Positions 1 through 64,000 of a DNA stretch of 64,000 bases are shown here, in pieces. The stretch lies in assembly GCA_015055615.1 (NCBI GenBank), contig SVHT01000004.1:127308-191307 (forward strand), given 5' to 3'. The DNA is from Clostridiales bacterium (GTDB taxonomy: Bacteria > Bacillota > Clostridia > Christensenellales > Borkfalkiaceae). Numbering within the stretch: the stretch's first letter is position 1; the number at the start of each line of letters is the position of its first letter. Made by a program: the position numbers and the translations under genes. Under the pieces are notes generated by a model. It saw nothing but the letters and a program-made list of their open reading frames with translations. It was not told where the DNA came from and ran no database searches.

Positions 1-223
1 AGTTAAAACGAGCAAGATAATCTTGCAGCTAGCTTTACTATCTTTCCGTCCGTGTGTGTATACGTCCCACGTTCGTTTGGGGGCATAGTCGACCGTATTT
101 TACGAATACTCGGTCGAGTTAAAACGACGGAGATGCGAGCGATACGCGAAGCCGCGAAGGAGCGTACAAGTAGTACGTGACTGAGCGGCGACAAAGTAGC
201 GCGACGCAAATACGTTGTTTTTA
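1..223 (+). repeat. Intergenic repeat, copy 1 (modules A and B)
   Basis: Module A begins near base 11 with the palindrome GCAAGATAATCTTGC and ends about 125 with CTCGGTCGAGTTAAAAC. Module B follows and ends in GTTTTTA at 217-223. The same modules recur at 22538-22767 and 60435-60775. Module B ends pair as AAAACGACG (about 121-129) with CGTTGTTTT (about 213-221), and an inner hairpin spans 151-189. The final TTA is the argJ stop codon. The left end is cut by the window. I see no real gene here; the open frame across it is not conserved as protein between copies. Confidence 0.85.
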
Positions 224-1435
224 GGTACGATAGTCGCCGTTGATTTTTACATAATCATACGTCAAATCACAGCCCCAAGCCGTCGCTTTGCCGTCGCCGT
301 CGCCAAGCGCCACCAAAATTTCAATTTCGTTTTCGAGCAAGATTTCTTTGGCTTTTTCTTCGGAAAATTCGATACCCGCGCCGTCCTTGCACACGGAAAT
401 TTCCCCCTTTGCCGAACGGAACGCAACGTCCACTTTGTTGACGTCTACGTCCACGCCTGCATACCCGATGGCACACAACACGCGCCCCCAGTTTGCGTCC
501 GAGCCAAACATAGCCGCCTTGACAAGCGACGAGCAAATTACCGATTTTGCTACGATTTTTGCCGTTTGCTCGTCCTTTGCGCCCGTGACTTTGCACTCTA
601 AAAGCTTGGTTGCGCCCTCGCCGTCTGCCGCGATTTTTCTGCAAAGATAGGTCGTCGTTGCGCTAAGCGCCGCGCAGAAGTTATCAAACGCCTCGCCCTC
701 TTCGGTAATTTCCGCATTGCCCGCCATACCGTTTGCAAGCACCGAAACCATATCGTTGGTCGAGGTGTCGCCGTCCACGCTAATCATATTAAACGAATCT
801 TTTACGTCTGCGGAAAGGGCTTTTGCGAGCATAGCCGATGAAATGGCGCAGTCCGTCGTCACAAACACGAGCATCGTCGCCATGTTCGGATGAATCATAC
901 CGCTACCCTTGGCAATACCGCCGATACGGCAGGTTTTACCGCCTACCGTGAACTCGAACGCAATCTCTTTCTCCTTCGTGTCCGTCGTCATAATCCCTTC
1001 GCAAGCCAAATCGCTGTGTAAGCCAAGCCCCGAAACAAGGGCGGGAATTCCTTCTGCAATCGGCGTGATATCTAAGGGATGACCAATAACGCCCGTGGAC
1101 GCCACCACGACGTCCTTTGCATCAATTTTCAGTTCTTTTGCAAGCAAAGCGCAAGTTTGCTCGGCAATTTCAATACCGTTTGCGTTGCAGGTATTGGCGT
1201 TGCCGCTGTTGCAAATCACCGCGCGGGCTTTTCCGTCCGCGATATTGTTTTTCGTCACCGTCAAGGGCGCGCCTTTGACGAGGTTTTGCGTGTATACCGC
1301 CGCCGCGCTCGCCTGCGTTTCGCTGAAAATCAGCGACAAATCACGCTTGGTCTTGTTTTTACGGATTCCGCAATGCACACCGTTTGCCGTAAAGCCTTTT
1401 GCGGCGCACACGCCGCCTTGAATTTCTTTTAACAT
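221..1435 (-). CDS. argJ: Bifunctional ornithine acetyltransferase / N-acetylglutamate synthase
   Basis: ArgJ transfers the acetyl group of N-acetylornithine to glutamate, recycling it in arginine synthesis, and may also make N-acetylglutamate from acetyl-CoA. The 404-residue length is normal. The family self-cleavage site is visible in the HPNMATML stretch, where Thr is the nucleophile released on processing into alpha and beta chains. The carboxy end, with a Tyr-Val-Lys-Ile-Asn-Gly motif, is typical. It is the last of the minus-strand run argH-argC-argJ; argC ends 20 bases upstream of its start. argB and argD are not in the window and may lie beyond the left edge. The stop codon is the last three bases of the adjoining repeat. 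Confidence 0.95.
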   Translation of the reverse strand: MLKEIQGGVCAAKGFTANGVHCGIRKNKTKRDLSLIFSETQASAAAVYTQNLVKGAPLTVTKNNIADGKARAVICNSGNANTCNANGIEIAEQTCALLAKELKIDAKDVVVASTGVIGHPLDITPIAEGIPALVSGLGLHSDLACEGIMTTDTKEKEIAFEFTVGGKTCRIGGIAKGSGMIHPNMATMLVFVTTDCAISSAMLAKALSADVKDSFNMISVDGDTSTNDMVSVLANGMAGNAEITEEGEAFDNFCAALSATTTYLCRKIAADGEGATKLLECKVTGAKDEQTAKIVAKSVICSSLVKAAMFGSDANWGRVLCAIGYAGVDVDVNKVDVAFRSAKGEISVCKDGAGIEFSEEKAKEILLENEIEILVALGDGDGKATAWGCDLTYDYVKINGDYRT

Positions 1436-1455
1436 CTCTCTATCCTTTTACCTTT

Positions 1456-2382
1456 TTACAGTTCTAATCCTTTCGTTTTTTCTGCGCCGATTACCATGTT
1501 CATGCACTCAATCGCCGCGCCACTCGCGCCTTTGCCGAGGTTGTCATAGCACGCAATCAACAAAATCCGTTCTTCATTGCCCGCTACGGTCACCACCATG
1601 CCGTCCTTTTTAGAGAGCGCCGCGCCCGACACAAAACCGTTTTCGTCCGCGCTTTCCTTGTATTGCACGATTTCACCGACGTATTTTTCTGCGTACGCCT
1701 TTTTGACGTCGTCCACGCTACCTTTTAATTGCGAGGCGAACAAGGGCACGGTCACCGTCATACCGCTGTAAAAATCGGATACGATCGGGCAGAAAATCGG
1801 CGGGTTTTCCACGCCTGCAATCGCTTTCATTTCCTTCAAATGCTTGTGCTGTTGCGTGATACCGTATTGGCGGGGCGCGCCGAGCAGTTCGCTCCTTTCC
1901 TCGCTCTCGTAATCGGCAATCATCTTTTTACCGCCACCCGAATAGCCCGTAATCGAGTGACAAGTCAACAACGCGTCTTTGTCAAGCAATCCCTTTTCAA
2001 TCAGCGGATACACCAGCGCAATAAAACCGCTGGCATGGCAACCGGGCACGGCAATGCGCTTGCTTTTCAGCAATTTTTCCTCGTGCGCCTTGGAAAGCTC
2101 GGGAAAACCGTACGCCCAATCGGGCAAGGTACGGTGCGCCGTACTCGCGTCGATGACCACCGTATCGGGATTGTCCACAAGGGAAACGGATTCCCTTGCC
2201 GCATCGTCGGGCAAGCATAAAAACGCTACGTCCGCCTTGTTTAACATTTCCTTTCTTGCCGTCGGGTCCTTTCTCTTCTCCTCCGACAGCGTTATGATTT
2301 CCACGTCGTCGCGGGCAGACAAACGCTCGTAAATGCGAAGCCCCGTCGTGCCTGCGCTCCCGTCGATAAATACCTTTTTCAT
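1456..2382 (-). CDS. argC: N-acetyl-gamma-glutamyl-phosphate reductase (short type)
   Basis: It reduces N-acetylglutamyl phosphate to the semialdehyde with NADPH, the third step of arginine synthesis. At 308 residues it belongs to the shorter ArgC type rather than the usual form of about 345. The NADP-binding start (FIDGSAGTTGLRIYERL) and the catalytic Cys in AVPGCHASGF (near residue 114) are present, as is the loop TGYSGGGK. It sits 16 bases downstream of argH and 20 upstream of argJ, so the three are probably co-transcribed. Confidence 0.93.
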   Translation of the reverse strand: MKKVFIDGSAGTTGLRIYERLSARDDVEIITLSEEKRKDPTARKEMLNKADVAFLCLPDDAARESVSLVDNPDTVVIDASTAHRTLPDWAYGFPELSKAHEEKLLKSKRIAVPGCHASGFIALVYPLIEKGLLDKDALLTCHSITGYSGGGKKMIADYESEERSELLGAPRQYGITQQHKHLKEMKAIAGVENPPIFCPIVSDFYSGMTVTVPLFASQLKGSVDDVKKAYAEKYVGEIVQYKESADENGFVSGAALSKKDGMVVTVAGNEERILLIACYDNLGKGASGAAIECMNMVIGAEKTKGLEL

Positions 2383-2398
2383 ACTTCTTTCCTCTTAC

Positions 2399-3778
2399 TT
2401 ATTTCGCCAAAAAGGCGCGGACTTTTTCCACTTGTTTTTTCACCGAAGCGGGCGACGCGCCCCCCTCGCTAAGACGCTTATTCACGCAAGTTTCCAACGA
2501 GATTTCGCCGTACAAATCTTCCACGAACAGTTCGCTGTGTTTTTGATAATCGGCAAGGGGCAGAGTATCGAGCACGCAGTCCTTTTCGATACATTCCGCA
2601 ACAATCGTACCCACGATTTTGTACGCGCTACGGAACGGCATACCCTTTTTCACCAAATAATCGGCAAGGTCGGTGGCGTTGATAAAGCCCTTTTGCGCCG
2701 CGCGATAGGTGTTTTTGGGGAGCACTTTCATCGTTGCCACCATGGGCGTGAGTACTTCCAAACACATTTTCACGCTGTCTAGCGCATCGAAAATCGCCTC
2801 TTTGTCCTCTTGCATATCCTTGTTATACGCCAAGGGCAAGCCTTTGAGCGTGGTAAGTAGCGCCTGCAAATCCCCGTATACGCGCCCCGTCTTGCCACGG
2901 ATAAGCTCCGCCATATCGGGGTTTTTCTTTTGGGGCATAATCGACGAGCCCGTCGTGTAGCTATCGTCCAATTCGATAAACTTAAATTCCCAGCTCGACC
3001 ACAGAATAATTTCTCCGCTAAGGCGGGAAAGGTGCATCATCAAAACGGAAAACGCGCTGATAAGTTCCAAGCAAAAATCTCTGTCGGAAACACCGTCAAT
3101 ACTGTTCCAAGAGGGAGCGTCAAACCCAAGCGCCGCCGCCGTCTGCGCGCGGTCGATACCATAGGTAGTACCCGCCAAGGCGCAACTTCCCAAAGGACAT
3201 TCCTCGTTCATACGCGCCACGGCGTCTTGAATACGACCGATATCCCGACGGAGCATCATCGCGTACGCCAACAAATGGTGTCCAAAGGACACGGGTTGCG
3301 CGCGCTGTAAGTGCGTATACCCCGGCGCAATCGTTTCGGCGTTTTCTTCCGCTTGGTCGACAATCGCCGCAATCGCCTCTTTCACGAGGGCGACCACGAT
3401 TTCCGCTTCGTCGCGAAGATACAGACGGATATCCACCGCCACTTGGTCGTTACGGCTACGCGCCGTATGCAAACGCTTGCCCGCGTCGCCAATGCGTTTG
3501 GTCAATTCCCCTTCGATAAACATATGGATATCTTCCGCGCCGTTGTCAAAGGTGAGAACGCCGTTTTCAATATCCGCCTTAATCGCCGTCAAGCCGTCGA
3601 TAATCAACGTTAAATCTTCCGCCGATAAAATACCCACGCTGTTTAGCATTTTCGCGTGCGCAATCGAGCCCTTAATATCCTGCGCGTACATACGGCAATC
3701 GAAGGAAAGGGAAGAATTAAAATCGTCTGCTTTTTGATCGAGCGCCTTTAAAAAGCGCCCTGCCCACATTTTTTCCAT
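2399..3778 (-). CDS. argH: Argininosuccinate lyase
   Basis: It splits argininosuccinate into arginine and fumarate, the last step of arginine synthesis. I chose the ATG giving MEKMWAGRF, the usual ArgH start; the open frame runs 11 codons further to a GTG at 3811 but that extension overlaps a hairpin. The fumarase/aspartase signature GSSIMPQKKNPD is intact, as are the TARSRNDQ and HLQRAQP motifs. Length 459 is normal. argG lies 170 bases upstream, separated by a repeat and a hairpin, so expression may be tuned between the two genes. Confidence 0.96.
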   Translation of the reverse strand: MEKMWAGRFLKALDQKADDFNSSLSFDCRMYAQDIKGSIAHAKMLNSVGILSAEDLTLIIDGLTAIKADIENGVLTFDNGAEDIHMFIEGELTKRIGDAGKRLHTARSRNDQVAVDIRLYLRDEAEIVVALVKEAIAAIVDQAEENAETIAPGYTHLQRAQPVSFGHHLLAYAMMLRRDIGRIQDAVARMNEECPLGSCALAGTTYGIDRAQTAAALGFDAPSWNSIDGVSDRDFCLELISAFSVLMMHLSRLSGEIILWSSWEFKFIELDDSYTTGSSIMPQKKNPDMAELIRGKTGRVYGDLQALLTTLKGLPLAYNKDMQEDKEAIFDALDSVKMCLEVLTPMVATMKVLPKNTYRAAQKGFINATDLADYLVKKGMPFRSAYKIVGTIVAECIEKDCVLDTLPLADYQKHSELFVEDLYGEISLETCVNKRLSEGGASPASVKKQVEKVRAFLAK

Positions 3779-3797
3779 AGCTTTTAAAAACACGCTT

Positions 3798-3821
3798 TGC
3801 CTGCCGCGCACGCGACAGGCA
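3798..3821 (-). terminator. Hairpin between argG and argH
   Basis: TGCCTGCCGCG and CGCGACAGGCA pair with one mismatch across a very short loop. On the minus strand the stem is followed by AAGCGTGTTTTT. It could be a partial terminator between argG and argH; the T-run is broken, so this is not certain. Confidence 0.45.
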
Positions 3822-3860
3822 ATAGCTTTCCTTTTTTATAAAATAATTGACTGTATTGAA

Positions 3861-3951
3861 ACGGTGAAACTGCGAGCAGTTCAAGGCGCGGTGAGGGCGC
3901 GTACAGAGAAGTACGTAACCGAACCGCAACCAAGAAATGCGTCCGCTTTTA
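3861..3951 (+). repeat. Intergenic repeat, module B variant next to argG
   Basis: It shares TGCGAGCAGTTCAAGGCG and the following hairpin region with the copy at 22671-22767, but module A is absent. The hairpin at 3888-3927 has outer stem GCGGT/ACCGC, inner stem CGTAC/GTACG and loop AGAGAA. The last bases TTA (3949-3951) are the argG stop codon, as at the argJ and def copies. Confidence 0.75.
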
Positions 3952-5175
3952 CTTGTTATTCTTTTGGTTGACCTGCGCCTGCACCTTAATCGGCAAACCG
4001 AACAGTTCGATAAAGCCGGTTGCGTCTGCTTGGTTATATACGTGGTCTTCGCCAAAGGTTGCGATTTCTTCCGAATACAACGAATAATCGCTCCATGCGC
4101 CCGCCTTGATAATGTTGCCCTTGTAGAGTTTCAAGCGAGCTTTACCCGTTACGTTTTCTTGCGTTTTGTCTACGAACGCCGTCAACGCTTCGCGCAAAGG
4201 CGTGAACCATTGTCCGTTGTAAACGAGCTCTGCAAAGCAAACGGAAAGCTCCTGCTTTTTGTGCGCCGTGTATTTGTCAAGGCACAGCGTTTCCAAATAG
4301 CTGTGCGCCTTATACAAAATTTCACCGCCCGGGGTTTCGTATACGCCACGGCATTTCATACCAACCAAACGGTTTTCGACGATATCCAACAGCCCAATGC
4401 CGTTCGCCCCGCCCACTTTATTAAGAGCAAGGATAATGTCTTTCGCGCTCATCTTCTTGCCGTCGAGGGCTACGGGTTTACCCTTTTCAAATTCGATTTC
4501 TACGTAGGTAGGTTTATCGGGCGCCTGCAAGGGAGATACGCCCATTTCCAAAAAGCCTTCCTTTTCGTACTGCGGTTCGTTGCCCGCGTCTTCCAAATCC
4601 AAACCCTCGTGGCTAAGATGCCAAAGGTTTTTGTCCTTAGAATAGTTCGTTTCACGGTTAATCTTCAAAGGCACGTTGTGCGCTTCCGCATAATCGATTT
4701 CTTCCTCACGGGATTTAATCGACCACTCACGCCAAGGCGCGATAATCTTCATATCGGGCGCAAACGCCTTAATCGTCAGCTCAAAACGAACTTGGTCGTT
4801 CCCCTTACCCGTACAGCCGTGACAGATTGCGTCCGCCCCTTCCTTTTTCGCGATTTCCACGATACGCTTTGCAATAACGGGACGCGCGAACGAAGTACCC
4901 AAAAGGTATTCTTCGTATTTTGCCCCCGCCTGCATGGTGGGGATAACGTATTCGTCTACGAATTCGTCCGTCAAGTCTTCTACGTAGAGCTTGGACGCGC
5001 CCGTTTTAAGCGCCTTTTCTTCCAAACCGTCCAGCTCGTCCGCCTGCCCAACGTTACCGCTTACCGCAATAACTTCGCAGTTGTTGTAATTTTCTTTGAG
5101 CCAAGGAATAATAATCGAAGTGTCCAAACCGCCCGAATAGGCAAGCACTACTTTTTTGATGTCTTTTTTATCCAT
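3949..5175 (-). CDS. argG: Argininosuccinate synthase
   Basis: It joins citrulline and aspartate at the cost of ATP to AMP and PPi. The ATP pyrophosphatase loop AYSGGLDTS stands at residues 11-19, followed by the expected GTSFARP and [15 protein letters not shown] motifs. Start choice: MDKKDIKKV at 5175 follows AGGAG seven bases upstream; the frame stays open 32 codons further but crosses the promoter. Length 408 is normal. It has its own strong promoter with a possible ArgR operator and is followed by argH. Confidence 0.97.
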
Positions 5176-5247
5176 AATCGTTCTCCTAAAAACTTTTATT
5201 TTTTTCTTTATTCTTGCAACGGAATTTCTTTTCTCGGTTATCGCCGT

Positions 5248-5302
5248 TGCATTTATATTCAATTTATGCACTCATTATACACCCAAAAAAACGCTTTGTC
5301 AA
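5248..5302 (-). promoter_or_regulatory. argG promoter with candidate ArgR box
   Basis: Minus strand: -35 TTGACA at 5297-5302, 17-bp spacer, -10 TATAAT at 5274-5279. An interrupted palindrome TGCAT-N13-ATGCA fills 5248-5270, spanning about -3 to +20 of the predicted start. A related TGCATAAATGTA lies at 5364-5375 and shares the nine bases TGCATAAAT. Placement and AT-rich form suit an ArgR operator, but the match to the classical ARG box is partial. Confidence 0.75.
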
Positions 5303-5393
5303 ACGGTTTTTATGCTTTATTTCATAAAATATTCGTATATTTTCCGAAGATTTTTGAATATATTGCATAAATGTATAAAATAGTGAATATCCT

Positions 5394-7802
5394 TTACTTT
5401 TTGTATAAAGTTTCCGCGAGGCGCACCGCCGCCATACCGTCCTTGCCGTAACCGTCTGCGCCGATTTTGCTTGCGTATTCCGCGCTGAGCACCGCGCCCC
5501 CGACGATAATTTTTACCCACGGGGTTTTTTCACGGAGCAATTTGACGGTTTCCTCCATAGAGGGCAAGGTCGTCGTCATCAGCGCGGACAAGCCCACCAA
5601 GGGCGCGCCCGTTTCCGCTACGCAAGCCACCACCTTTTCAGGAGGAACGTCACGGCCGAGGTCCACCACGTCAAAACCGTAATTTTCAAGGAGCGTCCCG
5701 ACGATATTTTTGCCGATATCATGGATATCCCCTTTCACCGTCGCCAGCACGACTTTACATTTTTTCGCGCTCTCGCCGCCGTTTGCCAGCATATACGCCT
5801 TGATTTTTTCAAACGCCCCTTTCGCCGCTTCCGCGCTCATGAGCAGTTGCGGTAAAAAGGTCCGCTTTTCCTCGTAATTTTTTCCCACTTCGTCCAGAGC
5901 GGGCACAATCTCGCCGTTTACGATTTCCAAAGCGGGCATGCTCTGCAACAACCGCGCGCACTCGTCCGTAGCCTCCGTTTTCAAACCGCGTATAATCGCC
6001 CGTTGCAAGGGAGATTTTTCGTCCGTCTGCACCGAACTCGTCACCGTTGCCGTCGCCGTAGGCGTAGACACGCTGGCAGGCAAGATTTCGGTTGCAAAGC
6101 GGATATATTCCTCGTAATTCTCGTCTTTGCCGTGCAGAGCGTTAAACGCGTAATAGGTCTTTAACATCTCCACGGAATTGGGGTTGATAATCGCCGCCGA
6201 CAAACCGTTTTCGAGGGCAAGCGCAAAGAACGCCGCGTTTATCGTTTCGCGCGAGGGCAACCCAAAGGACACGTTGGACACGCCGAGGGAAGTTTTCCAA
6301 CCCTTTTCCTTTAACCGCGCCAAGGCTTGCAAAGTGGTTTTTGCTCCGTCCTTATCGGCGCTGATTGCCATTGCCAGCGGGTCGATAACGATATCCTTTT
6401 CCGCTATGCCGTAGGTTTTTGCCGTCGCCACGATTTTTTCCGCAATCGCCACGCGCCCGTCCGCCGTTTCGGGAATCCCGTTTTCGTCCAAGGTCAGCGC
6501 AATCACGACGCCACCGTATTTTTTGACCAACGGAAATACCGTCGCCATACTCTCCGCCTTTCCGTTGACGGAATTGACAAGGGGCTTACCGTTATAAAGG
6601 CGCATTGCGCGCTCCATCGCTACGCTATCCGAAGTATCGATTTGCAAAGGCAGGTCGATGACCGCCTGCAACTGCTCGATATAGCGGGGCAATTCTTCCT
6701 TTTCGTCTATCTCGGGCGAGCCGACGTTGACGTCCAAAATATGCGCGCCCTTTTCCTGTTGCGCGATACCTTCCGCCAAAATATACGCCGTATCCTTTTC
6801 CTTTAACGCTTGCTTAAAACGTTTTTTGCCCGTGGGATTGATGCGCTCCCCAATCAATAGGGGCTTGTCAAAATCTACTGCGCGCGTATACGAGGACACG
6901 CAAGTAATTTCCTTTTTTGTAATCGGCAGAGCCGACAGAGCTTTCGTCGCCGTCACCGTCCCTTCGATATAGCTCGGCGTTGTTCCGCAACAACCGCCGA
7001 CAAGGCGCGCGCCCATTTTCACGAACTCCGCCATGTATTGGGCGAACTCTTTTTCGTCGATATCATAACGGATTTGATCGCCGTCTACGATTGGCAAGCC
7101 CGCGTTGGGCTTTACCAAAACGGGTACGCTTGCGCGCGCGAGTAATTCTTGCACCACGCCTTGCATTTGCTTTGGACCGACCGAGCAGTTGACGCCGACA
7201 GCGTCCACGCCCAAGCCCTCCAACAACGCAACCATCGCCGAAGGGGTTGCGCCCGTCATCAGCTTTCCGTCCTCGCCGTACGCGCAAGACACGAAGATAG
7301 GGAGCGAGGTATTTTCCTTGACAGCCACTACCGCCGCTTTCGTTTCGTACGAATCGCCCATCGTCTCTATCAGCACGCAGTCCACGCCGTACTTTTCGCC
7401 CAATCTCGCCGTTTTCGCAAAGGTTTCCACCGCCTCTTCAAAGGCAAAATCGCCGTACGGTTTTAACAATTTCCCCGTCGGACCAATATCGAGCGCCACG
7501 AATTTTTCTTGCTTGCCTTGCGAAGTTTTCGCCGCTATCCGCGCGTTTTCCACCGCCGCTTTGACGATTTCGTCCAATTCCTTTTCGGTAAATTTCAAAA
7601 CGTTTGCGCCGAAGGTATTGGTCGCGACGATATTGCTCCCCGCGTTAAAATACGCGCGGTGAATACCTTGCACCGTCTCTGCATGCGTTACGTTCCACCG
7701 CTCGGGAAGTTCCCCCAAGGGCAGGCCCGCCGCTTGCAACAGCGTGCCCGTACCGCCGTCCAAATATACGGTATTTTGTTGTAAGAATTCTCTTACGTCC
7801 AT
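5394..7802 (-). CDS. metH: Cobalamin-dependent methionine synthase lacking the reactivation domain
   Basis: It moves the methyl group of methyltetrahydrofolate through cobalamin to homocysteine. Domains in order: homocysteine-binding barrel (about 1-300; zinc Cys in GVNCSVGP and GGCCGTTP), folate-binding barrel (about 310-570; GERINPTGKKRF, DVNVGSP), cobalamin cap (about 590-680) and B12-binding Rossmann domain with GDIHDIGKNIVG, whose His is the cobalt ligand. At 802 residues it stops where the SAM-dependent reactivation domain of full-length MetH would start. That domain is encoded by the gene 3 bases upstream, so the two presumably act as a complex. Confidence 0.95.
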   Translation of the reverse strand: MDVREFLQQNTVYLDGGTGTLLQAAGLPLGELPERWNVTHAETVQGIHRAYFNAGSNIVATNTFGANVLKFTEKELDEIVKAAVENARIAAKTSQGKQEKFVALDIGPTGKLLKPYGDFAFEEAVETFAKTARLGEKYGVDCVLIETMGDSYETKAAVVAVKENTSLPIFVSCAYGEDGKLMTGATPSAMVALLEGLGVDAVGVNCSVGPKQMQGVVQELLARASVPVLVKPNAGLPIVDGDQIRYDIDEKEFAQYMAEFVKMGARLVGGCCGTTPSYIEGTVTATKALSALPITKKEITCVSSYTRAVDFDKPLLIGERINPTGKKRFKQALKEKDTAYILAEGIAQQEKGAHILDVNVGSPEIDEKEELPRYIEQLQAVIDLPLQIDTSDSVAMERAMRLYNGKPLVNSVNGKAESMATVFPLVKKYGGVVIALTLDENGIPETADGRVAIAEKIVATAKTYGIAEKDIVIDPLAMAISADKDGAKTTLQALARLKEKGWKTSLGVSNVSFGLPSRETINAAFFALALENGLSAAIINPNSVEMLKTYYAFNALHGKDENYEEYIRFATEILPASVSTPTATATVTSSVQTDEKSPLQRAIIRGLKTEATDECARLLQSMPALEIVNGEIVPALDEVGKNYEEKRTFLPQLLMSAEAAKGAFEKIKAYMLANGGESAKKCKVVLATVKGDIHDIGKNIVGTLLENYGFDVVDLGRDVPPEKVVACVAETGAPLVGLSALMTTTLPSMEETVKLLREKTPWVKIIVGGAVLSAEYASKIGADGYGKDGMAAVRLAETLYKK

Positions 7803-7804
7803 CT

Positions 7805-8458
7805 TTAATCCTTTTTAAACGCGCAGTCTGCCTTACCGCAAAGCGCGCAATTTTTTTCTTCCTTGGTTTCGTTGCAAGGGGTGTTTTTCAACCCGAATAC
7901 CGCCGTTACCGATTTCGTCGGCGACATCAAATAACTGTCAAGTAGCGTTACGCCGATATGCTTTTCTGGCTGTAACAAAGCGAATATTTCCCTTTGCGCC
8001 GTCAACGGAAAATCTCCGTATCCGGGGCTAAACCGCCGTCCGCATACCCCGCCGTCTACTGAAAAGTCTTCGCAAAATCTATCGCACAACGCCTCGATAC
8101 GTTCCGCGCCGATTGCTTGAAAGAGCAGAGCCTTTGCCGTCGATACGCTTGCGTATCGGTTAACCAATCGGTCAATTTCAAGTCCCACCGTCGCCGCAAA
8201 CAGTACGATTTTTTCGCAATTTTCCGTCCACCCTTTCGCCGTTTCACTCGGCGGGAACAGCTCGAAAAACTCCGTTTTCGTCAGCTCTGCATAGCACACG
8301 CGATAGGTAAACGCGCGGTCGCACGCTTGCAAACACTCGCCTAAGAGCGCTTGCAACGTTTCGTCCCCGTCCCCTCTCACGCCCGCATAGCGCAAGATTT
8401 CTCGCCTATCATAATCGGGCAGAGCCGTATAGGTTTTTACCGATACCGCCTTACGCAT
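7805..8458 (-). CDS. Stand-alone methionine synthase activation domain protein
   Basis: This 217-residue protein matches the SAM-binding activation domain normally at the end of MetH. It carries the RFSPGYGDFPL motif and the SPTKSVTAVFGL motif of that domain, which binds S-adenosylmethionine and re-methylates oxidised cob(II)alamin. A Cys-rich tail CALCGKADCAFK follows; its role is not known and may be metal binding. The start overlaps the end of metF by 8 bases and its end lies 2 bases before the metH start, so the three are translationally coupled and the product most likely repairs the truncated MetH. Confidence 0.88.
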   Translation of the reverse strand: MRKAVSVKTYTALPDYDRREILRYAGVRGDGDETLQALLGECLQACDRAFTYRVCYAELTKTEFFELFPPSETAKGWTENCEKIVLFAATVGLEIDRLVNRYASVSTAKALLFQAIGAERIEALCDRFCEDFSVDGGVCGRRFSPGYGDFPLTAQREIFALLQPEKHIGVTLLDSYLMSPTKSVTAVFGLKNTPCNETKEEKNCALCGKADCAFKKD

Positions 8459-9335
8459 GCTTGCCTATGATATCGGAAAGGTTGTTTTGTATCGCCGCCG
8501 CCACGTCGGGTTTGTTCATCGAATACACGTGCACGTTCGTCACGCCGTTGGCGAACAAATCGATAATTTGGTCGGTAGCGTACGCAATCCCCGCCTGTTT
8601 CATCGCCGCGCTGTCCCCGCCGAATTTATCGACCAGCGATTTAAAGCGCTGGGGCATAAACGAGCCAGAAAGGTTGATAGCGCGTTCCACTTGCTTAGCG
8701 TTCGTGATTGGCATAATGCCGGCGATTACGGGCACCTCTATACCCGCCTCGCGGATTTTGTAGAGGAAATTATACAAGAGGTTGTTATCAAAAAACATCT
8801 GCGTCGTCAAAAACTCGCATCCTGCGTCCACTTTTTCTTTGAGATGGCGGATATCCTCTTTTTGCGAAAGACTTTCGGGGTGTACCTCGGGATAACAAGC
8901 CCCGCCGATACAAAAATCCGCGCCGCTTTGCTTTAATTCCGCAATCAAATCCACGGCGTGGCGATACGCCCAACCGCTCCTATCCGCGCCTTGCATATCC
9001 GCAGGGATATCCCCGCGCAGAGCCATGACGTTTTCAATGCCTGCATTTTTAAAATCGGCGATGCGCGCCGCCACCGTCTCTTTGGTGGACGAAACGCAAG
9101 TCAAATGCGCCAAGGACGGCACGCCGAACTCTTCGCGAATATTTTTAGCGATGTTAAGGGTGTACTTGCTCGTACCGCCACCCGCACCGTAGGTCACACT
9201 CATAAACGCAGGGGAAAGCCTGGCGATTTCTTCCGTCGCCGTTTTTACGCTGTCGTAATTATCGTCCGTCTTAGGAGGAAACACCTCAAAGGACAGCGAA
9301 TACGTATTCCGTGCAAAAATTTCCGTCAGTTTCAT
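8451..9335 (-). CDS. metF: 5,10-methylenetetrahydrofolate reductase
   Basis: It makes the methyltetrahydrofolate used by MetH. The 294-residue protein is the short flavin-dependent bacterial form; SFEVFPPK at the start with the catalytic Glu, VTYGAGG and ALRGDIP are family landmarks. Start chosen at MKLTEIF with GGAG nine bases upstream; an in-frame ATG at 9350 has a weaker site. It is first in the metF-activation-metH operon, 31 bases from its -10 box, so there is no room for a SAM or T-box riboswitch leader. Confidence 0.94.
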   Translation of the reverse strand: MKLTEIFARNTYSLSFEVFPPKTDDNYDSVKTATEEIARLSPAFMSVTYGAGGGTSKYTLNIAKNIREEFGVPSLAHLTCVSSTKETVAARIADFKNAGIENVMALRGDIPADMQGADRSGWAYRHAVDLIAELKQSGADFCIGGACYPEVHPESLSQKEDIRHLKEKVDAGCEFLTTQMFFDNNLLYNFLYKIREAGIEVPVIAGIMPITNAKQVERAINLSGSFMPQRFKSLVDKFGGDSAAMKQAGIAYATDQIIDLFANGVTNVHVYSMNKPDVAAAIQNNLSDIIGKHA

Positions 9336-9365
9336 AATATAGCGCTCCATATCTCGCCATTTTAT

Positions 9366-9394
9366 ATTATAATATAAAATGCCCCGCTTGACAA
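9366..9394 (-). promoter_or_regulatory. metF operon promoter
   Basis: Minus strand -35 TTGTCA (9389-9394), 17-bp spacer, -10 TATAAT (9366-9371). The predicted leader is only about 24 nt. The rest of the 9336-9652 intergenic stretch holds the trmO promoter; no other gene is evident. Confidence 0.75.
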
Positions 9395-9617
9395 GGGTTT
9401 TTACACGCTGTTTTATATTTTTATAAAAAATAAGAGCTTGACACAACAAGCGGTTGCTTAGCGTTAGCGGTCTGCCACTAAAAAACACAAGCAAGACAAG
9501 CAGAACACAAGGGCGCGTACCCGCCGTGGCAAAAAAACCGCGCGTTATGCAAAGTATTGCGCCGTGCTTTATAGGCAGAAATCAACCGAAGGTTGGGGCA
9601 GAGCCAACCATATACGC

Positions 9618-9646
9618 TTGACAAGGACACGCGAAAGGCTTATAAT
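9618..9646 (+). promoter_or_regulatory. trmO promoter giving a leaderless mRNA
   Basis: TTGACA (9618-9623), 17-bp spacer, TATAAT (9641-9646). The expected start of transcription falls on or next to the ATG at 9653, leaving no 5' leader and no ribosome-binding site. Confidence 0.8.
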
Positions 9647-9652
9647 AGCGGT

Positions 9653-10336
9653 ATGGAAAACGGACTGCTCATCAAACCCGTTGCGTATATCCGCAACGAT
9701 TATAAAGAAAAATTCGGTATCCCCCGCCAGAGTGGCAGAGCCCCCTCTATCCTTTCGGAAATCGTCTTTGAAAAGGAATATCAAAACCCCGAGGCTCTGC
9801 GTGAAATCGAGGGCTTTTCCCACCTTTGGCTGTTGTTCGATTTCTCCCTTGCGCACCGCAATGCGTGGTCGCCGACCGTTCGCCCGCCCCGCCTTGGCGG
9901 AAACACGCGCGTAGGCGTTTTTGCCAGCCGTTCCCCCTTCCGCCCCAACCCCATCGGGCTTTCGTGCGTACGCCTTGTGCGCGTGGAAAAGCGGGAAAAG
10001 GACGGCTGTGTTTTGATTGTTTCGGGCGCGGACCTTTTGGACGGAACTCCCATTTTCGATATCAAGCCCTATCTCCCCTTTGCCGATTGTATCGAGGGCG
10101 CAACGGGCGGTTACGCCAGCGAGCACGAAAACGATACGCTACAAGTGAACTTTCCCGAAGCTTTGCTTGACAAAATCGCAAAAGGAAAACGGCAGGGCTT
10201 ATTAGAGGCGCTCGCCGACGACCCCCGCCCCTCTTATCAGGACGATGCAACGCGCGTTTACGGTATGCGTTTTGGGGAATACGAAATCAAATTTTCAGTC
10301 AGCGACGACCTTTTGACGGTGATATCAGTCGAGTAA
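9653..10336 (+). CDS. trmO: TsaA/TrmO family tRNA methyltransferase
   Basis: TrmO methylates N6 of threonylcarbamoyl-adenosine 37 in some tRNAs using SAM. The 227-residue product has the family start (KPVAYIRNDYKEKFGIPRQ), SHLWLLFDF, and the signature FASRSPFRPNPIGLS. The start at MENGLL is set by the promoter, which places transcription initiation at this ATG; an upstream in-frame ATG at 9593 lies before the promoter. It is one of few plus-strand genes and stands alone between two minus-strand operons, with a strong terminator after it. Confidence 0.88.
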   Translation: MENGLLIKPVAYIRNDYKEKFGIPRQSGRAPSILSEIVFEKEYQNPEALREIEGFSHLWLLFDFSLAHRNAWSPTVRPPRLGGNTRVGVFASRSPFRPNPIGLSCVRLVRVEKREKDGCVLIVSGADLLDGTPIFDIKPYLPFADCIEGATGGYASEHENDTLQVNFPEALLDKIAKGKRQGLLEALADDPRPSYQDDATRVYGMRFGEYEIKFSVSDDLLTVISVE

Positions 10337-10358
10337 ACACTACTTTTTTAACAAAATA

Positions 10359-10390
10359 GGGTAACGAAATATTTCGTTACCCCTTTTTTT
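10359..10390. terminator. Terminator after trmO
   Basis: A perfect 12-bp inverted repeat, GGGTAACGAAAT/ATTTCGTTACCC (10359-10382), followed by a run of seven T. It separates trmO from the convergent degV gene and may work in both directions. Confidence 0.88.
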
Positions 10391-10435
10391 ATAGTATAAA
10401 ACGATTAAAATTTTCTCTCGTACAATTCTTGTTCT

Positions 10436-11308
10436 TTATCTATGCTTGCCTTTGTGGAAAATTGCCAGCGTTCCGCACCCCGAGTGCGTGCCAATGACGC
10501 TCCCGATATAATGCACCGTAATAGGATTTTTCGGTAGCTTTTTTACTATCATTTCCTTGACGAATTCCACGTCCTCGATACAGTCGCCGTGGCTGATAAA
10601 AATAGGGTCGTCCTCCGTCATATCCGCAAGCGCAAGCATATTTTCCACCAATTTTGACAGCGATTTCTTTCTGCCCATTGCCTTGCCAATAGCCTTCAAT
10701 CGCCCCTCCTTGTCCACGCGCATAATCGGTTTGATTTTCAACACCGAACCGATAATTGCCGTCGCGCCCGATACTCTTCCGCCTCGCTTTAAGTGGAAGA
10801 GATTGTCCACGGTAAAATGATGGCAAATCTTCAATTTCAGCGCCTCGGCGTACTTTGCCGTGTCTTCCAAGCTCGCCCCCTCGTCCGCCTTGCGGATAAC
10901 GTAATCTAAAAGCAAGCCTTGTCCCATGGACGCGCAAAGGGAATCCACCACGCAAATTTTCCGTTCGGGATATTCCGTCGCCAAATCTCTGCACGCCACC
11001 GTAAAGCTCCCCGACGTGCCCGAAAGCGCAGACGAGAACGTGAGCACCAACACGTCGTTGCCCGCCTTTAAAATCGGCTCGATATGCTCGCGCGCTTGCT
11101 CCGCCGTTATCTGATAGGTCGTGGGCATACTGCCACCGCGCAGTTTCGCATAAAAGGTCTTTTCGTCAATGGGCTGACCGCTCTCCCCTTCGTAATTGAC
11201 GTTGTCCATGGTAAAACCGAGGGGCGCAACCTCTACGTTGTGTTTTACGTAATATGCCTTGGGCATATCGCACGCCGAATCGGTAACGATTGCAAATAAT
11301 CTACTCAT
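10436..11308 (-). CDS. DegV family fatty acid-binding protein
   Basis: DegV-type proteins bind a fatty acid and, as FakB, present it to the fatty acid kinase FakA. The 290-residue length, start IVTDSACDMP, the TTYQIT segment where the carboxylate is bound, and the FHLKRGGRVSG motif are typical. fakA is about 4.5 kb away at 15839-17482, so a working FakA-FakB pair is plausible. It follows the minDE genes by 47 bases and may be read from them. Confidence 0.88.
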   Translation of the reverse strand: MSRLFAIVTDSACDMPKAYYVKHNVEVAPLGFTMDNVNYEGESGQPIDEKTFYAKLRGGSMPTTYQITAEQAREHIEPILKAGNDVLVLTFSSALSGTSGSFTVACRDLATEYPERKICVVDSLCASMGQGLLLDYVIRKADEGASLEDTAKYAEALKLKICHHFTVDNLFHLKRGGRVSGATAIIGSVLKIKPIMRVDKEGRLKAIGKAMGRKKSLSKLVENMLALADMTEDDPIFISHGDCIEDVEFVKEMIVKKLPKNPITVHYIGSVIGTHSGCGTLAIFHKGKHR

Positions 11309-11355
11309 ACCTTTCTCCTAATGCTTGATTTTTTCTTTCGTTTTCAAGTGTATTT

Positions 11356-11586
11356 TTATTGTAAGACGTTGAATTTTTTTATCCGTTCCGCCTCGAAAGA
11401 CAGGCGGACGGTGTATACGCCGTTTTGGCAAGTCAGCTCCATACGGGGCAATCCGATAAGCTCAAAATATTCGTTAAATTTGTCGGCAAAATCCTGCAAA
11501 ACGAGCGTTTGACACGCCTCGCTCATCACCGATTTATCCGCCTGTAAAACCTTGCTAATCCGCGCAAAATGTTCCGTTTTTCGCAT
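11356..11586 (-). CDS. Small protein, MinE-like candidate
   Basis: The 76-residue product starts 10 bases after minD. Its pattern resembles MinE: an amino-terminal helix with KVLQADKS comparable to the R-x-x-L-V-x-x-D-R region, a central helix (DFADKFNEYFELI) where MinE has the DIxxVIxKYVxI segment, then a beta hairpin (MELTCQNGVYTVRLSF) like the MinE dimer domain. No minC is seen. Overall similarity is weak and the call rests largely on position and secondary-structure order; it could instead be an unrelated small conserved protein. Confidence 0.5.
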   Translation of the reverse strand: MRKTEHFARISKVLQADKSVMSEACQTLVLQDFADKFNEYFELIGLPRMELTCQNGVYTVRLSFEAERIKKFNVLQ

Positions 11587-11596
11587 ACCCGCTCCC

Positions 11597-12367
11597 TCAC
11601 AAACGCGCCTTTAATACGCGACGCAAATTCCCCAAAAAGCCTCTGTATTTTTTTGCGGGGTCGTACAACTTTTTCCGTCCGTATATTAGATAATTCGCCA
11701 TCATTTTAAAGGAAGTATGTATCTGCGATAATTCCCCTTTTCTCAATATTCCGCTATCGGGCAACACCCCCAACAACGGTACGCGAAGTAGCTCCTCTAT
11801 CTCTTGCGGGGAAAGGCTTTCGCCCGATAATTGCAAATCCCCCCGCGCCATATTCACCACCAAAAATAAACCGCTTAAACGATAGCTTTTAAGGGCGGTA
11901 ATCACTTTGTCCCCGTCGCGGAGCGCCGACAAACAAGGCGTCGTCACCACAATCGCCTCGTCCGCCGTCGCTACGGCGCGGTGAAACCCGTCGTCTATGC
12001 CCGCAGGGCAATCAATCAAGATAAAATCAAACTGTGGCGAAAGCCCGTCCAAAACCACCTTGACCGCTTGTGGCGAAACATACCGCTCGGCGGTGGCTTT
12101 ACTGCTCGTTAAAACGTACAGCGTAGGATAATTGGGGTGACGGATAAGCGCCTGTTTCGCCCGACAACGCCCCTCGATTACGTCCACCAAATCGTAGGTA
12201 ATTAGGTTTTCCACGCCCGTCGCTACGTCCACGTTGTTCAACCCAAAATCGGCGTCGCAAAGAATCACTCTTTGCCCCTTTTGGGCGAGTTGCGCGGCAA
12301 GATGGACAGCAATCGTGGTCTTCCCCACACCGCCTTTCCCCGACGTTACGACGATTTTCCTTGCCAT
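11597..12367 (-). CDS. minD: Septum site-determining ATPase MinD
   Basis: MinD is a membrane-associated ATPase of the ParA/MinD class that places the division site. Residues 1-16 hold the deviant Walker A (SGKGGVGKTT), then DADFGLNNVD (switch I) and FILIDCPAGID (Walker B). The final residues (GFLGNLRRVLKARL) can form the amphipathic membrane-targeting helix. Start MARKIVV has AAGGGG seven bases upstream; the frame extends 18 codons further without support. The leader is about 143 nt from a promoter flanked by DnaA boxes. Confidence 0.92.
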   Translation of the reverse strand: MARKIVVTSGKGGVGKTTIAVHLAAQLAQKGQRVILCDADFGLNNVDVATGVENLITYDLVDVIEGRCRAKQALIRHPNYPTLYVLTSSKATAERYVSPQAVKVVLDGLSPQFDFILIDCPAGIDDGFHRAVATADEAIVVTTPCLSALRDGDKVITALKSYRLSGLFLVVNMARGDLQLSGESLSPQEIEELLRVPLLGVLPDSGILRKGELSQIHTSFKMMANYLIYGRKKLYDPAKKYRGFLGNLRRVLKARL

Positions 12368-12515
12368 GTCCACACCCCTTACTTCGCCTTCTTTTCCGCC
12401 TTTTACGGCATAGAACAGCATAGCATTTTCCGCGTGTCACTTTTTGTCCGTTTTTGCAATTTCTCGTATTTTTTCGTCGTACTTTTTATGCAGTTGTATA
12501 CGAAAGTTTTCCACT

Positions 12516-12560
12516 ATTATACCAATATTATCCACATAATGCAAGTATTTTTGTGGATAA
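12516..12560 (-). promoter_or_regulatory. minD promoter with two perfect DnaA boxes
   Basis: Minus-strand -35 TTGCAT (12539-12544), 17-bp spacer, -10 TATAAT (12516-12521). TTATCCACA occurs on the plus strand at 12528-12536, wholly inside the spacer, and again on the minus strand at 12552-12560, just upstream of the -35. Both match the DnaA box consensus 9 of 9. DnaA binding would be expected to block or modulate this promoter. Confidence 0.75.
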
Positions 12561-12616
12561 ATGCACATTTTAATGATATTTTGCGACTTTTGTGCCCCCT
12601 CCGCCCATAAGGGAAA

Positions 12617-12661
12617 GCAAACAAAAAAGCGAACCCTTTTAAGGTTCGCCCTTTGTTTGCC
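12617..12661 (-). terminator. Terminator after the small lipoprotein gene
   Basis: GCGAACC/GGTTCGC (12629-12635, 12643-12649) inside an outer GCAAACAAA/TTTGTTTGC pairing; on the minus strand the inner stem is followed by TTTTTT. It closes the 12678-12839 gene upstream of the minD promoter. Confidence 0.8.
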
Positions 12662-12677
12662 AGGAAAAATATTTTGT

Positions 12678-12839
12678 TTATAAATCCCACTCGGGTCTTG
12701 CGGCACCGCCTACTTCCGTGCTGAAATTAGAATTGCCTCCCTTGTTGCTGGTGGGGGCCTGGTCCTTTTTGCACCCAACGAACGCCGCTACGCCACAGAG
12801 CATAGCAATAGCCAAAACGGCACATACAAATTTTTTCAT
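12678..12839 (-). CDS. Small lipoprotein (53 residues)
   Basis: An ATG at 12839 with AGAGG nine bases upstream opens a 53-codon frame ending TAA. Residues 1-22 form a signal peptide (MKKFVCAVLAIAML...), and the lipobox FVGC gives lipid attachment at Cys23. The mature part is about 30 residues, polar, starting CKKDQAPTS and ending RPEWDL. Function unknown; the family is not one I recognise. It sits between two terminators, after hisIE and before the minD promoter. The signal peptide, lipobox, ribosome-binding site and following terminator together support a real gene. Confidence 0.75.
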   Translation of the reverse strand: MKKFVCAVLAIAMLCGVAAFVGCKKDQAPTSNKGGNSNFSTEVGGAARPEWDL

Positions 12840-12867
12840 ATCATAACCTCTTTATTCTTCGTTAAAA

Positions 12868-12885
12868 ACGGGGACTTCGCCCCGT
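12868..12885 (-). terminator. Terminator after hisIE
   Basis: ACGGGG-ACTTCG-CCCCGT followed on the minus strand by TTTTTAACG. It lies between hisIE and the small lipoprotein gene, so the latter depends on read-through or on a promoter inside hisIE. Confidence 0.75.
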
Positions 12886-12905
12886 CTTTTCTTTATTTTT
12901 CTTTC

Positions 12906-13541
12906 TTATCTGTTGCGTTTGCAAAGCTCCGAACATACCTCGGAAATCTTCACGTCTTTCGCGCTGAGCAATACCATCACGTGATACAAAAGATCCGCCG
13001 CCTCGTTGATAACGCCCACCTTTTCGGGATTCTTTGCCGCGATAACCAATTCCACCGCCTCTTCGCCTACTTTCTTGCCGATACGGTCTACCCCGCGCGC
13101 AAACAAAAAGCTGGTATACGCGCCGTCTTCGGGGTTCGCTTTCACCTCGGCGACAATGCGTTGCAATCTGCCGAACATTTCCCCGCCAATATCGTTATAC
13201 GCGCCTTTAATCTGCGTAGAAAATGCGCTAACCGCATTTTTTTCCGCGCTCAGCTTGCCCTTTTGGACCACCTTTAACAGCAACGAACCGCCGTCTTCCG
13301 TCAAAAATGCCACCTTAACCGTCTGGGTATTGCCCTTGGATACGCCGTATTTCATCACGCACTTTTTCTGCGCGTTATAATAATGCGCATAGCCCGTCGT
13401 AAACGTCTTTTCCACCGCTTCCGCGTTCATTTCGGCAAGCATCAAAACCTCACCGCTCTCATAATCCTGCACAACGACGGACACGAGTCCGTTTGCGCCG
13501 TATTTAATTTTGCTAACGTCTACCGTTTCTTTGATTGCCAT
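12906..13541 (-). CDS. hisI: HisIE-type protein with degenerate cyclohydrolase half
   Basis: HisIE normally hydrolyses PRATP to PRAMP (HisE) and opens PRAMP (HisI) in histidine synthesis. The 211 residues show HisI fold (about 15-108) then HisE (about 123-205). HisE is intact (YTSFLFARGVDRIGKKVGEE, NEAADLLYH). In HisI the metal motif DCDxD reads TEDGG (81-85), the ACH site reads LSA (97-99) and SCF reads SAF (105-107), so all zinc cysteines and most magnesium aspartates are gone. Start MAIKETV has AGGAGG seven bases upstream. No other his gene is nearby. The HisE activity is likely; the HisI activity is doubtful. Confidence 0.85.
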   Translation of the reverse strand: MAIKETVDVSKIKYGANGLVSVVVQDYESGEVLMLAEMNAEAVEKTFTTGYAHYYNAQKKCVMKYGVSKGNTQTVKVAFLTEDGGSLLLKVVQKGKLSAEKNAVSAFSTQIKGAYNDIGGEMFGRLQRIVAEVKANPEDGAYTSFLFARGVDRIGKKVGEEAVELVIAAKNPEKVGVINEAADLLYHVMVLLSAKDVKISEVCSELCKRNR

Positions 13542-13574
13542 GGCTATACCTCCTAAAAGCATCTTCCATATCGT

Positions 13575-13603
13575 ATTATACTACAAATTTTTTTTCTCGT
13601 CAA
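13575..13603 (-). promoter_or_regulatory. hisIE promoter
   Basis: -35 TTGACG (13598-13603), 17-bp spacer, -10 TATAAT (13575-13580), 34 bases upstream of the hisIE start. Confidence 0.75.
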
Positions 13604-13696
13604 TAGCAACGGGAATATTTTTTGCCGATTTTTGCAATTTTTTATTGAAAATACACCGTTTTTTCGCCTTTTTTTTACAAAAAACGACTTTGGATA

Positions 13697-15703
13697 TCAG
13701 TTTAATACGACGTCTTTTAAACTCTCGTATTTTTTCAGAGCCGCCTCGCGCAATTTTTCGTCGTCGAATTGCCCTTCAAACGCGTCGTCGGACAACCTTT
13801 TCGCCATAAAAATTACGCTGGTCGGGTATTTCAAATTCTTGATATCCGTCAGCATTTTGCCCGATTGCCTCGTACCGAAGAAATCACCGCTACCACGCAT
13901 TTCCAAATCCTTTTCCGCAATTTTGAAACCGTCGGCGTTGTTTTTGAGGGTCGTCAAACGCTCCCGCGCGGTATCGCTCTCTACGCCCATCAGCAAAAAG
14001 CAATAGCTCTTTTCCGCCCCTCTGCCTACGCGCCCTCGCAACTGATGTAATTGCGATAAGCCAAATCGTTCGGCGTTGTAGATAATCATCATCGTCGCAT
14101 TGGGCACGTCTACGCCCACCTCAATGACCGTCGTGGACACCAAGCAATCGTATTCCTTGCGCTTGAACGCCGACATAATTTCCGTCTTTTCCTTTTCCTT
14201 CATGCGCCCGTGCAATAAGGCAAACCGCACGGTCGGCAGTCGGTTTTTTAACTCGTCGAACAGCTCGGTAACGCTGATAATGCTCCCCTCTTCATCATCG
14301 TCGATTTTCGCGCAGACAAAGTACGCCTGCTTGCCCGCCGCCGTTTCCTTTTGCACGTAGGAAAGCATATCGTCGTACTTGCTCTCGGGGATAATACTCG
14401 TCGAAATTTCTTGGCGCGCCTTGGGCTTGTCGGGAATCGTCGTCACGTCCAAATCCCCGTAAAAAATCAGGGAAAGCGTCCTGGGAATCGGCGTTGCGCT
14501 CATAACCAACATATCCGTCCCCACGCCCTTTTCCGCCAAAGCGTTGCGTTGCGCCACGCCAAAGCGGTGCTGTTCGTCGCATACGATAAAGGACAGATTG
14601 GGGATTTCCACGTCCCCTTGCAAAATCGCGTGCGTACCGCATAAAATATCAATTTCGCCGTTTTTAAGCGCCGTTTTCAGCTCCCGCTTTTCCTTTGCCG
14701 TCATACCGCCCGCCAAATATCCAACCCTATAATCGGGAAAATATTTCTGCAAAACGTGATAATTTTGCTCGGCAAGGACTTCCGTCGGGGAAAGATACGC
14801 CGCCGTAAAACCGCTCTTGACCGCCATAAAAATACCGCAAAGCGCCACCGCCGTCTTACCGCTGCCAACGTCCCCTTGCAATAATCTATTCATACGCGTG
14901 GGCGCGCGCAGGTTCTCAAAAACGTCGTTTACCGCCCGTTTTTGCCCGTCCGTAAATTCAAAACCAAACCGCTGCGCAAATCCTTTTACCTCTGCCGCCG
15001 TTACTGTATAATTATGCAAACGGACTTCTTCCTTTCCGCCCTTGATAAGCTTGAACGCGGAAATCAAGGTAAAGTACTCTTCCAAAGCAATGCGCTCGGA
15101 CGCGTCCGCAATCGCCTTGTGCGAGGTCGGATTGTGGATTTCGTAAAACGCCCTATCGAGGGGCGGTACGTCGTATTTTTTCAAAATCTGCCAAGGAATT
15201 ACGCTCTCTAAATCGCTCTTTTGCAGCGCCTCTTTCGCGGCGGCGCGCACCACCTTTTGCGAAAGCCCGCCTTTGAGCGAATACACGGGAACAATGCCCT
15301 TCAAACGGTAATTTTTATCGAGCGGTTCAAAGGTCGGATTCACCAGCGAAACCTGCCCGATTTTATTGCTGACGCGCCCGTAAAAGAGGTATTCTCCCGC
15401 CTTTAACTTCTGCGCGATATACGGCTGATTAAACCAAACGACGGTAAAGGGAAAACCATCCTGCGAGCAAAACGCCTTTACCATTTTTCTGCGGTTGCCG
15501 TAGTTTACGGGCATCACCCTCGTCACTTCGCACGCCACCAAAACCATGTCGTTGTGATAGGCGTTTTTTAAGGAAGAACGCTCGGTCAAATCCAAATACG
15601 CGCGCGGATAAAAACGCACCAATTCCGCCACGTCGTTTATCCCTAATTTATGAAAATCTTTTTCGCGTTTTTCGCCAATCGAACGCAACGAAGACAGTTT
15701 CAT
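13697..15703 (-). CDS. recG: ATP-dependent DNA helicase RecG
   Basis: RecG regresses stalled replication forks and branch-migrates Holliday junctions. The 668-residue protein has the wedge OB domain at the start (about 50-140), Walker A GDVGSGKTAVA, the DEQHRFGVAQR box in place of a plain DEAH box, SATPIPRT, and the carboxy-terminal QLRGRVGRG motif. Length is normal. It follows fakA by 135 bases with a terminator between, a neighbour pair common in Bacillota. Confidence 0.96.
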   Translation of the reverse strand: MKLSSLRSIGEKREKDFHKLGINDVAELVRFYPRAYLDLTERSSLKNAYHNDMVLVACEVTRVMPVNYGNRRKMVKAFCSQDGFPFTVVWFNQPYIAQKLKAGEYLFYGRVSNKIGQVSLVNPTFEPLDKNYRLKGIVPVYSLKGGLSQKVVRAAAKEALQKSDLESVIPWQILKKYDVPPLDRAFYEIHNPTSHKAIADASERIALEEYFTLISAFKLIKGGKEEVRLHNYTVTAAEVKGFAQRFGFEFTDGQKRAVNDVFENLRAPTRMNRLLQGDVGSGKTAVALCGIFMAVKSGFTAAYLSPTEVLAEQNYHVLQKYFPDYRVGYLAGGMTAKEKRELKTALKNGEIDILCGTHAILQGDVEIPNLSFIVCDEQHRFGVAQRNALAEKGVGTDMLVMSATPIPRTLSLIFYGDLDVTTIPDKPKARQEISTSIIPESKYDDMLSYVQKETAAGKQAYFVCAKIDDDEEGSIISVTELFDELKNRLPTVRFALLHGRMKEKEKTEIMSAFKRKEYDCLVSTTVIEVGVDVPNATMMIIYNAERFGLSQLHQLRGRVGRGAEKSYCFLLMGVESDTARERLTTLKNNADGFKIAEKDLEMRGSGDFFGTRQSGKMLTDIKNLKYPTSVIFMAKRLSDDAFEGQFDDEKLREAALKKYESLKDVVLN

Positions 15704-15759
15704 GCCCTTGTTTTTCTCCTTTTTTCTATCCGTTTTCCGCCCGCTATCTTGATAAAAAA

Positions 15760-15788
15760 ACGGGAAAGACGCCTACCGCCTCTCCCGT
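15760..15788 (-). terminator. Terminator between fakA and recG
   Basis: ACGGGA (15760-15765) pairs with TCCCGT (15783-15788), with further pairing in the loop; on the minus strand a run of seven T follows. Confidence 0.75.
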
Positions 15789-15838
15789 ATTTTTCCACAC
15801 TTTTGTATAATTATGCGCATTTTTTGAGTATTATACAA

Positions 15839-17482
15839 TTACTCCAAAGACAGAATATAGTAGTAAACGGATTGCCCGCCGTTGTGGAAATCCACGTCGC
15901 AATCGGGATATTTTTCCGCAATTTGCTCGCAGAGCGCCTCCGCCTCTTCCTCTTTCACGTCCTCGCCGTAGTACAGCGTGATGACCTGATGGAAATCTTC
16001 CTTCATTCGTGCAATCAGCTTTAATACCGTCTCTTCCAAGGAGTGGGATTTTGCCAAAATCTTCTTGTCGTCAAGACCGATAATGTCCCCTTCCTTAATC
16101 GAGAAACCGTTGAGCGAAGTGTTACGAACGGCATAGGTTACCTGCCCTACCTTCACGTTGTCCAATGCGTGAATCATGTTCGTCTTATTTTCTTCTGCGG
16201 TTGCCTCGGGATCAAATTCCAACGCAGCGGCAAAGCCCTGCGGTACGTTTTTGGTAGGGATAACGTGCAACGTCTTGTTTTCCACAAGATTTTTTGCCTG
16301 CTCCGCCGCCAACGTAATATTCTTGTTGTTGGGGAATACGAAAACGTGTTCCGCATTGATTTTCTGCGCCGCGTTTGCGATATCGCTTGCGGAAGGGTTC
16401 ATCGTTTGCCCGCCTTCGATAATGCGATCCACCGACAAATCTTTGAAAATCTCGGAAAGACCTGCGCCCGTACAAATGGCAAGCATGCCCATTTCCTTCT
16501 TTTCCGCCTCTAACTTGGCTTTCATTTGGCGGTTTTGCTCCAACATGTTTTCGATTTTGGGACGTTCCAACTCGCCAAGCTCCAAGGCGTAGGAAAGCGC
16601 CTTACCCGGCTGATTGGTATGCACGTGCACCTTAACGAGCTCCAAATCGCCAATACAGATTACGCTATCGCCGATTGCCATCAGCTTTTCACGCAGACGG
16701 TCGATCATAGAAAGCATCGTGCTCTTTTTTAAATTAATAATGAAGAATTCGGTACAGTACGCGTACTGAATATCCCCGATATCCATTGCCAAAATAGCGG
16801 AATTGTCGCCGAAATCCCCATCGCTACCTTCATCCGCCTCCGAATAATTGTTCTCGGCGACTTCTTCGCCCGTCAGCGCAGACAAGAACCCTTTGACAAT
16901 GACCATAAGCCCGACGCCACCCGAGTCCACTACGCCTGCTTTTTTCAAAACGGGCAACAGCTCGGGCGTAAGCGCAAGCGCCTTGTCGCCTTCCGCGATA
17001 ACTTCTTCTAAAAATTCTTCAAAGTTCTTCTTTTTAGACGCCACCTTAACCGCATGCTCGCCCATCATACGGATAACGGTCAAAATCGTACCTTCTTTGG
17101 GAACGGAAACCGCGCCGTAAGCCACTTTCGTACCAGCTTCCAACGCCTTTGCAAAGGTTTTGGTGTCCACCTCTTTTTCTTCTTTACGGACAACGGAACA
17201 AATACCTTTTAAAATCTGAGATAAGATAACGCCCGAATTCCCTCTTGCGCCTTTCAAAGCGCCCTTAGAGATACTGTCGCACACTTCGGGAAAAGCGCTC
17301 GATTGACAAGCCGTCAATTCCTTTACGCAAGATTGCATCGTCAAAGACATATTCGTACCGGTATCGCCGTCGGGAACGGGGAATACGTTGAGCGCGTCCA
17401 CTTTGGCTCGGTTGATTTCGAGTTGCTTCGCGCCGACCAATATCATTTTCCGAAATTCGGTACTGTTTATTGTTTTATGCAT
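15839..17482 (-). CDS. fakA: DAK2-domain fatty acid kinase subunit FakA (YloV)
   Basis: FakA phosphorylates fatty acids held by a FakB/DegV protein, feeding phospholipid synthesis. The amino-terminal DAK2 kinase domain (about 1-200) shows NVFPVPDGDTGTNM and GARGNSGVILSQ, which bind ATP-magnesium; the middle domain and the DegV-like carboxy domain (about 320-547) complete the usual length of about 550. It sits between asp23 and recG as in many Bacillota. GGAG precedes the start. A DegV protein that could be its partner is encoded at 10436-11308. Confidence 0.93.
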   Translation of the reverse strand: MHKTINSTEFRKMILVGAKQLEINRAKVDALNVFPVPDGDTGTNMSLTMQSCVKELTACQSSAFPEVCDSISKGALKGARGNSGVILSQILKGICSVVRKEEKEVDTKTFAKALEAGTKVAYGAVSVPKEGTILTVIRMMGEHAVKVASKKKNFEEFLEEVIAEGDKALALTPELLPVLKKAGVVDSGGVGLMVIVKGFLSALTGEEVAENNYSEADEGSDGDFGDNSAILAMDIGDIQYAYCTEFFIINLKKSTMLSMIDRLREKLMAIGDSVICIGDLELVKVHVHTNQPGKALSYALELGELERPKIENMLEQNRQMKAKLEAEKKEMGMLAICTGAGLSEIFKDLSVDRIIEGGQTMNPSASDIANAAQKINAEHVFVFPNNKNITLAAEQAKNLVENKTLHVIPTKNVPQGFAAALEFDPEATAEENKTNMIHALDNVKVGQVTYAVRNTSLNGFSIKEGDIIGLDDKKILAKSHSLEETVLKLIARMKEDFHQVITLYYGEDVKEEEAEALCEQIAEKYPDCDVDFHNGGQSVYYYILSLE

Positions 17483-17712
17483 TTTTCATGCTCCTTATAA
17501 TCTTTTTTCTCTATCCGCGGCCGAGCCTCGACCGACGGCGAAAAGTAACGGACGGCGCAAACGAAGAAAGCAAAGATGCGCCTTTATAGGAAATACTGTG
17601 GAAGGAGTTCCGTTACGTCGTACAAACCGCGCCCCGCTTTTCCACAAAAGCCGTTTAGCCGTCTGTACACACAAAAAGCGCAAAGCGAGAAATTCCCGTC
17701 TGCGCAAGAGAG
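17483..17712. other. Long spacer between asp23 and fakA without a recognised gene
   Basis: This 230-base spacer interrupts what is usually a tight asp23-yloV pair. A minus-strand frame of 70 codons (17495-17707) is Arg-rich, opens without a ribosome-binding site and looks like chance. I see no terminator or known RNA motif. Confidence 0.4.
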
Positions 17713-18060
17713 TTACAATTTTACACCCACAACGTTGACGTTTACCGTATCCACAACCATGCCCGTAAAGGTTTCCACTTTATATTTAATGGCTTCCTTT
17801 AAGGATTCTGCGATTGCGGTAATGGAAACGCCGTACTTAATCACGACGAACGCGTCCACCACGATGCGAGTCCCAGAGAACGTAATCTTAATACCTTTCC
17901 CGCCCTTCTTCTTTTCAAAGCTGCCCTGAAAACCGCCTTCTTTTTTGCCTGCCATCTCTACGATACCGTAGGATTCCATAGCAGCGTGCGAAGCCACCTT
18001 GCTGATTGCAAGGGCGGACGTAGAAATATTGCCGTAAGCGTTTTTGGTTATAAGTGACAT
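17713..18060 (-). CDS. Asp23/Gls24 family envelope stress protein
   Basis: The 115-residue product matches the Asp23/Gls24 (YloU) family: a compact cytoplasmic domain with AISKVASHAAMESYGIVEM, then GIKITFSGTRIVVDAFVVIKY and a final VNVNVVGVKL strand. Members associate with the envelope in Gram-positive bacteria and some bind fatty acid kinase loci. It precedes fakA and is transcribed divergently from rpmB, the classic rpmB/yloU/yloV arrangement. Confidence 0.9.
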   Translation of the reverse strand: MSLITKNAYGNISTSALAISKVASHAAMESYGIVEMAGKKEGGFQGSFEKKKGGKGIKITFSGTRIVVDAFVVIKYGVSITAIAESLKEAIKYKVETFTGMVVDTVNVNVVGVKL

Positions 18061-18084
18061 AAACGTTTCTCCAAGTTCCTTTTC

Positions 18085-18113
18085 ATTTTACACTATTTGC
18101 CTATATTTTGCAA
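18085..18113 (-). promoter_or_regulatory. asp23 promoter
   Basis: -35 TTGCAA (18108-18113), 17-bp spacer, -10 TAAAAT (18085-18090), just ahead of the asp23 ribosome-binding site. Confidence 0.65.
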
Positions 18114-18172
18114 GTACTTTTTTAAGATTTTTCAATTTTTTCGTTTTTTTTCGTTTTCTGGCGCATTTTTGA

Positions 18173-18201
18173 TTGCTTTTTCAAAATAAAAATGCTATAT
18201 T
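18173..18201 (+). promoter_or_regulatory. rpmB promoter
   Basis: -35 TTGCTT (18173-18178), 17-bp spacer, -10 TATATT (18196-18201), leaving a leader of about 80 nt before rpmB. Confidence 0.6.
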
Positions 18202-18290
18202 ATTTATGCTTGTTTTGAAAAGCGGATTTTTTTGCGCGGAAAAATAGGCGATAAACTATGGAAAATTTATACCCAACGGAGGTGTTTAAT

Positions 18291-18482
18291 ATGTCGAGAG
18301 TATGCAATATTTGCGGTAAAGGTCAAGCATCGGGCAACAACGTCAGCCACTCCAACCGTAAGACGAGAAGAACGTTCAAAGTAAACGTTCAGAAGATTTC
18401 TTACGTAGAAGACGGCAAGGAAATGAACGGTTACGTTTGCGCAAGATGTATCAGAACCCTTAAAAAAGCGGACGCTGAATAA
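18291..18482 (+). CDS. rpmB: Ribosomal protein L28, zinc-binding form
   Basis: L28 is a small protein of the 50S subunit. The 63-residue protein begins [11 protein letters not shown] and has the two CxxC pairs (CNIC near the start, CARC near the end) of the zinc-containing form. The start follows GGAGGTG; the open frame begins 11 codons earlier but that part holds the ribosome-binding site. It is divergent from asp23, and a strong terminator follows. Confidence 0.97.
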
Positions 18483-18510
18483 TCTCCGCTATCTTTAAAC
18501 GTGCTTAAAA

Positions 18511-18538
18511 GCCGACTGCTTATCGCAGTCGGCTTTTT
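18511..18538 (+). terminator. rpmB terminator
   Basis: GCCGACTGC-TTATC-GCAGTCGGC followed by TTTTT. Confidence 0.92.
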
Positions 18539-18560
18539 GCTTTATTCCGCAAATAAATTG

Positions 18561-18592
18561 AAGCTTTGCCGACACGGCAAAGCTTTCTTTTT
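18561..18592. terminator. Second convergent terminator between rpmB and rpe
   Basis: AAGCTTTGCCG-ACA-CGGCAAAGCTT (18561-18585) followed on the plus strand by TCTTTTTT. It lies just past the rpe stop codon and may act for both strands. Confidence 0.75.
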
Positions 18593-19245
18593 TACGCCTT
18601 TAATTTTGCAATCATTGCCGCGCGGTCTTCCGCCTTGAATACGGCGCTACCCGCGACGATAACGTTCGCCCCCGCCGCCTTGATTTCTTCTACGTTCTCC
18701 GCCGTTACCCCGCCGTCGATTTCCAAATCGATATCCTTTCCGCTCTCGTCGATAATCGCGCGAATTTCCCGCAATTTATCGAGCGCCGACGGAATAAATT
18801 TCTGCCCCCCAAACCCAGGGAATACGCTCATTACCAGCACCATATCGCACAGCAAAATTACGTCGCGGATTTTATCCACGGGCGTATCGGGGTTGATAAC
18901 CGCCCCGCATTTTACCCCCGTCGACTTGATAAGCTCCAACACTTCCTTTAAATTATCTTGGCACGCCTCCCAATGCACGGTAATAATATCCGCGCCCGCC
19001 TTAGCAAAACGCTCCACGTATTTTTCAGGATGCACAATCATCAAATGACAATCGAGGGGCAGAGAAGTCACTTTGCGGATATCTTCTACCATTTTAATCC
19101 CAAACGTGATATTGTTGACGAACACACCGTCCATCACGTCGCAATGCACGACGTCCGCGCCGCATTTTTCCAAAGACTGTACTTCCTCGCCCATTTTTGC
19201 GAAATTTGCCGACAAAATAGACGGCGCAATTTTAACGTTTTTCAT
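18592..19245 (-). CDS. rpe: Ribulose-phosphate 3-epimerase
   Basis: It interconverts ribulose 5-phosphate and xylulose 5-phosphate. The 217-residue TIM barrel shows the expected metal and catalytic motifs: APSILSANF at the start, HCDVMDGVFVNNITFG, LDCHLMI, MSVFPGFGGQKF and LEIDGGV. It lies 12 bases after rlmN; the prpC, prkC and rsgA genes that usually separate these two in Bacillota are not present here. Confidence 0.96.
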   Translation of the reverse strand: MKNVKIAPSILSANFAKMGEEVQSLEKCGADVVHCDVMDGVFVNNITFGIKMVEDIRKVTSLPLDCHLMIVHPEKYVERFAKAGADIITVHWEACQDNLKEVLELIKSTGVKCGAVINPDTPVDKIRDVILLCDMVLVMSVFPGFGGQKFIPSALDKLREIRAIIDESGKDIDLEIDGGVTAENVEEIKAAGANVIVAGSAVFKAEDRAAMIAKLKA

Positions 19246-19257
19246 ATGTTTTCTCCT

Positions 19258-20322
19258 TTATTTTTCCGTAGTTTCGTCCAAATAGCTCGCGCGGAGCTGT
19301 CCGCACGCGCCCCCAATGTCCACGCCGATTTGACGGCGTAAGGTCGCAGACAAACCGCCCTTTTCCAGCATTCCCAAAAACCGATACGCGTCCTTGTCCC
19401 CAAGCGCCTTTAAGCTCCGTTCTTTCACCTCGTTCAACCGAATAAGATTGACGTGGCAAGGCTTGCCTTTCAAGAGCTCCACCAAGGCTTTCGCGTGCGT
19501 TTCGTCGCAATTTTCGCCCTCGATTAGGGTGTATTCAAAATAATATCTTCTGCCCGTTTTCTTAAAATAATATTCGCAGGCTTTTAATATTTCGGCGATT
19601 TTATACGCCTTGGCAACGGGCATCGTCCTTGCGCGCGTTTCATCGTCCGTTGCATGCAGAGAAACGGTGAGATTTAAAGGAATTCCCTCGTCTGCCAAGC
19701 GGTACATTTTGGGCACGATACCGCACGTGGAAAGAGAGATGTTCCGCGCGCTGATACACAAACCGCCCTCCGCCGTGACGTTGCGCAAAAACCGCAAAAC
19801 CTCGTCGTAATTATCCAAGGGTTCGCCGCTGCCCATCAGCACGACGTTGGTGACGGCGCGCGCCTCTTTGCCTTGCCCGACCGCATCCTTTTTATGCAGA
19901 GCGTTGACCACCAAAATCTGCGACAAAATCTCGCCCGCCGTCAAATTGCGAATCAGCCCGCCCAACGTCGAGGCGCAAAATTTACAGCCCATACGACAGC
20001 CGACCTGCGTAGAAACGCATTGCGTATAGCCGTATTTGTATTTCATCAAAACGCCTTCGACGAGGTTTCCGTCTGCGTACTCAAACAGATACTTTTCCGT
20101 GCCGTCCGCCGAAAAAAAGGTTTCCTTTATGCGCACGGGCGCGTTTTCATATTCCTCGCAAAGTCGTTCCTTAAAGGCTTTGGAAAGGGAAGTAATCTCG
20201 TCGATTGCCTTGCCCTGCATCAAGCCTTCGTACAGCTGTTTTGCGCGGAATTTTTTTTCGCCGAGCGAAAGCACCAATTCTTCCAACTCGGGATAAGTTA
20301 AATCTTGCAGAATTTTTTTCAT
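19258..20322 (-). CDS. rlmN: 23S rRNA/tRNA adenine-C2 methyltransferase RlmN
   Basis: This radical-SAM enzyme methylates C2 of A2503 in 23S rRNA and A37 in some tRNAs. The iron-sulfur triad is in GCRMGCKFCAST, and the resolving Cys near the end is in GGACGQLRASY. The 354-residue length is normal. Its ATG overlaps the end of rsmB by four bases, indicating coupling. Confidence 0.96.
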   Translation of the reverse strand: MKKILQDLTYPELEELVLSLGEKKFRAKQLYEGLMQGKAIDEITSLSKAFKERLCEEYENAPVRIKETFFSADGTEKYLFEYADGNLVEGVLMKYKYGYTQCVSTQVGCRMGCKFCASTLGGLIRNLTAGEILSQILVVNALHKKDAVGQGKEARAVTNVVLMGSGEPLDNYDEVLRFLRNVTAEGGLCISARNISLSTCGIVPKMYRLADEGIPLNLTVSLHATDDETRARTMPVAKAYKIAEILKACEYYFKKTGRRYYFEYTLIEGENCDETHAKALVELLKGKPCHVNLIRLNEVKERSLKALGDKDAYRFLGMLEKGGLSATLRRQIGVDIGGACGQLRASYLDETTEK

Positions 20323-21554
20323 ACTTTTCTCGTTAGTTTAGAGATATAAAAGCCAGCCCCGTACGCGGTGTCGGGCAAGAATTGTAATCCGTATTTTTTC
20401 TCGTCGTGCGAAAGCGGACTTTGCAGTTTTTCCACGACAAAATCGGGGTGATTTTTCAAAAATGCCTCCACCGTTTCGTCGTTTTCACATTGAAAGAGGG
20501 AGCAGGTCGAATAATACAGCGATCCGCCCTTTTTTACGTAACGGCAAACGGCGTCTAAAATCGCCCGTTGGGTTTTGCCAAGCGCAACGAAATCTTCCTT
20601 TTTCCGAAACAATTTTATATCGGGATTTTCGCTAACCGTGCCGTATCCAGAGCAGGGCGCGTCGCACAAAACCGCGTCGAATTTTTCCTCGTATTGCTCG
20701 TCAAAAACCGAGCTGTCCTTTTGCAATTCCGTGATATTTTCCACGCCCATACGCCGTTTGTATTGCGCAATCAGCTCCACCCTATGTTCGTGCAATTCAA
20801 AGGAAGTAACGCGTTTGCATTTTTCCGCCAAAAGCACCGATTTACCGCCCGGCGCGGCGCAACAATCGAGCAAGTCTTCGCAAGGGGCAACACAGTCGCA
20901 AATGGCGATACTGCCCACCGATTGAAAGGTGTATTCCCCTCTGTCAAAACCCTCGTCCCGCACGAAATTTTCAAAAATATAATTGCCGTTAAAGGGCGTT
21001 TGAATATGCGTTTTTTGGATGTATTTTTCTGCGTTTTTCACAAACCGCACGGACACGCCCGCGCTCTTTGCCTCCGCAATTTTTTCCGCTCTGTTTCCGT
21101 ATTCCTTTTGCAACATTTCCAAAGCAAACAAGGGATAGGAAAGGGCAACGGCTCTGCCCTGCAAGCCCTTGGGAAGGGCGTTATCCACCGCCGTTTTATC
21201 AAATCTGCGAAGGAACGCATTGACGAAACCGCTGACGCCACTCTTGCCCAATTTTTTGCAAAGGTCCACGGCGCAATCGGTAATCATATACCGTTTTTTG
21301 TCCATAAACAAAAGCATATACAGCGAAATTTTTAAAATGGTCCTAACGGCAAGTTTCGGCGCTTTGGGCGCGTAAAAGCGGATACAATGGTCGAAATAAC
21401 CGTCGTTTTCCAACACACCGTACACGATTTTTACCGTACGGGAGCGGTACTGCTCCTCTATGTACGTGTCCGCAATCGCCTGCTTTACGTGCGCGCCGTC
21501 CGAATAGATTTTCGTCAGAATTTGAAAGGGGTCGTAAACGGGATTGCTCAGCAT
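20319..21554 (-). CDS. rsmB: 16S rRNA m5C methyltransferase RsmB-type
   Basis: It methylates C967 of 16S rRNA. The amino-terminal NusB-like RNA-binding domain (about 1-130) precedes a Rossmann methyltransferase domain with CCAAPGGKS (SAM binding), CDAPCSGYGTVSENPD (the conserved PCS motif) and the catalytic YSTCSLFQCENDE. Length 411 is slightly short of 430-450. It overlaps fmt by seven bases and rlmN by four. Confidence 0.92.
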   Translation of the reverse strand: MLSNPVYDPFQILTKIYSDGAHVKQAIADTYIEEQYRSRTVKIVYGVLENDGYFDHCIRFYAPKAPKLAVRTILKISLYMLLFMDKKRYMITDCAVDLCKKLGKSGVSGFVNAFLRRFDKTAVDNALPKGLQGRAVALSYPLFALEMLQKEYGNRAEKIAEAKSAGVSVRFVKNAEKYIQKTHIQTPFNGNYIFENFVRDEGFDRGEYTFQSVGSIAICDCVAPCEDLLDCCAAPGGKSVLLAEKCKRVTSFELHEHRVELIAQYKRRMGVENITELQKDSSVFDEQYEEKFDAVLCDAPCSGYGTVSENPDIKLFRKKEDFVALGKTQRAILDAVCRYVKKGGSLYYSTCSLFQCENDETVEAFLKNHPDFVVEKLQSPLSHDEKKYGLQFLPDTAYGAGFYISKLTRKV

Positions 21555-22498
21555 GTAAACACCTGCCCTTTCTGCGCTTTTCTGCCGTTGATAATATCCC
21601 CGCCCGACATACGTTTTCCGCCTGCCATTTGCACTTCCGTCAGTTTTATCGCGCCGTCGCTACACTTGACCAAAAGACCGCGTTTGGGCTTGTCGGAGAG
21701 GACTTCGCCAATGCTTGCCTCCTCGAAAGCCGTCCGTTCTTCGTCCGTCAAAACCGCCCGCTCTGCGCGGTAAATATTCAGCTTATTTTCACCCAAAATC
21801 GCATGCGCGACGGGCGCGGGGTTCATCCCCCGAATCAAGTTCAAAAGCTCGTTTACAGGGCGATTAAAATCGATTTTTGCGTGTTCTTTGTTGATTTTGC
21901 GAACGACCTGAACGCCCTCTTCGCTTTGGGGTATCAGCGCGTATTTTCCGCTCTCGATTTTTTTCAACGCCTCCACAATCAGCTCTGCGCCAATTTTGGA
22001 GAGTCTATCGGACAATTCGCCGTACGTTTCCGTTTCCGCAATCGGCGTTTCCGCCACACACAAAATATCCCCGCAATCCAAGCCAAGCTCCGTTTTCATA
22101 ATGCAAACGCCCGTCGTTTTTTCGCCGTTTACGATACAGCTTTGTATGGGCGACGCTCCGCGGTATTTCGGCAACAGCCCCGCATGAATATTCCATACCC
22201 CTTTGGGGAAACAATCGAGGACCGACTGCGTTAAAATCTGTCCGTACGCGCAAGTGACCAAAATATCCCCGCCAAGCGCCTTGACCTCGTCGATTTGGTC
22301 GCGGATTTTTTCGGGTTGCAAAACGGCAATACCCTTTTCTAGCGCAAAAATCTTGACGGGAGGTGGCGTGATAATCGCCTTGCGTCCCTGCGGTTTGTCC
22401 TGCTGGGTAATAACACCCACCACTTCGTAACCGCTTTCTATGATATTTTTTAAGGGGGCTACCGCAAAATCGGGTGTGCCTGCAAAAACGATTTTCAT
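21548..22498 (-). CDS. fmt: Methionyl-tRNA formyltransferase
   Basis: It formylates initiator Met-tRNA. The 316-residue protein starts MKIVFAGTPDFAV behind AGGAG; the open frame runs 44 codons further but into the repeat. Motifs seen are NIHAGLLPKYRGASPIQ (with the catalytic Asn/His region) and LDCGDIL. The carboxy-terminal OB-fold domain covers about 205-316. def lies upstream but separated from it by a 266-base repeat-bearing gap, unlike the usual tight def-fmt pair. Confidence 0.96.
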   Translation of the reverse strand: MKIVFAGTPDFAVAPLKNIIESGYEVVGVITQQDKPQGRKAIITPPPVKIFALEKGIAVLQPEKIRDQIDEVKALGGDILVTCAYGQILTQSVLDCFPKGVWNIHAGLLPKYRGASPIQSCIVNGEKTTGVCIMKTELGLDCGDILCVAETPIAETETYGELSDRLSKIGAELIVEALKKIESGKYALIPQSEEGVQVVRKINKEHAKIDFNRPVNELLNLIRGMNPAPVAHAILGENKLNIYRAERAVLTDEERTAFEEASIGEVLSDKPKRGLLVKCSDGAIKLTEVQMAGGKRMSGGDIINGRKAQKGQVFTC

Positions 22499-22537
22499 GT
22501 TTGCTCCTATTTGTTTTACAAGTTGATTAAAAGGTTG

Positions 22538-22767
22538 CTCGGTCGAGTTAAAACGGCAAGATAATCTTGCAGCTAGTCTTACTATCTTTCCGACCGTGCG
22601 TGTATACGCCCCACGTTCGTTTGGGCGCATAGTCGACCGCGTTTTACGAATACTCGGTCGAGTTAAAACGGCGTAGATACGAGCAGTTCAAGGCGTTGCG
22701 AGGGCGCGTACCGATAGTACGTAACCGAGCAACAACGCCGAAATGCGAAGGATATACGTCGTTTTTA
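22538..22767 (+). repeat. Intergenic repeat, copy 2 (modules A and B') between def and fmt
   Basis: Module A runs from the palindrome at 22556 to GGTCGAGTTAAAAC at about 22669 and is flanked on both sides by CTCGGTCGAGTTAAAACG. Module B' follows, with outer ends AAAACGGCG and CGTCGTTTT able to pair, and inner hairpin 22695-22733 (GTTGC/GCAAC, then CGTAC/GTACG). The terminal TTA (22765-22767) is the def stop codon. Confidence 0.88.
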
Positions 22768-23217
22768 AGCTTTTTCGATATGAGTTGCTTTGTCTATATA
22801 CAACACTCCGTCCAAATGGTCGAGCTCGTGACAGATAGCGCGCGCGAAAAAGCCTTTGGCTTTCAAGGTATGCTTTTCGCCGTTGCGATCTTGATAGACC
22901 AGCGTAACCTTCATCGGGCGGGAAACGATACCGCTCTTTCCACGCACGGAAAGACAGCCTTCCCAACCGCTCTGCTCCCCTTTTTGGTCAATGATTTTTG
23001 GATTGATAAACTCGAAATACCCCTCTTCCACGTCCACGACGGCAAGACGGCGCAAAATACCTACCTGCGGTGCAGCGAGCCCCGCGCCCTCTTCCTTTTT
23101 GACCGTCTCTTTCATATCGTCCAACAGTTTCCACAGCTTTTCGTCGAATTCCTCAACGGGGAAACATACCTGTCTTAACACGTCGTCGCCGACCTGTACT
23201 ACGTTTCTAATTGCCAT
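22765..23217 (-). CDS. def: Peptide deformylase
   Basis: It removes the formyl group from new proteins. The three family motifs are present: GAGLAAPQVG, EGCLSV (metal Cys) and HELDHLDG (metal His pair and catalytic Glu). The 150-residue length is normal. It follows priA by 17 bases. The last residues (THIEKA) end at a stop codon formed by the adjoining repeat. Confidence 0.97.
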   Translation of the reverse strand: MAIRNVVQVGDDVLRQVCFPVEEFDEKLWKLLDDMKETVKKEEGAGLAAPQVGILRRLAVVDVEEGYFEFINPKIIDQKGEQSGWEGCLSVRGKSGIVSRPMKVTLVYQDRNGEKHTLKAKGFFARAICHELDHLDGVLYIDKATHIEKA

Positions 23218-23234
23218 ATTCTACTCCTATTATT

Positions 23235-25409
23235 TTAACTCAAATTCGTGGGATTTTCTTCAACGGACACCAGCACGTCCCTCGTTTTTGCGTTCGCGCA
23301 AATATCGTAAATCTGCGGTAATATAGACGTGTCTGCAAGGCGCATTAGCACCTGATAGCGGTGCTTGTTTTCTATGCGCTTGATAGGGGCGCGCATCTTG
23401 TTAAAAAACAGGAATTTTTCGCTGTTTTCTACGTACAGCTTTTCCAATTCCACGTACGCCGTCCGCAACGCCTCCACCGTCTTTTTATCGTCCTCGCCCG
23501 TCACCAAAACGCGTACGATTTTGGAAAATGGCGGGAATTGCATCGCGGCGCGCAAGGAAATTTCGTTTTCGTAAAACCCTTGATAATCGTACGCCGTCGC
23601 AAAACGCAACACTTCGTTCTCAGGGTCAAAGGTCTGCAAAACGACCTTGCCCTTTTCTTCCGCTCTACCGCTACGCCCCGCCACCTGCGTCAAGAGCTGA
23701 AAGGTGCGTTCCCCGCTCCGATAATCGGAAAAATGCAGGCTCATATCGGCGTCCAAAATTCCAACGAGCGTCACCTCGGGGAAGTCGTGCCCCTTGGCAA
23801 TCATCTGCGTGCCGACTAAGATATCCGCCTTGTGTTCGCCAAACGCCTTTAAAATTTTATAATGCCCCTCTTTCCCGCTCGTCGTATCGTTGTCCATACG
23901 CAAAATACGCGCCGACGGATAGAGCTTTTGTAAGTCCGCAACCACCCTTTGCGTGCCCGTGCCTGCGTAGGAAAGTTTCACACCACCGCAATCGGGACAG
24001 GCGGAAAGCATAGCGTATTTCGTACCGCAATAATGGCATTTTAAACAATTTTCCTCGCGGTGATAGGTGAGCGAAACGTCGCATTGCTGACACTTTGCCA
24101 CGTATCCGCACTCCTTGCAAATCACCGTTTGCGAATATCCACGGCGGTTTAAAAACAGAATCGCTTGCTTGTCCGAGGCAAGACATTTTTCGATTTCCTC
24201 TTTGAGCGCGCCCGAAAACGCCGAATTGTTCCCACGGCGCACTTCTCTGCGCATATCCGCGATAATCATCTCGGGCAAGGGGCGTTTGTTGATACGCTTT
24301 TCCAATCGAATCAGCGAAAATTCCCCCTCTTGCGCCCGTTTGTAGGTATCTACCGCGGGGGTTGCGCTACCCAAAACCAATTTACATTTGTTCCGCTTCG
24401 CGCGGAGCAACGCCACGTCAAAGGTACTGTATCTGGGCGCCGTTTCGCTGTAATAGCTGGAATCGTGCTCCTCGTCGATAATGATAACGCCCAAATTTTC
24501 TAAGGGCGCAAAAATCGCGCTACGCGCCCCAATGGCGATTTTCGCCTCGCCCGTGCGCAATCTCCACCACTCGTCAAAGCGTTCGCCCGCAGAAAGCCCG
24601 CTGTGCAAAATCGCCGCGTTTTTCCCAAACCGCGCCCGAAGCTGGGCAAGCATTTGAGGCGTGAGCGAAATTTCAGGCACGAGGAAAATCGAGCTTTCCC
24701 CCCTTTTCAACCGCTCCGCAATCAGGGTGAGATAAATTTCCGTTTTACCGCTCCCCGTTACGCCGTGGACGAGCTGTACGGTGCGATTGTCCATGTTAAT
24801 CGTATCCACGGCGCGACGTTGGTCGTCCGTCAGCGCGCGTTCCACGTTTTCGCTTTCCACGTCCTTGTAGGGGTCGCGCAAAATCTGTTCTTTCGTAATC
24901 TGTACGTACCCTTTCCTTTCAAGGGCGGACACCCCGCCGGGGAAAAGGTTGTTGAGCTTCGCACATTCCGTCTTGCCGTTCTTGGCAAGATATTCCGCTG
25001 CCCCAAGCTGATTTTTCGCGCTTTTTGCAAGCTTCATTTCCGACAAATCCACGCTTAAAACCGCGTAATTTTTCGTCAGCTCTCGCACCTTGCCCGTCCG
25101 CATTTCCGAGGGCAAAAACAACCGCAAGGTCAACGCCTTGGGTACGCGATAGCGCGCCGCCAGCTTTTCCGCAAGGGAAAGACACTCGGCATTTAGCGCG
25201 GGCAATTCGTCGGGGCAGGGGGTTACTTTTTTCAATTTTTCAAAGGGAAGGTCGGACGTTTCCTTAATGCGCATGACAAAACCGGGCACGGTCTTGCCTC
25301 CGAAAGGCGCGCGGACGCGACTGCCGACGACTACGTTTTCGTCGCAGAGATAATCGTATATTCTGTCCGTTTCACTCGTCGCAATATCGACGATGACTTC
25401 CGCAATCAT
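23235..25409 (-). CDS. priA: Primosomal helicase PriA
   Basis: PriA restarts replication at forks and D-loops. The 724-residue protein starts MIAEVIVDIATSETDRIYDY; AAGGTGG lies just upstream, while the longer frame has no site. The DNA-binding half is about 1-200, then Walker A VTGSGKTEIY, the DEEH box (IIDEEHDSSYY), and the zinc region with C-x2-C pairs (CKECGYVAKCQQCD and CLKCHYCG ... CPDCGG), then QVAGRSGR. Neighbours are rpoZ and def. Confidence 0.95.
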   Translation of the reverse strand: MIAEVIVDIATSETDRIYDYLCDENVVVGSRVRAPFGGKTVPGFVMRIKETSDLPFEKLKKVTPCPDELPALNAECLSLAEKLAARYRVPKALTLRLFLPSEMRTGKVRELTKNYAVLSVDLSEMKLAKSAKNQLGAAEYLAKNGKTECAKLNNLFPGGVSALERKGYVQITKEQILRDPYKDVESENVERALTDDQRRAVDTINMDNRTVQLVHGVTGSGKTEIYLTLIAERLKRGESSIFLVPEISLTPQMLAQLRARFGKNAAILHSGLSAGERFDEWWRLRTGEAKIAIGARSAIFAPLENLGVIIIDEEHDSSYYSETAPRYSTFDVALLRAKRNKCKLVLGSATPAVDTYKRAQEGEFSLIRLEKRINKRPLPEMIIADMRREVRRGNNSAFSGALKEEIEKCLASDKQAILFLNRRGYSQTVICKECGYVAKCQQCDVSLTYHREENCLKCHYCGTKYAMLSACPDCGGVKLSYAGTGTQRVVADLQKLYPSARILRMDNDTTSGKEGHYKILKAFGEHKADILVGTQMIAKGHDFPEVTLVGILDADMSLHFSDYRSGERTFQLLTQVAGRSGRAEEKGKVVLQTFDPENEVLRFATAYDYQGFYENEISLRAAMQFPPFSKIVRVLVTGEDDKKTVEALRTAYVELEKLYVENSEKFLFFNKMRAPIKRIENKHRYQVLMRLADTSILPQIYDICANAKTRDVLVSVEENPTNLS

Positions 25410-25442
25410 ACGCCACCTTACCTTTTGCCCTTTGAAAAGTAA

Positions 25443-25468
25443 AAGCCCCGAATTTTTTCGAGGCAATC
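25443..25468 (-). terminator. Weak hairpin between rpoZ and priA
   Basis: GCCTCGAA and TTCGGGGC pair imperfectly; minus-strand sequence continues TTTTACTTTT. It may reduce transcription into priA. Confidence 0.5.
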
Positions 25469-25479
25469 ACCGTTCGTCC

Positions 25480-25701
25480 TTAGTCCTTTGCAACAATCAC
25501 TTTACCGTCTGCAATGTCCTTGCATGCGGAAAGCAATTCTTTGTCCTTGCCCGTCGAATCGTGCACGCCAAGATTGCGTTCCGTTTCAATGATTTGACGA
25601 GCGCGTTTCGCCGCGATCGTGCACAGCGCGTAACGGCTGATGGGTTCTTCTTCCGTTCCTAATTTACGGATCATTGCGTCTACCGAAGGTTCATTAATCA
25701 T
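25480..25701 (-). CDS. rpoZ: RNA polymerase omega subunit
   Basis: The omega subunit assists assembly of RNA polymerase. The 73-residue product has the family core SRYALCTIAAKRARQI. Start MINEPSVD follows AAGGAGTG; the open frame extends 33 codons further into the gmk spacer without support. It stands between gmk and priA, as in most Bacillota, though coaBC is absent here. Confidence 0.93.
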   Translation of the reverse strand: MINEPSVDAMIRKLGTEEEPISRYALCTIAAKRARQIIETERNLGVHDSTGKDKELLSACKDIADGKVIVAKD

Positions 25702-25738
25702 ATTTTTTACACTCCTTATTCTGTGTTTTTCTTCTTTT

Positions 25739-26287
25739 TTATTGCGCGTCAAGAATGTTTTCAATTTCCTGCAACGCTCTTTCCAAATCGTCGTTGACAA
25801 CGACGAAATCGTATTCGTTTTGCTGTGAAAGCTCGTAATCGAGCCGTGAAAGACGATTTTCTATCGCCTCGTCCGTCTCCGTACCCCTGCCGATTAAACG
25901 GCGTTTGAGTTCGTCCACCGACGGCGGTACAATCATAATCAGCACGCTCTCGGGGATAGCCTTTTTCGTGTTCAAAGCCCCCACCACGTCAATTTCCAAA
26001 ATCACCGATTTTTTTTGCAAGGTCTCTAAGACAAAGCTCTTCGGCGTGCCGTAATAATTGCCGAAATGCTCGTCGTATTCCAAAAAATCGTTCTCGGCGA
26101 TTCGCTGTAAAAATTCTTCCCGTTTGAGGAAAAAATATTCCTTGCCGTGCGTTTCCCCTTCACGCGGAGCGCGCGTCGTGCAAGAAATGGACTCCGTCAC
26201 GTCCTTTCGGCGGTCCTTCAACGCCTTGACCAGCGTTCCCTTGCCAACCCCCGACGGTCCGGAAATAACCAACAATTTGTTCTTCAT
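25739..26287 (-). CDS. gmk: Guanylate kinase
   Basis: It phosphorylates GMP to GDP. The P-loop ISGPSGVGKGT is at residues 8-18, with TTRAPREGETHGKEYFF for GMP binding. The 182-residue length is slightly short but normal. It lies 11 bases after yicC. The remA gene that often separates the two is absent. Confidence 0.96.
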   Translation of the reverse strand: MKNKLLVISGPSGVGKGTLVKALKDRRKDVTESISCTTRAPREGETHGKEYFFLKREEFLQRIAENDFLEYDEHFGNYYGTPKSFVLETLQKKSVILEIDVVGALNTKKAIPESVLIMIVPPSVDELKRRLIGRGTETDEAIENRLSRLDYELSQQNEYDFVVVNDDLERALQEIENILDAQ

Positions 26288-26298
26288 CTCCGCGCTCC

Positions 26299-27174
26299 TT
26301 ATTCTAAGTTTTGTACTTGCTCACGGATTTTTTCAATCTCGTTTTTTAAAGCAAGCCCTGCGCGGGTAATCGTGACGTCGTTGCTTTTTGAGCAGGTCGT
26401 GTTCGCCTCGCGGTTAAACTCTTGCACCAAAAAGTCCAGCTTTCTGCCCACGATGCCTTCCGTGGCGATACTTCTAAACTGTTCGATATGACTGCGAAGT
26501 CTTGTCAACTCCTCGTCGATGTTGCTCTTGTCCGTGAACACGGCGACTTCCGTCAAAATGCGGTTTTCGTCAATTTTCGCCTCTGCCAAATACTCCTGTA
26601 CGCGGGCGGTCAGCTTTTCACGGTATTCCTGCGCAATCATCGGTGCGCGCGCAGAAATTTCGCCAACCAAGCCCTCAATCGTCGCCACACGCGAAAGCAT
26701 ATCCGCTTTCAGCTTTTCGCCCTCCACGGCGCGCATTTCGTTGAGATTGTCCAAAGCAATATTCAGCGCCTTGTCCAACGCCTTCGTCATTTCTTCGTCC
26801 AAGCTGATTGCGTCTTCCTGTTTCAAAACTTCGGGATAGCGCAACACAGAGGAGAGCGTTACGTCGTCGGGCAAATCGGGGAACGCCTCTTTCAATGCTT
26901 TCGCCGCCGCCACGTACGAGCTTGCGAGCGGAATATCGACGGTAAGCGCCGTAGGGCGTTCGCGTTTGTCCTTAAAGGAAATGAACAAATCGGCGTGCCC
27001 GCGGGTGAGCTTTTTGCGGATGGTCGTACGGATAACGTCTTCGTACGCCGCGAAGATGCGGGGCGCCTTAATCGACACGTCCAAATAACGGTTGTTCACC
27101 GTTTTAATTTCGCAGGTCAGCTCCAAACCGCCCTCTGCGTATTCCCCTTTTCCGTACCCCGTCATACTGAGCAT
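26299..27174 (-). CDS. YicC family endoribonuclease
   Basis: YicC/YloC proteins are endoribonucleases involved in RNA turnover and stationary-phase fitness. The 291-residue protein begins MLSMTGYGKGEY and ends with the conserved VGRKLDFLVQEFNREANTTCSKS block characteristic of the family. It is first in the yicC-gmk-rpoZ-priA-def run, behind a clear promoter. Confidence 0.93.
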   Translation of the reverse strand: MLSMTGYGKGEYAEGGLELTCEIKTVNNRYLDVSIKAPRIFAAYEDVIRTTIRKKLTRGHADLFISFKDKRERPTALTVDIPLASSYVAAAKALKEAFPDLPDDVTLSSVLRYPEVLKQEDAISLDEEMTKALDKALNIALDNLNEMRAVEGEKLKADMLSRVATIEGLVGEISARAPMIAQEYREKLTARVQEYLAEAKIDENRILTEVAVFTDKSNIDEELTRLRSHIEQFRSIATEGIVGRKLDFLVQEFNREANTTCSKSNDVTITRAGLALKNEIEKIREQVQNLE

Positions 27175-27240
27175 GGTGTTATCCCCTTTCGCGCCCTTAT
27201 TTTTGCGCTTTTTTCATTTGCCCGTTTTACGGGTTATACC

Positions 27241-27269
27241 ATTATAGCAGATATTTTTACGATTTTCAA
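27241..27269 (-). promoter_or_regulatory. Promoter of the yicC operon
   Basis: -35 TTGAAA (27264-27269), 17-bp spacer, -10 TATAAT (27241-27246). A small CCCGTAAAACGGG hairpin lies in the leader. Confidence 0.75.
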
Positions 27270-27306
27270 GCCCTTTTTCTCTTTTTTTTATTTTTTTAAA
27301 TAAAAA

Positions 27307-27332
27307 ATAACCCACGCCGTAGCGTGAGTTAT
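27307..27332 (-). terminator. Terminator after the coiled-coil membrane gene
   Basis: ATAACTCACGC/GCGTGGGTTAT (minus strand, one mismatch) followed by TTTTTTATTT. Confidence 0.8.
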
Positions 27333-27346
27333 CCTTTTTGCTGTTT

Positions 27347-28498
27347 TTAATCTTCCAGCTCTTGCTTATATTTTTGAATTTTATAGCGCTTATAGGAAGC
27401 TTTAATGCTAAGCAATGTTTTTACTTCTTTCTTGTTCTTGTGCACAAAAACACACGCAACAATCGACAACGCCAACGTTGCCATGAAACACGACGACACA
27501 TAGAACAGCATCATATAATCCACAAGAAGTATCCCGCGATTTTCCACAAAGAAGTAAATGGGCAAAAAGAGCATCAACATCCAACCCACAGCCATTGCAT
27601 TAAACTGATTGCCTGCCATTGATTTTGCTTTGATAGCGCGAAGTTCTTTTTCCGTCAAGGGCACTTCTAATTTCCCCTTAGTTTCGCGGATAGTTATTTC
27701 AAGGCTCGACATAGTCAATAACCTGATTGTCATGATAAGGGTACTTATCAGCATAAATATGCCTATAAAAGCGTACGCCATAATCGCTGTATTCTCTATC
27801 GCCCATCTCAGAGAGCTTGCGTGGTCTTCAATTCCTTCTTTAACACCTTTGATAATATCTTTGATAAAATACGTAACAGCGTCAAACACATTAACGTCTT
27901 CGAGCCCCATTACAGAGCACAGGGGAATAAACGTTAACGCAAGGAAAGAAAGCGTCAAGCTTAAAAAAATGAAAAATTGCAATTTGTAATACGTTTTAGA
28001 AACCTGCACCACTCGTTCCACGTTCTTACGCATTTCTTCTTTTTCTTCTTTCTTCAATTTTTCCTTTTCCGCTTTTTCCATTTCTTTTTGCGTAAGCTCT
28101 ATCATTGTGGGTATCGTTGGATTGATTCCTAAGGCTGCCGCCATTTCTTGTTCCTTTTGTTCAGCTTCCTTTAACGCTTCTTCACGTTCCTTTAATTCTT
28201 TCTCTTCTTTTTCCATTTTTTCCCGTTCAATAGCTAATGCTTGCTGAATCTGATTCCCACTCGTCTTAAAAAGAATCCCTCCTGCAATGACAAAACCAAG
28301 CCCCAGCTCGACTCCAACTACAAGCAGCCAAAACATCAATCGTTCTGCTATCTTGTCTTCAAAAATGAGAGCACCCCCTCCGACCAATAAGAAAACAATA
28401 GCCAATGCCGTAAAAACAATCGCCAATATGCGTTTTTCCCTTATGTTCGGCTGTTTTTTAATCTCTTTTAATAGGTTGTCTTGCTCTTCGTACGTCAT
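27347..28498 (-). CDS. Membrane protein with a long coiled coil, unknown function
   Basis: I do not recognise the family. The 383 residues hold two membrane segments near the start (about 22-44 and 53-75), a charged Glu/Lys-rich coiled coil (about 85-165), then about four more membrane segments (172-197, 240-263, 300-320, 328-352) and a basic tail. It is transcribed from a promoter whose spacer is an inverted repeat, divergent from a small XRE regulator, so it is probably repressed by that regulator. The pair looks like an accessory stress or defence-type module, but nothing in the sequence shows a biochemical activity. Confidence 0.8.
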   Translation of the reverse strand: MTYEEQDNLLKEIKKQPNIREKRILAIVFTALAIVFLLVGGGALIFEDKIAERLMFWLLVVGVELGLGFVIAGGILFKTSGNQIQQALAIEREKMEKEEKELKEREEALKEAEQKEQEMAAALGINPTIPTMIELTQKEMEKAEKEKLKKEEKEEMRKNVERVVQVSKTYYKLQFFIFLSLTLSFLALTFIPLCSVMGLEDVNVFDAVTYFIKDIIKGVKEGIEDHASSLRWAIENTAIMAYAFIGIFMLISTLIMTIRLLTMSSLEITIRETKGKLEVPLTEKELRAIKAKSMAGNQFNAMAVGWMLMLFLPIYFFVENRGILLVDYMMLFYVSSCFMATLALSIVACVFVHKNKKEVKTLLSIKASYKRYKIQKYKQELED

Positions 28499-28557
28499 AG
28501 TACTTTCCTCCTTTGTTTTTACGGTTGCAAGCTTAAAAAAGTCTGCCCCTTGAATTT

Positions 28558-28609
28558 ATTATATAGACAATTTTTGTCTATGTCAACTATTTTAGACTAT
28601 TTTTGTCTA
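28558..28609. promoter_or_regulatory. Repressed promoter with two XRE-type operators
   Basis: Minus-strand promoter: -35 TTGACA (28581-28586) and -10 TATAAT (28558-28563). The 17-bp spacer is exactly the palindrome TAGACAATTTTTGTCTA (28564-28580). A second, near-identical site TAGACTATTTTTGTCTA lies at 28593-28609, 29 bp away. Binding at the first would block RNA polymerase directly. The second may serve autoregulation of the XRE gene. Confidence 0.85.
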
Positions 28610-28657
28610 TATTTATGGTATTGAGTTTCTCAAAAGTTTGCGCTTAGGAGTGGAAAA

Positions 28658-28870
28658 ATGAGAGTCATTGAGTTTGCAAAAAGGTTGAAAGCGTTGCGGA
28701 CAGAGTTCGGTGCAACTCAAAAACAACTTGCAGATGCGTTGCAAACCACCCAAAGGCGAATTTCTTATTTGGAATCGGGAAAAATCGAGCCGGATTTATG
28801 CTTGCTTTGGCAAATCGCAGATTTTTTCGACGTGTCCATTGATTACTTGATTGGCAGATTGGAAATCTAA
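28658..28870 (+). CDS. XRE family transcriptional regulator
   Basis: A 70-residue protein that is essentially one Cro/C1-type helix-turn-helix domain: RLKALRTEFGATQKQLADALQTTQRRISYLESGKIEPDLCLLWQIADFFDVSIDYLIGR. No effector or protease domain. AGGAG lies nine bases before the start. It is divergent from the coiled-coil membrane gene, and the two palindromes between them are the likely operators. It would need another signal to be released, which this sequence does not show. Confidence 0.92.
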   Translation: MRVIEFAKRLKALRTEFGATQKQLADALQTTQRRISYLESGKIEPDLCLLWQIADFFDVSIDYLIGRLEI

Positions 28871-28872
28871 AA

Positions 28873-28909
28873 AACGCTCCGTCCACGTATGGAAAACGGA
28901 GCGTTTTTC
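28873..28909 (+). terminator. Terminator after the XRE gene
   Basis: AACGCTCCGT (28873-28882) pairs with ACGGAGCGTT (28896-28905), followed by TTT. Confidence 0.8.
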
Positions 28910-28916
28910 ATATCAA

Positions 28917-28944
28917 AAAGCGGAGCAAAATTGCTCCGCTTTTT
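28917..28944. terminator. Bidirectional terminator before the large lipoprotein stop
   Basis: AAAAGCGGAGCAA and TTGCTCCGCTTTT form a near-perfect inverted repeat with T-runs on both strands; it ends the lipoprotein gene and backs up the XRE terminator. Confidence 0.85.
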
Positions 28945-28965
28945 CGTTTTTGCTTTTACAATCTC

Positions 28966-31851
28966 TTACGCCGCGTAACCCGTAATAGGATAATTGACAA
29001 CGGGCTTGTCCGTCACGGGATAATCGACAATCGTATCGTCCTCGTCCGTCTCGGTGTTATCGTTACTGCTACCGCCCACGTCGTCACCGCCTATTACGTT
29101 CTGCACGGGGGGCAGGTCGCCAACGATAGCGTCGCCGTACGTAAACAGGAACATCTGTGCTTGCTGACGCCGTTCGCCGTTTTCGAGTACTTCTACAAAA
29201 TCAAGCTCCATCGCTGTAATCATACCGTTATAAATACGAACAACCCAAGAAGTCGTGCCCATATCGTATCTGTAACCGCGTTTTGCTTCGTCATAATAAA
29301 AATTGTCAAAACCAATATCAAGCGGGAACATTTCCGCCAAGACGTTCTCGCCGTTAAGCTCGTACGCGTCACCAACGTATTCGCACGTCCAGTTCTCGCC
29401 ATCCTCGGAATACCACTCGTAGTTTTTACCGTCCACGTTACCCACGTAGGAATACTGGCGGCCTTCGTAATCGCTCATCTCGCTATAACCCTTGTTGTCG
29501 GCAATTTGCATCGTAAATTCCCAAACTATCGAAGAATACGTATCAAACTTAACGGTACTCGAACCATTCATCGTAAAATTAGTCGCCGTTTTCATCGTCT
29601 CGAACGCTTTTTCCCAAGTCGCCTCGTCTACCATACCGACGCCAGAGTTGCCCGAGTTGCCCGAGTCACCCGAATCACCGCTGTCGTCGTTTCCGTCATC
29701 GGGATAGATTACGTCGTCATCGCCTACGTTGTTAATCGGGGGCAAGCTGTCGATAACTGCGGTGCCGTACTCTATCGAAAGCTGCCATTTATCTTGATCG
29801 TAATATTCATCTAATTCAACAACCTGTCCGTTTGCGATTTTTACTTCGTAGAAGAAAACCATTTCATTGGACATATGGATGGTATAGTCCTTTCTCGTAT
29901 CGTTAAATACCGCGCTTGCAAAGTCGTTCGCCCCCAAGAACCCATCAATAAGGTCCCTGCCTTTCATCGGGACAAAATCTTCTGCTGCGCCCAGTTCCAT
30001 TGCTTCCCAATTTTCGCCGTCGGCAGAAACCCAAACGTAATATTCTCCGTCTACAATACCCATGCAACGGTATTCTTCGCCCATATCCGTCAAAACCTTG
30101 GCAAAAAATCTTTCGCCGTCAAGGTAAAAGACCATGCGCATATCAACTTCAGGACCGATTCTGTGACCAACGATAATCAGGTTATCTGCGTCTAACAGGG
30201 TATTCCAAGCTCTATTCCACTCCGCTTCGTCAACCCACTCGCCCGTCGGCGTGTCAATCTCTACGTCCACGTCGGGCATATTAAAATCTCCCCCGCCGCC
30301 TACGTTATCATTGTCGCCTATCCCTGGATTGCTGTTGTCGCCCCCAATATCCGTATTATTATCATCGCCTCCCGAGGGTTTATCGTCGTCAAAATTCGGC
30401 AAAACAACCTGCGCGCCGCCGTAGCTTACCGTAAAGGACATTTCGTTAACGTCCTTGACGTTTTGTCCTGCAGAATCGTAATGATACCCCTCCTCCGACA
30501 TTCTGCCCCAAACGAGCAGACCGTTTTCAAATTTCAGCTCTAATTTCCCTACGTCCTCCTCGTCTATAAACGTATAAACGTACGTGCCGTTTTCATAGAC
30601 AAAGCCCGAATAGCGAGCAATGACAAAATCAAGATTCATTTCAAGGAATTCATCAAAAACAAATCCCAAAACAGCAGAAAACACCCCGTTATAGTCCACT
30701 TCGTAAGGGTATGACTGCCAGTTGGATTCCAGCGTCTTAGAATACGCCGTAGGAACGCCGTCAACCGTCGTTATGTACGTTTGGAACTCGTCGTGTTTTT
30801 CTAATTTCTCTACCACGCCGTCTTCTTCATAATAATGCGAAAAGTCAACGTTTTCTTGCAGAAAAATCTTGCCGTCCGCAATCTCCGCCATACAAATAGC
30901 CGTCCACTTATCAAAAAACTCGCCCATATACTGGTCGTCTTTTATGGAAAACTGTACGGTTGCGTTCGTTGTCGTCGCCGTAGCGGTAAGCGCTTTACCC
31001 CAAGCCGCTTCGTCCGCCAAGCTTTCGCCTGGCACGTCGCTGCCGTCCGTGCTACCGCCTTGCGAGGCGCTGTCCTTGCCGTCTTCGTTGTCCGTCCCCT
31101 CTTCGCCAGGCAATTTGCCAATCGACGTTTTGCCGTAATCTACGAAGACGTATTTCTTTTCGCTAAACCCTACTTCGCCTTGCGTTTCATCGCTTTCAAA
31201 GCGAATCGTGAACGTATAGAACAAATCGTCCACAACCTTGAATTTCATCGTGTACGGATCGTATTCGTCCTCGACAAACACGCTGTATTCGCCCGTTTCT
31301 TCATTGAATTCCAGCTCCTCGTAAAGGGAAATTAGCAACTCGGCGTCTTCGTCTAGCATATCGTTAAAAATAACGCCGAACAGGGTTGCGCTATAATCAT
31401 CTTCCTTATACTCGTTCTGCACCCAATCGGGCGTATCAATGCTGTCTTTGTACCATTCGTAACACGTGCCGTCCTCTTCGTATACGTACGATTCTTCCGT
31501 CCACGATTCCGACGCGCCGTTTTCCGTTTCCGTAATAAACATCTTTGTGTACTGAACGCCGTCTGCAAGCTTTAGCACGCCTTCCATTTTTCCGCCCCAA
31601 GACACCCCGTCTTCTTTCATTTCCACGGTGTAAACGGCGTTGACGGTTACGTTGTCTGCCACAAACGTATTTGCAACCGCCGTAGCCCACTCCAACTGCG
31701 TAATCTGCTCGCCCTTCGACGCGCCCGCATCAGGAACACTTGTTCCGTTGTCATTGCTATTGCCACCCTCGTTTCCTCCGCACGCCACAAACAGCGTGGT
31801 AGACATCGCCAAAGTCAACGCCAATAACAAGCCTTTCTTCGTTTTCTTCAT
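28966..31851 (-). CDS. Large repeat-built lipoprotein, unknown function
   Basis: A 961-residue surface lipoprotein. The signal peptide (MKKTKKGLLLALTLAMST) ends in lipobox LFVAC with Cys24. Four homologous domains of about 170-215 residues follow, each opening with an acidic EAxWxxA helix (QLEWATAV, DEAAWGKAL, DEAEWNRAW, DEATWEKAF) and closing with a YGxAxIGxLP-type strand. They are joined by Gly/Asp/Ser/Asn-rich linkers. The chain ends in short repeats (DYPVTDKPVVNYPITGY). The start follows TGGAGG. It is rich in Asp/Glu and aromatics. Internal duplication is clear; a binding or adhesive role is only a guess. Confidence 0.88.
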   Translation of the reverse strand: MKKTKKGLLLALTLAMSTTLFVACGGNEGGNSNDNGTSVPDAGASKGEQITQLEWATAVANTFVADNVTVNAVYTVEMKEDGVSWGGKMEGVLKLADGVQYTKMFITETENGASESWTEESYVYEEDGTCYEWYKDSIDTPDWVQNEYKEDDYSATLFGVIFNDMLDEDAELLISLYEELEFNEETGEYSVFVEDEYDPYTMKFKVVDDLFYTFTIRFESDETQGEVGFSEKKYVFVDYGKTSIGKLPGEEGTDNEDGKDSASQGGSTDGSDVPGESLADEAAWGKALTATATTTNATVQFSIKDDQYMGEFFDKWTAICMAEIADGKIFLQENVDFSHYYEEDGVVEKLEKHDEFQTYITTVDGVPTAYSKTLESNWQSYPYEVDYNGVFSAVLGFVFDEFLEMNLDFVIARYSGFVYENGTYVYTFIDEEDVGKLELKFENGLLVWGRMSEEGYHYDSAGQNVKDVNEMSFTVSYGGAQVVLPNFDDDKPSGGDDNNTDIGGDNSNPGIGDNDNVGGGGDFNMPDVDVEIDTPTGEWVDEAEWNRAWNTLLDADNLIIVGHRIGPEVDMRMVFYLDGERFFAKVLTDMGEEYRCMGIVDGEYYVWVSADGENWEAMELGAAEDFVPMKGRDLIDGFLGANDFASAVFNDTRKDYTIHMSNEMVFFYEVKIANGQVVELDEYYDQDKWQLSIEYGTAVIDSLPPINNVGDDDVIYPDDGNDDSGDSGDSGNSGNSGVGMVDEATWEKAFETMKTATNFTMNGSSTVKFDTYSSIVWEFTMQIADNKGYSEMSDYEGRQYSYVGNVDGKNYEWYSEDGENWTCEYVGDAYELNGENVLAEMFPLDIGFDNFYYDEAKRGYRYDMGTTSWVVRIYNGMITAMELDFVEVLENGERRQQAQMFLFTYGDAIVGDLPPVQNVIGGDDVGGSSNDNTETDEDDTIVDYPVTDKPVVNYPITGYAA

Positions 31852-31896
31852 AAAAACCTCCACTTTTTCTTTTTATAAAAAAGAACCCTTACGCCT

Positions 31897-31925
31897 ATTA
31901 TACACGACGTATATGCCGTTGTCAA
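31897..31925 (-). promoter_or_regulatory. Promoter of the large lipoprotein gene
   Basis: Consensus -35 TTGACA (31920-31925), 17-bp spacer, -10 TATAAT (31897-31902), suggesting strong expression. Confidence 0.85.
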
Positions 31926-31942
31926 TACCTTCCCAAAAAATT

Positions 31943-31957
31943 GCGCTAAAAAAGCGC
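31943..31957 (-). terminator. Terminator after ligA
   Basis: GCGCT and AGCGC pair; the minus strand continues AATTTTTT. The stem is short. Confidence 0.6.
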
Positions 31958-32001
31958 AGAGCCCTTTTTCCCTACGCTTTTCTTTGTGTTATCTCTTATT
32001 T

Positions 32002-33957
<1,956 letters not shown>

Positions 33958-33961
33958 CTAT

Positions 33962-36415
33962 TTATAAAACTGTCAGCGGGGCCAAGCTTGCCGAAAGCTG
34001 TTTAATGCCCAAGCCCTCAAACGCCACGTCGATAATCATATTACTGCCTGCGCCACGCGCGCCAACCACCGTGCCGTTACCAAATTTCGGATGACGGACC
34101 TTGACGCCGAGTTTAAACACGCTGACGTCCTTCGTTCCGCCCGTCGGCTTAATCGCCTTCGCCACACCGCCATAGGCAAAACCACCGCTGTTTTGCGCAG
34201 ATTTTTTACTGCCGTAACTTGTCGCGCCATACGACGAATTTCCGTACGATGAACCGCCGTACGAATTTCCGTACGAATTGCCTTTCCACGTCGAACGGGT
34301 AATACCCGAATTGCTCCGCGCATTGTCCCCGTAACCGCCCCCGTAGCTCTTACCATAGGACGAATTATACCCACCGCCAAAGCTGTTTCTTCTACCCCCG
34401 AAATCGTCGTTCGTTTCGTACCGTCCCCCCGCGTACGCGTCGTTGCCGTACATTTCCGGGTCGTCGTAATCGCTGTATCCATAGGACGGACGGCGCTTTT
34501 CACGAGGCAAATCCACACACCCCGACAGCTCTTTTAAGAACCGCGAACGCATGGTCGGTTCCCGCTTGCCGTAGAGATAACGGCTCTTAGAGCGGGTGAG
34601 GTACAACAGCTCCTTTGCGCGCGTGATTGCCACGTACATCAAACGGCGTTCCTCTTCCATATCGTCGTCGTTGTCCACGGCGCGGGATACGGGCAAAATA
34701 TTCTCTTCCAAACCGCAAATGAACACGCATTTAAACTCCAATCCCTTCACGGCGTGCACCGTTGCAAGGGTGACGTAATCGCTGTCGTCCATATCGTCCG
34801 TGTCCGAAGAAAGGGTGACTTGGTTGAGATAATCGGTCAAGCTCGCGTCGGGGTTGAGCCGACAGTATTCCTCTACCGAATTGACAAATTCTTCTATATT
34901 CGCGCGTTTGTTGATACTCTCGTCGCTGTCGTCCGCATACGCCTCGCGCATTTTCGTATCCTCAATGATACGCTTTACCAGCTCGTTCACGGGCAAATCT
35001 TGACTGTCGATTATCCAATTTTTGATTAGGTCGCGGAAACCTACCAATTTCTCGCGCGTGTTCCCCGTAAAACCAATTTCGTCCAAATCAAGTAGCGCGT
35101 CATACACCGAAAGCTCGTTGTCAAAGGCGTATTGTTGCAGAGCGTCCACCGTCTTTGCGCCGATACCCCGTTTCGGGAAGTTGATAATGCGCAGAGCCGC
35201 CTCGCTGTCGAAGGGGTTGTTAATCAAGCGCAAATAGGCAAGCAAATCTTTGATTTCCTTACGCTCAAAGAACTTAAACCCGCCGAAAACCTTGTAGGGG
35301 ATACCGTCCCCCGTGAACTCTTGTTCGAAAGAGCGGGTTAAGGCGTTAAGGCGCATCAAAATGGCAAAATCGGAATAGCGATACCCTTGACGGCGTAGCC
35401 CCGCGATACATTGCGCGATATATCTCGCCTCGCCCGTCTCCTCTTCCGCCTCATGGACCTTGGGCTTCGCGCCCTCGTCGTTTTCCGTCCAAAGAGTTTT
35501 GTCCTTGCGGTGTCCGTTGTTTTTGATAACGGTGTTTGCAAGCGTCAAAATATTCTTTGTCGAGCGGTAATTGCGCTCCAATTTAAAGACTTTTGCGCCC
35601 TTAAAATCCTTTTCAAAATGCAAAATGTTCTCGATTTTCGCCCCGCGCCAGCCGTAAATGGATTGGTCGTCGTCGCCCACGGCAAATAAGTTGCCGTAAC
35701 CGCTCGCCAAATAACGGATAATTTCGTATTGCACGGCGTTGGTGTCCTGGAACTCGTCCACGAGGATATAGCGGAACCGCCCCGAAAGCTGTTCGCGCGC
35801 CTCTTCGTTGGTCTTTAATAGGTTGCGCGTTTCGTTGAGCAAATCGTCAAAATCGAGGGCGTTATTTTCGCGCAAATGTTTTTGATAACGGCGGTAGACC
35901 TTGACAATATCGTCGATATCCCGCTCGCCTGCGTTTTCCTCGGCGTAGCCGTCGGGGTCAAGCCCCAACATTTTTGCGTTTGCAATATGGAATTTCACCG
36001 ATTTTAACAGCTTTTCGTCGTCAAAATCGCATTCTTGGAAAGATTTTTTGATGATGTTATTGCGCTCCGTTTCGCTGTAAATGGAAAAGTTGGAGCTGAT
36101 ACCGATTTCCTCGGCGTAGGTGCGGATAATACGCACGCACATACTGTGGATTGTGCACACCCAAGAGCGGGAAACGTCCACGATTTTAGAAAGACGCTCC
36201 TTCATTTCGTTGGCGGCTTTGTTGGTGAACGTAATCGCCAAAATCGCCTGCGGGGGGACGTTTTTTTCTTCCACGAGGTAGGCAATACGCGAGGTCAAAA
36301 CGCGCGTTTTCCCGCTACCCGCGCCCGCCAAAACCAAAACAGCCCCTTCCGTTTGAAGAACGGGCTTAATCTGTTCGTCGTTGAGTTGTTCTAAAATTTC
36401 ATCCATCTGCGTCAT
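33962..36415 (-). CDS. pcrA: UvrD/PcrA-type DNA helicase with a low-complexity tail
   Basis: A 3'-5' superfamily 1 helicase for repair and plasmid or fork processing. Motif I is AGAGSGKTRVLTSR (about 31-44), motif II VDEFQDTNAVQYE, motif III GDDDQSIYGWRGA, motif V VHAVKGLEF, motif VI YVAITRAKELLYL. After about residue 655 comes a Tyr/Gly/Ser/Asn-rich stretch of about 110 residues (many SYG and GGY units), then a conserved tail GVKVRHPKFGNGTVVG. Length 817 exceeds the usual 730-770 because of that stretch. No ribosome-binding site precedes the start; transcription is predicted to begin 3 bases before it. Confidence 0.95.
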   Translation of the reverse strand: MTQMDEILEQLNDEQIKPVLQTEGAVLVLAGAGSGKTRVLTSRIAYLVEEKNVPPQAILAITFTNKAANEMKERLSKIVDVSRSWVCTIHSMCVRIIRTYAEEIGISSNFSIYSETERNNIIKKSFQECDFDDEKLLKSVKFHIANAKMLGLDPDGYAEENAGERDIDDIVKVYRRYQKHLRENNALDFDDLLNETRNLLKTNEEAREQLSGRFRYILVDEFQDTNAVQYEIIRYLASGYGNLFAVGDDDQSIYGWRGAKIENILHFEKDFKGAKVFKLERNYRSTKNILTLANTVIKNNGHRKDKTLWTENDEGAKPKVHEAEEETGEARYIAQCIAGLRRQGYRYSDFAILMRLNALTRSFEQEFTGDGIPYKVFGGFKFFERKEIKDLLAYLRLINNPFDSEAALRIINFPKRGIGAKTVDALQQYAFDNELSVYDALLDLDEIGFTGNTREKLVGFRDLIKNWIIDSQDLPVNELVKRIIEDTKMREAYADDSDESINKRANIEEFVNSVEEYCRLNPDASLTDYLNQVTLSSDTDDMDDSDYVTLATVHAVKGLEFKCVFICGLEENILPVSRAVDNDDDMEEERRLMYVAITRAKELLYLTRSKSRYLYGKREPTMRSRFLKELSGCVDLPREKRRPSYGYSDYDDPEMYGNDAYAGGRYETNDDFGGRRNSFGGGYNSSYGKSYGGGYGDNARSNSGITRSTWKGNSYGNSYGGSSYGNSSYGATSYGSKKSAQNSGGFAYGGVAKAIKPTGGTKDVSVFKLGVKVRHPKFGNGTVVGARGAGSNMIIDVAFEGLGIKQLSASLAPLTVL

Positions 36416-36424
36416 AACGTATTT

Positions 36425-36453
36425 ATTATAGCATAAAAGGGACTGTTTTGCAA
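36425..36453 (-). promoter_or_regulatory. pcrA promoter, near-leaderless
   Basis: -35 TTGCAA (36448-36453), 17-bp spacer, -10 TATAAT (36425-36430). The expected start is about 36418, three bases before the ATG. Confidence 0.7.
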
Positions 36454-36526
36454 GCCCCTTTACCGTCGAATTTTTGATATTTTTGCCCCTTTGGATTAGA
36501 TTCTCCGCAAGATAATCAACCCTTTT

Positions 36527-37051
36527 TTAATGCGCACTTTTCAACAATTCTTCTATCGATTTTGCATCCAATACGCAATGCCCCTCTTCCGTATCTCCCA
36601 GCTCTTTTGCGATTTTTTCTATATCAATAACCGCTTTTTTCTGTTGTTCTGCATACTCGCGCGCCATTTTTGCTCCATGAAAACTATATTGCGTGGCAAC
36701 AATGACAAAATCTGCTCTATTTATCATTAACTTGTTGGTTTCAATAATGGCATAACGAGATGGGACTCGCCTTTCCAATAAATACTCTGACGCGGTATAT
36801 CTATTAGGCAAAATAAAATTATCTGCTTTGGTTGGCAGGTATGAAAGAGCTAAAATATTTTCAACGTAAGGGTATAACCTTCTTGCTTCGTCAACAATCT
36901 CGGAAGATAACACGTCGAATTTCCCCCTTCCGCCCGAATAAAATCGTGTAACCTTTTTTTCTTCAATTAATTTAACAACCAAATGAAAAAGTAATTTTTT
37001 ATACCTTTCGTGCTCCCCTATTTTGCTCCCAAAAAATGCACACGTTTTCAT
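36527..37051 (-). CDS. SLOG-fold protein (YpsA/DUF1273-like)
   Basis: The 174-residue protein resembles the SLOG superfamily: CAFFGSK near the start, a helix, then FYSGGRGKFDVLSSEIV, the glycine loop that binds a nucleotide or nucleotide-derived ligand in this fold. A later stretch FVIVATQYSFHGAKMAREYAEQQKK fits the second half of the Rossmannoid sheet. Members occur in nucleotide-signalling and defence settings; no effector domain is attached here. The gene is divergent from a small XRE regulator and its promoter carries an inverted-repeat operator, so expression is probably held down until a signal arrives. Confidence 0.8.
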   Translation of the reverse strand: MKTCAFFGSKIGEHERYKKLLFHLVVKLIEEKKVTRFYSGGRGKFDVLSSEIVDEARRLYPYVENILALSYLPTKADNFILPNRYTASEYLLERRVPSRYAIIETNKLMINRADFVIVATQYSFHGAKMAREYAEQQKKAVIDIEKIAKELGDTEEGHCVLDAKSIEELLKSAH

Positions 37052-37072
37052 GTTTTATCCCCCAACGACAAT

Positions 37073-37128
37073 ATTTTACAAGAAGTTTTCTTCTTTGTCA
37101 AGCTTTTTTAGAAGTTATCTTCTATAAT
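37073..37128. promoter_or_regulatory. Repressed divergent promoter with two XRE-type operators
   Basis: Minus strand: -35 TTGACA (37096-37101), 17-bp spacer, -10 TAAAAT (37073-37078). The palindrome AGAAGTTTTCTTCT (37081-37094) lies in the spacer. The second site AGAAGTTATCTTCT (37110-37123) is 29 bp away and abuts a plus-strand -10 TATAAT (37123-37128) that would start the XRE mRNA at or one base before its ATG. No good plus-strand -35 is visible. Confidence 0.82.
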
Positions 37129-37135
37129 TGAGGGT

Positions 37136-37351
37136 ATGAAAATCGGTGAAAGAATTAAAGAACTAAGACAAGAACATGCGTTATCGCAGGCACAGCTCGC
37201 CAAAAAAATCGGCACGAGCCAAAAAGCCGTCGATTATTGGGAACGCGGTGTAAACGAACCAAAAGTCAGTTATGTCATGGCTTTGGTGCATTTTTTCGAG
37301 CTTTCTTACGACGAATTTTTTACCGAAATCGACCTTCCCGACAAAAAATAA
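37136..37351 (+). CDS. XRE family transcriptional regulator
   Basis: A 71-residue single helix-turn-helix protein: ERIKELRQEHALSQAQLAKKIGTSQKAVDYWERGVNEPKVSYVMALVHFFELSYDEFF. Divergent from the SLOG gene, which it probably represses along with itself through two AGAAG-N4-CTTCT palindromes. A GAGGG lies only two bases before the ATG, too close for a normal ribosome-binding site, and the -10 box predicts a leaderless mRNA. A terminator overlaps its stop codon. Confidence 0.9.
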   Translation: MKIGERIKELRQEHALSQAQLAKKIGTSQKAVDYWERGVNEPKVSYVMALVHFFELSYDEFFTEIDLPDKK

Positions 37352-37385
37352 CCCCTTTACCGCGACACGGTAAAGGGGGTTTTTG
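37351..37385 (+). terminator. Terminator after the second XRE gene
   Basis: ACCCCTTTACCG pairs with CGGTAAAGGGGGT, followed by TTTTTG. The next 86 bases (37386-37471) are GC-richer and hold no gene I can support. Confidence 0.85.
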
Positions 37386-37471
37386 TTTAGAGGGGATACG
37401 CTCCACTCGCTTTCGCTCGGTCGGTATGACAGCGGGCGGGGTTCACGCCACAGTCGGTAAAACACAGAAAA

Positions 37472-37882
37472 TTATTTTGCTAAGGTTTCAAATTCGCACT
37501 CGGCGCGGAAACGCTCTAACGCGCGCAAATACCGCTCGCTGAGGGAAAGGGTGTATCTTTGCTTTTCTTCGTAAGAAAGGGTTGCGTAATATTCCTTGTC
37601 GGTAAGCCGTCCGATGGCGTCGCTCACTTCCCCTTCGGAAAGGAGCATTTCTTTAACGCGCAAATAAAAATCGTCTTCCTTTTTCCCTTCGATTTTTGCC
37701 GTGACTTGCGCCGTAAAATATCGTCCTGCCTTGCTCTCGTTCAAGCCCTGCTCCCGCGCTTTTTCCATTTGCCCTGCCATATCCTTTTTGCAATCCAACC
37801 AAAACCCGCTCTTGATACGGTTTTTTGCCTTTCTCGCCTCTTCTCGAAGGGTACGTTTGTTTTCCGTTTGTTCTTGCGACAT
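37472..37882 (-). CDS. Conserved-looking hypothetical protein beside rpsU
   Basis: I do not recognise this 136-residue protein. It is soluble, highly charged and probably all-helical: a basic start (REEARKAKNRIKSGFWLDCKKD), then helices with LRVKEMLLSEGEVSDAIGRLTDKEYYATLSYEEKQRYTLSLSERYLRALERF. AAGGAG precedes the ATG. It lies 69 bases downstream of rpsU behind a terminator, so it relies on read-through or its own promoter. Codon use matches its neighbours. Confidence 0.75.
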   Translation of the reverse strand: MSQEQTENKRTLREEARKAKNRIKSGFWLDCKKDMAGQMEKAREQGLNESKAGRYFTAQVTAKIEGKKEDDFYLRVKEMLLSEGEVSDAIGRLTDKEYYATLSYEEKQRYTLSLSERYLRALERFRAECEFETLAK

Positions 37883-37915
37883 AATTTTACACGCTCCTTA
37901 CTTTTTCGACAAATA

Positions 37916-37945
37916 AAAAGAGTTCACGATACCGTGAACTCTTTT
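37916..37945 (-). terminator. rpsU terminator
   Basis: AAAAGAGTTCACG-ATAC-CGTGAACTCTTTT, with T-runs on the minus strand. Confidence 0.88.
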
Positions 37946-37950
37946 GTGTT

Positions 37951-38127
37951 TTAGTTTCTGCTTCTCTTTCTGGCAGCTTCGGACTTCTTCTTTCTTCTTA
38001 CGGAAGGCTTTTCATAGAATTCCTTCTTCTTCATATCGCCGAGGATACCGTCGCGGGAGCACTTTCTCTTAAAACGGCGCAATGCGCTTTCTACGTTTTC
38101 GTTTTCACCAACTCTTACCGTGGACAT
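37951..38127 (-). CDS. rpsU: Ribosomal protein S21
   Basis: A 58-residue 30S subunit protein with the family core [37 protein letters not shown]. Start MSTVRVG is preceded by AGGTGA; three codons upstream are also open. A consensus promoter and a terminator frame it as a single-gene unit. Confidence 0.97.
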
Positions 38128-38171
38128 ACTTTTCACCTACCTTTGCCACTGCATTTTTCTTTTGCTTTGTA

Positions 38172-38200
38172 ATTATAGCAACTACGACAAAAAGTGTCAA
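38172..38200 (-). promoter_or_regulatory. rpsU promoter
   Basis: Consensus -35 TTGACA (38195-38200), 17-bp spacer, -10 TATAAT (38172-38177). Confidence 0.88.
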
Positions 38201-38308
38201 GTCTTTTTTCGTCCTTTTTGCAACCTTTTTCCGCTTTTTTCCGTTTTTTTCCTTGCACTGAAAAAATATCTGTCGATTATCGGCGGTCTTTGTTGAAATA
38301 GCTCAAAA

Positions 38309-38941
38309 TTATTCCACTTGCTCAAAATCGCTGGCGGGATGCTTGCACCAAGGACAGATAAAATCGTCCGGCAGTTCCTCCCCTTCGTGCACGTATCCGC
38401 AGATTTTGCAAACCCATTTATGCTTGCCGTCCGTCGGTTTTTCTTCCGCTTTGGGCGTCGCATTGGGCTTGGGCTTGATATGGCTTTGATAATACGCGTA
38501 GGTCACCGAATTTTCGTCCGAAAGCTTTTTCGCCTCCGTCACTTCCGCTACGAACAGCGTGTGCGTGCCGTAATCGTAGTGGTCGACCACCTTCGCGCTG
38601 AGTACCGCGTTAGCGTATTGTGGCAGATAAAAAAGACCGTTTTCGCTCTTGGGATAATTCCCGCCCGCGAATTTGTCCGTATCCCGCCCCGAAACGAACC
38701 CGAATTGCTTAAAAATATCGAAAGGCACGCTTTCCGAAAGTACGGACACGTTGAAAACGCCCGTCTTTTTCAAAAGCTCTTCCGAATAGTTCGCCTTGTT
38801 GACAAACACGACGATACGTTTGGGGTTGTCGGTAATCATCGACACCGTGTTGACAATACAGCCGTTCTGTTTTTCCCCGTCCGTCGTCGTCAGCATATAC
38901 AGGCCGTACGAAATGGAATACATCGCCTCTTTTTCTATCAT
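38309..38941 (-). CDS. Flavin reductase-rubredoxin fusion (high-molecular-weight rubredoxin type)
   Basis: Residues about 1-150 form an FMN-binding flavin reductase domain (GLYMLTTTDGEKQNGCIVNTVSMITDNP). After a Pro/Lys-rich linker, the end is a rubredoxin with both iron-binding Cys pairs (WVCKICGYVHEGEE and FICPWCKHPASDFE). Such proteins pass electrons from NAD(P)H to flavodiiron or superoxide/peroxide reductases in anaerobes. Start chosen at MIEKEAMYS behind GGAG. The superoxide reductase gene lies 81 bases upstream, a likely partner. Confidence 0.92.
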   Translation of the reverse strand: MIEKEAMYSISYGLYMLTTTDGEKQNGCIVNTVSMITDNPKRIVVFVNKANYSEELLKKTGVFNVSVLSESVPFDIFKQFGFVSGRDTDKFAGGNYPKSENGLFYLPQYANAVLSAKVVDHYDYGTHTLFVAEVTEAKKLSDENSVTYAYYQSHIKPKPNATPKAEEKPTDGKHKWVCKICGYVHEGEELPDDFICPWCKHPASDFEQVE

Positions 38942-39013
38942 GATACTTCTCCGTTTTTTTAGAGTTTTTAACTGATTTAATAATTTATCTTGTATGGTCA
39001 AACAATAAGACCA

Positions 39014-39031
39014 GCTGCAAGATTATCTTGC
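39014..39031 (-). repeat. Fragment of repeat module A at the end of the superoxide reductase gene
   Basis: GCTGCAAGATTATCTTGC is identical, in reverse orientation, to the start of module A (GCAAGATAATCTTGCAGC). The superoxide reductase stop codon (39023-39025) is inside it. Confidence 0.6.
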
Positions 39032-39379
39032 CGACCAGAGCCCGTGCAGATTGCAGTATGCGTACACCGCCACCGCTTTATCCCCGTCCGCCAAAGTGAA
39101 CGTACAGGTCGGCGCGCTGTCCGCAGAAAGATATTTCACTTGATATCCCTGCTCCGTTTCCAAAGCCACCCACTCAATCAAATGCTCCACCGTCATCGGG
39201 TGCGAAACGCTACCTACGTCCACCTTCACCGTCTTGCATTTCTTCGTCACAACGGGTACGTGCTTTTCTTGCGCAGCGTCCGTGCTGCCCGCCACCAGCT
39301 CTACCCAACCGTCTAATTTCAATTTATCCTTCGTCACAATCGTCTTTTTACATTTTTCGCATTGATATACTCTCAACAT
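39023..39379 (-). CDS. Superoxide reductase (desulfoferrodoxin family)
   Basis: It reduces superoxide to peroxide with a ferrous centre. The active-site ligands are in place: EKHVPV (His), VGSVSHPMTVEHLIEW (two His) and the terminal CNLHGLW (Cys and His). The amino-terminal desulforedoxin-like part has one CxxC (YQCEKCKKTI), but the expected second Cys pair before the EKHVPV block is missing, so the second iron centre is doubtful. Length 118 is near the usual 125. A good promoter with a short palindrome at the start site controls it. Confidence 0.93.
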   Translation of the reverse strand: MLRVYQCEKCKKTIVTKDKLKLDGWVELVAGSTDAAQEKHVPVVTKKCKTVKVDVGSVSHPMTVEHLIEWVALETEQGYQVKYLSADSAPTCTFTLADGDKAVAVYAYCNLHGLWSAR

Positions 39380-39403
39380 CTTCTTTACCTCGTTTTTTAT
39401 TAT

Positions 39404-39452
39404 TAGGACTAAATCCTATTTATAATATAGCATAAGATTTTGCTCTTGTCAA
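39404..39452 (-). promoter_or_regulatory. Superoxide reductase promoter with a palindrome at the start site
   Basis: -35 TTGACA (39447-39452), 17-bp spacer, -10 TATATT (39424-39429). TAGGA-N5-TCCTA lies at 39404-39418, about +1 to +14, a place where a repressor would block transcription. The form recalls Rrf2-family operators, but I cannot name the regulator. Confidence 0.7.
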
Positions 39453-39480
39453 CAGTTTTTTGCAAAAAAATCAAAAAATA

Positions 39481-40290
39481 TTATTGCAAAACGTTATTTT
39501 TATATAAAATTTCGTCCACGAAATCGCACGCCGTTTTCAATTCCGTGACGTCCGTATAATCGTTTTTATAAACTTCGATAAGCAAAGCGCCGTCAAAACC
39601 GACGTCTTTAAGCCGTTTTACAAGGGTATCGAAGTCGAAAACGCCCTGCCCGGGCAGACGGATTTTGCCCCGCTCATCCACGTCGGAGATATGCACGTGC
39701 GCAAGCTTTTCGCCCATTTCACGCAGATATTCTTCGTAGGGATACCCCGAAATGCGGGCTTGTTTGATATCCAAAACCCCGCGAAGTTCGGGCAACGCCT
39801 CTGCAAGCGTTGCAAACACACCCAGACGGTTATAGGTAGACCACTCCACGTTTTCAAGACACAGCGTTACGCCCCGCGCTTTGCAATGCGCCGTCAACTC
39901 GTCAAAGCCTCTTATCATGGACGGAAAATCGTCGTATTTACCCGACCGCGACGCCTTTTTCACCCGCGACGTGCCGTGAAAGGAATAATAGGGCGCGTCC
40001 AAACAAACGGCGCTTTCCAACACCTTGTCCAGCCAACCGTACGCGTCCGCCTTTACGCGGGGGTGCGCGGAAAATAACTGCGGTTCAAATTCCGTGTTTA
40101 AGGCGTGGACGGAATTGACGGTCAAGTTTCCCTTTACCTTTGCGAGAACTTCGCCGAATTCCTTGCCGTATTCGGAAAAGGACGTCAAAAAAACCTCTGC
40201 CGTTTTCACACCCAAATCGTTTAACAAAGGCAACGCCTCTTCGTTGTATTTCCGCATAAACAGCGACGCCGTCGATACACCCGTCTGCAT
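39481..40290 (-). CDS. Sugar phosphate isomerase/epimerase family TIM barrel
   Basis: The 269 residues match the xylose isomerase-like/AP endonuclease 2 TIM-barrel family: TAEVFLTSF, SVHALNTEFEPQL, YYSFHGTS, LCLENVEWS (metal Glu), VLDIKQARISG, LAHVHISDVDERGKIRLPGQGVFDF, and ALLIEVY (last metal Glu). The metal site appears complete. Substrate cannot be told from the sequence; related proteins act on sugars or inosose. It stands alone between a terminator and the superoxide reductase promoter. Confidence 0.82.
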   Translation of the reverse strand: MQTGVSTASLFMRKYNEEALPLLNDLGVKTAEVFLTSFSEYGKEFGEVLAKVKGNLTVNSVHALNTEFEPQLFSAHPRVKADAYGWLDKVLESAVCLDAPYYSFHGTSRVKKASRSGKYDDFPSMIRGFDELTAHCKARGVTLCLENVEWSTYNRLGVFATLAEALPELRGVLDIKQARISGYPYEEYLREMGEKLAHVHISDVDERGKIRLPGQGVFDFDTLVKRLKDVGFDGALLIEVYKNDYTDVTELKTACDFVDEILYKNNVLQ

Positions 40291-40321
40291 ACTCTATTCC
40301 CTAATTTCCCTTTTTATGAAA

Positions 40322-40351
40322 AGAAAACCAAAGCCCTTTCTTCGGTTTTCT
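40322..40351 (-). terminator. Probable terminator after the BFD gene
   Basis: AGAAAACC (40322-40329) pairs with GGTTTTCT (40344-40351), with TTTTC beyond on the minus strand. The stem is AT-rich. Confidence 0.45.
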
Positions 40352-40364
40352 CTTTCGTCTTTTT

Positions 40365-40556
40365 TTAGTTCATCAAATCGGCAATCGTGTCCAACACCTT
40401 TTCGTAGCAACCACCGCAGCCCGTCGAACAATGCGTAACCGCTTGCACTTCCTTAAACGCCTTTTCCACGTCCGCAAAATGGCTGTGTTCGTGCAGAGCC
40501 TTTTCAATGTCCGCAACCGATACCTGCTTGCAATTACAAATAATTTTATTTTCCAT
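40365..40556 (-). CDS. BFD-like [2Fe-2S] protein
   Basis: A 63-residue bacterioferritin-associated ferredoxin-like domain. The four iron-sulfur Cys are in CNCKQVSVADIE and CSTGCGGC. Small free-standing members are thought to handle iron or electron transfer. It has its own consensus promoter and lies next to redox genes (nitroreductase, superoxide reductase). Confidence 0.88.
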   Translation of the reverse strand: MENKIICNCKQVSVADIEKALHEHSHFADVEKAFKEVQAVTHCSTGCGGCYEKVLDTIADLMN

Positions 40557-40612
40557 AATCTTCTCCTTTTTTTCGGGCGTTTTTACCCTTTCCTATATAT
40601 TGTAACAGCTAT

Positions 40613-40641
40613 ATTATAGCACCAAGTTTTTCGTCTGTCAA
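40613..40641 (-). promoter_or_regulatory. BFD gene promoter
   Basis: Consensus -35 TTGACA (40636-40641), 17-bp spacer, -10 TATAAT (40613-40618). Confidence 0.85.
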
Positions 40642-40666
40642 TACGGAAAAACCGATTTTTCTTCCG

Positions 40667-41185
40667 TTATTCCACGTAATATACGCGGTTTTCCTTGCGG
40701 GGTTTTGCCTGCGGTTCCATGTCCGCGTAACCCACGATACAGTTCCCAATTCCCTCGTATTCCCCTTCAATGCCAAGCGTTTTTAAAAACTCCTTCCACT
40801 CGGGCAATTCAAAGGTTTCTTTTGCGCGGTGAATCCAACACGCGCCAAGCCCCAAGGCGTGCGCCGCAAGCATCATATTTTCCATCACGAGCGGTCCGTC
40901 GTAAAGATAGGTAGGCACGCTCTTGTCCGCCAAAACGACCAACACCGCGGGCGCGTTATAAAAAGGATCTGCGCGACGGAAAGGGTCGCGGACCATATTA
41001 TCCGCCGATAATTTATCGCGGATTTCCTTGTTCGTCACCGCCAAAATAATCGGCGCTTGCTTATTCAAGCCCGACGGCGCTTGCAAACCCGCCTCGATAA
41101 TCTTATCCAACAATTCCTTGGGTACGGGGTCGGATTTGTACTTTTTCACGCTCTTGCGCGTCATCATATTTTCAATAGCTTCCAT
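40667..41185 (-). CDS. Nitroreductase family protein
   Basis: A 172-residue FMN-dependent NAD(P)H oxidoreductase of the nitroreductase family: TRKSVKKYKSDPVPKELLDKIIEAGLQAPSG at the start (FMN phosphate binding), then MENMMLAAHALGLGACWIHRAKE and a final IVGYADMEPQAKPRK. Its natural substrate is not known. It follows luxS by 11 bases and probably shares the transcript with rluA-type and luxS genes. Confidence 0.9.
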   Translation of the reverse strand: MEAIENMMTRKSVKKYKSDPVPKELLDKIIEAGLQAPSGLNKQAPIILAVTNKEIRDKLSADNMVRDPFRRADPFYNAPAVLVVLADKSVPTYLYDGPLVMENMMLAAHALGLGACWIHRAKETFELPEWKEFLKTLGIEGEYEGIGNCIVGYADMEPQAKPRKENRVYYVE

Positions 41186-41196
41186 ATTTTTACTCC

Positions 41197-41655
41197 TTAT
41201 TTATATTGTAAATCAGCAACCGTCCAGCCTTGCAACACGGCGGACATATCCTCGCCAAGCGCTTTCGCCCCCGCCAAATCGTGGTCGAGATAATTACCGC
41301 ATTCTTCCTTTTTACTGCCGGGAATCTCCCCTACAAAATCGCGGACGAACGCCATGCTCTCTTGCACGAGCTTTATGGCGTTTTCGTGCGATACGCTATC
41401 CCGAACGAGCAGATAAAAACCCGTCCTGCAACCCATCGGCCCGACGTAGACGATATCCTTGCCAAACGAACTGTTGCGCGCGTAGGTCGCAAACAAATGC
41501 TCCACGGTGTGCGCCGCGCTCATTGCAAAATAATCCCCGCCGTTCGGCTTTTTCATACGAATATCGTAGGTCACGACGTCCCCGTCAATGCGGGATATAT
41601 ACATACCCTTTTCCAAGGTATCGTGGTTGATTGTAAAGCTTGCTATTTTTTTCAT
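41197..41655 (-). CDS. luxS: S-ribosylhomocysteine lyase
   Basis: LuxS splits S-ribosylhomocysteine into homocysteine and the autoinducer-2 precursor. The metal site is intact: HTVEHL (two His) and the later CGNYLDHDL (Cys), with CR in VGPMGCRTGFY. Length 152 is normal. Homocysteine would feed the MetH system at 5-9 kb. It sits between a pseudouridine synthase gene and the nitroreductase with gaps of 8 and 11 bases. Confidence 0.96.
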   Translation of the reverse strand: MKKIASFTINHDTLEKGMYISRIDGDVVTYDIRMKKPNGGDYFAMSAAHTVEHLFATYARNSSFGKDIVYVGPMGCRTGFYLLVRDSVSHENAIKLVQESMAFVRDFVGEIPGSKKEECGNYLDHDLAGAKALGEDMSAVLQGWTVADLQYK

Positions 41656-41663
41656 GCCTTTCC

Positions 41664-42725
41664 TTAATTAAATAATCCTCTGAATACCGTAGGTACACTC
41701 GCCGTCAAGGTAATAAGCTCTTTTGTCACGGGGTGGATAAATTCCAACTTGCTGGCGTGTAAACCCAACCGTTCCAAGGGATTTTTGTTCCCGCTTCCGT
41801 ATTTATCGTCCCCGACAATCGGATTGCCGAGCTCCTTCATTTGCGCGCGGATTTGGTTTTTTCTACCCGTGTCAATGCGCACGCGGAGCAACGAATACTC
41901 TCCGTTTTCCTTCAAAACCTCGTAATGGGTAATCGCCTTCTGCCCCATTGGGTCGTTGGTGACGTACACCAAATTGTTGACGTTTTCTTTTAAATACGCC
42001 GTCAGCGTGTCCGCTTTCTTTTCTAAAACGCCCTCGACAACGGCGTAGTATTCCCGCGTTTGTACCTGCTCGCTCCAATGCATTTTCAGCATGGAGTGGA
42101 GCTTGATATCCTTGGCAAACAAAAGCACCCCCGACGTTTCCTTGTCAATGCGGTGCAAAACGAACGCCCGCGCGTTTTTGTCCTGTCTTTGCAGATAATC
42201 GGTGATATAGCCGTACGCGCACTCCCGCTCCTTGTCGCTTTCGACGGACAACAGCCCTGCGGGCTTATCTATTGCAATTAAATCTTCGCTCTCGTAAATA
42301 ATTTTGATATCGCGAAGGGAAAAATTCGGTTTTACAAGCCCGCCCTTCGCCCCGCGCGCCGTTTTTGTCGGTTGTACCGCCACCGCGCCGTCCTTGACGG
42401 GTCTGCGGGAAAGCTTTACTTCGTCGTCTTTGGCAAGCATAAAATTGTACTGTGTAACCACCCTGCCGTTGACGAGCACTTGTTTTCTAACCAGCAACGA
42501 TTTAACGTTGTTTCTCGACGTATTGCATTTGCGGAGCAAAAATTCGAGCAACTCGTCGCTGTGGTTGACCTTATAGACGGCGGTATAGACGGGCGCGCCG
42601 TTGACGCGCTCAATATGTTCCGTCTTTTTTGACGGTGTCTTCGCCCCCTTTTTCGGACGTTGCGCCGTAGGCGCGGACGGTTTACCGCCCTGCGTTTTTT
42701 GATTGTTTTTTGCCTGTATTTTCAT
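41664..42725 (-). CDS. RluA family 23S rRNA/tRNA pseudouridine synthase
   Basis: The 353-residue protein has a basic start, an S4 RNA-binding domain (about 65-115; LLRKCNTSRNNVKSLLVRKQVLVNG), then the synthase domain with catalytic Asp in HRIDKETSGVLLFAKD, IAIDKPAGLLSV and RKNQIRAQMKELGNPIVGDDKYG. The exact uridine cannot be told. The start has no strong Shine-Dalgarno beyond GAAAGG. First gene of the operon with luxS and the nitroreductase. Confidence 0.92.
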   Translation of the reverse strand: MKIQAKNNQKTQGGKPSAPTAQRPKKGAKTPSKKTEHIERVNGAPVYTAVYKVNHSDELLEFLLRKCNTSRNNVKSLLVRKQVLVNGRVVTQYNFMLAKDDEVKLSRRPVKDGAVAVQPTKTARGAKGGLVKPNFSLRDIKIIYESEDLIAIDKPAGLLSVESDKERECAYGYITDYLQRQDKNARAFVLHRIDKETSGVLLFAKDIKLHSMLKMHWSEQVQTREYYAVVEGVLEKKADTLTAYLKENVNNLVYVTNDPMGQKAITHYEVLKENGEYSLLRVRIDTGRKNQIRAQMKELGNPIVGDDKYGSGNKNPLERLGLHASKLEFIHPVTKELITLTASVPTVFRGLFN

Positions 42726-42751
42726 CGTTTTTGCCTTTCTTGATTTGTACT

Positions 42752-42780
42752 ATTATACCACCGCAAACGGCGCTTGTCAA
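42752..42780 (-). promoter_or_regulatory. Promoter of the pseudouridine synthase-luxS operon
   Basis: Consensus -35 TTGACA (42775-42780), 17-bp spacer, -10 TATAAT (42752-42757). A -10-like TATAAT for the divergent gene lies at 42850-42855. Confidence 0.88.
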
Positions 42781-42873
42781 GGGCGGAAAAATAAAAATTC
42801 CGCAAGATATTTTTTGCGTTTTCCTCTTCCCTTTTTTGTGAAACTGTGTTATAATACAAGCGGGAGTAACGTT

Positions 42874-44076
42874 ATGGCTTATTACGAAGATTTATCCATC
42901 GAATTACAAGAAAAAATACAGACTGAAAAGCGGGAGCACCGCTTTACGCCCCTCGGCTTTGACGAGAAAAACGCCCTGCGCCGTATCGACAATCCGCACG
43001 ATTATTCGTCCGTTTTGCGCGGTGCGTTCGTCCGTGACGTGGACAAAATTTTAAACTGTCCGTATTACAACCGTTATTCGGACAAAACGCAGGTGTTTTC
43101 GCTGTATAAAAACGACGATATTACCCACCGCAGTTTGCACGTACAGCTCGTGTCCCGTATCGCGCGCACAATCGGCAACGCGCTGAACCTTAACGTGGAT
43201 TTAATCGAAGCGATTGCGCTCGGGCACGACGTCGGACATACCCCCTTTGGACATACGGGCGAAAAATTTTTGGACGGGCTGTTCGCCGAAAAAACGGGCA
43301 GACGGTTCGCCCATAATATCCACTCCGTCCGCGTTTTGGACAAAATCTTTCCTTTGAATTTGACCTTGCAAACGCTGAGCGGTATCGCCGCGCACAACGG
43401 CGAAATGGAGCTCGAAAAATACCAGCCCCTGCCCTTGCTCGATTTTGAAAGCTTTGACGAACAGATTGAAAAATGCTACCAAGACGGCGAGTGGGTGAAA
43501 AAGCTCGTACCCTCAACCTTGGAAGGGTGCGTTATGCGCATTTGCGATATCATCGCCTACCTTGGCAAGGACCGCCACGATGCGGAGCAGAGCAATATCC
43601 TGCGCGCGGAAGACTTTTCCGATTACGGCATCGGCAAAATCAACGCGGAAATCGTCAACAATTTAATGGTGAATATTATCCAGCACAGCTACGGCAAACC
43701 GTATATTAAAATGGACGAAGCGCATTTTGAGGCGCTCCAAAAAGGCAAACGGGAAAATTACGCCCAAATCTACGGCAACGAGAGCGTGAAACGGGCGGAC
43801 AACACGATTGGGCTGATGATGGCGGAGCTGTACGCGAGGCTTTTGTCCGATTTGGAAAACGGACGGACTTCCTCGCCGATTTTTACCCAGCATATCGATT
43901 ATCTCAACCGTTCGCCCTATGCGCGAAAGCGTTCAATCCCCTATGCGGAAACGGAAAAAAATCAAATCGTGGTCGATTATATCGCGGGCATGACGGACGA
44001 TTATTTTATACACCTGCACCGTTATCTCTTCCCCAACAGTCGCCACAAAATTAACTATATCGAGTACTTTGACTAA
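42874..44076 (+). CDS. HD-domain dGTPase-like phosphohydrolase
   Basis: The 400-residue protein belongs to the deoxyguanosine triphosphate triphosphohydrolase-like HD family: RDVDKILNCPYYNRYSDKTQV, THRSLHVQLVSRIARTI (first metal His), ALGHDVGHTPFGHTGE (HD pair) and CDIIAYLGKDRHDAE (last Asp). Members hydrolyse dNTPs to nucleoside and triphosphate. Start MAYYEDLSI follows GGGAG; the frame extends 57 codons upstream but crosses the promoter TATAAT. Plus-strand gene between two minus-strand units. Confidence 0.88.
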   Translation: MAYYEDLSIELQEKIQTEKREHRFTPLGFDEKNALRRIDNPHDYSSVLRGAFVRDVDKILNCPYYNRYSDKTQVFSLYKNDDITHRSLHVQLVSRIARTIGNALNLNVDLIEAIALGHDVGHTPFGHTGEKFLDGLFAEKTGRRFAHNIHSVRVLDKIFPLNLTLQTLSGIAAHNGEMELEKYQPLPLLDFESFDEQIEKCYQDGEWVKKLVPSTLEGCVMRICDIIAYLGKDRHDAEQSNILRAEDFSDYGIGKINAEIVNNLMVNIIQHSYGKPYIKMDEAHFEALQKGKRENYAQIYGNESVKRADNTIGLMMAELYARLLSDLENGRTSSPIFTQHIDYLNRSPYARKRSIPYAETEKNQIVVDYIAGMTDDYFIHLHRYLFPNSRHKINYIEYFD

Positions 44077-44091
44077 GCGGTTATCCATAGA

Positions 44092-44120
44092 AAAAAGCAA
44101 CCCTAAACGAGTTGCTTTTT
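44092..44120. terminator. Bidirectional terminator between dGTPase-like and acyltransferase genes
   Basis: AAAAAGCAAC (44092-44101) and GTTGCTTTTT (44111-44120) pair, with T-runs on both strands. It serves two convergent genes. Confidence 0.85.
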
Positions 44121-44125
44121 GTTTT

Positions 44126-45271
44126 TTACGCTGCATTTTCTTCGCGAACCGACGCGCTTTGTTCTTCTTTTTTGCGTTTTTTACGCCGTTTACCAACGGC
44201 CTCGGGCAAGAACTTATTGAGGATAATCGCGCATACCGAGCAAAGGGCAATAGAAATCGCGCTCATCAACAGCGCCCAGCCCCAGTTATTGGACAGCGAC
44301 ACCTTATCCCATTCCAAAAACTTTTTCATCAAGCCGATAAATTTGTAATGAATCGCGTAAATCAGTAGGGTATTTTGCCCGATAAATACCAGGGGTTTAA
44401 ATCGCAAATTCGTCTTTTTAGCAATCAAGAATACCACGAAAACGCCAATCGTAATCGACAGCATACTGTAAGGGATATTCGGATACAGATTTTGATTCAT
44501 ATCGGGATATCTTCCAGGGAAAAATACGAGCCTACTCAAAAGCCCGAGGGCAACGTAAACGCAGGCAAGAATAATAACCCACACCCACTTTATCTTTCCA
44601 AAGAAATCTTCCTTGCGCTTAAAAAGGTAACCTATCATCATATAAAATTGCGCAAGAAGGGCATTGTTGATGTTCAAGAACATAGCCCTATCTTCGGCGT
44701 AGTACGGAGGCGTACAGTAGTACGCAAGTAAAAGCCCCGCCGTCGCCAACAGCAGGTCGGCAATACATACGTACATAGGCTTTTTTAAAAATTTCTGTAT
44801 ATAAAACTGAATAATTTCCGCTATGATACAGCAAGAAAACCACCACAGCGTTTTACCGCTGACGAACTTATACAACCGCTCGGTATAGAACGGATGAAAT
44901 CCCTTAAACGGAATCATAAAGGCTTTCGCCCAAATAAAGGAAAAAAGTACCCACGGCAAAACGAGCTTTAATAGCAAGCCTTTGTAAAAGGGCCATTGTT
45001 TTCCGTCCCTAATACTAAAAACGTAACCCGTTACTGCAAAAAACATAGGCAACATGATTCCGCCGAAAAAAATGTTGTATATATCCCAATGCGCAATCTT
45101 TTGCGACGCGTGCACTACGACGACGAGTATCATCGCAATCCCGCGGATAGAATCTATCCAATATTTTCTAGGTTTTTGCGGTTTTATCTGCGGTTGTATT
45201 TCCTGCGCGCTTTCCTTCGCGACTTCTTGCTCGATTCCCTGATTGGTTTCGAGCGCAACTTCGTTACTCAA
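44126..45271 (-). CDS. Membrane acyltransferase (acyltransferase 3 family)
   Basis: A 381-residue protein with about ten membrane segments and the family start YWIDSIRGIAMILVVVVHAS, where the His is thought to be catalytic, then GYVFSIRDGKQWPFYKG. Such proteins O-acetylate sugars of the cell surface. Both ends are charged and cytoplasmic; the last 20 residues are Lys/Arg/Glu-rich. It is a single-gene unit; the acceptor cannot be told. Confidence 0.88.
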   Translation of the reverse strand: MSNEVALETNQGIEQEVAKESAQEIQPQIKPQKPRKYWIDSIRGIAMILVVVVHASQKIAHWDIYNIFFGGIMLPMFFAVTGYVFSIRDGKQWPFYKGLLLKLVLPWVLFSFIWAKAFMIPFKGFHPFYTERLYKFVSGKTLWWFSCCIIAEIIQFYIQKFLKKPMYVCIADLLLATAGLLLAYYCTPPYYAEDRAMFLNINNALLAQFYMMIGYLFKRKEDFFGKIKWVWVIILACVYVALGLLSRLVFFPGRYPDMNQNLYPNIPYSMLSITIGVFVVFLIAKKTNLRFKPLVFIGQNTLLIYAIHYKFIGLMKKFLEWDKVSLSNNWGWALLMSAISIALCSVCAIILNKFLPEAVGKRRKKRKKEEQSASVREENAA

Positions 45272-45443
45272 AATCGTATCTCCTTATTCTGGTTCCTTTG
45301 TATTACAAAGCGTTTTTTCCTTTTATTTCCTCAACGTCTTAACAATCTCTTGGCACCTATTATAGCATATATTTTTCTAATTGTCGTCAATATTTAACAG
45401 CATTTTCACAAAAATATTATCAGCGCAAAAAATATAAGCGAAC

Positions 45444-45477
45444 AAACCCGCCCGTTGGCGTGCCAACGGGCGGGTTT
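45444..45477. terminator. Strong terminator after the Gfo/Idh gene
   Basis: AAACCCGCCCGTTGGC and GCCAACGGGCGGGTTT form a perfect 16-bp inverted repeat with a T-run on the plus side. The 284-base gap 45272-45555 otherwise holds the acyltransferase upstream region (TATAAT at 45359-45364, minus strand). Confidence 0.85.
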
Positions 45478-45555
45478 TATTTTCGCGTTCGTCCATTATA
45501 TCATAAACCTCGTCAAAAGGCACTAATACGTTGAAAAAATCAGCGGACGCATTTT

Positions 45556-46815
45556 TTAATGCACTTGCACCAACTTTCCTTTTTGCAAACGAGATTGTTC
45601 TGCCGCAATCCCTATAAGATGGCTCTCCGCGGAATACCCCAAGGCAGTTTTTTCGGGCGCACTCCCCATCAGCATTTCATACAAATTATTGATTAAATGG
45701 TAATCTCCGCCGCCGTGGGTATATCTATCGTCTACCAAATCGCTGATTTTCAAAACAACTTCGCCCTTTCCAAAAACACCGATATAAATGACGTCCCGAA
45801 CCTCGTCCAAGGTGATTTGACCAAGCGTGCCGTAAAAATCCATTCTTCGTCCGCAATGATGCGTGAACGCAACCATAGTAAGCGTTGCCTTTACTCCGTT
45901 ATCAAAATACATCTGCGTAATTTGATGATCGACAACGTCGTTGTCGCAACGATATACACACCGTCCGTGCAAGCCGTTATGCAACGCATCCATCACCTTT
46001 TCCTTGGTAATCGGGGCACGGCAAGGCACGTTATAGGGATAGCCGTCGGAAGGACAGCCATCCTTTTCCCAATTATTTAAGTACGCAATCTTTGCGCTAT
46101 ACGCACACTCGTCTTGATATGCACAGCTTATACATCTATCCGCGCTCCCCTCCGGGGCGTTTTCTTCCTTAAAATAACTCAACTCTCCTACGGAAGAAAC
46201 ACTCTCACATTTACCGCCTGCGTAATACTGAATTAAATCCAAATCGTGACTGCATTTTGCCAAAATCATAGGCGTGGAATCTGCCGCACGGCGCCAATAA
46301 CCACGTACGTATGCTTGCGCTTGGTGCGCATACCCCACCTGCTCGATAGCGTTGATGGCAATTAAACTACCAATGGTTTTCTCTTCCAACAACTGTGCCA
46401 CCTTGACAAAAGCAGGGGCATAACGCAACACGTGGCAAACAAGCACCTTGTTACCCGTTTTCTGTTGCAGGTCAAGTAAATCTTCCATCTCTTGCTTGTT
46501 ATCGGTAATCGGTTTTTCGAGTAAAACGTCATACCCTAATTGCAACGCCTTTGTTGCGTGACGGATATGATCTTTATCCTGCGTAGCAATCACCAAAACG
46601 TCCGCTCTTTTTTCAAGGAAAAACTCATTTTCGTCAAGGAATAAATTTTCTTTTTTTACCTCGAATCTTTCCCCGAAGTAATCTAATTTTTCTCGGGAAA
46701 TATCGCAAAGGGAAATGATGCTAAATTTTTCAGGGAGTTGATGCAACCACGTCCCATACGCATAGCCACCACGCCCCCCGACGCCGATAATAGCCACTGT
46801 AAACCGTTTTTTCAT
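45556..46815 (-). CDS. Gfo/Idh/MocA family oxidoreductase
   Basis: A 419-residue NAD(P)-dependent dehydrogenase of the glucose-fructose oxidoreductase family. The Rossmann start is VAIIGVGGRGGYAYG, followed by EKPITDNKQEM (the conserved EKP). A middle insert holds many Cys (CISCAYQDECAY, GCPSDGYPYNVPC, GRCVYRC), as in a subgroup of these enzymes, perhaps metal-binding. Substrate unknown, probably a sugar or inositol derivative. It stands alone between a promoter and a strong terminator. Confidence 0.9.
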   Translation of the reverse strand: MKKRFTVAIIGVGGRGGYAYGTWLHQLPEKFSIISLCDISREKLDYFGERFEVKKENLFLDENEFFLEKRADVLVIATQDKDHIRHATKALQLGYDVLLEKPITDNKQEMEDLLDLQQKTGNKVLVCHVLRYAPAFVKVAQLLEEKTIGSLIAINAIEQVGYAHQAQAYVRGYWRRAADSTPMILAKCSHDLDLIQYYAGGKCESVSSVGELSYFKEENAPEGSADRCISCAYQDECAYSAKIAYLNNWEKDGCPSDGYPYNVPCRAPITKEKVMDALHNGLHGRCVYRCDNDVVDHQITQMYFDNGVKATLTMVAFTHHCGRRMDFYGTLGQITLDEVRDVIYIGVFGKGEVVLKISDLVDDRYTHGGGDYHLINNLYEMLMGSAPEKTALGYSAESHLIGIAAEQSRLQKGKLVQVH

Positions 46816-46869
46816 AATGCATTTGCTCCTCTTTTCTCCGCTAAACGCAGAGATACTAATTATGGATTT

Positions 46870-46898
46870 ATTATATAATCATAGTATTAGAATAGCAA
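46870..46898 (-). promoter_or_regulatory. Promoter of the Gfo/Idh gene
   Basis: -35 TTGCTA (46893-46898), 17-bp spacer, -10 TATAAT (46870-46875). Confidence 0.7.
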
Positions 46899-47168
46899 CG
46901 GTTTTTAGAGCATAGTTTTGTTTTATGATATTTTTAATTTCGATTATGATATAAACGAAGACGTTTTATGTTCAATAGATAAAAAGGCACTTGAAGCTAT
47001 TAAGCGTTATTGTTCTTCGTGTGAGAGAAAATAAAACTTTCACTACTTCGTTTCATATTTTTGTCCACGAGGGGAAAAAAGCGTGGACAAACGGTGGACA
47101 TAGAAATTTTGGTGGGCACGGTAAACTATATATATTGCCGATTATAGGTAAAAACACAATATGTTGTA
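46899..47168. other. AT-rich intergenic stretch, possible gene remnant
   Basis: No convincing gene in about 270 bases. In one plus-strand frame a short carboxy-terminal-like piece ends KALEAIKRYCSSCERK (about 46981-47034), which recalls small Cys-containing phage-type proteins but has no start or ribosome-binding site. The 65-codon frame from 46991 also lacks one. AT-richer than its surroundings. Confidence 0.35.
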
Positions 47169-48593
47169 TTATTTCCGTTGTAAAGTGACCAACGTCTCGA
47201 CGTGTTTGGTTTGCGGGAACATGTCGTACGGTTGAATGCGCTCTACCGCGTAATATCCGCTAAGCGTTTCCCCCTCGGCGACCCCAACATACGCAGGGTT
47301 TTTTACCAGCTCGCCCTCGCACTCAATCAATCTACCGCTCAAAATCCCCAAATCTCGCGCAAGCGTTGCGGGGTTACAGCTAATCAACGTCAACTGCGGA
47401 ATTTTACTCTCCAACAGCGCAAACAAAACGCTGCGCGCAATCCCCGCGCGGGGTGGATCCAAAATCAAACGGAGTTTTTCCCCTTTTTCCTTTTCCAAAA
47501 CCGACGGCAATTCCTCTTCCACATACCCGCAAATATTCGTCATATTATCCAAGCCGTTTTTCTCTTTGAGCGAATCGGCGCATTTCGACGCCTCTTTTTC
47601 CAACTCGATACCATACGCCCGTTTTGCCTTTTTCGCAATCATCGCCGTCAGCAAACCACCGCCCGAATAGGCGTCTATCACCACTTCGTCGCCGTCCTGA
47701 CACACCGTCTTTAAGGCGTCTTTATACAGCTTTGTCCGCACGTTTTCATTGACTTGCAAGAAAGTAACGGGGCCCGCCTCGTACACGATTCCCTGCTCTT
47801 CCGCCTCGAAAACGCCCTCTCCGTGCAAAAGCTGGAACTCTTGCCCAAAAATCACGTTCGTATCCGAATCGTTAACGTTGAGATAGAGCGAAAATTCTTT
47901 AAAAATACCCGAGAGCAATCCGACCAAATAGGCGGTATTGGGCAGATTGCGTTTTGCCGTGACAAGCGTCACAATAAATTTACCGCCGATTTCCCGCGCA
48001 ACAATATGGCGCACAGCGCCCGTTTTTTTCTCTTCGTCATACCCCTTCACGGCGCATTCCGACATATACCGTTTGACAACGGCAATCAGCTTTTCCGCCC
48101 AATCGGGGTGGATAGCGCAAGCGGTTACGGGCACGATACGGTGGCTGTGTTCGGCGTAAAACCCGACGACCGTGTTTCCGTCCCTATCCACGCCTACGGG
48201 AATTTGCAATTTATTACGGTAACCGAACGGGAAATCGCTCTTGATTGCCGTCGGCACGGCGATATTGATACCGCCGATTTTGCGCAGAGCGTCCTTGACG
48301 ACAGTCGCTTTGTGCATGAGCTGCGCGCTATAATCCAAGTGCTGTAAACAGCAACCGCCACATTTGGAAAACACGGGACATTTGGGACGAACGCGCTCTT
48401 CCGCCGGCGTTAAAACCTCTTCCGCCTTGCCATAGCCCACGTTCCCCTTGATTTTCAGCACGCGAAAACGGATTTTTTCGCCCGGTAAACAAGCAGGCAC
48501 GAAGAAAGTAATACCCTCGTGCCGAATAATGCCCTCGCCGTTTGACCCGATTCCGTCGCAAACCGCAGTAATAATATTGTTTTTTTCAATCAT
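47169..48593 (-). CDS. 23S rRNA uracil-5 methyltransferase, RlmD/TrmA family
   Basis: The 474-residue protein has a TRAM domain (about 1-60), four iron-sulfur Cys (CPVFSKCGGCCLQHL with a later Cys), a SAM-binding region (VIDAYSGGGLLTAMIA) and the catalytic ISCNPATLARDL, with DPPRAG ahead of it. In Gram-positive bacteria such proteins (RlmCD) methylate U747 and U1939 of 23S rRNA. Start follows AGGGG. It ends just after a stretch of AT-rich spacer. Confidence 0.92.
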   Translation of the reverse strand: MIEKNNIITAVCDGIGSNGEGIIRHEGITFFVPACLPGEKIRFRVLKIKGNVGYGKAEEVLTPAEERVRPKCPVFSKCGGCCLQHLDYSAQLMHKATVVKDALRKIGGINIAVPTAIKSDFPFGYRNKLQIPVGVDRDGNTVVGFYAEHSHRIVPVTACAIHPDWAEKLIAVVKRYMSECAVKGYDEEKKTGAVRHIVAREIGGKFIVTLVTAKRNLPNTAYLVGLLSGIFKEFSLYLNVNDSDTNVIFGQEFQLLHGEGVFEAEEQGIVYEAGPVTFLQVNENVRTKLYKDALKTVCQDGDEVVIDAYSGGGLLTAMIAKKAKRAYGIELEKEASKCADSLKEKNGLDNMTNICGYVEEELPSVLEKEKGEKLRLILDPPRAGIARSVLFALLESKIPQLTLISCNPATLARDLGILSGRLIECEGELVKNPAYVGVAEGETLSGYYAVERIQPYDMFPQTKHVETLVTLQRK

Positions 48594-48661
48594 AACCCCT
48601 TACCCCCTTACGCCGTTTCAGGTTAGAAGTTCATTTTTTATACAACCTATTGCCTTTTTCC

Positions 48662-49183
48662 TTATTTTTTCGTAATTCTATGGACGAGCCTATTTACCAA
48701 ATACCGACATTTGTAGGATGCGTAGTCGTACAAAACGAACAGCGCCGTCCCCGCAATCAAGATAATCGGAATAATATACCTATCGAAGTAAGTAACCCCC
48801 GTCGTCAACACGACGAATTTCCAAATCACCCACAGCGTCGCGTCAAACCAAATCGCCTTGATACCGCAGGCAAGCCAACGATTGATACGCGTTTTTAATT
48901 GCAATTCGTTGATAAGGGGATGCAATCCGAAAAACATCGCAAACGGGATAATATCCCAAAAACGCGCCGCCGCAAATACAAAGGATAATATGCAGGTCGC
49001 TATATACGCCAACGCATACCCCCACCAACTCTTTTTTGCAAGGGGCAACATCAAGGCTATCGCCGCAAACAGATATCCTGTAAACAGCAAAACGTCCGAG
49101 TATACACCCAGCACCAAAATAATGGTAGCAAGCGCGCAAGCAAGCGCCGAAAGCGCTATTTCATACGCCGTTATTTTTCTCAT
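48662..49183 (-). CDS. Small integral membrane protein, unknown function
   Basis: A 173-residue protein with about five membrane segments (about 8-28, 33-48, 52-74, 80-95, 130-150) and a basic tail (CRYLVNRLVHRITKK). It resembles small ECF-type or YhfC-type membrane proteins in shape but I cannot assign a family. It follows the DnaJ-like gene by 63 bases and may share its transcript. Confidence 0.75.
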   Translation of the reverse strand: MRKITAYEIALSALACALATIILVLGVYSDVLLFTGYLFAAIALMLPLAKKSWWGYALAYIATCILSFVFAAARFWDIIPFAMFFGLHPLINELQLKTRINRWLACGIKAIWFDATLWVIWKFVVLTTGVTYFDRYIIPIILIAGTALFVLYDYASYKCRYLVNRLVHRITKK

Positions 49184-49246
49184 CTATTCCCAATCCTACC
49201 CGTTTTAGAGTATATCGTTAAAAGAGCGCCTAAGCGCTCTTCTTTT

Positions 49247-49879
49247 TTATCTACCGCAGCTACAACACATATTAAACAAGCAGCTTACGCAAAGATAGGT
49301 GTAACAAAACGAACAACACTCCGAGCAAACGTTTCCGCCCATCTGCTCGCGGTCGTCTTGCGGGGGACGGTTGTTGTACGGGTTTTGATAGGTATCGCCG
49401 TTTCTGTTGTACGCCGACTGATTGTTATAATCGTTTTTCGCGTTCATTTTGGCATACGCTGCGCGATATTTGCTGTTAGCAGAATCCATTTGCATGGCAA
49501 TTTCCAACTGCTTTTTGCTGTCGTTCGTCCAATTTTTTTTGTAATAAACTACCGCTTGCAGATAATGCCACTCTGCCGTGCGTTGGTCGATTCTATCCAA
49601 AGCAGCCTGCGCTTCGTCCACCTTGTCCTGCTTTAACAGCGCCGAAATTTCGTCCAAAGAACTTGCGCCCGTCGTGTTCTCGTTGCGCTCTTTTCTTGCT
49701 TCTTTTAGCTCCTTATATGCCGTTTCAATCTTCGTCAGCATTTTAGCGGCGTTGTTGCCGGCTTCCCCGTCCAACCATCTATCTTCGCAATATTTATCAC
49801 GGAGCTCTTGATAGCGCGCGTCGATTTCCTCGTCCGTCGCCTGTTCGGTTAAACCGAGAAGTTCGTAATATTCTTTCAT
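49247..49879 (-). CDS. DnaJ-like protein without HPD, Cys-rich tail
   Basis: Residues 1-65 match a J-domain (YYELLGLTEQATDEEIDARYQELRDKY ... KIETAYKEL), but the HPD motif needed to stimulate DnaK is replaced (KYCEDRWLDG). A short TPR-like helical region follows (about 75-150), then an Asn/Gln/Tyr-rich linker and a hydrophobic Cys-rich end (CSECCSFCYTYLCVSCLFNMCCSCGR has eleven Cys), perhaps membrane- or metal-associated. It is 36 bases downstream of the DUF5685 gene, a known pairing in Clostridia. Confidence 0.82.
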   Translation of the reverse strand: MKEYYELLGLTEQATDEEIDARYQELRDKYCEDRWLDGEAGNNAAKMLTKIETAYKELKEARKERNENTTGASSLDEISALLKQDKVDEAQAALDRIDQRTAEWHYLQAVVYYKKNWTNDSKKQLEIAMQMDSANSKYRAAYAKMNAKNDYNNQSAYNRNGDTYQNPYNNRPPQDDREQMGGNVCSECCSFCYTYLCVSCLFNMCCSCGR

Positions 49880-49915
49880 TATAATCTCCTGTCGGCTCTC
49901 GCCGCGTTTTTTCTC

Positions 49916-50836
49916 TTATTTAGTGTTTTCTTTTTTCGCGCTTTTATCCGCTTTTTCTGCTTTGCGACGCTCTTTGGTCTTTCTGCCGTCGCAATCGCAC
50001 CCCGACATAATTTGCTGCGTCATTTTCGGCAAACCGCGAAGGAGTATATTGTCCGTCAAATCGCTGTTGTAACGAAGGGTAATTCCCCCCAAATTTTCGC
50101 GGATATCAAAGAAAATCGCGTGGAAGATATAGCGCACTTCTTCGCCGTGTTCTCCGCTAAGGAGCGCTTGCTTGCAAGGAGCGTTATACGCCAAGACAAA
50201 GGGATTATAGGCACCCTTTTTAAGGTCCTTGTCGTAATCGTCCAACGCGTCGATAAGGTATATCCATTTCCCAACGGCGTAAAAGAGGTTGCGGGTGTTT
50301 GCCGTCGCCTTTTCGCCCAGCGCGTAGTCGGAAAATTCCGACAGCATCTTCGCCGTAGCGTCCGCCGCGCGGTCCACGCTGTCCGTTTTCGCCTTTTCTA
50401 TTTGCGCTTGCTTTGCCAAATTTTCACGGACAATCCGCTCGATTTCGGGATACGCTTTCTTTACGCGTTTAAAGCCCTTTTTAAACCACAGCCGTTTGCC
50501 TCTGCCCCGATCGCCGTCCTCTATATCGTCGGTGTACTTATAATATACGAGCGTAGTATTAAGCGCGCCGAGTTGTCTAGTCAGCTCGTCCACCTCTGCC
50601 ATTTGCCGAGCGCGGATACAATGGGTCAAGCAATGCTGTTTTTCTATTTTTACGTCCAGCCCAAGGATATTATGCATAATTGCGGAAAGGAAAGTCACGT
50701 CGTACGAAAGCCCTATCCTCGCCGTCTGACCGCAGACCTGCCCGATGCCCTTGCATACACCGCAATACATAGCGCGATACAGCACGTCGTCTTTCATATA
50801 TAAATACGGCTTGTCCGCGCGTACGTATCCGAACAT
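49916..50836 (-). CDS. DUF5685 family protein
   Basis: The 306-residue protein starts MFGYVRADKPYLYMKDD behind AAGGAAGG; the frame extends 36 codons further without support. Early Cys pairs (YCGVCKGIGQVCG) and late ones (CDCDG), together with the acidic IDALDDYDKDLKKGAYNPF, suggest metal binding. It matches the uncharacterised DUF5685 family found next to DnaJ-like genes. The fold is likely all-helical. The real reaction is unknown. Confidence 0.82.
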   Translation of the reverse strand: MFGYVRADKPYLYMKDDVLYRAMYCGVCKGIGQVCGQTARIGLSYDVTFLSAIMHNILGLDVKIEKQHCLTHCIRARQMAEVDELTRQLGALNTTLVYYKYTDDIEDGDRGRGKRLWFKKGFKRVKKAYPEIERIVRENLAKQAQIEKAKTDSVDRAADATAKMLSEFSDYALGEKATANTRNLFYAVGKWIYLIDALDDYDKDLKKGAYNPFVLAYNAPCKQALLSGEHGEEVRYIFHAIFFDIRENLGGITLRYNSDLTDNILLRGLPKMTQQIMSGCDCDGRKTKERRKAEKADKSAKKENTK

Positions 50837-51010
50837 AGTCCCTTCCTTTTTCGCTTTCTTTGCGTTTTTGCTATCGCTTACTTTCAGTATATTGTTTTTC
50901 GTCGCAAAAAGCAACGAAAACCAAGCCGCAATCTCCGTCTTCACAAGAAAAAGCTCTATTTTTCACAAACTTAACAAATTCTTCCTTGTTTTTAACGGTT
51001 GATTAGATTT

Positions 51011-52555
51011 TTATCGTTGTTTTTCGGTGGGAATCGGCACGATTTTGCCGTCCGCAAATTCCAATATCAACGCCGCCATATCGTCCAAATCGTTCTTTAC
51101 CTTCGTCTTAAAACGAGGGGTGCGGTAACGGAGCTCCATAAGGCTCTTGGGCGGTTTCATCGCCGTCAAAAGGTGCAATCTCTTAATGCCCTTAAAGCTG
51201 TCCTTAACGTCGTTGCCCGACAGCGCGTAGAGTACGTCCTGCGGGAATTTGTAAGGGTTTGCCGTCGAGAGTACGACCACGGGCGTTTTGTCCTTTTCGT
51301 CAATCTTTTCGCGCGCCTCTTTCCATTGCATATACACGGCGAGCGCTACCCCCGTATGCGTGTCCATCGCATAGCCGTATTCATCGAAAATTTCGTACAT
51401 CGCCTCTACCGTGCCGTCCTCGCTGGCGAATCCGCCGAAAAATTCTTCGTCCAAAATCGCCTTTTCTTTGGCTGTAATCGAGTATTCCTTGTTGTCGGAA
51501 AGCTCTTGCATACGCTTTGCCGTAAGCTCGGCGTTTCTACCGCTGATTTCAAAAAGCAAGCGTTCCAAGTTCGAGGACACCAAAATATCCATCGACGGGG
51601 ACATCGTGCGGAAGAAGTTGCGTTTTACGTCGTAAACGCCCTTTTTGAAAAATTCCGCCAATACCTTGTTGCGGTTAGACGCGCAAACGAGTTTTCTGAC
51701 GGGCAAGCCCATCTGTTTTGCGTACCAACCCGCCAAAATATCCCCGAAATTCCCCGTGGGTACAACGAAATCAATCTTGTCCCCCATTTCAATTTGACGG
51801 GAAGTAATCAAATCCAAATACGCCGAGAAATAGTAGGCAATCTGCGGCGCAAGACGCCCAAAGTTAATCGAGTTCGCGCTCGACAACCGCGTTTTTTTCT
51901 TTGCAAGTTTTGCGTTAAATTCTTCGGACGCGAACAGACGTTTTACCGCGCGCTGACAATCGTCGAAATTCCCCTCGACCGCCGCTACAAACACGTTGTT
52001 ACCGTCTTGCACGGTCATTTGCAAACGCTGCATTTTTGCAACGCCCTCGTCGGGATAGAATACCGCCACTTTTGTGCCGGGCACGTCGCGGAACCCTTCC
52101 AACGCCGCTTTACCCGTGTCGCCGCTCGTCGCCGCCAAAATCAAAATTTCGTCGTCGATACCCGTAACTTCGCAGCTCTTTTTCAAAAGGTAGGGCAATA
52201 CGGTGAGCGCCATATCCTTGAACGCGCAAGTAGGTCCGTGAAAAAGCTCCAACACGTACAAGCCCGATTCGCCGTCCACCTTTACAAGGGGCACGGGGTC
52301 GTTAGAGGTAAAGGAAGAATATGCCTTTTCGCAGATTTCTTTGAGATAATCCGCGCCAAGCTCTTCCGCGAGATATTTGCCAAGCACGAACGCCGCGCGT
52401 TCGGGATAGCTCATCTCCGCCATGGATTCTAATTCTTCTACGGTAATCTTCGGGAATTTTTCAGGCACGTACAAACCGCCGTTTTTCGCCAGCCCTTGCA
52501 CGATCGCCTGCGCGCCCGTTACCTTCTCTCCGCCTCTCGTACTGATAAAATACAT
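51011..52555 (-). CDS. thrC: Threonine synthase
   Basis: It converts phosphohomoserine to threonine with PLP. The Lys that holds PLP is in GPTCAFKDMALTVLP, and the phosphate-binding loop ATSGDTGKAALEG follows. The 514-residue length is that of the longer yeast/Clostridia-type enzyme. Its start at MYFISTRGGEKV matches the family. Upstream TATAAT at 52667-52672 is a likely -10. Confidence 0.95.
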   Translation of the reverse strand: MYFISTRGGEKVTGAQAIVQGLAKNGGLYVPEKFPKITVEELESMAEMSYPERAAFVLGKYLAEELGADYLKEICEKAYSSFTSNDPVPLVKVDGESGLYVLELFHGPTCAFKDMALTVLPYLLKKSCEVTGIDDEILILAATSGDTGKAALEGFRDVPGTKVAVFYPDEGVAKMQRLQMTVQDGNNVFVAAVEGNFDDCQRAVKRLFASEEFNAKLAKKKTRLSSANSINFGRLAPQIAYYFSAYLDLITSRQIEMGDKIDFVVPTGNFGDILAGWYAKQMGLPVRKLVCASNRNKVLAEFFKKGVYDVKRNFFRTMSPSMDILVSSNLERLLFEISGRNAELTAKRMQELSDNKEYSITAKEKAILDEEFFGGFASEDGTVEAMYEIFDEYGYAMDTHTGVALAVYMQWKEAREKIDEKDKTPVVVLSTANPYKFPQDVLYALSGNDVKDSFKGIKRLHLLTAMKPPKSLMELRYRTPRFKTKVKNDLDDMAALILEFADGKIVPIPTEKQR

Positions 52556-52711
52556 CTTTTTGTCCTGCCTTTTTCGGATTTTTTAACGCGCAAAGCAGGC
52601 AGCCTCTCGTGCCGCCTCGCTTTTTTACGCATCTACATATTTTCCGCCCTATTCTTCTTCGTCTTAATTATACTCTTTTAGGCGTTTTTCAAACGCCGCT
52701 TTTTATAAAAA

Positions 52712-52736
52712 AGCCGAACGGAAAAACCGCTCGGCT
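52712..52736 (-). terminator. Terminator after the P-loop gene
   Basis: AGCCGAACGG (52712-52721) pairs with CCGCTCGGCT (52727-52736), with TTTTTTATAAAAA following on the minus strand. Confidence 0.85.
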
Positions 52737-52776
52737 AATCCTGTCTACGTTACGTTATACGCCAAGGCGCACGTCA

Positions 52777-53184
52777 TTAAAGATACTTCGTTACAAAATC
52801 GGGAAGTTCGTCTTTGCCCGCAGAAACGGAAACGGTAATAACGAGATTGTTGGTTTTGGAAACTTTATCTAACATATAGAAGAAAGACGCCAATTCCTGT
52901 ACGGGTTTGCCTGCAATACGAACAACGCCGTCAATATATACGTATTCGTTGTCGTGGTTGCCCGCGATAACGCCTTTGATAAAACCGCAGAGCGCCGCTT
53001 CGCCCGCAATATCGTATTCGCTGGTATCGATGAAACGGATTTCACGTTCCAAATCGTACATACCGCGTTTGCTATCGGTAATAAAAATCATGTGACCTTT
53101 GGCTTCGGATACTGCTGCGTTTGCGGCATCGATCATTATCTTGGTCTTGCCGGTACCCTTTGCGCCATAAACAACTTTAATCAT
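52777..53184 (-). CDS. Small P-loop ATPase, unknown function
   Basis: A 135-residue protein starting MIKVVYGAKGTGKTK, a Walker A motif at residues 7-15. A Walker B-like strand YVYIDGVVRI follows near residue 85. GGGAGG precedes the start; the open frame runs 29 codons further without support. I do not recognise the family. It forms a single-gene unit between its promoter and terminator; many Clostridia carry similar free P-loop proteins. Confidence 0.8.
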   Translation of the reverse strand: MIKVVYGAKGTGKTKIMIDAANAAVSEAKGHMIFITDSKRGMYDLEREIRFIDTSEYDIAGEAALCGFIKGVIAGNHDNEYVYIDGVVRIAGKPVQELASFFYMLDKVSKTNNLVITVSVSAGKDELPDFVTKYL

Positions 53185-53403
53185 AATCAAATCCTCCCAG
53201 ATTTTGTCTTGCTCCCCAATGAAAATGGGTGCTTCCTTTCGGTTTATTATAGTGTAACAGATTTTGCACACAATTTCAAGACCTTTTTGAAAAATTTTTG
53301 TCCGTTTTTAGAAAAATTTTTGTGAAAACGCAAAAATATACGCTTTCCTTGCGAAAGTTCTACTTCCTTGCACCCGCCCCGCGCCCGCTTTGCGATAAAA
53401 AAG

Positions 53404-53426
53404 AGCCGACGGTTTTTCCGTCAGCC
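53404..53426 (-). terminator. Terminator after the LRR lipoprotein gene
   Basis: AGCCGACGG and CCGTCAGCC pair with G-T wobbles; the minus strand continues CTCTTTTTT. Confidence 0.8.
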
Positions 53427-53464
53427 CTTCGTTTTAGTTTTTTTCTATGCAGAGTTTTACTTTC

Positions 53465-54517
53465 TTATTTTGCCCACTCGACAATCTCGCCGTCGCTGTA
53501 TCCCCAATAGAGCTCGGGATTTGCCGTAGGCTCTTTTTCGCTGTACCAATATACGCGCGCAGGACCGTTCCACTCCGTAGCCCAACCGCTCGGTTGCGCC
53601 GTCGCCTTGCTGTAAATACTCAAACGCGCGCAGTTTTCAAAAACGTTTTCGCCCATATTCACAACGGTCTTAGAGAGCACGAGTTGTGTCATCGCGCTAC
53701 AACCTGCAAACGCTCTTTCGCCGACCGTCGTTGCCTTGCCGTTGATTTCCACCGCCAACAAACGCTTGCAACCGTAGAAAGCATTGGCGGGAATTTCCTC
53801 GCACTCTTCAATCTTCAAGTTTGTCAAGGACGCAGGCACGAACTGCCCGTTTTGCGCGTAATTGCTCGCGCCGAAAAGATAACCTAAGAAGAAGACGTCT
53901 TCCTCGGGACCTTGCCCCTTGTAAGAGAGCGTCAAATTCGTCAATCTATCGCAATTTGCAAATGCGGCCGCCTCGACTGCCCACGCGTTTTCAAGGGTAA
54001 CGTTTTGCAATCTACCGCAATAGCTAAACGCATTTTCGCCCACGCTTTCCACCGAATCGGAAATAACGATTTCCGTCAATCGGTTGCAACCCATAAACGC
54101 CCCTTCGCCGATGCTTACCACCGAATCGGGAATTTCAATATTTTCGTAAAAATCGTCGTCCGTCTTATCTTCGTCGCCAAAGTTCATTTTACCGCCAAGT
54201 TCCCAACATCCGCTAAACGCAAAATCGCCGATGCTCTTTACCGTATCGGGGATTTCGATATCCCTCAGCGTTTGACAGTTGAAAAACGCGCGGTCGCCAA
54301 TGGCGATAACGGGTTTTCCGTTATATTCTTCGGGGATTACAACGTTCGTCGCATTGCCCTCATAGCCGACAACGACGTAGCCGTCCTCTGCCTCGTTTAA
54401 CGCATACGAAAGATTTGATTGCGTGACGCCTTTATTGCCGTCGCCACCGCAAGCAACGAACCCAGCCGTCAAAGCCAAGCACGCCAAAATCGAAAATATT
54501 TTCAAAAGTTTTTTCAT
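53465..54517 (-). CDS. Leucine-rich repeat (BspA type) lipoprotein
   Basis: A 350-residue surface lipoprotein. The signal peptide ends in GFVAC with lipid-bearing Cys23. About six repeats of the BspA LRR_5 type follow, such as LTEIVISDSVESVGENAFSYC and LRDIEIPDTVKSIGDFAFSGC, each with an AFxxC turn. The carboxy end has a WYSEKEP-containing domain. Such proteins often bind host or bacterial surfaces. Start follows AGGAG with eight bases spacing. Confidence 0.92.
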   Translation of the reverse strand: MKKLLKIFSILACLALTAGFVACGGDGNKGVTQSNLSYALNEAEDGYVVVGYEGNATNVVIPEEYNGKPVIAIGDRAFFNCQTLRDIEIPDTVKSIGDFAFSGCWELGGKMNFGDEDKTDDDFYENIEIPDSVVSIGEGAFMGCNRLTEIVISDSVESVGENAFSYCGRLQNVTLENAWAVEAAAFANCDRLTNLTLSYKGQGPEEDVFFLGYLFGASNYAQNGQFVPASLTNLKIEECEEIPANAFYGCKRLLAVEINGKATTVGERAFAGCSAMTQLVLSKTVVNMGENVFENCARLSIYSKATAQPSGWATEWNGPARVYWYSEKEPTANPELYWGYSDGEIVEWAK

Positions 54518-54549
54518 CGCTATCACTCCTGAATAACCTTGTTCTATTT

Positions 54550-54579
54550 ATTTTAACACACTTTTTGCCTTTTCGTCAA
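54550..54579 (-). promoter_or_regulatory. Promoter of the LRR lipoprotein gene
   Basis: -35 TTGACG (54574-54579), 18-bp spacer, -10 TAAAAT (54550-54555). Confidence 0.7.
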
Positions 54580-54614
54580 CAATTTTTCGCCATTTTCTCG
54601 TGATAAAAGAAAAA

Positions 54615-54631
54615 GGACGATTTACTCGCCC
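54615..54631 (-). terminator. Terminator after the aminotransferase gene
   Basis: GGACGA (54615-54620) and TCGCCC (54626-54631) pair with one wobble; TTTTTCTTTT follows on the minus strand. Confidence 0.65.
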
Positions 54632-54650
54632 GTTTTCCTTGTTTATTTTC

Positions 54651-55850
54651 TTATTCCAATTCGGAAACGAAACGCTTGATACGCGCCAAACCCTCGTCGA
54701 TGTCCTGTTCGCTAAGGGCGTACGAAAGTCGTACGCAATCGTCCGCGCCAAAGGAAATCCCCGGCACCGTCGCCACCTTTTCGCCGTCCAACAACGCGTC
54801 GGCAAACTCGATAGAGTTCGTAATCTTTTTGCCCTTATAGCTCTTGCCGAACAAATCGCTAATTACCATCATCACGTAGAACGCGCCGTCCGGTTCTACC
54901 GCACCCACGCCGTCGATACTTTCAATCAATGCAAGTAGCTTTGCTCTGCGTTTGTCGAACACGTTTACCATCGCCGTAATCTCTTCCTCGGGGGCTTTTA
55001 ACGCCTCGATGGTTGCGTACTGCGAAATGGAACTTGCGTTAGAGGTTGCGTGGCTTTGGAAGGAATCGATTGCCTTCGCCACGTCCTTGGGCGCCGCGAG
55101 ATAGCCGATACGCCAGCCCGTCATTGCGTACGATTTGGAAACGCCGTTGACCGTCACCGTCAGCTCTTTCATCTTCTCGCTAACCGCCGCAATCGAAAAC
55201 GCCTTTACGCCGTTATAGCACAGCTTTTCGTAAATTTCGTCCGCCAAAACAAAGATTTCCGCCTCTTCGCAAACCGCCGCAATTTCACGGACTTCCTTTT
55301 CCGTGTATACCGCGCCCGTGGGGTTGGACGGGGAATTGAAAATCAGCATTTTCGTCTTGGGCGTAATCGCCGCTTTCAACTCTTGCGCCGTGAATTTATA
55401 CTTGTTTTCCTTCTTACAAGGCAAGGTTTTTACCACGCCACCGCATACCTTTACCACTTCGGGATAGGTCAACCAATAGGGCTCGGGGATAATGACTTCG
55501 TCCCCCTCGTCCAAAAGAGCGTAGCAAGCGTTGAAAATGGAATGCTTTGCGCCGTTGGAAACAATAATTTGCGAGGGCTCGTAGTCTAAATTATTGTCCT
55601 TTTTAAATTTGTCGCAAATGGCTTTGCGCAGGGGCAACAAGCCCGACGACGGCGTATATTTGGTATGCCCTGCGTCCAACGCCGCTTTCGCCGCCGCAAT
55701 AATATGCTCGGGCGTGTTAAAGTCGGGTTCGCCTACGCCGAAGGATACCACCGATTCCCCCGCCGCCTTCATCGCCTTCGCCTTTGCCGAAATCGCAAGG
55801 GTGAGCGAGGGGGATATCGTCGTCATTCTTTTTGCTACTCTGTTTTTCAT
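54651..55850 (-). CDS. PLP-dependent aminotransferase, class I (aspartate type)
   Basis: The 399-residue protein fits the AspB-like subgroup: FGVGEPDFNTPEHI near the start, FNSPSNPTGAVYT, and the PLP Lys in NGVSKSYAMTGWRIGYLA. It probably transfers amino groups between aspartate or similar acids and 2-oxoglutarate. Preceded by a -10/-35 pair at 55890-55918. Upstream gene is a LysR regulator, but the two are separated by 134 bases. Confidence 0.92.
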   Translation of the reverse strand: MKNRVAKRMTTISPSLTLAISAKAKAMKAAGESVVSFGVGEPDFNTPEHIIAAAKAALDAGHTKYTPSSGLLPLRKAICDKFKKDNNLDYEPSQIIVSNGAKHSIFNACYALLDEGDEVIIPEPYWLTYPEVVKVCGGVVKTLPCKKENKYKFTAQELKAAITPKTKMLIFNSPSNPTGAVYTEKEVREIAAVCEEAEIFVLADEIYEKLCYNGVKAFSIAAVSEKMKELTVTVNGVSKSYAMTGWRIGYLAAPKDVAKAIDSFQSHATSNASSISQYATIEALKAPEEEITAMVNVFDKRRAKLLALIESIDGVGAVEPDGAFYVMMVISDLFGKSYKGKKITNSIEFADALLDGEKVATVPGISFGADDCVRLSYALSEQDIDEGLARIKRFVSELE

Positions 55851-55889
55851 ACGTTCATCTCTCCGTGTCTTGTAATTGTTAACGCTCTT

Positions 55890-55918
55890 ATTTTACCTTT
55901 TTTTCAAAAAGAAAGCAA
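55890..55918 (-). promoter_or_regulatory. Promoter of the aminotransferase gene
   Basis: -35 TTGCTT (55913-55918), 17-bp spacer, -10 TAAAAT (55890-55895). Confidence 0.6.
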
Positions 55919-55984
55919 CCGCAAATACGCCCATTTTCGCAAATTCTTGTAAAATAATCGAATTTTTTATTGATTTTTGCGTTT

Positions 55985-56899
55985 TTAATTCATTTTCTCG
56001 ATTGTCGCAATCGGCAAAGATAATCTAGCCACCTTTTTGCGCCTTTTTTCCAAAAACCGCAATAGGAACGCATAAAAATGTGGCGCTACCGAGGACGGCG
56101 TGGCGCTCTTACGCAAGCCCACCGCCAAAACTCTGCGACAAGCGGGCTCGGAAACACGCAACAGTTTTACGTCTGCGGACACCGCTCCCCAAGAAAATTC
56201 CGGCCAAAAGCCTACACCGATACTTGCGCCGATGATATTCCGTACCGCCACCAGAGAATCTGATTCAAAAGAAATTTGCGGTTTCACCCCAGCCTTGGCT
56301 AAAAAACCGTCGCATACGTTGCGAAATCCCCGCGACCCCGCCAAATGCACAAACCCTTCGTTTTGCACTTCTTTCAAGGCAATATGCTCCCGTTGCGCAT
56401 AGGCGGAATCTTTTGGAATCGCCAAAAATATTTCCTCTTCAAATATCCGTTTTTCTTGGCAATCGGATAAATTTGCGTCTATTAAATCCCCCGTAACGAA
56501 CACGTCGGAATCCGTTTCCTCTGCGCTCTGAATCAACTGAAACACCGTTTCGGGATATTTCTTTTTATACGCCACTACGGCGTCCGATACCGCCGCTGTT
56601 GCCGCCAAGACGTTAATTTTAACCGTACGCCCCCGCTCCTCTTTCAGCGTTTCCAATTCCCCTTGTATACTATCCACCTGCGCCAAAACCCCTTCCAACT
56701 TGTTTTTTAAATATTCACCATATACCGTGGGGTAAATATTTCTGCCTTTTTTGTAAAAGAGGGGTACGCCTAACTCTTCCTCCAACTGCTTGATTGCCTT
56801 CGTGAGCGCAGGTTGCGCTATGTGAATTTCTTCCGCCGCCTTCGTGACGCGCCCTACCTTTGCAACCGTATAAAAATAACGAAGTTTTGCAAGCTCCAT
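55985..56899 (-). CDS. LysR family transcriptional regulator
   Basis: The helix-turn-helix is at residues about 1-60 (LRYFYTVAKVGRVTKAAEEIHIAQPALTKAIKQLEEELGVPLF), with the substrate-binding domain after about 90. Start chosen at MELAKLRYF behind AGGAGG. It is divergent from a small membrane protein gene and shares a 130-base regulatory region with it, so it probably controls that gene and itself. The co-inducer is unknown. Confidence 0.92.
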   Translation of the reverse strand: MELAKLRYFYTVAKVGRVTKAAEEIHIAQPALTKAIKQLEEELGVPLFYKKGRNIYPTVYGEYLKNKLEGVLAQVDSIQGELETLKEERGRTVKINVLAATAAVSDAVVAYKKKYPETVFQLIQSAEETDSDVFVTGDLIDANLSDCQEKRIFEEEIFLAIPKDSAYAQREHIALKEVQNEGFVHLAGSRGFRNVCDGFLAKAGVKPQISFESDSLVAVRNIIGASIGVGFWPEFSWGAVSADVKLLRVSEPACRRVLAVGLRKSATPSSVAPHFYAFLLRFLEKRRKKVARLSLPIATIEKMN

Positions 56900-56933
56900 A
56901 CAGCCTCCTTTTTTCATCGATAGTCGATAATTA

Positions 56934-56999
56934 ATAACCGTTCGTTATGAATTTTATAATAATTATATATTTTACATTATGCTTTGTCAAGCGTATAAT
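56934..56999. promoter_or_regulatory. LysR-type operator and divergent promoters
   Basis: ATAACCGTTCGTTAT (56934-56948) is a T-N11-A-type box. Minus promoter for lysR: TTGACA (56985-56990), 17-bp spacer, TATAAT (56962-56967). Plus promoter for the membrane gene: TTTACA (56971-56976), 17-bp spacer, TATAAT (56994-56999). The box centre is about 65 bases before the plus-strand start, the usual LysR recognition position, and just downstream of the lysR start. Confidence 0.85.
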
Positions 57000-57029
57000 G
57001 GTAACAAACAAACGTGAAGGAGCAAAATT

Positions 57030-57320
57030 ATGGTAACGGTTTTTGAAAGCGTCATGCTGATTTGTTTTGGTATATCTTGGCCCATTTCGGTGTATAAAAG
57101 CCTCACTTCCAAATCCACAAAAGGGAAATCAATCGTGTTTACGATTGCCATTATCATTGGGTATATTGCGGGAATTACAGGCAAAATTTTAGGTAAGAAT
57201 TTTAATTACGTACTCGTACTGTACCTCGTAAATCTTGCGTTCGTCAGCGTTGATTTTGCGCTGTATTTTATTAACAAACGCCACGAAAGCGCTGCGGCGA
57301 CCTCCATTAAATCCTTATAA
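57030..57320 (+). CDS. Small PQ-loop/SemiSWEET-like membrane protein
   Basis: A 96-residue protein with three membrane segments (about 6-24, 35-56, 60-83). The motif WPISVYKSLTSKSTKGKS after segment one resembles the PQ-loop of SemiSWEET-type half transporters. GAAGGAG lies before the ATG. It is divergent from a LysR regulator and behind a LysR box at -65, so its expression is likely switched on by a small-molecule signal. The substrate is unknown. Confidence 0.75.
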   Translation: MVTVFESVMLICFGISWPISVYKSLTSKSTKGKSIVFTIAIIIGYIAGITGKILGKNFNYVLVLYLVNLAFVSVDFALYFINKRHESAAATSIKSL

Positions 57321-57356
57321 TTTCATTATAATTTCATTTTAGCCGCACGCTTGAAA

Positions 57357-57388
57357 AACGCGCCCCGAATTCCCTTTCGGAGCGCGTT
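57357..57388. terminator. Convergent terminator between the membrane gene and prfA
   Basis: AACGCGC (57357-57363) pairs with GCGCGTT (57382-57388), with CCGAA/TTCGG inside; TTTTTC follows on the minus strand. Confidence 0.85.
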
Positions 57389-57407
57389 TCCTTTTTCTTT
57401 TCTAAAA

Positions 57408-58478
57408 TTATTCTTCCGACGAGGCGAGCATCGCTTCTCTGTCGGCGATTGCCAACGCCTCGACCATGCTGTCGATATCCCCCGTCATAAAGGCGTCTAA
57501 GTTGTATTGACTAAGCCCGATACGGTGGTCGGTAACACGGCTCTGCGGAAAATTGTAGGTGCGGATTCGTTCGCTTCTATCCCCCGTCCCTACCATGCTG
57601 CGACGGCTGTCCTCACGCGCCTTCGCGCTCTGTCCGTTATAGAAATCGTACACACGCGAACGCAGAACTTTAAACGCTCTTTCCTTGTTTTTGAGTTGCG
57701 AGCGTTCGTCTTGGCAGGTCACCACGATACCCGTCGGAAAGTGCGTGATACGAACGGCAGAGGCAACCTTGTTGACGTTTTGACCGCCCGCCCCGCCCGA
57801 GTGGAAAATGTCAATACGGATATCCTTGTCGTTGATTTCCACTTCCACCTCTTCCGCTTCGGGCAAAACCGCCACCGTCGCCGCCGAGGTATGGATACGT
57901 CCCTGCGTTTCCGTCGCCGGAACACGCTGTACGCGGTGTACGCCACTCTCGTATTTTAAGAGCTTATACGCCCCCGCGCCCGTCACGTTGTAAATCGCCT
58001 CTTTCATGCCCCCGAGCTCGGTGGCGTTGACGTCGATTTCCTCCACGCGGAGTCGGTGCGCGGCGCAATAATTGAGATACATACGGCACAGCTCCGCGGC
58101 GAACAGAGCCGCCTCTTCACCGCCCGTCCCAGCGCGAACCTCTAAAATACAGCTCCTTTCGTCGTTTTTGTCCTTGGGCAGGAGCAAAATTTTCAGCTCG
58201 TCCTTGATACGGGGCAAGCGTTCTTTGCAATCGTATCCCTCGTCCAAGAGCATCTTTTTCATTTCGGCGTCCGTTTCGATTTCCGCCAGCGCAAACGCGT
58301 CGTTCATCTGCCGTTCACACTCGGTGTATTCGGCGTATTTTTCCACCGTTTCCGTCAAATCGAATTGCTCCTTAGAATACTTCTGCCACGTACCCATGTC
58401 CGCGATGACGTCGGGATCGGAGAGTTTTTCAGACAAAAAATCATACCGTTTTTTGATATCGTCGAGTTTCTTAAACAT
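57408..58478 (-). CDS. prfA: Peptide chain release factor 1
   Basis: It reads UAA and UAG stop codons. The codon-reading PAT motif is in RVPATETQGRIH and the GGQ that enters the peptidyl centre is in HSGGAGGQNVNK; the QSRVTDHRIG motif follows. Length 356 is normal. It follows the YqhQ-PrmC gene by 48 bases, consistent with PrmC methylating the GGQ glutamine of this protein. Confidence 0.97.
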   Translation of the reverse strand: MFKKLDDIKKRYDFLSEKLSDPDVIADMGTWQKYSKEQFDLTETVEKYAEYTECERQMNDAFALAEIETDAEMKKMLLDEGYDCKERLPRIKDELKILLLPKDKNDERSCILEVRAGTGGEEAALFAAELCRMYLNYCAAHRLRVEEIDVNATELGGMKEAIYNVTGAGAYKLLKYESGVHRVQRVPATETQGRIHTSAATVAVLPEAEEVEVEINDKDIRIDIFHSGGAGGQNVNKVASAVRITHFPTGIVVTCQDERSQLKNKERAFKVLRSRVYDFYNGQSAKAREDSRRSMVGTGDRSERIRTYNFPQSRVTDHRIGLSQYNLDAFMTGDIDSMVEALAIADREAMLASSEE

Positions 58479-58500
58479 ACTACCTCTATGATTGAAAATT

Positions 58501-58521
58501 ACGCCCGAAAAGCTCGGGCGT
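58501..58521 (-). terminator. Hairpin between prmC fusion and prfA
   Basis: ACGCCCGA and TCGGGCGT pair; AATTTTC follows on the minus strand. It may be only a partial stop, since prfA normally follows prmC. Confidence 0.55.
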
Positions 58522-58526
58522 ATTTA

Positions 58527-60356
58527 TCACATTACAATCTTTACGTAACGGTCAATGCCGTTAAAATCTTTTACAATAATCGAATAACTGCAATTTTTGA
58601 ACAGACTGACGACGTTCTTTGCCTCGCCTTCGCCCACTTCCATAATCAACATGCCCCCTCGCGTTAAATGCTTGGGCGCTTCTTGGGCTATCCGCCTGTA
58701 AAAATCCAAACCGTCTTCGCCACCGTCCAACGCCAAGCGGGGCTCGTGGTCGCGCACTTCTCTTTGCAACGTATCAATCGTCGCCGTGGGAATATACGGG
58801 GGGTTGCTGACGATGATATCAAACTTTCCACGCACCTTTTCAAACAGGTCGGATTGGATAAATTTAATATCGAAAGCGTTGTTAAGCCGAGCATTTTGCT
58901 TTGCCACTTCCAACGCGCCTTCGCTGATATCTACCGCCGTTATTTTGACTTCGCGGTTGTATTTTTCCAGCTCTTTGAGGGTGGCAATGGCTATCGCGCC
59001 ACTACCCGTACAAAGATCCAAAATGCTGTTCCCCTCTTCTGCCGCGCCAACGACCATCATAACCATTTCTTCCGTTTCGGGACGGGGAATCAATACCCGT
59101 TCGTCCACTTTCAGCGTATATCCGCAGAAATTGGTGTCCCCGAAAATATACCAAAGCGGTCTGCCCGTCAAACGCTCGTCGGCGATGCGGATAATCTCCC
59201 TCGCCTCGGCTACGCGCAAAATTTTCTCTTTTTTCGCCACCGAATCTTTCTTCATCTTCAAGGTCAGCGCAAAAATCCACTCCGCCTCGTCCTCTTCGAT
59301 ATTGTTATCTCTAAAACGCTTTTTGGTGTTGCTAAGGAGCGCCGACATCTTACCAGGCGTCACAAATACCCGCTCGGGAATCGTCTGGTCCGCCTCCATT
59401 TTTACAACGGTCTCAAACGCCGTAATGGCGCATTCTATCATACCGTCCTCAGGCTCGCGCGTGGTCAAACGCTGTAACAGCAAACCAGGGGCTTTGAAAG
59501 GGAGGAAAAAGACGCTGTCCGTCTTTGCCAAAAGGCGCAAAATTTCATAGGAAATCCCCGCAATAATCGGGAGTATCAAAATGCTCGACGCGAGCGAGAT
59601 TGCCATGAAAATCTTTTTGTTCAGCCCAATCGGCAGGGCATATACCAACCCCGTATTGACCAAACAGCCCACGAGAATACTCACCACCACGACGATAAAC
59701 AAAAAGGTCGTACCGCAACGATCGTGCACGCGCGAACAACCGCGCACGTTTTCCACCGTCAACGGTTTTCCCTGCTCGAAACAGGTAATCGTCTTGTGCT
59801 CCGCTCCGTGGCACATATACACCCTTTTCATATCGGGCAACAGCGCTATCAATATAACGTAGGCAAGGAATAAGAACAAGCGGATACCGCCTGCCATTAG
59901 ATTGTACCAAAGGCATTCGAGGCTCCGTACGTTGCTATCGAAAACGAGCTCTGCCAGCAATTTGGGCGCAATCACGAACAGTCCCACGGCAAGCACAACG
60001 GCAAAGAATACCGCAATCTTTTGCATAATCCCCGACACGTCGATTTTGTGCTTTTCTTTCAGCCATTGTTCCGCTTTCGTCTGCTCGTCATCGTCCTCGA
60101 CGGCAACGTCCATACTGCGCATTAAAACGCGCGTGCCGTCCGTCAACGAGTGCACGAAATTGACTACGCCGCGAATAAAGGGCATGCGAGTCGCCTTTTT
60201 GCGCTTTTCGGGCGGAGTAAGATATTCCGATTCCACTTGTATCGCACCTTGCGGGTCGCGGACGGCGGACGCCATGGCGCGTTTACCACGCATCATAACC
60301 CCTTCCATCAACGCTTGACCGCCAATATAGGTACGGTTGGTTTTCTTTTTGCTCAT
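58527..60356 (-). CDS. YqhQ (DUF1385)-PrmC fusion protein
   Basis: Two proteins in one 609-residue chain. Residues 1 to about 300 are DUF1385/YqhQ, a membrane protein family linked to envelope and swarming functions (GGQALMEGVMMRGKRAMASAVRDP, several membrane segments). About 305-609 is PrmC, the methyltransferase that modifies the GGQ glutamine of release factors: the amino-terminal recognition domain (YIFGDTNFCGYTLKVDERVLIPRPETEEM), LDLCTGSGAIAI for SAM and NPPY at 518-521. The reading frame is continuous with no start site visible at the junction. It sits in the usual rpmE-prmC-prfA order. Confidence 0.93.
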   Translation of the reverse strand: MSKKKTNRTYIGGQALMEGVMMRGKRAMASAVRDPQGAIQVESEYLTPPEKRKKATRMPFIRGVVNFVHSLTDGTRVLMRSMDVAVEDDDEQTKAEQWLKEKHKIDVSGIMQKIAVFFAVVLAVGLFVIAPKLLAELVFDSNVRSLECLWYNLMAGGIRLFLFLAYVILIALLPDMKRVYMCHGAEHKTITCFEQGKPLTVENVRGCSRVHDRCGTTFLFIVVVVSILVGCLVNTGLVYALPIGLNKKIFMAISLASSILILPIIAGISYEILRLLAKTDSVFFLPFKAPGLLLQRLTTREPEDGMIECAITAFETVVKMEADQTIPERVFVTPGKMSALLSNTKKRFRDNNIEEDEAEWIFALTLKMKKDSVAKKEKILRVAEAREIIRIADERLTGRPLWYIFGDTNFCGYTLKVDERVLIPRPETEEMVMMVVGAAEEGNSILDLCTGSGAIAIATLKELEKYNREVKITAVDISEGALEVAKQNARLNNAFDIKFIQSDLFEKVRGKFDIIVSNPPYIPTATIDTLQREVRDHEPRLALDGGEDGLDFYRRIAQEAPKHLTRGGMLIMEVGEGEAKNVVSLFKNCSYSIIVKDFNGIDRYVKIVM

Positions 60357-60434
60357 AATTTCCTCATCAAAGATTCTTCTTTAATTATTATATGCACGCG
60401 TATACCCTGCCGAGATTGGTCTATGAACACTCGG

Positions 60435-60548
60435 GCAAGATAATCTTGCAGCTAGCTTTACTATCTTTCCGTCCGTGTGTGTATACGCCCCACGTTCGTT
60501 TGGAGGCATAGTCGACCGCATTTTACGAACACTCGGTCGAGTTAAAAC
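60435..60548 (+). repeat. Intergenic repeat, module A (first of a tandem pair)
   Basis: Runs from GCAAGATAATCTTGC at 60435 to GGTCGAGTTAAAAC at 60548, with a likely hairpin TCGACCG...CGGTCGA at its end. Only about 13 bases of module B follow before the next module A begins. Confidence 0.85.
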
Positions 60549-60561
60549 TGCGGAGCTGCGA

Positions 60562-60775
60562 GCAAGATAATCTTGCAGCTAGTTTTACTATCTTTCCGTC
60601 CGTGTGTGTATACGTCCCACGTTCGTTTGGGGGCATAATCGACCGTATTTTACGAATACTCGGTCGAGTTTAAACGACGGAGCTGCGAGCGATACGCGAA
60701 GCCGCGAAGGAGCGTACCGAGTAGTACGTGACTGAGCGGCGACAAAGTAGCGCGACGCAGATACGCCGTTTTAAA
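60562..60775 (+). repeat. Intergenic repeat, modules A and B (second of a tandem pair)
   Basis: A full A (60562 to about 60675) and B (to about 60775). Module A starts after the bases GCTGCGAG that open module B, which shows module A has inserted inside a module B start. The hairpin at 60701-60740 (GCCGC/GCGGC, CGTAC/GTACG) is the same as copy 1. The gap 60357-60824 otherwise holds only the rpmE terminator. Confidence 0.88.
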
Positions 60776-60783
60776 ATGAAGAA

Positions 60784-60811
60784 GGCTTTAAGGCGAATAT
60801 GCCTTAAAGCC
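60784..60811 (-). terminator. rpmE terminator
   Basis: GGCTTTAAGGC and GCCTTAAAGCC form an 11-bp stem with a GAATAT loop; TTCTTCATTTT follows on the minus strand. Confidence 0.75.
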
Positions 60812-60824
60812 CAATCGTTACCAA

Positions 60825-61028
60825 TTAAAGACCATATCTCTTTTTGAACTTATCGACACGTCCACCGGTATCAACCAACTTCTGCTTGCCCGTGAAGAAA
60901 GGATGACAGTTGCTGCAAATATCTACTTTCAAAACGTCGCAATCTTTCGTCGTACCGGTTTTGAAGGTAGCTCCACAAGCGCAAGTAACGGTTACTTCGT
61001 GATATTTAGGATGGATATCAGCTTTCAT
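60825..61028 (-). CDS. rpmE: Ribosomal protein L31, zinc-binding form
   Basis: A 67-residue 50S protein. It starts [19 protein letters not shown] behind GAGGTGA and has the zinc Cys (CAC ... [10 protein letters not shown]). The end [13 protein letters not shown] is the family signature. Transcribed toward the YqhQ-PrmC gene, with a terminator and repeats between. Confidence 0.97.
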
Positions 61029-61067
61029 TATATTCACCTCGCTGTTTCTTTTTTCGTATGCTAACCA

Positions 61068-61096
61068 ATTATAACGCTTTTTTTTACCCTCGTCAA
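61068..61096 (-). promoter_or_regulatory. rpmE promoter
   Basis: -35 TTGACG (61091-61096), 17-bp spacer, -10 TATAAT (61068-61073). Confidence 0.8.
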
Positions 61097-61126
61097 CTGT
61101 TTTTGACGGGAAATTACAAAAAATAG

Positions 61127-61155
61127 TTGCAAATTGAATAAAAATAGTTTATACT
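61127..61155 (+). promoter_or_regulatory. Promoter of the MDR dehydrogenase-yfcE pair
   Basis: -35 TTGCAA (61127-61132), 17-bp spacer, -10 TATACT (61150-61155), about 70 bases before the gene start. Confidence 0.65.
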
Positions 61156-61226
61156 TAATTTACTCGCGCAGGCTACGAAAGTTTTTTGTGGCTAAAATCG
61201 AAGCGCGGGACAAGAAAGGAAACCGT

Positions 61227-62225
61227 ATGAAAGTTTGGCAATTGGCCTATCCGCGCAACCTGCAACACGTCGTTGCGCCCGACCTCAAACTCACCGACGA
61301 TAAAGTAAAGGTAAAAATTACCAAGGCGCTCATCACCGAAACGGACGTCGCTATTTATTCGGGTGCTATCAAGGTAAAAGCTCCTTTTATCCCCGGCAGA
61401 TTTGCTATCGGGCAAGTCACCGAAGAGGGAAATAGCGGTTTTTTTAAGCGCGGTCAGCGCGTTTACCTTGCAGGGGTTACCGAGGACGAAGTTGCGCCCG
61501 ACGGACTGCGTATCGCCGGCGAAACCGACGACGGTTTCTACCGTGATTTCGTACTTACTAACCCGGACGACGCCTATCTTTTGCCCCCCTCCGTCACCGA
61601 CGAAGCGGCGTTTTTAATCGACGCAATCGCTTTGGCGGAACACGTTGTGGACGAAATGAACGTCGAGGTCGGACAACACGTTTTGGTGCTTGGCGGTGGC
61701 GTATACGCAAACGTTTTGTGTCAGATTTTAATCTATCACCGCGCGGTACCCATTTTGGCGGACAATAACGCCGAACGCCTTGCGCGCGCAAAGCGTAGCG
61801 GTATCTATTACACCTTCCCTATCGACGATAATCTGCGCCACAACGTACTGAGCGTCACGGGCGGGAAATTGGCGGACGGCGCGGTATATATCGCGTTCAA
61901 CAACCGTTGCGAACCGTCGGTTCTCTTCCCTTTGGTCAAGCGCGAATCGCACGTTGCGTTCTGTTCCTTGACGGGCAAAAATCTGCACGTCAATTTGGAA
62001 TACGCCATGAAAAACAACGTGACGATTAAGGGCATTACCGAAAGCCGTTCTTTCGTTTCCACCGCTATCAATTTGCTTGCGAATAAGGCGGTCAATTTCT
62101 CGGAATTTCCCTTCCGCTCCGCGCGCGAAGAAGAATTGCCGCAACTTTTGGAAAAACACGCAGAGCTACTCGACCAAGGCGCGCCTATGCCCGAACAGTT
62201 CGACGTCGTTAAGTTTATTTTCTAA
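61227..62225 (+). CDS. MDR-family dehydrogenase lacking the catalytic zinc ligands
   Basis: A 332-residue protein of the medium-chain dehydrogenase/reductase superfamily: GroES-like start (about 1-130), nucleotide-binding half with VLVLGGGVYANVL (about 150-162). The catalytic Cys and His of zinc alcohol dehydrogenases are missing (ALITETDVAIYSG and FIPGRFAIGQV stand where GxCGSD and GHExxG usually lie), as are the four structural Cys. Start MKVWQLAYP is preceded by AAAGGA. yfcE follows 10 bases later. Activity and substrate are unknown. Confidence 0.85.
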   Translation: MKVWQLAYPRNLQHVVAPDLKLTDDKVKVKITKALITETDVAIYSGAIKVKAPFIPGRFAIGQVTEEGNSGFFKRGQRVYLAGVTEDEVAPDGLRIAGETDDGFYRDFVLTNPDDAYLLPPSVTDEAAFLIDAIALAEHVVDEMNVEVGQHVLVLGGGVYANVLCQILIYHRAVPILADNNAERLARAKRSGIYYTFPIDDNLRHNVLSVTGGKLADGAVYIAFNNRCEPSVLFPLVKRESHVAFCSLTGKNLHVNLEYAMKNNVTIKGITESRSFVSTAINLLANKAVNFSEFPFRSAREEELPQLLEKHAELLDQGAPMPEQFDVVKFIF

Positions 62226-62235
62226 CGGAGTTTTT

Positions 62236-62784
62236 ATGAAATATATCATTGCCTCGGATATTCACGGTTCGGCGGCGTGGTGCCAAGAACTGCTCACCGC
62301 CTTTGAAAACGAGGGCGCGGATAAGCTTATTTTGCTCGGCGATATCCTCTATCACGGTCCGCGCAACGATTTCCCCGACGAATATTCCCCTAAAAAAGTT
62401 TTCGCCATGCTCAACGCAATCAAGGACAAAATCGTTTGCGTGCGCGGTAACTGCGACAGCGAAGTTGACCAAATGGTATTGGAATTCCCGATGATGGCAG
62501 ATTACGCCCTTCTTCCCTATGGCGACAAAACGCTGTTTTTAACCCACGGACATCTGTTCGACGAACAAAACCCGCCCCTTTTGAAAAAGGGCGACGTCTT
62601 GTTCAACGGGCATTTCCACACCCCCCGCCATACACCCTTGGAAAACGGAGCCGTCTACGCCAACTGCGGTTCGGTCGCTCTGCCCAAGGACGGCACACCG
62701 CACTCGTATATCCTATTGGATAACGGTACGCTGTATTGGAAAGACTTGGAAACAGGCGGTTTCTTCGACTATCTCGCCCTGTAA
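62236..62784 (+). CDS. YfcE-type metallophosphoesterase
   Basis: A 182-residue calcineurin-like phosphodiesterase. Metal-binding motifs are present in order: SDIHG, LGDILYHG, GNCDSEVD, THGH and NGHFHTP, near the start, middle and end. YfcE acts on artificial phosphodiesters; the natural substrate is not known. GGAG precedes the ATG. It is cotranscribed with the MDR dehydrogenase and ends at a strong terminator. Confidence 0.92.
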   Translation: MKYIIASDIHGSAAWCQELLTAFENEGADKLILLGDILYHGPRNDFPDEYSPKKVFAMLNAIKDKIVCVRGNCDSEVDQMVLEFPMMADYALLPYGDKTLFLTHGHLFDEQNPPLLKKGDVLFNGHFHTPRHTPLENGAVYANCGSVALPKDGTPHSYILLDNGTLYWKDLETGGFFDYLAL

Positions 62785-62803
62785 AGCAAAACTCTAAAAA
62801 CAC

Positions 62804-62828
62804 ACCGCCCTAAACGGGGCGGTTTTTT
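62804..62828 (+). terminator. Terminator after yfcE
   Basis: ACCGCCC-TAAAC-GGGGCGGT followed by a run of T. Confidence 0.88.
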
Positions 62829-62880
62829 CTTCCTCGGCGGTTTTTCTGCAATTTATTTATCGGTTTTGCCGTTGATTTGC

Positions 62881-62909
62881 TTGACTGTCATCGAAAATTG
62901 TGATAACAT
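62881..62909 (+). promoter_or_regulatory. Promoter of the trpB-like gene
   Basis: -35 TTGACT (62881-62886), 17-bp spacer, -10 TAACAT (62904-62909). The -10 is not ideal. Confidence 0.5.
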
Positions 62910-62943
62910 ATTCCGTAACCAAGTTTAAAAGGAGTGAGAGAAT

Positions 62944-64000
62944 ATGAAAAAAGAAATCCCTTATAAAATCTATTTAAGCGAAAACGAGCTCCCGTATACT
63001 TGGTGCAACTTGCGCGCGTTTATGCAAAACAAGCCCGCCCCCTTGCTCAGCCCCAAAACCATGCAACCTATCACGGTGGAAGAGCTGTCCGAGGTGTTCT
63101 GCGAAGAGCTTGCTAAGCAAGAGCTGGACGATACCACCCCCTATATCGATATCCCCACGGAAGTGCGTGATTTCTACAAAATGTACCGTCCCGCCCCCCT
63201 CATCCGCGCGTATTGCTTGGAAAAAAAGCTGGGTACGCCCGCGCATATTTATTATAAATTTGAAGGCAACAACACCAGCGGTTCGCATAAATTGAACTCG
63301 GCAATCGCGCAGGCGTATTACGCCAAACAGCAAGGCTTGAAGGGCGTTACCACCGAAACGGGCGCAGGGCAATGGGGCACGGCGCTTAGCATGGCGTGTT
63401 CGTATTTCGGGCTCGATTGCAACGTGTTCATGGTAAAATGCTCGTACGAACAAAAACCGTTTAGACGGGAAGTGATGCGCACCTACGGCGCAAACGTTAC
63501 CCCCTCCCCCTCTATGACGACGGAGGTCGGCAAAAAAATCAACGCGGAATTCCCCGGCACGAACGGCTCGCTCGGTTGCGCCATTTCCGAGGCTGTGGAG
63601 GCGGCGTCCACCCGCGAGGGGTATCGCTACGTTTTGGGGAGCGTTTTGAACCAAGTCCTTTTGCATCAATCGGTGATTGGTATGGAAACGAAAACGGCGC
63701 TGGATAAATACGGCGTAAAGGCGGATATCATCATCGGTTGCGCAGGTGGCGGTAGCAATTTGGGCGGTTTGATTGCCCCCTTTATGGCGGAAAAATTGCA
63801 GGGCAAAGCCGATTATCGCTTTATCGCGGTAGAGCCATCGTCCTGTCCTACCCTCACGCGCGGTAAATACGCGTACGATTATTGCGACACGGGCAAAATT
63901 TGTCCGCTTTCCAAAATGTATACCCTCGGCTCGGGCTTTATCCCGGCGGCGAGCCACGCAGGCGGTCTTCGTTACCACGGCATGACCTCTACGCTGTCCG
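62944..64000 (+). CDS. Tryptophan synthase beta chain, TrpB2 type (partial)
   Basis: PLP enzyme of the TrpB2 class, which joins indole and serine. The chain starts MKKEIPYKIYLSENELP behind AAGGAG and is open to the window end (352 residues seen). The PLP Lys is in GSHKLNSA, the Glu in TETGAGQWG, and the phosphate loop is CAGGGSNLGG. The amino-terminal extension and PAPLIRA motif fit TrpB2 more than TrpB1. No trpA or other trp gene is in the window, so it may serve indole salvage. Confidence 0.93.
   Translation, partial: MKKEIPYKIYLSENELPYTWCNLRAFMQNKPAPLLSPKTMQPITVEELSEVFCEELAKQELDDTTPYIDIPTEVRDFYKMYRPAPLIRAYCLEKKLGTPAHIYYKFEGNNTSGSHKLNSAIAQAYYAKQQGLKGVTTETGAGQWGTALSMACSYFGLDCNVFMVKCSYEQKPFRREVMRTYGANVTPSPSMTTEVGKKINAEFPGTNGSLGCAISEAVEAASTREGYRYVLGSVLNQVLLHQSVIGMETKTALDKYGVKADIIIGCAGGGSNLGGLIAPFMAEKLQGKADYRFIAVEPSSCPTLTRGKYAYDYCDTGKICPLSKMYTLGSGFIPAASHAGGLRYHGMTSTLS

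Follow-up and report, generated by a model that had tools for sequence, protein, structure and literature searches.

We propose that the imperfect hairpin designated module B belongs to a family of mobile, non-autonomous hairpin repeats, comparable to ERIC and REP, that is spread through one order of uncultured gut bacteria and is recognised by its folded tip, and we give this reading a probability of roughly 0.55. It is favoured by covariation of the paired positions, a mismatch that has been kept, the spread of the element, gene junctions that are filled in some genomes and empty in others, subfamilies specific to single genomes, anchoring at stop codons, and TA dinucleotides near the ends. 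The window, that is, the whole stretch of 64,000 nucleotides that was analysed, contains four copies. These copies, the genes adjoining them, and the nearby units of a second repeat, module A, are the following:

8..123, + strand: module A unit of 116 nt, the last of a tandem array reaching left of the window to C1:126688
121..221, + strand: hairpin copy 1 (module B), a full-length imperfect hairpin; 115.9 bits with the R1 covariance model
156..184, + strand: tip of copy 1, with GA-AG-GA steps, GCGTAC stem, 5-nt loop, GTACGT and GA-CT-GA
221..1435, - strand: argJ open reading frame, its stop codon touched by the right edge of copy 1
3858..3959, + strand: hairpin copy 2, between argG and argH; R1 80.8 bits
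3949..5271, - strand: argG open reading frame, its stop and last codons overlapped by the right edge of copy 2
22556..22667, + strand: module A unit before copy 3
22665..22765, + strand: hairpin copy 3, touching the peptide deformylase stop codon; R1 98.6 bits
22765..23217, - strand: peptide deformylase open reading frame, adjoining copy 3
60432..60546, + strand: first module A unit before copy 4
60559..60673, + strand: second module A unit before copy 4
60671..60772, + strand: hairpin copy 4, 52 nt past the end of the ribosomal protein L31 gene; R1 113.5 bits
60825..61037, - strand: L31 open reading frame, the gene nearest to copy 4

The open reading frame at 2399..3811, beside copy 2, we take to be argH. 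Copy 4 is the only one of the four window copies that does not abut a stop codon, and an inverted repeat at 60784-60811, recognised by eye, separates it from L31.

Module B forms one imperfect hairpin of 100-125 nt, and its copies fall into two length types, near 102 and 122 nt. Copy 1 folds end to end on the + strand, with an RNA energy of -46.0 kcal/mol (z -6.9, equalled by 0 of 200 shuffles) and a z of -5.2 when folded as DNA; RNA of its - strand reaches -33.7 kcal/mol (z -4.0), likewise with 0 of 200 shuffles as good. From the outside inward the fold consists of a 9-pair terminal stem, TGCG/CGCA, GCG/CGC, TAC/GTA and a 5-pair stem, inside which come a GA/GA step, then two base pairs, another purine step and, innermost, a stem of 6 pairs that opens with a G.U pair. 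CGTC is found within the terminal stem of many copies. An earlier note on this DNA had described a hairpin with outer stems reading GCCGC/GCGGC (151-155 with 185-189, and 60701-60705 with 60736-60740), GTTGC/GCAAC (22695-22699 with 22729-22733) and GCGGT/ACCGC (3888-3892 with 3923-3927), as well as pairing of the outer ends of the module, and all of these are present in the sequence. The fold it described is real but was drawn too small, a single hairpin spanning the whole of about 102 nt, and its list of stems, each of them genuine, missed a helix that reads GCGATAC/GTAGCGC versus GCAGTTC/GAAATGC. The inner stem CGTAC/GTACG, which had been called fixed, is constant in the four window copies, whereas elsewhere the stem and its partner change together; the loop does vary as claimed, its sequence being non-conserved among the wider copies and the order-wide strings. 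The GA/GA step holds for the second purine step of copies 1 and 4 but is replaced by GC/AA in copies 2 and 3. Searches with Rfam 15 gave nothing that reached gathering score, either in the window or across seven related loci, and a known Rfam RNA was ruled out, the one 14-bit match, to GP20-b (E 5.6), lying far under the gathering score.

Module A was considered as a structured partner of the hairpin and rejected because its fold scarcely beats shuffles (z -0.4 on the + strand, -1.5 on the - strand), and as a general part of the element because full copies occur only in the own genome, with partial matches in 6 of 56 others. It contains a GCAAGATNATCTTGC palindrome, and it also stands behind genes that lack module B (C9:202187 and C12:63907), where it is followed by a terminator-like hairpin. 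The array to which the first unit belongs (L031, G000:C1:126688-127313) includes a run of N, so that the number of tandem units is uncertain. Other repeats accompany the element elsewhere. At L089, L083, L092 and other loci of genome G008, a further hairpin repeat, TGTCATTGCGAACGAG...GTGGCAATCT, which we take to resemble a CGTC-type REP, often lies a few bases to the left of the element, and it occurs also in spacers between ffh and rpsP. Six loci of genome G019 (L070, L120, L122, L124, L127 and L131) share a left tail of approximately GATACAGTACGNAGCNG before most hairpins, which indicates that the repeated unit there is longer than the hairpin on one side.

The pairing of the hairpin is strongly maintained by evolution. 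In nine copies from the own genome, 93.9% of 294 cells pair and 9 pairs are altered on both sides; the covariation score is 0.223, versus 0.106 in shuffles and no more than 0.055 for slid structures, while further pair types show no excess (13 versus 12.8 in shuffles). For a larger test, 78 long and 49 short distinct copies were aligned with MAFFT and the pairs were set by Watson-Crick frequency alone. Among the 6,918 column pairs of the long type, 9 of the top 10 are structural (AUC 0.894), and 19 of the 35 structural pairs lie above the 99.9th percentile of the other column pairs in the same alignment; in the short type 7 of the top 10 column pairs are structural, 12 of 29 exceed that percentile, and the AUC is 0.873. 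The 145 copies of the wider collection were gathered with a structure-aware model and consequently lean towards pairing. Free of this bias is a core pattern defined on sequence, GGGAGYKTACN{3,8}GTAMRYGACYRAG, which uses no structure model and leaves two pairs free. In 103 distinct core strings, taken as the first places per genome among the matches listed, 203 of the 206 cells at these two positions are Watson-Crick, against 110 in shuffles, and 0 of 5,000 shuffles were as high. The earlier note had named a lack of covariation in more copies as the outcome that would speak against its reading, and covariation is present in the larger set; its proposal of selection on a folded single strand gains support from covariation above the background of the same alignment, from the sequence-only order-wide core, and from the mismatch kept in the tip.

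This mismatch is a tandem step. In the long type, columns 52 and 74 hold G.A in 72 of 78 copies (Watson-Crick 0.00 versus 0.02 expected), and columns 53 and 73 hold A.G in 63 and C.A in 8, with Watson-Crick pairs rarer than expected (0.04 versus 0.16); of the 49 short copies, 33 carry C.A and 14 carry A.G at the pair matching 53/73 (0.02 versus 0.21 expected). The mismatch at columns 23/105 behaves in the contrary way, with Watson-Crick pairs commoner than expected (0.26 versus 0.08). The pair beside the tandem step is G.U in 48, G-C in 25, A-U in 5 and A.C in none of the long copies, and G.U in 44 and G-C in 5 of the short ones; in the order-wide strings, among the matches listed and with a pattern that fixes the G, it is G.U in 94 and G-C in 9. 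A tip pair so rich in G.U and devoid of A.C points to the + strand. The plus-strand reading of the earlier note therefore stands in the tip, where G.U is kept and none of the 127 copies has A.C, but the arms support it weakly, G.T outnumbering A.C by 104 to 52 cells in the long type and equalling it in the short type (26 and 26). Over the full length the + strand is the stabler one in 131 of the 145 copies, by a mean difference of 6.6 kcal/mol. What families have in common is the tip, GGGAG-stem-loop-GACCGAG with its tandem G.A step and G.U pair; the outer arms differ in sequence between subfamilies with pairing retained, and other families of the order carry the same tip on different arms. 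Since the tip is constant across the order and the termini are free, we argue that the folded tip is the recognised part. At one locus of family f24 (L285), the stem beneath the core is AAAACCCTACT/AGTAGGGTTTT and a T-rich stretch comes after it, an arrangement that resembles an intrinsic terminator built around the tip.

R1, a covariance model made from the nine own-genome copies, returned 29 rows in the own genome, two of which were the opposite strand of places already counted, leaving 27 places. Among relatives, R1 matches occur in 25 of 41 genomes, namely 23 of 25 members of the genus (own genome included in both counts) together with 2 of the 16 genomes that represent other families in the order. 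The wider collection came from 60 fetched stretches within 100 sources searched, whose 163 rows were reduced to 145 copies when 18 opposite-strand repeats were removed by hand; the loci were the best-listed matches and hence a non-random sample, and the 100-source search excluded L068 and L076, although both had been fetched. The core pattern is found in 45 of 297 genomes of the order, spread over 23 of 125 genera and, among the matches listed, eleven families, and its reversed control matched in none of the 297. A class-wide search of 391 genomes gave matches in 4, all in the own family, and in 0 of the 372 genomes from outside the order. A pattern for the left arm returned at least 80 loci in named genomes, nearly all of them gut Clostridia assemblies (roe deer, sheep and others), and the single matches in Nitrosospira, Burkholderia and Sulfurimonas, among the matches listed, look like chance. 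We found neither a published description of the element nor any of five core or arm strings in the literature searched, which takes in only a minority of subscription papers.

The element usually adjoins the end of a gene. Open frames of 100 codons or more terminate between -37 and +11 nt from the right edge in 106 of 145 copies, between -11 and +12 in 102, and between -4 and +1 in 80, the equivalent counts on the left side being 18, 8 and 5. In a single, partial copy a frame lies at -11 to +12 on the left but none on the right, and 37 copies have neither. Because frames end at the right edge, the better-folding strand is antisense to the adjoining gene in nearly all such copies. The next gene is co-directional in 81 of the 105 copies that have enough flank and a frame of at least 80 codons, opposed in 22 and unclear in 2. 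Enrichment of TAA at the junction (115 of 125 copies) was discarded as a signal, as 40 of 46 long open stretches of the window also end in TAA. Like ERIC and MITE elements, module B is a multi-copy, short, non-coding intergenic palindrome. Of the 113 copies whose adjoining frame has 60 codons or more, 56 stand beside gene families that carry the element in at least two genomes, including queA (7 genomes), ilvD (5) and Obg (4), and this recurrence reflects either repeated targeting of the same gene ends or the overwriting of old copies.

At queA the outer arm lacks the usual AAAACG terminus and pairs instead with the last codons and stop of the species' own queA. In a test of 14 loci, from four genera of family f1 and one f24 genome, with arms registered by hand, a mean of 13.8 of 17 positions are Watson-Crick with the own coding end, versus 9.1 with another species' arm, and 0 of 20,000 permutations reached the own-arm match, also when 11 distinct coding ends were used. 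The 14 loci were drawn from 16 rows, with L058 (which overlaps L056) and L081 (hairpin 131 nt from queA) left out. All 14 keep a mismatch at or next to the queA stop codon that reads as purine-purine on the + strand. Among 30 genomes of other families, in two of which (G027 and G031) the frame extends beyond the usual end of QueA, 28 gave no match of the core pattern within 330 nt of queA, a count that is an upper bound because the pattern missed a hairpin at the queA stop of G286 (f32), where by eye the arm again matches and where the pattern caught only a second copy. In G029 (f6) a hairpin lies 131 nt from queA, behind a terminator-like hairpin. Present at queA in some genomes and with its core unmatched in most others, the queA hairpin is recurrent and not universal. 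By eye, the arm at an unrelated gene (L279, family f19) mirrors the coding end in the same manner.

These positions bear on a second reading, to which we assign an appreciable but clearly minority chance: that the hairpin is a cis-acting mRNA element, selected at the stop codon as a 3' structure that slows termination, or protects or destabilises the upstream message, with mobility of minor importance. It would account for the way the stop codon falls, in most copies, within the terminal stem or at its border, the prevalence of co-directional neighbours, the return to the same housekeeping genes, and the queA distal arm that tracks the coding end. One study reports that E. coli REPs at most 15 nt from a stop codon stall ribosomes, and also that only 446 of 4,072 predicted REPs lie within 15 nt of one (PMC12306157). 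The conserved features of the tip, however, fit the strand antisense to the message, the mRNA strand presenting U.C/C.U and an A.C pair in their place, and orthologous sites are empty in many species, as with the core at queA in the other-family genomes (with the same upper bound). The agreement between arm and coding end also lends itself to an unlikely account in which the outer arm would be a copy of, or guide to, the last codons of the host gene, with base-pair-guided or fold-back-templated antisense targeting of gene ends by an enzyme of a novel kind that would recognise the GA-stepped tip.

Evidence on mobility comes from junctions, from relatedness among copies and from their ends. Between ffh and rpsP, where 28 of 30 fetched loci were readable, the spacers range from 41 to 386 nt; judged by eye, many are short and empty, and others, those of G008, G016, G717, G719, G019 and G696 among them, are filled by differing subfamilies. 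This comparison recovered no clean empty site with a target duplication. The ffh-rpsP spacer of L312 (G013) holds two copies of another repeat, GTCATTCTGACCGTAGGGAAGAATCCCACGGAAGAAAGTACGG. For copies of at least 90 nt, mean identity is 0.734 between copies at different genes of the same genome, 0.671 between copies at the same gene in different genomes, and 0.642 otherwise; 67 of 5,171 cross-genome copy pairs share a gene, 21 of them at queA. TA lies near both ends in 59 of 114 copies versus 6 of 135 control windows, with the right end biased by TAA stops, and in exact register at both ends in 19 of 114. PMC2229807 describes TA at the termini of most bacterial repeats of similar size, ERIC included.

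Three usual mobilisers are absent, broken or rare, and we rejected the idea that the element-rich genomes share a present-day driver of the RAYT, IS630 or reverse-transcriptase type. The Y1 transposase is missing from the own genome and from 12 of 15 element-rich genomes, and is partial or interrupted in the other 3; DDE_3 transposase was found in 0 of the 15, and reverse transcriptase RVT_1 in 4. We count against the mobile-repeat reading that none of these families supplies a mobiliser, that the junctions yielded no clean empty site with a target duplication, that TA is in exact register at both ends in few copies, that strand choice in the arms is weak, that the 23/105 mismatch is not kept, and that TA insertion alone leaves the fixed orientation and exact stop-codon anchoring unexplained.

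It is quite improbable, in our judgement, that the repeat is an ordinary MITE with terminal inverted repeats, of IS630/mariner type, moved as double-stranded DNA, the pairing being a by-product of inverted repeats and of the correction that template switching can bring about in palindromes. The excess of Watson-Crick pairs at columns 23/105 agrees with such correction, as the inverted termini, the TA near many ends, the tandem duplication and the size agree with a MITE. Correction would create Watson-Crick pairs also at the second tandem mismatch step, whereas they are depleted there. Conserved terminal inverted repeats were not found, since the termini vary among subfamilies, and a conserved centre with variable termini is the reverse of what a transposase binding terminal inverted repeats needs. 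The lack of DDE_3 in the 15 genomes likewise speaks against this account, although a source element carrying it may have been lost.

A small or antisense RNA made from the + strand would fit the G.U and G.A features conserved on that strand and its better fold in most copies, and is nonetheless very unlikely: promoter-like sites on the + strand of the left flank number 46 in 142 copies versus 40.4 in shuffles, and within the element 7 versus 12.0, the loop is not conserved, and most copies lie between co-directional genes and antisense to them. A + strand sRNA with its own promoter was rejected, the flank excess over shuffles being small on both strands and the element itself showing a deficit. 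That relatedness and chance produced apparent covariation from shared subfamilies is scarcely credible, for although copies of one genome are related and were collected by a structure-aware model, background pairs that are equally related score lower in the same alignments, slid structures fail, and the sequence-only order-wide test stands.

The mobile hairpin reading can be placed among known systems. The enterobacterial ERIC/IRU repeats have no known autonomous partner. Module B, which comes from a different bacterial lineage and is likened to ERIC/IRU by description and not by sequence, differs from them in a conserved tip with variable termini, a strongly biased orientation and stop-codon anchoring. 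It resembles them in being an intergenic hairpin repeat (about 100-127 nt in ERIC/IRU), and may also share the TA at the termini, the co-transcription with neighbours and the orientation-dependent effect that PMC2229807 describes for them. With the GTAG and CGTC repeats of the REP/RAYT system it shares extragenic hairpins, subfamilies with alternative complementary stem residues, and a position near stop codons in some cases; module B is about three to five times longer, has several internal loops, and lives in genomes in which the Y1 transposase is absent or broken in 15 of 15. The attC sites of integrons are hairpins past the stop codon of a gene in which the antisense (bottom) strand folds and structure is kept over sequence. 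Unlike them, module B has, by eye, no RYYYAAC/GTTRRRY boxes and is scattered behind housekeeping genes with no cassette array. With the structured RNAs of Rfam 15 it shares a covarying hairpin, without a gathering-score match. The family is thus set apart from both ERIC, for want of conserved termini, and REP, for want of a RAYT partner, and is filed among mobile hairpin repeats.

As a mobile hairpin repeat, module B would be moved or maintained by a putative protein that recognises the folded tip, as single-stranded DNA or RNA, and the fold would have been selected during the spread of the element. Once in place, the element would form a co-transcribed hairpin at the stop codon, which may tune translation termination or mRNA decay, by analogy with what has been reported for enterobacterial REP and ERIC, and some copies, such as those at queA, may now be long-term fixtures. 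What we see is a hairpin family that is large, covaries well, extends across the order and lacks both an Rfam match and an obvious mobiliser. Its sites, the stop codons of named housekeeping genes, occupied in some species and vacant in others, lend themselves to direct tests. It offers a route to a hairpin-recognising enzyme, and to the reason for the clustering of such repeats, all facing the same way, at the ends of genes.
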